Source of the DNA: Gracilariopsis chorda
Taxonomy: Eukaryota; Rhodophyta; Florideophyceae; Gracilariales; Gracilariaceae
Direction of reading: 5' to 3'
Assembly: GCA_003194525.1 (NCBI GenBank)
Contig: NBIV01000686.1
Span: 1-21,907 of the forward strand
Length of the DNA stretch: 21,907 nt
Position 1 is the first letter of the stretch; each line of letters begins with the position of its first letter. Shown piece by piece: positions 1-21,907 of the stretch. A model generated the notes under the pieces. That model had not been told where the DNA came from. It did no database searches and saw nothing but the letters and a program-made list of their open reading frames with translations. Made by a program: the position numbers and the translations under genes.

Positions 1-23
1 TGTAGTAATTTGTTTAGTTCATC

Positions 24-1614
24 ATGCCGCACTTAACGGAAATTTTACTACCAATGTTAGGTATGCAAATCAGCAACAACGACAATTTATCGAATTTATT
101 AAGAATATTCAGGAAAACAATACCCAAGCAGAGCCTGCTCAAGTAATCGAACTTCTGAGAACTGAATACCTCCAGATAAGCTACTCTCACTTTTACAATT
201 TTAAGTAATGGATTGCTTATGCGTAAGTTTGCAAAGTTCTTAGAAGATCGTGGAATTAGTCTCGCAGAACATGAAAGCGGTCACCTCTTAAAAAGAATTG
301 CCAAAACAATTTTTGAGGAGTCTCATTTAGAAGATGCTTTCACTGCTATAGATTTATTCGAGCAAACGCCGGCACCTGCTCCGCCTACCCGACAAACCAC
401 AGAGATTTGCAGACGTCGAAGAAGAAACTGAGGTTGAGCAACAACGGGAGCTCTCACCTCCGAAACGCGTGAATGAGCAAAATCGCCAACGCCAGCCATG
501 GCGTCCTCAAAACGTTACCAATGAGCCAAAACGAACTTTGGAGACAGCCGAGACAGGATGCTCACTATATCGCGTCTCGTTTCAAATCATCTCTAAATTC
601 TCAGGAGCCTTGGTGAATGTTGGGGAGGAATTTCTGAGCGAATATAATTATGCTGCCTAGATTACAATCTATCCAATCATCAACGACTCCAATACTTACA
701 CCACCTTTTGCGTGGAAACGTGAAGCGTTTTTACGTACAAAGCGTTGATGGCAGAGTGCGAAGTTTCAGGGAAGTTCAGCAGTAATGGAAAAGGAGTATA
801 ATTCTCTTTCCCTCAGAACTGCATTTCTGCCTATTTACATAAGTTACGAATCCAAAAATTTGTTCAAAGAGCTCTTCATTAAGCGACGCTTTGGAGAACT
901 CCACGAAGAAATTTCGAAGTTGTCCCCACAAGGCCCTATGCACTGCCGATCCGAGCGCAACAGAATCGAATATTTACAGAATGCTGTAATTGGTAATTCC
1001 TGGGCGCGAGATGCCTGCAGCAGAGCCAATGCAGGACTGATTAGTTATCATGAACTTTACGGTCAGTTGGAAGCCGCAATTCAACTCGATCAAGAAGAGA
1101 AAATCGGTCGCATGCGAGATCAAAAGAGTCTTCAGTTGAACTCACTTTCCACCGACGATTTTCAGAACTCTGACACGAGTGAAACGTTCTATGCTGGCCA
1201 ATCCCGATACGTACGTCACTCGCATTCCACAAACCGGACAAACTTTTCGTCAATCCAAAAGCAGACGAAATGTTACCTGTTGGAATTGTGGTAAATTCGG
1301 ACATGTTGTTGCCGAATGCAGGCAACGCAAGGACCTCACCAACAATGCCGCTAACCGTGTGCAATATTTGCAACGCAACGGCTATAAGGATCAGAACAAG
1401 GCTTTAAACGTTCCTGTATGAAATCTGCCAACAGCTCGAAGAGTCCAGTGATTCCGATGAATTCGAAAGCGCGGAAACATTCTTTGCTTGCAACGGCGAG
1501 GCAGATGTTTAATGCAGACAACGAAAACTCTGATCCTTCCGAACAATTCTTTGCATCTAATTTTGGAACGCAGAGTAGCAACCTTCCCTCTCGAATTGCC
1601 TTGAGGATTTTTAA
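24..1614 (+). pseudogene. gag: gag, unit 1, degraded by frameshifts
   Basis: This is the counterpart of gag in units 2 and 3, starting at ATG 24 and reaching TAA 1612-1614. It is broken almost at once: one C is missing in the third codon region (GCCGCACTT where the other units have GCCGCCACTT), and further 1-2 nt indels lie near 168, 184, 395, 540, 590, 610, 655, 775, 867, 897, 1244 and 1508. In-frame fragments still show capsid-like sequence (785-1294) and the CCHC zinc knuckle C-x2-C-x4-H-x4-C at about 1271-1312. Substitutions are also frequent, several of them CpG to TpG/CpA. At 1205-1207 this copy has CGA (Arg) where units 2 and 3 have a TGA stop, so it probably preserves the ancestral codon. 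It cannot make full-length Gag as written. Confidence 0.9.
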
Positions 1615-4600
1615 CTGGGAGTAGTAACCATTTCAGCCGTAGTGCTCCTCCCAAGCAGCAGAACAAGAAAGGACCAGACAAGTCCTCCAATGGCTCACCT
1701 CGAATCATTCGTTTTTGTACACGAAAGCAAGCACGATACAGTTCACGAACACCTCGTTGGAACTTGTTGATATTCAAACGTGAAGACAAGCTCATTCGAG
1801 AGAAACCGACGCAATTTCAAGGCGCATGTCTGGATTCTGGCGCACAACAATCTGTAGTAGGAAAACAACAAGCCCAAGCGTACTTTAAACTTTTAGGCAT
1901 TCCATTTAAGCTGAATCACTCCAACAAAGCTTTTAAATTTGGAGATGGCATATACTTCAGCCGTGGAACCATGCAAGTACGCATTCCAATCCCTGGCAAC
2001 ACTTTTCTTCCACTTGAGATTGACGTCGTTGACGCCTCTGTACCTCTTCTTATTGGACTCGATATCCTGGACTTACACGCTCTTGTACCTGACAACGTGG
2101 AAAACATGTTACTCAACAAGAAGTTCAATTGGTCGATACCAATCACGCGGAAATTCGGTCATATGTACTTAGAATGGGACTTCTCTGAGATTCTTTACAC
2201 AAAAAGTGAACTCCGAAAAATGCATATGCACTTCTACCATCCAAGCGCAAACAAGCTTTTCAACTTGATCTCCCGAGCAAAGCTAGAACATGCCACGGTT
2301 GAGACCAGGAAACTCATTGAGCATATCTCAAAATCATGTGCCACGTGCCAACGTTTTACACCCCGGCCACAGTCCTTCCAAGTATCCATTCCAGGCAAAA
2401 TAATATTCAACAGTGAAATTGCTTTGGATCTTATGTTCTTGGACAAAATGCCAGTTCTACACCTTGTCGACACACAAACGCACTTCAGCTCTGCAGTTTT
2501 CCTCAAGAGTCAGACCACTGAAGCAATCTGGTACGCATTTCTCGGTTGTTGGGCCACATTATACACCGGCTATCCAGACAAGATGAGACTGGATAAAGCC
2601 AGACAATTCACATCCGCTCGATGGAAAGAACTGACAAGCATGGCTGGAATCACCTTACAGTTCTCAGGCGTTGAAAGTCATAATTCCCTTGGAACCGGTG
2701 AACGGTACCATGGACCCTTACGTCGTATCTACCAAAAGATTCGATATAGCGAGCCCGATGTCCCCATCGCCTTAGCCCTTCGACTTGCTGTCAAGGCTAT
2801 GAACGATACAATGAATCCCGAAGGACTTGTACCTTCACTACTCGTATTTGGAGTTCTTCCTCGCTTTCCACCGTTTAGCACAGAACTTCCAAATCATGAG
2901 GAGCGAATGAGAGCTCTTCAAATCGCGCGCACTGAGATGGAAACCATCACTTCGGAACTTCGTTTGCGCCGTGCAATCGTCGCTCGCATTCCATCTGCCG
3001 CATCAACAAGCTTGAGATTTGAAGCCAATAAAATGGACTGGACCCTATAAAATTGTAAGAATTGATAACAAACAAGTCTTTATCAATCGCAATGGTGAAA
3101 CAGTCCAACATTCTATTGCGCAGGTCAAACCTTTTCATCGTGACGAACTAATGGACAACCTTCATACTTGTCTCGAACCAATACTTCCTGGTGATTTTGA
3201 ACTTTATGATGTTCAAATCACTGAAGTGTTAGGTCCTTCCGATCACCGTCGGAACCTACCAGCATTCAGTGAAGCTAAACGAAAAGAGCTGGCAGGATTA
3301 ATATCGCGCGGAACGTGGAAAGTCATTAGACAAGACGAAGTGTCAGAAGACGCCAATATCCTCACTGGCCGCTTTGTGCTCGCCATCAAGAATCCTGAGA
3401 CTGATGAAGAGATATTTAAAGCCAGATTTGTCGCCCAAGGGCACAAAGATCCAGAAAAAGCTTTTCTAGTGCACAATTCGCCTAATCTAAGACAATATTC
3501 AACCCGAATTCTCGTTACCGTCGCCGCTATTCTTGGATATAGAGTATGGAACACAGATGTTCGTCAAGCATACTTGCAATCCGCACAGAAGCTCATGCGT
3601 AAAGTATACCTGAAGCCTCCAAAAGAACTGGAACTTCCAGCACACATGTTGTTGGAACTTCTCCGCCCTCTTTATGGACTCTCAGACTCTGGAGACTATT
3701 GGTACAGAACAATAACAACTCATCTGAAAGAAGACCTAGGAATGACCCCGACGAAAGGAGATCTGTCACTGTTTATGAAACACGAACAGGCAAAGCTCAT
3801 TGGCTTAACCGGTGTTTACGTAGATGACCTCCTTCAATGCAGAACCGATCAATTCCTGCAACAGGCAAAGCTCACCCTTCAGAAGTTTGAATCAAAGGAC
3901 TTAGAAATGGATTCCGCTTTATTCGCAGTCGTAAGAGTACGCAAAACCGATAACGGATTTTCACTAAGTCAGGAACATTATGCCAAACGATTGCGAATTC
4001 TTCCAAAAGATTGCACCTTCTCTGATTTCCGTTCATTGAGACATAAACTTGCTTGGTTGACCCACACGCGACCAGATATTTGCTGTGCTGTCAACATGGC
4101 TGCCCAAGTTACGGAACAATCTTTCTCAAGCGAAGATGTGAAGAACATCGACAAAGTCGTAAAACATATTCAGCAAAGTCAAAATGTAAATCTGAAATAT
4201 GTGAAACTTGATATCAATTCACTCCGCCTCAAGGTATATTCCGATTCATCATTTGCCAACAATGCAGACAATTCATCCCAGATTGGATTCATTATTCTTC
4301 TCGTGGCCAAGTTCGATAATTGCAATATTCTTCATTTCTCAAGTCACAAAAGCCGGCCCGTTACCAGATCCGTTTTAGGAGGAGAGCTATACGCATTTGC
4401 AGATGCATTCGATATAGCTTACGTTATCAAACATGACTTAGAGTCAATAATTGGGAAGAAAATTCCAATCACAATGCTTACTGACTCAAAAAGTTTATTC
4501 GACGTAATAACAAAAAGCTCATCGACATCTGAAAAGCGACTAATGATCGACATTTCTGCAGTTCGTGAAGCCTACTCGAACCACGAAATTTCCGATGTTG

Positions 4601-4743
4601 GGTATATCACCTCCGCCAACAACCACGCCGATTGTTTTACCAAAGTTAAGAACTGTGATGCTATGAACCAAATTTTTAGTACTTCCACATGCGTCTTAGA
4701 TATTAATCAACTAGTTATACGTGATTTTATGCGACAATTGTAA
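1608..4743 (+). pseudogene. pol: pol, unit 1, split by a 32-bp deletion
   Basis: Pol polyprotein of a Copia element in protease-integrase-RT-RNase H order. Two open stretches are visible: about 1764-3050 (protease DSG, integrase HHCC and DDE residues) and about 3019-4743 (integrase C-terminal module, RT with YVDD, RNase H). They lie in different frames because 32 bp present in units 2 and 3 (9087-9118) are missing after position 3015; 32 is not a multiple of three. Upstream of about 1830 this copy also has small indels. From there on it is almost identical to unit 2, apart from the deletion and a few substitutions. One of these changes the conserved NPADCFTK near the RNase H end to NHADCFTK (codon near 4624). 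The fragments begin at non-ATG codons, as expected for a frameshift-expressed pol. Inactive as written, though the RT/RNase H half is intact. Confidence 0.92.
3010..3025 (+). other. 32-bp deletion site in unit 1 pol
   Basis: Unit 1 reads AGCTTGA directly into GATTTGAAGCC, whereas units 2 and 3 have 32 extra bases between them (9087-9118). The coordinate offset between unit 1 and unit 2 changes from 6071 to 6103 here. The lost segment encodes the start of the integrase C-terminal module. Unit 4 has a 19-bp duplication at the same place. Confidence 0.93.
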
Positions 4744-4750
4744 GCCATAC

Positions 4751-4765
4751 GAAAAGAGAAGGGAA
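4751..4765 (+). promoter_or_regulatory. Polypurine tract, unit 1
   Basis: Fifteen uninterrupted purines (GAAAAGAGAAGGGAA) begin 8 nt after the pol stop codon and are followed at once by TGTGAGG, which has the TG expected at an LTR 5' end. In LTR elements such a tract primes plus-strand DNA synthesis and marks the start of the 3' LTR. Position and composition fit well; the role is inferred from family knowledge. Confidence 0.8.
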
Positions 4766-4783
4766 TGTGAGGATAAAGCTTCG

Positions 4784-4972
4784 CTCACCGTCCTTGTCAG
4801 ACGGTGAGGAAGAAGGAGATGGAGTGGACCATCTCACCATCCTTGGGGATGGTGAGAAAGCGTCCTGCCTTCTCACCATCCCCGAGGATGGTGTGATGTC
4901 TGCTTACAATGCCGCATTCATGCAAGCATGTTAGGACTCTAACTACCGAGAAAGACGACTAGCGTCTTTCTC
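4784..4972 (+). repeat. Cluster of four perfect or near-perfect palindromes in U3, copy A
   Basis: Hairpin 1 at 4784-4808 has a 9-bp stem CTCACCGTC/GACGGTGAG and a 7-nt loop. Hairpin 2 at 4832-4857 has an 11-bp stem TCTCACCATCC/GGATGGTGAGA and a 4-nt loop. Hairpin 3 at 4871-4896 has an 8-bp core CACCATCC/GGATGGTG and a 4-nt loop, with two further outer pairs. Hairpin 4 at 4948-4972 has a 10-bp stem GAGAAAGACG/CGTCTTTCTC and a 5-nt loop, ending 6 nt before the TATA box. Hairpins 1-3 are variants of one sequence family (CTCACCRTCC). Smaller palindromes lie between 3 and 4 (CATGC-AA-GCATG at 4922-4930 with flanks; TTAG-GACT-CTAA). They could be paired operator sites for a dimeric DNA-binding protein or structured RNA in the 3' end of genomic RNA. 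Confidence 0.88.
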
Positions 4973-4978
4973 TCTGAG

Positions 4979-4986
4979 TATAAAAG
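4979..4986 (+). promoter_or_regulatory. TATA box of the LTR promoter, copy A
   Basis: TATAAAAG lies 213 nt into the LTR. A TATA box normally sets initiation 25-30 nt downstream, near 5005-5015. The last ATG upstream is at 4928; none follows until gag, so the edge of the ATG-free zone agrees with this promoter position. Confidence 0.85.
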
Positions 4987-5183
4987 GAGGGAACAGAGCT
5001 CGGCCTTTGCCTCTCGTCTGTTCCCCAACCCATTATTATCATCAACTCTACCTCTTCAAGCAAAGGAATCATCCTTTTTGGGCCGCCCCTAGCTACCACT
5101 ACAGGCCGCCCCTTTTTTTAAACGTATTATTTCACGACATTCCGGAATTATCCGTGGATAATCGTCGATTTTTACCGTTTCCA

Positions 5184-5990
5184 AGTAAGTCATTCGACAT
5201 CTAAAGAATTGAAAAATTCTGTTGGTACTGATTAAGCGTTGTTAACCAATACGTATAAGACGTAATTACTAACCACACATTTTTTCTAAATTACATTCTT
5301 TTAGTGTCCAATCAGCATATAACTACAGTGGCTCGTAAACAGCCAGGCACTGTTTTTATTTATAATTCAATCTATCCTACGGTAACCGTAGAGCACCCAG
5401 CCTCCCCGCATCGTCACCATCTTGCTCTACTACCAGCGCCACCAACCAATCAGCAACGACCGAACATATTGGACCATCTGACCCCTTCAGAAGTGGAAAG
5501 TGAATCAGAACCGGGCCACCGCTCAACTACATCCAGCCGCAAACCGCCAAGTGTCTTTGACCTTGAAGCCGAAGAAATACCAGTGCCTCGCCGCCGCCAA
5601 CACACACAAGTGCCAGTGCAGCCGAGCACCAGTGGCATACAGAAGCTCCGCAGGAAAAAGGCCAAGTGTTTGGCTGACCAATTGCAACCAAAGAAGAAGA
5701 CCACGCGTGTGGCTCGTGCCAAACGCTTCTGCACATTGTGCAAAATTCAGTGCAACAGTGCAAAAACCTTTTTTGACCACTGTCAGTCTAAAACACACCG
5801 CAACCGCGTGCAGTGTAAGCGTACTCCGCCTTACTGTGCTACCTGTAAGCGCTCATTTGAGTCGCATCATCATTTGAACCGCCACAAAAACGGCAAAGCA
5901 CACTTCAAAGTGCTCTACAATCAAAAATTTAAAAAAATAAATAGTTGTGCTTTTGCGTATTACTCTACGATTAGTAACCAATACCAATAG
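5184..5990 (+). CDS. U1-type C2H2 zinc-finger protein, spliced start codon, copy A
   Basis: Coding sequence is A5184 joined to 5305-5990. The start codon exists only after splicing; in genomic DNA the first in-frame codon would be GTG at 5304, which spans the acceptor. The protein has a Pro/Ser-rich N-terminal half, a basic stretch (residues about 115-141, LRRKKAK and PKKK, a likely nuclear localisation signal) and two fingers, C143-x2-C146-x12-H159-x5-H165 and C178-x2-C181-x12-H194-x5-H200. The x12/x5 spacing is that of U1-like (matrin-type) fingers, which often bind RNA. This copy has one extra A in the A-run near the end, so it runs past the normal stop and adds about 17 residues. There is no methionine after the first. 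Function is unknown; possible roles are binding element RNA or the U3 palindromes. Confidence 0.75.
5185..5304 (+). other. 120-nt spliceosomal intron in the leader, copy A
   Basis: The donor is CCAA|GTAAGT (perfect +1 to +6 consensus) and the acceptor is ATTCTTTTAG|TGTCC, preceded by a T-rich tract and a possible branch site TACTAAC (5267-5273), which matches the yeast-type branch consensus. Splicing joins A5184 to T5305-G5306 and so makes an ATG. The upstream exon (about 5010-5184) has no ATG and carries a direct repeat GGCCGCCCCT at 5081-5090 and 5104-5113. A 6-bp hairpin AGAATT-GAAA-AATTCT lies inside the intron near 5205-5220. The intron is conserved at 119-120 nt in all three copies. No transcript data are available here. 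Confidence 0.82.
5936..5941 (+). terminator. Polyadenylation signal AATAAA, copy A
   Basis: AATAAA is followed by a GT/T-rich stretch (GTTGTGCTTTTGCG). It would end a short zinc-finger mRNA in the upstream position, and genomic RNA when it lies in the downstream LTR. In copies B and C the zinc-finger stop codon TAA lies inside this hexamer; in copy A an extra A moves the frame. Confidence 0.6.
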
Positions 5991-6077
5991 GCTAATTGTG
6001 TACGATTAAAGCTTAGTTAAACACAGTACTCTATTCTATTAGCATACAAAACACTGTAGTAATTTGTTTAGTTCATC

Positions 6078-7682
6078 ATGCCGCCACTTAACGGAAATTT
6101 TACTACCAATGTTAGGTATGCAAATCAGCAACAACGACAATTTATCGAATTTATTAAGAATATTCAGGAAAACAATACCCAAGCAGAGCCTGCTCAAGTA
6201 ATCGAACTTCTGAGAACTGAATACCCTCCAGATAAGCTACTCACTTTTACAATTTTAAGTAATGGATTGCTTATGCGTAAGTTTGCAAAGTTCTTAGAAG
6301 ATCGTGGAATTAGTCTCGCAGAACATGAAAGCGGTCACCTCTTAAAAAGAATTGCCAAAACAATTTTTGAGGAGTCTCATTTAGAAGATGCTTTCACTGC
6401 TATAGATTTATTCGAGCAAACGCCGGCACCTGCTCCGCCTACCCGACAGCAACCACAGAGATTTGCAGACGTCGAAGAAGAAACTGAGGTTGAGCAACAA
6501 CGGGAGCTCTCACCTCCGAAACGCGTGAATGAGCAAAATCGCCAACGCCAGCCATGGCGTGCTCACAACGCTACCAATGAGCCACAAACGAACTTTGGAG
6601 ACAGCCGAGACAGGATAGCTCACTATATTGCGTCTCGTTTCAAAGATCAATCGTCTAAATTTTCAGGAGCCCTTGGTGAATGTTGGGAGGAATTTCTGAG
6701 CGAATATAATTATGCCGCTCTAGATTACAATCTATCCAACCATCAACGACTCCAATATTTACACCACCTTTTGCGTGGAAACGCGAAGCGTTTTTACGTA
6801 CAAAGCGTTGATGGCAGAGTGCGAAGTTTCAGGGAAGCTTCAGCAGTAATGGAAAAGGAGTATAATTCTCTTTCCCGTCAGAACCGCATTGCTGCCTATT
6901 TACGTAACTTACGAATCCAAAAATTTGCTTCAAAGAGCTCTTCATTAAGCGACGCTTTGGAGAAACTCCACGAAGAAATTTCGAAGTTGTCCCCACAAGG
7001 CCCTATGCACTGCCGATCCGAGCGCAACAGAATCGAATATTTACAGAATGCTGTAATTGGTAATTCCTGGGCGCGAGATGCCTGCAGCAGGGCCAATGCA
7101 GGACTGATTAGTTATCATGAACTTTACGGTCAGTTGGAAGCTGCAATTCAACTCGATCAAGAAGAGAAAATCGGTCGCATGCGAGATCAAAAGAGTCTTC
7201 AGTTGGACTCACTTTCCACCGACGATTTTCAGAACTCTGACACGAGTGGAACGTTCTATGCTGGCCAATCCTGATACGTACGTCACCCACATTCCACAAA
7301 CCGGACAAACTTTCGTCAATCCAAAAGCAGACGAAATGTTACCTGTTGGAATTGTGGTAAATTCGGACATGTTGTTGCCGAATGCAGGCAACGCAAGGAC
7401 CTCACCAACAATGCCGCTAACCGTGTGCAATATTTGCAACGCAACGGCTATAAGGATCAGAACAAGGCTTTAAACCGTGTCCTGTATGAAATCTGCCAAC
7501 AGCTCGAAGAGTCCAGTGATTCCGATGAATTCGAAAGCGCGGAAACATTCTTTGCTTGCAACGGCGAGGCAGATGTTAATGCAGACAACGAAAACTCTGA
7601 TCCTTCCGAACAATTCTTTGCATCTAATTTTGGAACGCAGAGTAGCGAACCTTCCCTCTCGAATTGCCTTGAGGATTTTTAA
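6078..7682 (+). CDS. gag: gag, unit 2, with internal TGA stop before the nucleocapsid
   Basis: Gag forms the virus-like particle and packages element RNA. ATG 6078 is the first ATG after the promoter. Residues 1-398 hold a Glu/Gln/Pro-rich region (about 100-170) and a helical capsid-like region (about 200-370). TGA at 7272-7274 (codon 399) then ends the frame. The same frame continues through a basic segment and a CCHC knuckle (C423-x2-C426-x4-H431-x4-C436), then an acidic tail, to TAA 7680-7682, 534 codons in all. Unit 1 has CGA at the TGA, so this is most simply a CpG-transition nonsense mutation. As written, Gag lacks its RNA-binding domain and pol cannot be reached unless the TGA is read through. 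Pol overlaps the end in the -1 frame. Confidence 0.9.
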
Positions 7683-10600
7683 CTGGGAGTACTAACGATT
7701 TCTGCCGTAGTGCTCCTCCCAAGCAGCAGAACAAGAAAGGACCAGACAAGTCCTCCAATGGCTCACCTCGAATCATTCGTTTTTGTACACGAAAGCAAGC
7801 ACGATACAGTTCACGAACACCTCGTTGGAACCTTGTTGATATTCACAACGTGAAGACAAGCTCATTCGAGAGAAACCGACGCGAATTTCAAGGCGCATGT
7901 CTGGATTCTGGCGCACAACAATCTGTAGTAGGAAAACAACAAGCCCAAGCGTACTTTAAACTTGTAGGCATTCCATTTAAGCTGAATCACTCCAACAAAG
8001 CTTTTAAATTTGGAGATGGCATATACTTCAGCCGTGGAACCATGCAAGTACGCATTCCAATCCCTGGCAACACTTTTCTTCCACTTGAGATTGACGTCGT
8101 TGACGCCTCTGTACCTCTTCTTATTGGACTCGATATCCTGGACTTACACGCTCTTGTACCTGACAACGTGGAAAACATGTTACTCAACAAGAAGTTCAAT
8201 TGGTCGATACCAATCACGCGGAAATTCGGTCATATGTACTTAGAATGGGACTTCTCTGAGATTCTTTACACAAAAAGTGAACTCCGAAAAATGCATATGC
8301 ACTTCTACCATCCAAGCGCAAACAAGCTTTTCAACTTGATCTCCCGAGCAAAGCCAGAACATGCCACGGTTGAGACCAGGAAACTCATTGAGCATATCTC
8401 AAAATCATGTGCCACGTGCCAACGTTTTACACCCCGGCCACAGTCCTTCCAAGTATCCATTCCAGGCAAAATAATATTCAACAGTGAAATTGCTTTGGAT
8501 CTTATGTTCTTGGACAAAATGCCAGTTCTACACCTTGTCGACACACAAACGCACTTCAGCTCTGCAGTTTTCCTCAAGAGTCAGACCACTGAAGCAATCT
8601 GGTACGCATTTCTCGGTTGTTGGGCCACATTATACACCGGCTATCCAGACAAGATGAGACTGGATAAAGCCAGACAATTCACATCCGCTCGATGGAAAGA
8701 ACTGACAAGCATGGCTGGAATCACCTTACAGTTCTCAGGCGTTGAAAGTCATAATTCCCTTGGAACCGGTGAACGGTACCATGGACCCTTACGTCGTATC
8801 TACCAAAAGATTCGATATAGCGAGCCCGATGTCCCCATCGCCTTAGCCCTTCGACTTGCTGTCAAGGCTATGAACGATACAATGAATCCCGAAGGACTTG
8901 TACCTTCACTACTCGTATTTGGAGTTCTTCCTCGCTTTCCACCGTTTAGCACAGAACTTCCAAATCATGAGGAGCGAATGAGAGCTCTTCAAATCGCGCG
9001 CACTGAGATGGAAACCATCACTTCGGAACTTCGTTTGCGCCGTGCAATCGTCGCTCGCATTCCATCTGCCGCATCAACAAGCTTGAAAGTTGGACAAGAA
9101 GTTCTAGTTTATCGAGAAGATTTGAAGCCAATAAAATGGACTGGACCCTATAAAATTGTAAGAATTGATAACAAACAAGTCTTTATCAATCGCAATGGTG
9201 AAACAGTCCAACATTCTATTGCGCAGGTCAAACCTTTTCATCGTGACGAACTAATGGACAACCTTCATACTTGTCTCGAACCAATACTTCCTGGTGATTT
9301 TGAACTTTATGATGTTCAAATCACTGAAGTGTTAGGTCCTTCCGATCACCGTCGGAACCTACCAGCATTCAGTGAAGCTAAACGAAAAGAGCTGGCAGGA
9401 TTAATATCGCGCGGAACGTGGAAAGTCATTAGACAAGACGAAGTGTCAGAAGACGCCAATATCCTCACTGGCCGCTTTGTGCTCGCCATCAAGAATCCTG
9501 AGACTGATGAAGAGATATTTAAAGCCAGATTTGTCGCCCAAGGGCACAAAGATCCAGAAAAAGCTTTTCTAGTGCACAATTCGCCTAATCTAAGACAATA
9601 TTCAACCCGAATTCTCGTTACCGTCGCCGCTATTCTTGGATATAGAGTATGGAACACAGATGTTCGTCAAGCATACTTGCAATCCGCACAGAAGCTCATG
9701 CGTAAAGTATACCTGAAGCCTCCAAAAGAACTGGAACTTCCAGCACACATGTTGTTGGAACTTCTCCGCCCTCTTTATGGACTCTCAGACTCTGGAGACT
9801 ATTGGTACAGAACAATAACAACTCATCTGAAAGAAGACCTAGGAATGACCCCGACGAAAGGAGATCTGTCACTGTTTATGAAACACGAACAGGCAAAGCT
9901 CATTGGCTTAACCGGTGTTTACGTAGATGACCTCCTTCAATGCAGAACCGATCAATTCCTGCAACAGGCAAAGCTCACCCTTCAGAAGTTTGAATCAAAG
10001 GACTTAGAAATGGATTCCGCTTTATTCGCAGTCGTAAGAGTACGCAAAACCGATAACGGATTTTCACTAAGTCAGGAACATTATGCCAAACGATTGCGAA
10101 TTCTTCCAAAAGATTGCACCTTCTCTGATTTCCGTTCATTGAGACATAAACTTGCTTGGTTGACCCACACGCGACCAGATATTTGCTGTGCTGTCAACAT
10201 GGCTGCCCAAGTTACGGAACAATCTTTCTCAAGCGAAGATGTGAAGAACATCGACAAAGTCGTAAAACATATTCAGCAAAGTCAAAATGTAAATCTGAAA
10301 TATGTGAAACTTGATATCAATTCACTCCGCCTCAAGGTATATTCCGATTCATCATTTGCCAACAATGCAGACAATTCATCCCAGATTGGATTCATTATTC
10401 TTCTCGTGGCCAAGTTCGATAATTGCAATATTCTTCATTTCTCAAGTCACAAAAGCCGGCCCGTTACCAGATCCGTTTTAGGAGGAGAGCTATACGCATT
10501 TGCAGATGCATTCGATATAGCTTACGTTATCAAACATGACTTAGAGTCAATAATTGGGAAGAAAATTCCAATCACAATGCTTACTGACTCAAAAAGTTTA

Positions 10601-10846
10601 TTCGACGTAATAACAAAAAGCTCATCGACATCTGAAAAGCGACTAATGATCGACATTTCTGCAGTTCGTGAAGCCTACTCGAACCACGAAATTTCCGATG
10701 TTGGGTATATCACCTCCGCCAACAACCCCGCCGATTGTTTTACCAAAGTTAAGAACTGTGATGCTATGAACCAAATTTTTAGTACTTCCACATGCGTCTT
10801 AGATATTAATCAACTAGTTATACGTGATTTTATGCGACAATTGTAA
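7673..10846 (+). CDS. pol: pol polyprotein, unit 2 (protease, integrase, RT, RNase H), Copia order
   Basis: The frame is open from 7673 with no ATG near its start, so it is probably expressed as a Gag-Pol fusion by -1 frameshifting. Numbering from the GTG at 7850: aspartic protease DSG at 19-21 and LLIGLDIL near 90-97; integrase zinc-binding H149-x4-H154 and C187-x2-C190; catalytic D217, D272 and E308 (35 residues between the last two, the classic spacing); a WTGPYKIV module at 430-437 resembling the GPY/F integrase tail; RT TDVRQAYL (D604) and YVDD 691-694; RNase H YSDSS (D833), GGELYAFADAFD (E880), TDSKSL (D913) and NPADCFTK (D962). Integrase before RT defines the Ty1/copia superfamily. All key residues are present. 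Near the RT/RNase H border it has AVVRV where unit 3 has AGVRV; the Gly is the usual residue. Confidence 0.95.
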   Translation, partial: GFLTGSTNDFCRSAPPKQQNKKGPDKSSNGSPRIIRFCTRKQARYSSRTPRWNLVDIHNVKTSSFERNRREFQGACLDSGAQQSVVGKQQAQAYFKLVGIPFKLNHSNKAFKFGDGIYFSRGTMQVRIPIPGNTFLPLEIDVVDASVPLLIGLDILDLHALVPDNVENMLLNKKFNWSIPITRKFGHMYLEWDFSEILYTKSELRKMHMHFYHPSANKLFNLISRAKPEHATVETRKLIEHISKSCATCQRFTPRPQSFQVSIPGKIIFNSEIALDLMFLDKMPVLHLVDTQTHFSSAVFLKSQTTEAIWYAFLGCWATLYTGYPDKMRLDKARQFTSARWKELTSMAGITLQFSGVESHNSLGTGERYHGPLRRIYQKIRYSEPDVPIALALRLAVKAMNDTMNPEGLVPSLLVFGVLPRFPPFSTELPNHEERMRALQIARTEMETITSELRLRRAIVARIPSAASTSLKVGQEVLVYREDLKPIKWTGPYKIVRIDNKQVFINRNGETVQHSIAQVKPFHRDELMDNLHTCLEPILPGDFELYDVQITEVLGPSDHRRNLPAFSEAKRKELAGLISRGTWKVIRQDEVSEDANILTGRFVLAIKNPETDEEIFKARFVAQGHKDPEKAFLVHNSPNLRQYSTRILVTVAAILGYRVWNTDVRQAYLQSAQKLMRKVYLKPPKELELPAHMLLELLRPLYGLSDSGDYWYRTITTHLKEDLGMTPTKGDLSLFMKHEQAKLIGLTGVYVDDLLQCRTDQFLQQAKLTLQKFESKDLEMDSALFAVVRVRKTDNGFSLSQEHYAKRLRILPKDCTFSDFRSLRHKLAWLTHTRPDICCAVNMAAQVTEQSFSSEDVKNIDKVVKHIQQSQNVNLKYVKLDINSLRLKVYSDSSFANNADNSSQIGFIILLVAKFDNCNILHFSSHKSRPVTRSVLGGELYAFADAFDIAYVIKHDLESIIGKKIPITMLTDSKSLFDVITKSSSTSEKRLMIDISAVREAYSNHEISDVGYITSANNPADCFTKVKNCDAMNQIFSTSTCVLDINQLVIRDFMRQL
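7676..7716 (+). promoter_or_regulatory. Probable -1 frameshift site between gag and pol, unit 2
   Basis: The gag frame ends GAT TTT TAA, with five Ts at 7676-7680. A Phe tRNA on TTT can slip back one base and still pair with TTT, moving into the open pol frame (next codon TTA). Pol's frame is open only from 7673, so the overlap is 10 nt and the slip must occur here. A stem-loop follows after a spacer of about 5 nt: GGAGTAC (7686-7692) with GTGCTCC (7710-7716), seven pairs including one T-G, loop 17 nt. This is not a classical X-XXY-YYZ heptamer; it resembles slippage at a stop codon. Confidence 0.65.
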
Positions 10847-10853
10847 GCCATAC

Positions 10854-10868
10854 GAAAAGAGAAGGGAA
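10854..10868 (+). promoter_or_regulatory. Polypurine tract, unit 2
   Basis: The same 15-purine run as after unit 1, 7 nt past the pol stop and directly before TGTGAGG. Confidence 0.8.
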
Positions 10869-10886
10869 TGTGAGGATAAAGCTTCG

Positions 10887-11075
10887 CTCACCGTCCTTGT
10901 CAGACGGTGAGGAAGAAGGAGATGGAGTGGACCATCTCACCATCCTTGGGGATGGTGAGAAAGCGTCCTGCCTTCTCACCATCCCCGAGGATGGTGTGAT
11001 GTCTGCTTACAATGCCGCATTCATGCGAGCATGTTAGGACTCTAACTACCGAGAAAGACGACTAGCGTCTTTCTC
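10887..11075 (+). repeat. Palindrome cluster in U3, copy B
   Basis: Hairpins at 10887-10911, 10935-10960, 10974-10999 and 11051-11075 have the same stems as in copy A. All four are intact, and the last ends 6 nt before the TATA box. Confidence 0.88.
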
Positions 11076-11081
11076 TCTGAG

Positions 11082-11089
11082 TATAAAAG
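11082..11089 (+). promoter_or_regulatory. TATA box of the LTR promoter, copy B
   Basis: TATAAAAG, with the start site expected near 11108-11118. No ATG follows on the + strand until gag at 12180. Confidence 0.85.
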
Positions 11090-11286
11090 GAGGGAACAGA
11101 GCTCGGCCTTTGCCTCTCGTCTGTTCCCCAACCCATTATTATCATCAACTCTACCTCTTCAAGCAAAGGAATCATCCTTTTTGGGCCGCCCCTAGCTACC
11201 ACTACAGGCCGCCCCTTTTTTTAAACGTATTATTTCACGACATTCCAGAATTATCCGTGGATAATCGTCGATTTTTACCGTTTCCA

Positions 11287-12042
11287 AGTAAGTCATTCGA
11301 CATCTAAAGAATTGAAAAATTCTGTTGGTACTGATTAAGCGTTGTTAACCAATACGTATAAGACGTAATTACTAACCACACATTTTTTCTAAATTATATT
11401 CTTTTAGTGTCCAATCAGCATATAACTACAGTGGCTCGTAAACAGCCAGGCACTGTTTTTATTTATAATTCAATCTATCCTACGGTAACCGTAGAGCACC
11501 CAGCCTCCCCGCATCGTCACCATCTTGCTCTACTACCAGCGCCACCAACCAATCAGCAACGACCGAACATATTGGACCATCTGACCCCTTCAGAAGTGGA
11601 AAGTGAATCAGAACCGGGCCACCGCTCAACTACATCCAGCCGCAAACCGCCAAGTGTCTTTGACCTTGAAGCCGAAGAAATACCAGTGCCTCGCCGCCGC
11701 CAACACACACAAGTGCCAGTGCAGCCGAGCACCAGTGGCATACAGAAGCTCCGCAGGAAAAAGGCCAAGTGTTTGGCTGACCAATTGCAACCAAAGAAGA
11801 AGACCACGCGTGTGGCTCGTGCCAAACGCTTCTGCACATTGTGCAAAATTCAGTGCAACAGTGCAAAAACCTTTTTTGACCACTGTCAGTCTAAAACACA
11901 CCGCAACCGCGTGCAGTGTAAGCGTACTCCGCCTTACTGTGCTACCTGTAAGCGCTCATTTGAGTCGCATCATCATTTGAACCGCCACAAAAACGGCAAA
12001 GCACACTTCAAAGTGCTCTACAATCAAAATTTAAAAAAATAA
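11287..12042 (+). CDS. U1-type C2H2 zinc-finger protein, spliced start codon, copy B (intact)
   Basis: Coding sequence is A11287 joined to 11408-12042, exactly 636 nt, 211 residues plus stop. Two C-x2-C-x12-H-x5-H fingers lie at residues 143-165 and 178-200, preceded by basic clusters at about 115-121 and 130-141. The N-terminal half is low-complexity, rich in Pro, Ser and Glu (SEVESESEP near 62-70). The stop TAA (12040-12042) lies inside AATAAA (12038-12043), so the mRNA would have almost no 3' UTR. There are no internal Met codons, and the two other + frames also contain no ATG. I treat this copy as the reference. It lies between the promoter and gag; whether it is LTR-resident or internal depends on the unresolved LTR edge. 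I do not recognise a named family for the whole protein. Confidence 0.82.
11288..11407 (+). other. 120-nt spliceosomal intron in the leader, copy B
   Basis: Donor CCAA|GTAAGT and acceptor ATTCTTTTAG|TGTCC as in copy A. Splicing joins A11287 to T11408-G11409 and makes an ATG. Confidence 0.82.
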
Positions 12043-12043
12043 A
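12038..12043 (+). terminator. Polyadenylation signal overlapping the zinc-finger stop codon, copy B
   Basis: AATAAA contains the TAA stop at 12040-12042 and is followed by a GT/T-rich element, GTTGTGCTTTTGCG. Confidence 0.6.
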
Positions 12044-12179
12044 TAGTTGTGCTTTTGCGTATTACTCTACGATTAGTAACCAATACCAATAGGCTAATTG
12101 TGTACGATTAAAGCTTAGTTAAACACAGTACTCTATTCTATTAGCATACAAAACACTGTAGTAATTTGTTTAGTTCATC

Positions 12180-13784
12180 ATGCCGCCACTTAACGGAAAT
12201 TTTACTACCAATGTTAGGTATGCAAATCAGCAACAACGACAATTTATCGAATTTATTAAGAATATTCAGGAAAACAATACCCAAGCAGAGCCTGCTCAAG
12301 TAATCGAACTTCTGAGAACTGAATACCCTCCAGATAAGCTACTCACTTTTACAATTTTAAGTAATGGATTGCTTATGCGTAAGTTTGCAAAGTTCTTAGA
12401 AGATCGTGGAATTAGTCTCGCAGAACATGAAAGCGGTCACCTCTTAAAAAGAATTGCCAAAACAATTTTTGAGGAGTCTCATTTAGAAGATGCTTTCACT
12501 GCTATAGATTTATTCGAGCAAACGCCGGCACCTGCTCCGCCTACCCGACAGCAACCACAGAGATTTGCAGACGTCGAAGAAGAAACTGAGGTTGAGCAAC
12601 AACGGGAGCTCTCACCTCCGAAACGCGTGAATGAGCAAAATCGCCAACGCCAGCCATGGCGTGCTCACAACGCTACCAATGAGCCACAAACGAACTTTGG
12701 AGACAGCCGAGACAGGATAGCTCACTATATTGCGTCTCGTTTCAAAGATCAATCGTCTAAATTTTCAGGAGCCCTTGGTGAATGTTGGGAGGAATTTCTG
12801 AGCGAATATAATTATGCCGCTCTAGATTACAATCTATCCAACCATCAACGACTCCAATATTTACACCACCTTTTGCGTGGAAACGCGAAGCGTTTTTACG
12901 TACAAAGCGTTGATGGCAGAGTGCGAAGTTTCAGGGAAGCTTCAGCAGTAATGGAAAAGGAGTATAATTCTCTTTCCCGTCAGAACCGCATTGCTGCCTA
13001 TTTACGTAACTTACGAATCCAAAAATTTGCTTCAAAGAGCTCTTCATTAAGCGACGCTTTGGAGAAACTCCACGAAGAAATTTCGAAGTTGTCCCCACAA
13101 GGCCCTATGCACTGCCGATCCGAGCGCAACAGAATCGAATATTTACAGAATGCTGTAATTGGTAATTCCTGGGCGCGAGATGCCTGCAGCAGGGCCAATG
13201 CAGGACTGATTAGTTATCATGAACTTTACGGTCAGTTGGAAGCTGCAATTCAACTCGATCAAGAAGAGAAAATCGGTCGCATGCGAGATCAAAAGAGTCT
13301 TCAGTTGGACTCACTTTCCACCGACGATTTTCAGAACTCTGACACGAGTGGAACGTTCTATGCTGGCCAATCCTGATACGTACGTCACCCGCATTCCACA
13401 AACCGGACAAACTTTCGTCAATCCAAAAGCAGACGAAATGTTACCTGTTGGAATTGTGGTAAATTCGGACATGTTGTTGCCGAATGCAGGCAACGCAAGG
13501 ACCTCACCAACAATGCCGCTAACCGTGTGCAATATTTGCAACGCAACGGCTATAAGGATCAGAACAAGGCTTTAAACCGTGTCCTGTATGAAATCTGCCA
13601 ACAGCTCGAAGAGTCCAGTGATTCCGATGAATTCGAAAGCGCGGAAACATTCTTTGCTTGCAACGGCGAGGCAGATGTTAATGCAGACAACGAAAACTCT
13701 GATCCTTCCGAACAATTCTTTGCATCTAATTTTGGAACGCAGAGTAGCGAACCTTCCCTCTCGAATTGCCTTGAGGATTTTTAA
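12180..13784 (+). CDS. gag: gag, unit 3, with internal TGA stop before the nucleocapsid
   Basis: Almost identical to unit 2 gag over all 535 codons. ATG 12180 is the first ATG after the copy B promoter. TGA at 13374-13376 interrupts the frame at codon 399; the CCHC knuckle follows in the same frame at about 13446-13487, and the frame ends at TAA 13782-13784. The clearest difference I saw from unit 2 lies just after the TGA (CACCCGCATTCC here, CACCCACATTCC in unit 2). Sharing the TGA with unit 2 points to duplication or conversion of an already mutated gag, unless the stop is functional. Confidence 0.9.
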
Positions 13785-16700
13785 CTGGGAGTACTAACGA
13801 TTTCTGCCGTAGTGCTCCTCCCAAGCAGCAGAACAAGAAAGGACCAGACAAGTCCTCCAATGGCTCACCTCGAATCATTCGTTTTTGTACACGAAAGCAA
13901 GCACGATACAGTTCACGAACACCTCGTTGGAACCTTGTTGATATTCACAACGTGAAGACAAGCTCATTCGAGAGAAACCGACGCGAATTTCAAGGCGCAT
14001 GTCTGGATTCTGGCGCACAACAATCTGTAGTAGGAAAACAACAAGCCCAAGCGTACTTTAAACTTGTAGGCATTCCATTTAAGCTGAATCACTCCAACAA
14101 AGCTTTTAAATTTGGAGATGGCATATACTTCAGCCGTGGAACCATGCAAGTACGCATTCCAATCCCTGGCAACACTTTTCCTCCACTTGAGATTGACGTC
14201 GTTGACGCCTCTGTACCTCTTCTTATTGGACTCGATATCCTGGACTTACACGCTCTTGTACCTGACAACGTGGAAAACATGTTACTCAACAAGAAGTTCA
14301 ATTGGTCGATACCAATCACGCGGAAATTCGGTCATATGTACTTAGAATGGGACTTCTCTGAGATTCTTTACACAAAAAGTGAACTCCGAAAAATGCATAT
14401 GCACTTCTACCATCCAAGCGCAAACAAGCTTTTCAACTTGATCTCCCGAGCAAAGCCAGAACATGCCACGGTTGAGACCAGGAAACTCATTGAGCATATC
14501 TCAAAATCATGTGCCACGTGCCAACGTTTTACACCCCGGCCACAGTCCTTCCAAGTATCCATTCCAGGCAAAATAATATTCAACAGTGAAATTGCTTTGG
14601 ATCTTATGTTCTTGGACAAAATGCCAGTTCTACACCTTGTCGACACACAAACGCACTTCAGCTCTGCAGTTTTCCTCAAGAGTCAGACCACTGAAGCAAT
14701 CTGGTACGCATTTCTCGGTTGTTGGGCCACATTATACACCGGCTATCCAGACAAGATGAGACTGGATAAAGCCAGACAATTCACATCCGCTCGATGGAAA
14801 GAACTGACAAGCATGGCTGGAATCACCTTACAGTTCTCAGGCGTTGAAAGTCATAATTCCCTTGGAACCGGTGAACGGTATCATGGACCCTTACGTCGTA
14901 TCTACCAAAGGATTCGATATAGCGAGCCCGATGTCCCCATCGCCTTAGCCCTTCGACTTGCTGTCAAGGCTATGAACGATACAATGAATCCCGAAGGACT
15001 TGTACCTTCACTACTCGTATTTGGAGTTCTTCCTCGCTTTCCACCGTTTAGCACAGAACTTCCAAATCATGAGGAGCGAATGAGAGCTCTTCAAATCGCG
15101 CGCACTGAGATGGAAACCATCACTTCGGAACTTCGTTTGCGCCGTGCAATCGTCGCTCGCATTCCATCTGCCGCATCAACAAGCTTGAAAGTTGGACAAG
15201 AAGTTCTAGTTTATCGAGAAGATTTGAAGCCAATAAAATGGACTGGACCCTATAAAATTGTAAGAATTGATAACAAACAAGTCTTTATCAATCGCAATGG
15301 TGAAACAGTCCAACATTCTATTGCGCAGGTCAAACCTTTTCATCGTGACGAACTAATGGACAACCTTCATACTTGTCTCGAACCAATACTTCCTGGTGAT
15401 TTTGAACTTTATGATGTTCAAATCACTGAAGTGTTAGGTCCTTCCGATCACCGTCGGAACCTACCAGCATTCAGTGAAGCTAAACGAAAAGAGCTGGCAG
15501 GATTAATATCGCGTGGAACGTGGAAAGTCATTAGACAAGACGAAGTGTCAGAAGACGCCAATATCCTCACTGGCCGCTTTGTGCTCGCCATCAAGAATCC
15601 TGAGACTGATGAAGAGATATTTAAAGCCAGATTTGTCGCCCAAGGGCACAAAGATCCAGAAAAAGCTTTTCTAGTGCACAATTCGCCTAATCTAAGACAA
15701 TATTCAACCCGAATTCTCGTTACCGTCGCCGCTATTCTTGGATATAGAGTATGGAACACAGATGTTCGTCAAGCATACTTGCAATCCGCACAGAAGCTCA
15801 TGCGTAAAGTATACCTGAAGCCTCCAAAAGAACTGGAACTTCCAGCACACATGTTGTTGGAACTTCTCCGCCCTCTTTATGGACTCTCAGACTCTGGAGA
15901 CTATTGGTACAGAACAATAACAACTCATCTGAAAGAAGACCTAGGAATGACCCCGACGAAAGGAGATCTGTCACTGTTTATGAAACACGAACAGGCAAAG
16001 CTCATTGGCTTAACCGGTGTTTACGTAGATGACCTCCTTCAATGCGGAACCGATCAATTCCTGCAACAGGCAAAGCTCACCCTTCAGAAGTTTGAATCAA
16101 AGGACTTAGAAATGGATTCCGCTTTATTTGCAGGCGTAAGAGTACGCAAAACCGATAACAGATTTTCACTAAGTCAGGAACATTATGCCAAACGATTGCG
16201 AATTCTTCCAAAAGATTGCACCTTCTCTGATTTCCGTTCATTGAGACATAAACTTGCTTGGTTGACCCACACGCGACCAGATATTTGCTGTGCTGTCAAC
16301 ATGGCTGCCCAAGTTACGGAACAATCTTTCTCAAGCGAAGATGTGAAGAACATCGACAAAGTCGTAAAACATATTCAGCAAAGTCAAAATGTAAATCTGA
16401 AATATGTGAAACTTGATATCAATTCACTCCGCCTCAAGGTATATTCCGATTCATCATTTGCCAACAATGCAGACAATTCATCCCAGATTGGATTCATTAT
16501 TCTTCTCGTGGACAAGTTCGATAATTGCAATATTCTTCATTTCTCAAGTCACAAAAGCCGGCCCGTTACCAGATCCGTTTTAGGAGGAGAGCTATACGCA
16601 TTTGCAGATGCATTCGATATAGCTTACGTTATCAAACATGACTTAGAGTCAATAATTGGGAAGAAAATTCCAATCACAATGCTTACTGACTCAAAAAGTT

Positions 16701-16948
16701 TATTCGACGTAATAACAAAAAGCTCATCGACATCTGAAAAGCGACTAATGATCGACATTTCTGCAGTTCGTGAAGCCTACTCGAACCACGAAATTTCCGA
16801 TGTTGGGTATATCACCTCCGCCAACAACCCCGCCGATTGTTTTACCAAAGTTAAGAACTGTGATGCTATGAACCAAATTTTTAGTACTTCCACATGCGTC
16901 TTAGATATTAATCAACTAGTTATACGTGATTTTATGCGACAATTGTAA
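13775..16948 (+). CDS. pol: pol polyprotein, unit 3, Copia order
   Basis: Full-length open frame with every motif described for unit 2: protease DSG, integrase HHCC and D-D-35-E, GPY/F-like tail, RT YVDD, RNase H. Numbered from the GTG at 13952, it differs from unit 2 at residues 77 (Pro for Leu), 320 (Arg for Lys), 699 (Gly for Arg), 728 (Gly for Val), 737 (Arg for Gly) and 854 (Asp for Ala). Residue 728 lies in the motif before the RNase H connection where copia elements usually carry Gly (LG-type), so unit 3 looks closer to a functional ancestor than units 1 and 2. Expression as Gag-Pol would need both TGA readthrough and the -1 shift. Confidence 0.95.
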   Translation, partial: GFLTGSTNDFCRSAPPKQQNKKGPDKSSNGSPRIIRFCTRKQARYSSRTPRWNLVDIHNVKTSSFERNRREFQGACLDSGAQQSVVGKQQAQAYFKLVGIPFKLNHSNKAFKFGDGIYFSRGTMQVRIPIPGNTFPPLEIDVVDASVPLLIGLDILDLHALVPDNVENMLLNKKFNWSIPITRKFGHMYLEWDFSEILYTKSELRKMHMHFYHPSANKLFNLISRAKPEHATVETRKLIEHISKSCATCQRFTPRPQSFQVSIPGKIIFNSEIALDLMFLDKMPVLHLVDTQTHFSSAVFLKSQTTEAIWYAFLGCWATLYTGYPDKMRLDKARQFTSARWKELTSMAGITLQFSGVESHNSLGTGERYHGPLRRIYQRIRYSEPDVPIALALRLAVKAMNDTMNPEGLVPSLLVFGVLPRFPPFSTELPNHEERMRALQIARTEMETITSELRLRRAIVARIPSAASTSLKVGQEVLVYREDLKPIKWTGPYKIVRIDNKQVFINRNGETVQHSIAQVKPFHRDELMDNLHTCLEPILPGDFELYDVQITEVLGPSDHRRNLPAFSEAKRKELAGLISRGTWKVIRQDEVSEDANILTGRFVLAIKNPETDEEIFKARFVAQGHKDPEKAFLVHNSPNLRQYSTRILVTVAAILGYRVWNTDVRQAYLQSAQKLMRKVYLKPPKELELPAHMLLELLRPLYGLSDSGDYWYRTITTHLKEDLGMTPTKGDLSLFMKHEQAKLIGLTGVYVDDLLQCGTDQFLQQAKLTLQKFESKDLEMDSALFAGVRVRKTDNRFSLSQEHYAKRLRILPKDCTFSDFRSLRHKLAWLTHTRPDICCAVNMAAQVTEQSFSSEDVKNIDKVVKHIQQSQNVNLKYVKLDINSLRLKVYSDSSFANNADNSSQIGFIILLVDKFDNCNILHFSSHKSRPVTRSVLGGELYAFADAFDIAYVIKHDLESIIGKKIPITMLTDSKSLFDVITKSSSTSEKRLMIDISAVREAYSNHEISDVGYITSANNPADCFTKVKNCDAMNQIFSTSTCVLDINQLVIRDFMRQL
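13778..13818 (+). promoter_or_regulatory. Probable -1 frameshift site between gag and pol, unit 3
   Basis: Five Ts at 13778-13782 run into TAA 13782-13784. The stem GGAGTAC/GTGCTCC at 13788-13794 and 13812-13818 is identical to unit 2. Pol is open in the -1 frame from 13775. Confidence 0.65.
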
Positions 16949-16955
16949 GCCATAC

Positions 16956-16970
16956 GAAAAGAGAAGGGAA
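16956..16970 (+). promoter_or_regulatory. Polypurine tract, unit 3
   Basis: Same 15-purine run directly before TGTGAGG at 16971. Confidence 0.8.
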
Positions 16971-17182
16971 TGTGAGGATAAAGCTTCGCTCACCGTCCTT
17001 GTCAGACGGTGAGGAAGAAGGAGATGGAGTGGACCATCTCACCATCCTTGGGGATGGTGAGAAAGCGTCCTGCCTTCTCACCATCCCGAGGATGGTGTGA
17101 TGTCTGCTTACAATGCCGCATTCATGCGAGCATGTTAGGACTCTAACTACCGAGAAAGACGACTAGCGTCTTTCTCTCTGAG

Positions 17183-17190
17183 TATAAAAG
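17183..17190 (+). promoter_or_regulatory. TATA box of the LTR promoter, copy C
   Basis: TATAAAAG, 6 nt after the last palindrome, as in the other copies. Confidence 0.85.
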
Positions 17191-17387
17191 GAGGGAACAG
17201 AGCTCGGCCTTTGCCTCTCGTCTGTTCCCCAACCCATTATTATCATCAACTCTACCTCTTCAAGCAAAGGAATCATCCTTTTTGGGCCGCCCCTAGCTAC
17301 CACTACAGGCCGCCCCTTTTTTTAAACGTATTATTTCACGACATTCCAGAATTATCCGTGGATAATCGTCGATTTTTACCGTTTCCA

Positions 17388-18138
17388 AGTAAGTCATTCG
17401 ACATCTAAAGAATTGAAAAATTCTGTTGGTACTGATTAACGCGTTGTAACCAATACGTATAAGACGTAATTACTAACCACACATTTTTCTAAATTATATT
17501 CTTTTAGTGTCCAATCAGCATATAACTACAGTGGCTCGTAAACAGCCAGGCACTGTTTTTATTTATAAGTCAATCTATCCTACGGTAACCGTAGAGCACC
17601 CAGCCTCCCCGCATCGTCACCACCTTGCTGTACTACCAGCGCCACCAACCAATCAGCAACGACCGAACATATTGGACCATCTGACCCCTTCAGAAGTGGA
17701 AAGTGAATCAGAACCGGCCACCGCTCAACTACCATCCAGCCGCAAACCGCCAAGTGTCTTTGACCTTGAAGCCGAAGAAATACCAGTGCCTCGCCGCCGC
17801 CAACACACACAAGTGCCAGTGCAGCCGAGCACCAGTGGCAATACAGAAGCTCCGCAGGAAAAAGCCAAGTGTTTGGCTGACCAATTGCAACCAAAGAAGA
17901 GACCACGCGTGTGGCTCGTGCCAAACGCTTCTGCACATTGTGCAAAATTCAGTGCAACAGTGCAAAAACCTTTTTTGACCACTGTCAGTCTAAAACACAC
18001 CGCAACCGCGTGCAGTGTAAGCGTACTCCGCCTACTGTGCTACCTTAAGCGCTCATTGAGTCGCATCATCATTTGAACCGCCACAAAACGGCAAAAGCAC
18101 ACTTCAAAGTGCTCTACAATCAAAATTTAAAAAAATAA
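17388..18138 (+). pseudogene. C2H2 zinc-finger gene, copy C, frameshifted
   Basis: The first ~125 codons follow copy B. Paired small indels then shift the frame: one G lost in CCGGCC and one C gained in CTACCATCC (these two cancel), an extra A at GGCAATACAG, a G lost at AAAGCCAAG, and three bases lost in the AAGAAG run. Further losses are CGCCTACTG for CGCCTTACTG and ACCTTAAGC for ACCTGTAAGC. The open frame 17507-18076 therefore ends in an unrelated sequence without either finger. The Cys and His codons remain recognisable in other frames. Either a recent pseudogene or a poorly polished stretch. Confidence 0.85.
17389..17507 (+). other. 119-nt intron in the leader, copy C
   Basis: The donor GTAAGT and acceptor CTTTTAG|TG are kept, so splicing would still create the ATG (A17388 with T17508-G17509). 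The internal sequence differs from copies A and B by small indels. Confidence 0.78.
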
Positions 18139-18274
18139 ATAGTTGTGCTTTGCGTATTACTCTACGATTAGTAACCAATACCAATAGGCTAATTGTGTAC
18201 GATTAAAGCTTAGTTAAACACAGTACTCTATTCTATTAGCATACAAAACACTGTAGTAATTTGTTTAGTTCATC

Positions 18275-19876
18275 ATGCCGCCACTTAACGGAAATTTTAC
18301 TACCAATGTTAGGTATGCAAATCAGCAACAACGACAATTTATCGAATTTATTAAGAATATTCAGGAAAACAATACCCAAGCAGAGCCTGCTCAAGTAATC
18401 GAACTTCTGAGAACTGAATACCCTCCAGATAAGCTACTCACTTTACAATTTTAAGTAATGGATTGCTTATGCGTAAGTTTGCAAAGTTCTTAGAAGATCG
18501 TGGAATTAGTCTCGCAGAACATGAAAGCGGTCACCTCTTAAAAAAGAATTGCCAAAAACAATTTTGAGGAGTCTCATTTAGAAGATGCTTTCACTGCTAA
18601 AGATTTATTCGAGCAAACGCCGGCACCTGCTCCGCCTACCCGACAGCAACCACAGAGATTTGCAGACGTCGAAGAAGAAACTGAGGTTGAAGCAACAACG
18701 GGAGCTCTCACCTCCGAAACGCGTGAATGAGCAAAATCGCCAACGCCAGCCATGGCGTGCCTCACAACGCTACCAATGAGCCACAAACGAACTTTGGAGA
18801 CAGCCGAGACAGGATAGCTCACTATATTGCGTCTCGTTTCAAAGATCAATCGTTTAAATTTCAGGAGCCCTGGTGAATGTGGGAGGAATTCTGAGCGAAT
18901 ATAATTATGCCGCTCTAGATTACAATCTATCCAACCATCATACGACTCCAATATTTACACCACCTTTTGCGTGGAAACGCGAAGCGTTTTTACGTACAAA
19001 GCGTTGATGGCAGAGTGCGAAGTTTCAGGGAAGCTTCAGCAGTAATGGAAAAGGAGTATAATTCTCCTTTCCCGTCAGAACCGCATTGCTGCCTATTTAC
19101 GTAACTTACGAATCCAAAAATTTGCTTCAAAGAGCTCTTCATTAAGCGACGCTTTGGAGAAACTCCACGAAGAAATCCGAAGTTGTCCCCACAAGGCCCT
19201 ATGCACTGCGATCCGAGCGCAACAGAATCGAATATTTACAGAATGCTGTAATTGGTAATTCCTGGGCGCGAGATGCCTGCAGCAGGGCCAATGCAGGACT
19301 GATTAGTTATCATGAACTTTACGGTCAGTTGGAAGCTGCAATTCAACTCGATCAAGAAGAGAAAATCGGTCGCATGCGAGATCAAAAGAGTCTTCAGTTG
19401 GACTCACTTTCCACCGACGATTTTCAGAACTCTGACACGAGTGGAACGTTCTATGCTGGCCAATCCGATACGTACGTCACCCGCATTCCACAAACCGGAC
19501 AAACTTTCGTCAATCCAAAAGCAGACGAAATGTTACCTGTTGAATTGTGGTAAATTCGGACATGTTGTTGCCGAATGCAGGCAACGCAAGGACCTCACCA
19601 GCAATGCCGCTAACCGTGTGCAATATTTGCAACGCAACGGCTATAAGGATCAGAACAAGGCTTTAAACCGTGTCCTGTATGAAATCTGCCAACAGCTCGA
19701 AGAGTCCAGTGATTCCGATTGAATTCGAAAGCGCGGAAACATTCTTTGCTTGCAACGGCGAGGCAGATGTTAATGCAGACAACGAAAACTCTGATCCTTC
19801 CGAACAATTCTTTGCATCTAATTTTGGAACGCAGAGTAGCGAACCTTCCCTCTCGAATTGCCTTGAGGATTTTTAA
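18275..19876 (+). pseudogene. gag: gag, unit 4, frameshifted
   Basis: Aligns to unit 3 gag from ATG 18275 to TAA 19874-19876. It is broken by many 1-nt indels, most in homopolymers: T lost near 18444, A gained near 18541 and 18556, T lost near 18565, A gained near 18690, C gained near 18760, several in 18850-18895, and more near 18940, 19065, 19176, 19209, 19470, 19542 and 19720. Substitutions are few, so the pattern looks more like sequencing or assembly error than slow decay. At the codon that is TGA in units 2 and 3 one base is missing (CAATCCGATACG), so its ancestral state cannot be read. Confidence 0.88.
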
Positions 19877-21907
19877 CTGGGAGTACTAACGATTTCTGCC
19901 GTAGTGCTCCTCCCAAGCAGCAGAACAAGAAAGGACCAGACAAGTCCTCCAATGGCTCACCTCGAATCATTCGTTTTTGTACACGAAAGCAAGCACGATA
20001 CAGTTCACGAACACCTCGTTGGAACCTTGTTGATATTCACAACAGTGAAGACAAGCTCATTCGAGAGAAACCGACGCGAATTTCAAGGCGCACAGTCCTG
20101 GATTCTGGCGCACAACAATCTGTAGTAGGAAAACAACAAGCCCAAGCGTACTGTAAACTTGTAGGCATTCCATTTAAGCTGAATTCACTCCAACAAAGCT
20201 TTTAAATTTGGAGATGGCATATACTTCAGCCGTGGAACCATGCAAGTACGCATTCCAAACCCTGGCCAACACTTTTCTTCCACTTGAGATTGACGTCGTT
20301 GACGCCTCTGTACCTCTTCTTATTGGACTCGATATCCTGGACTTACACGCTCTTGTACCTGACAACGTGGAAAACATGTTACTCAACAAGAAGTTCAATT
20401 GGTCGATACCAATCACGCGGAAATTCGGTCATATGTACTTAGAATGGGACTTCTCTGAGATTCTTTACACAAAAAGTGAACTCCGAAAAATGCATATGCA
20501 CTTCTACCCATCCAAGCGCAAAACAAGCTTTTCAACTTGATCTCCCGAGCAAAGCCAGAACATGCCACGGTTGAGACCAGGAAACTCATTGAGCATATCT
20601 CAAAATCATGTGCCACGTGCCAACGTTTTACACCCCGGCCACAGTCCTTCCAAGTATCCATTCCAGGCAAATAATATTCAACAGTGAAATTGCTTTGGAT
20701 CTTATGTTCTTGGACAAAATGCCAGTTCTACACCTTGTCGACACACAAACGCACTTCAGCTCTGCAGTTTTCCTCAAGAGTCAGACCACTGAAGCAATCT
20801 GGTACGCATTTCTCGGTTGTTGGGCCACATTAACACGGCTATCCAGACAAGATGAGACTGGATAAAGCCAGACAATTCACATCCGCTCGATGGAAAGAAC
20901 TGACAAGCATGGCTGGAATCACCTTACAGTTCTCAGGCGTTGAAAGTCATATTCCCTTGGAACCGGTGAACGGTATCATGGACCCTTACGTCGTATCTAC
21001 CAAAGGATTCGATATAGCGAGCCCGATGTCCCCATCGCCTTAGCCCTTCGACTTGCTGTCAAGGCTATGAACGATACAATGAATCCCGAAGGACTTGTAC
21101 CTTCACTACTCGTATTTGGAGTTCTTCCTCGCTTTCCACCGTTTAGCACAGAACTTCCAAATCATGAGGAGCGAATGAGAGCTCTTCAATCGCGCGCACT
21201 GAGATGGAAACCATCACTTCGGAACTTCGTTTGCGCCGTGCAATCGTCGCTCGCATTCCATCTGCCGCATCAACAAGCTTGAAAGTTGGACAAAAGTTCT
21301 AGTTTATCGAGAAGATTCTAGTTTATCGAGAAGATTTGAAGCCAAAAATGGACTGGACCCTATAAAATTGTAAGAATTGATAACAAACAAGTCTTTATCA
21401 ATCGCAATGGTGAAACAGTCCAACATTCTATTGCGCAGGTCAAACCTTTTCATCGTGACGAACTAATGGACAACCTTCATACTTGTCTCGAACCAATACT
21501 TCCTGGTGATTTTGAACTTTATGATGTTCAATCACTGAAGTGTTAGGTCCTTCCGATCACCGTCGGAACCTACCAGCATTCAGTGAAGCTAAACGAAAAG
21601 AGATGGCAGGATTAATATCGCGTGGAACGTGGAAAGTCATTAGACAAGACGAAGTGTCAGAAGACGCCAATATCCTCACTGGCCGCTTTGTGCTCGCCAT
21701 CAAGAATCCTGAGACTGATGAAGAGATATTTAAAGCCAGATTTGTCGCCCAAGGGCACAAAGATCCAGAAAAAGCTTTTCTAGTGCACAATTCGCCTAAT
21801 CTAAGACAATATTCAACCCGAATTCTCGTTACCGTCGCCGCTATTCTTGGATATAGAGTATGGAACACAGATGTTCGTCAAGCATACTTGCAATCCGCAC
21901 AGAAGCT
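19867..21907 (+). pseudogene. pol: pol, unit 4, frameshifted and cut by the window end
   Basis: Matches protease, integrase and the start of RT (to about the TDVRQAYLQS motif) of unit 3, with which it shares AGG for Lys/Arg320 and GGTATCATGG in the integrase. Small indels near 20045, 20095, 20183, 20268, 20508, 20521, 20669, 20831, 20950, 21188 and 21530 break the frame. A 19-bp tandem duplication lies at 21297-21334. The last ~370 bases are almost clean. The window stops inside RT, so YVDD and RNase H of this unit are not seen. Confidence 0.88.
21297..21334 (+). repeat. 19-bp tandem duplication in unit 4 pol
   Basis: TTCTAGTTTATCGAGAAGA occurs twice in a row (21297-21315 and 21316-21334), but once in units 2 and 3 (9102-9120 in unit 2). 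It is the same spot as the 32-bp deletion in unit 1. Confidence 0.95.

Follow-up and report, generated by a model that had tools for sequence, protein, structure and literature searches.

In a copia-type retrotransposon, present as three tandem copies in the 21,907-nt stretch of DNA analysed here (the window), the leader upstream of gag contains no plus-strand ATG over some 1.1 kb. Comparison of copies demonstrates that this absence is kept up in two subfamilies, and that the splice signals of a predicted leader intron are conserved together with the letters, A and TG, that its removal would bring together. On this sequence evidence we consider it probable, at roughly 0.8, that unspliced RNA is scanned as far as gag and that spliced RNA makes a zinc-finger protein from an AUG assembled by splicing.

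In the mechanism that we propose, one capped RNA would be made from the LTR. On its unspliced form a ribosome would meet no AUG for about 1.07 kb and would scan through the zinc-finger frame to start at gag. Removal of the 120-nt leader intron would join the last base of exon 1, an A, to the TG of exon 2, and the resulting AUG would start a protein of 211 residues that carries two zf-met/JAZ-like C2H2 fingers. Splicing would thus decide which protein is made, and purifying selection would clear AUGs from the whole leader, since a leader AUG would cut the production of Gag. If this is correct, splicing builds an initiation codon rather than only choosing between ORFs, and the choice of initiation site is fully coupled to splicing. 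The second subfamily and the 40 aligned leaders described below form a natural experiment on the strength of the scanning constraint over a 1.1-kb leader.

Organization of the element

The window (contig C673; the genome searched comprised 91.3 Mb in 1,081 contigs) consists of 6.1-kb units repeated head to tail, the three copies of which we call A, B and C (Table 1). Head-to-tail copies were also seen on contigs C1040, C520, C1058 and C312, and the tandem arrangement across 1-21907 and on these other contigs suggests recombination or concatemer formation, or else an effect of the assembly.

Table 1. Positions of the features in the window
Feature	Copy	Positions	Strand	Details
ATG-free interval	A	4931..6077	+	between ATGs at 4928 and 6078
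Predicted intron	A	5185-5304	+	from sequence comparison
LTR	B	10869..11242	+	TG...CA termini, 374 nt; U3 up to about 11110, followed by R/U5
ATG-free interval	B	11034..12179	+	between ATGs at 11031 and 12180, all plus-strand frames
TATA box, TATAAAAG	B	11082..11089	+	from sequence; a TATA is aligned in the second subfamily
Predicted intron	B	11288..11407	+	120 nt; GTAAGT, TACTAAC at 11370-11376, ...TTTTAG, AG at 11406-11407
Zinc-finger ORF	B	11408..12042	+	211 codons; first codon would be completed by splicing; stop TAA at 12040-12042
gag frame	B	12180..13376	+	398 codons, ended by in-frame TGA
pol open frame	B	13775..16948	+	protease-like, integrase, copia-type reverse transcriptase; first in-frame ATG at 14144
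ATG-free interval	C	17135..18274	+	between ATGs at 17132 and 18275
Predicted intron	C	17389-17507	+	from sequence comparison

The unit carries gag, integrase and copia-type reverse transcriptase domains. Its LTR, the limits of which were read from where single insertions begin and end, has the TG...CA termini and the short target-site duplication of Ty1/copia elements (Pseudoviridae). Of the 16 loci read at both ends, 10 have exact 5-bp duplications; as in that group, the integrase precedes a copia-type reverse transcriptase (RVT_2), with gag upstream. Within the pol frame, rve was matched at 223-297 and RVT_2 at 533-748. The RVT_2 match lies above its curated cut-off (84.2 vs 31.6 bits), and those to rve (27.9 vs 32.6 bits) and Retrotrans_gag (17.5 vs 24.1 bits) lie below theirs. 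Among 120 listed Pol matches, a relative in a named eukaryote, Chondrus crispus, is 45% identical, so that the host is probably a red alga; a search for COX1 gave two weak fragments, both below the cut-off. No relative of the zinc-finger protein or of the Pol alignment was found among viral contigs, nor any of Pol among phage records; in prokaryote genome contigs a single contig, L068, carries a relative (Pol 30% identical) and is probably a contaminant, and none of its 19 listed ORFs was, by eye, a zinc-finger ORF of this kind.

A TGA ends gag at 398 codons in copy A (6078-7274) as in copy B, and is absent from most of the other copies read at that position; the frame is longer elsewhere (534 codons in L014), and stop-free gag frames are present elsewhere in the genome, with a CCHC knuckle following in frame. 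The last 10 nt or so of the long gag frame are shared with pol, which is set one frame back and lacks an in-frame ATG between 13775 and 14144, so that a -1 shift would probably produce Pol. Near the start of pol, at 13792-13812, there is a TACTAAC...TAG motif.

The ATG-free interval and the predicted intron

Counting bore out the observation of the initial annotation that, in copy B, no plus-strand ATG occurs in any frame after 11033 until the gag ATG at 12180. In the three leaders successive ATGs lie 1,150, 1,149 and 1,143 nt apart; nowhere else in the window does such a gap exceed 262 nt. In copy B the interval opens about 50 nt ahead of the TATA box, in agreement with the annotation's placing of its start at the promoter, and ends at the gag ATG; transcription would be expected to start some 25-30 nt downstream of the TATA box. 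The U3 is ATG-rich, as had been noted, the exact figure being 7 ATGs in the 214 nt that separate the TATA box from the beginning of the LTR rather than about eight in 220. Similarly, the expectation of roughly 15 ATGs for the interval holds as a mononucleotide figure (15.6) and comes down to 12.13 as the mean of dinucleotide shuffles. This shuffle, which the annotation had proposed as a check, gave a minimum of 3 ATGs and reached the observed zero in 0 of 20,000 sequences. ATG has the lowest z value of the 64 triplets in the interval (-3.63), CTG, TTG, ACG and CAT being close to expectation, and 1,146-nt windows across gag-pol hold 14-24 ATGs each.

Removal of the predicted intron of copy B would join CCAA to TGTCC and form an ATG from the A at 11287 and the TG at 11408-11409; the 211-codon ORF that it would open contains no internal Met, and here too the sequence agrees with the initial annotation. 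That copies A and C are the same as B applies to the ATG-free interval and the predicted intron, which both have, and not to the zinc-finger frame of copy C, which is broken. The predicted intron of copy B is itself ATG-free (only 1.35 expected), as expected on the view that ribosomes scan unspliced RNA. Read by eye, the sequence around the new ATG gives a weak context in copy B (C at -3) and a strong one in L064, a member of the second subfamily (A at -3, G at +4); an A at -3 occurs in 10 of 40 aligned copies, mainly the more diverged ones. We found no intronless genomic copy when searching with a pattern allowing up to three mismatches (40 of 61 candidates scored), a result predicted by the packaging of unspliced RNA and equally by a lack of splicing.

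Between copy B and L064 the intron is 60.9% identical, compared with 61.4% for the finger-coding part of the ORF and 45.3% for the N-terminal coding part. Being about as conserved as the former and more so than the latter, the predicted intron may hold a further signal.

Comparison of copies and alternative readings

We aligned 40 leaders from the same genome, namely 38 of the 40 places from the main search (L024 and L034, being partial matches, were left out) together with L063 and L065 from among the more distant matches; as 40 of 196 candidates were scored, the number of copies is a lower bound. The junction letters are kept in all 40 (A before GT in 40, TG after the intron in 40), as is the gag ATG, and the splice signals are GT in 38, AG in 37, TACTAAC in 36 and GTAAGT in 31. 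Seventeen of the 40 leaders are ATG-free. With the proviso that the copies are not independent and that the neutral spectrum was derived from the same copies, the 10 with at most 15 changes from copy B hold no ATG against 2.1 expected neutrally, and the remaining 29 hold 66 against 82.8 (in total about 85 expected over 39); in successive classes of divergence from copy B, observed and expected numbers are 0 and 2.1 (10 copies), 15 and 17.6 (12), 23 and 24.0 (9) and 28 and 41.2 (8). Because ageing copies gain ATGs near the neutral rate, the desert must be maintained in the copies that spread.

A stronger test of selection than the copies within the family is provided by a second subfamily in the same genome, found when seven places among the more distant zinc-finger matches were read and represented by five of them, which are free of stops and 49-54% identical to the zinc-finger protein over almost its full length. 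The corresponding interval has no ATG in L064 (1,177 nt) and L069, one in L070, and two each in L061 and L062, the last a decayed copy with no more than 77% identity to L064. The aligned leaders of copy B and L064 show 469 differences in 1,110 positions (42%) and are both ATG-free, against a neutral expectation of about 15 ATGs, and dinucleotide shuffles of the L064 leader reached zero in 0 of 20,000. The initial annotation had named selection against upstream ATGs as the simplest explanation and related elements as a place to look for it, and these comparisons support that explanation. Its proposal of a start codon created by splicing also gains support, since removal of the aligned 133-nt predicted intron of the second subfamily would join AAAA to TGGCT, and an in-frame ATG would again arise at the junction despite the different flanks and protein. 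The spliced ORF there would have 220 codons and is intact in four of the five loci read. The zinc-finger protein is 53-56% identical between subfamilies, with dS saturated, vs about 86% for gag, so that this copia-type element has an extra protein evolving faster than gag.

Among the seven copies with a fully open gag, five have no ATG in the desert, L018 has one and L061 has two. Absence of desert ATGs went with a gag open to at least codon 423 (7 of 9 copies, vs 10 of 31 of the others; Fisher p 0.023), a value that is only indicative because the tandem copies are not independent. Two desert ATGs are common to six copies (three on C1040, and L019, L020 and L022), four of which also share a stop in gag, at codon 88. 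The sequence bordering the start of L020 does not match the element, and a copy with desert ATGs may therefore have moved, perhaps with borrowed Gag.

The desert might instead have come about as a by-product, through composition, biased mutation or a protein poor in Met, and owe nothing to selection on initiation. For the ORF alone this has some force, because synonymous shuffles with protein and codon usage fixed gave a mean of 2.46 ATGs in copy B and none in 657 of 20,000 (3.3%), and none in 332 of 20,000 (1.7%) for L064, making the absence of ATGs from the ORF modest evidence; the weight rests on the whole interval and on the second subfamily. CAT, the minus-strand ATG, occurs 20-23 times in the desert spans of the three copies (21 vs 19.6 expected in copy B), which argues against a strand-symmetric bias, and the non-coding leader, intron and spacer are ATG-free as well. 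Together with the near-neutral gain of ATGs in decaying copies, this leads us to disfavour a by-product as scarcely credible. We regard as very improbable a reading in which the intron only shortens the gag leader, exon 1 being spliced to an acceptor TTTAG (12169-12173) and the zinc-finger ORF being a relic. Copy B does have such an acceptor, 6 nt ahead of its gag ATG, and L064 has GTTAG at the same place, but the AG is missing in the decayed copy L062, gag would then need no ATG-free intron, ORF and spacer, and an ORF kept open at 53-56% protein identity with saturated dS is not a relic.

Leaky scanning without splicing, in which a weak GUG start (11407-11409) would be used on unspliced RNA and most ribosomes would continue to gag, has a precedent in rice tungro bacilliform virus (RTBV; Caulimoviridae), where scanning covers about 900 nt of ORFs I and II, which lack internal AUGs, and ORF I starts from AUU (PMC5902531). 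Like RTBV, the element has an extended ORF ahead of the main one and no AUG inside it in any frame, which would let ribosomes scan on; it differs in that the first ORF of RTBV starts on the same RNA, whereas the upstream ORF of the element appears to gain its AUG by splicing. A GTG is indeed in frame in unspliced RNA, and GTG is enriched in the desert (23 vs 11.1 expected). However, a GTG follows automatically from an AG|TG acceptor, its context is poor in copy B (T at -3), and leaky scanning leaves unexplained the 5' splice site, TACTAAC, acceptor and A before GT kept in two diverged subfamilies. We judge it unlikely, and favour the splice-made AUG.

The zinc-finger protein and related systems

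The zinc-finger ORF matches the Pfam families zf-met (E 5.3e-9) and zf-C2H2_jaz (E 1.2e-6), with two C2H2 fingers. Its homologues in the protein database are P0001, P0002, P0123, P0124 and, weakly, P0125; P0001, P0123 and P0124 (219, 182 and 171 residues) lack an internal Met and P0002 has three. P0001 is not an independent case, being identical to the ORF of L064, and its initial M does not distinguish spliced from unspliced DNA, as a GTG start is also written M.

The predicted structure is confident for the finger region only, and its weak structural matches include spliceosomal, JAZ, U1 and TUT1 fingers. From this model we speculate that the protein may be an RNA-binding regulator of the splicing, export or packaging of the element's own RNA; with confidence limited to the fingers and structural matches so weak, this is a lead and not a result. 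More tentatively still, start-codon assembly might act as a switch, the zinc-finger product feeding back on its own RNA so that splicing is blocked, or so that unspliced RNA is exported and packaged, in a Rev-like circuit that would lie wholly upstream of gag and be held open by selection against AUGs.

Scanned ORFs free of AUGs (RTBV) and spliced accessory genes (Cer1) are already known. Cer1, a Ty3-type element of Caenorhabditis elegans, expresses from a spliced mRNA the regulator CERV, on which export of its unspliced genomic RNA depends (PMC10309623). An accessory protein from spliced RNA is what we predict for the present element; the CERV ORF is in the env position and the zinc-finger ORF upstream of gag, and a splice-made start codon is not mentioned in the available text on Cer1, in which 'start codon' occurs 0 times (PMC10309623). 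Drosophila copia and barley BARE1, of the copia superfamily, have spliced RNAs that change the product (PMC3735527); splicing there favours Gag over Pol, whereas in the present element it would shift the output from Gag to a separate protein. Among the top matches listed from the open-access literature, a scope that takes in few subscription papers, we found neither this element nor any retrotransposon whose start codon is assembled through splicing.

The MDG1-group elements are of gypsy/Ty3 type, a superfamily other than that of this copia-type element. Those of Drosophila (412 and kin) have accessory ORFs, sORF1 and sORF2, upstream of gag, as the present element does, and their peptides have been detected (PMC11952523). 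Their full-length transcripts gave no evidence of splicing, and a short polyadenylated RNA carries sORF1 (PMC11952523). In copy B an AATAAA at 12038-12043 overlaps the stop codon of the zinc-finger ORF, and one stands at the same position in the second subfamily; by analogy with the short sORF1 RNA, this signal might end a short zinc-finger RNA.
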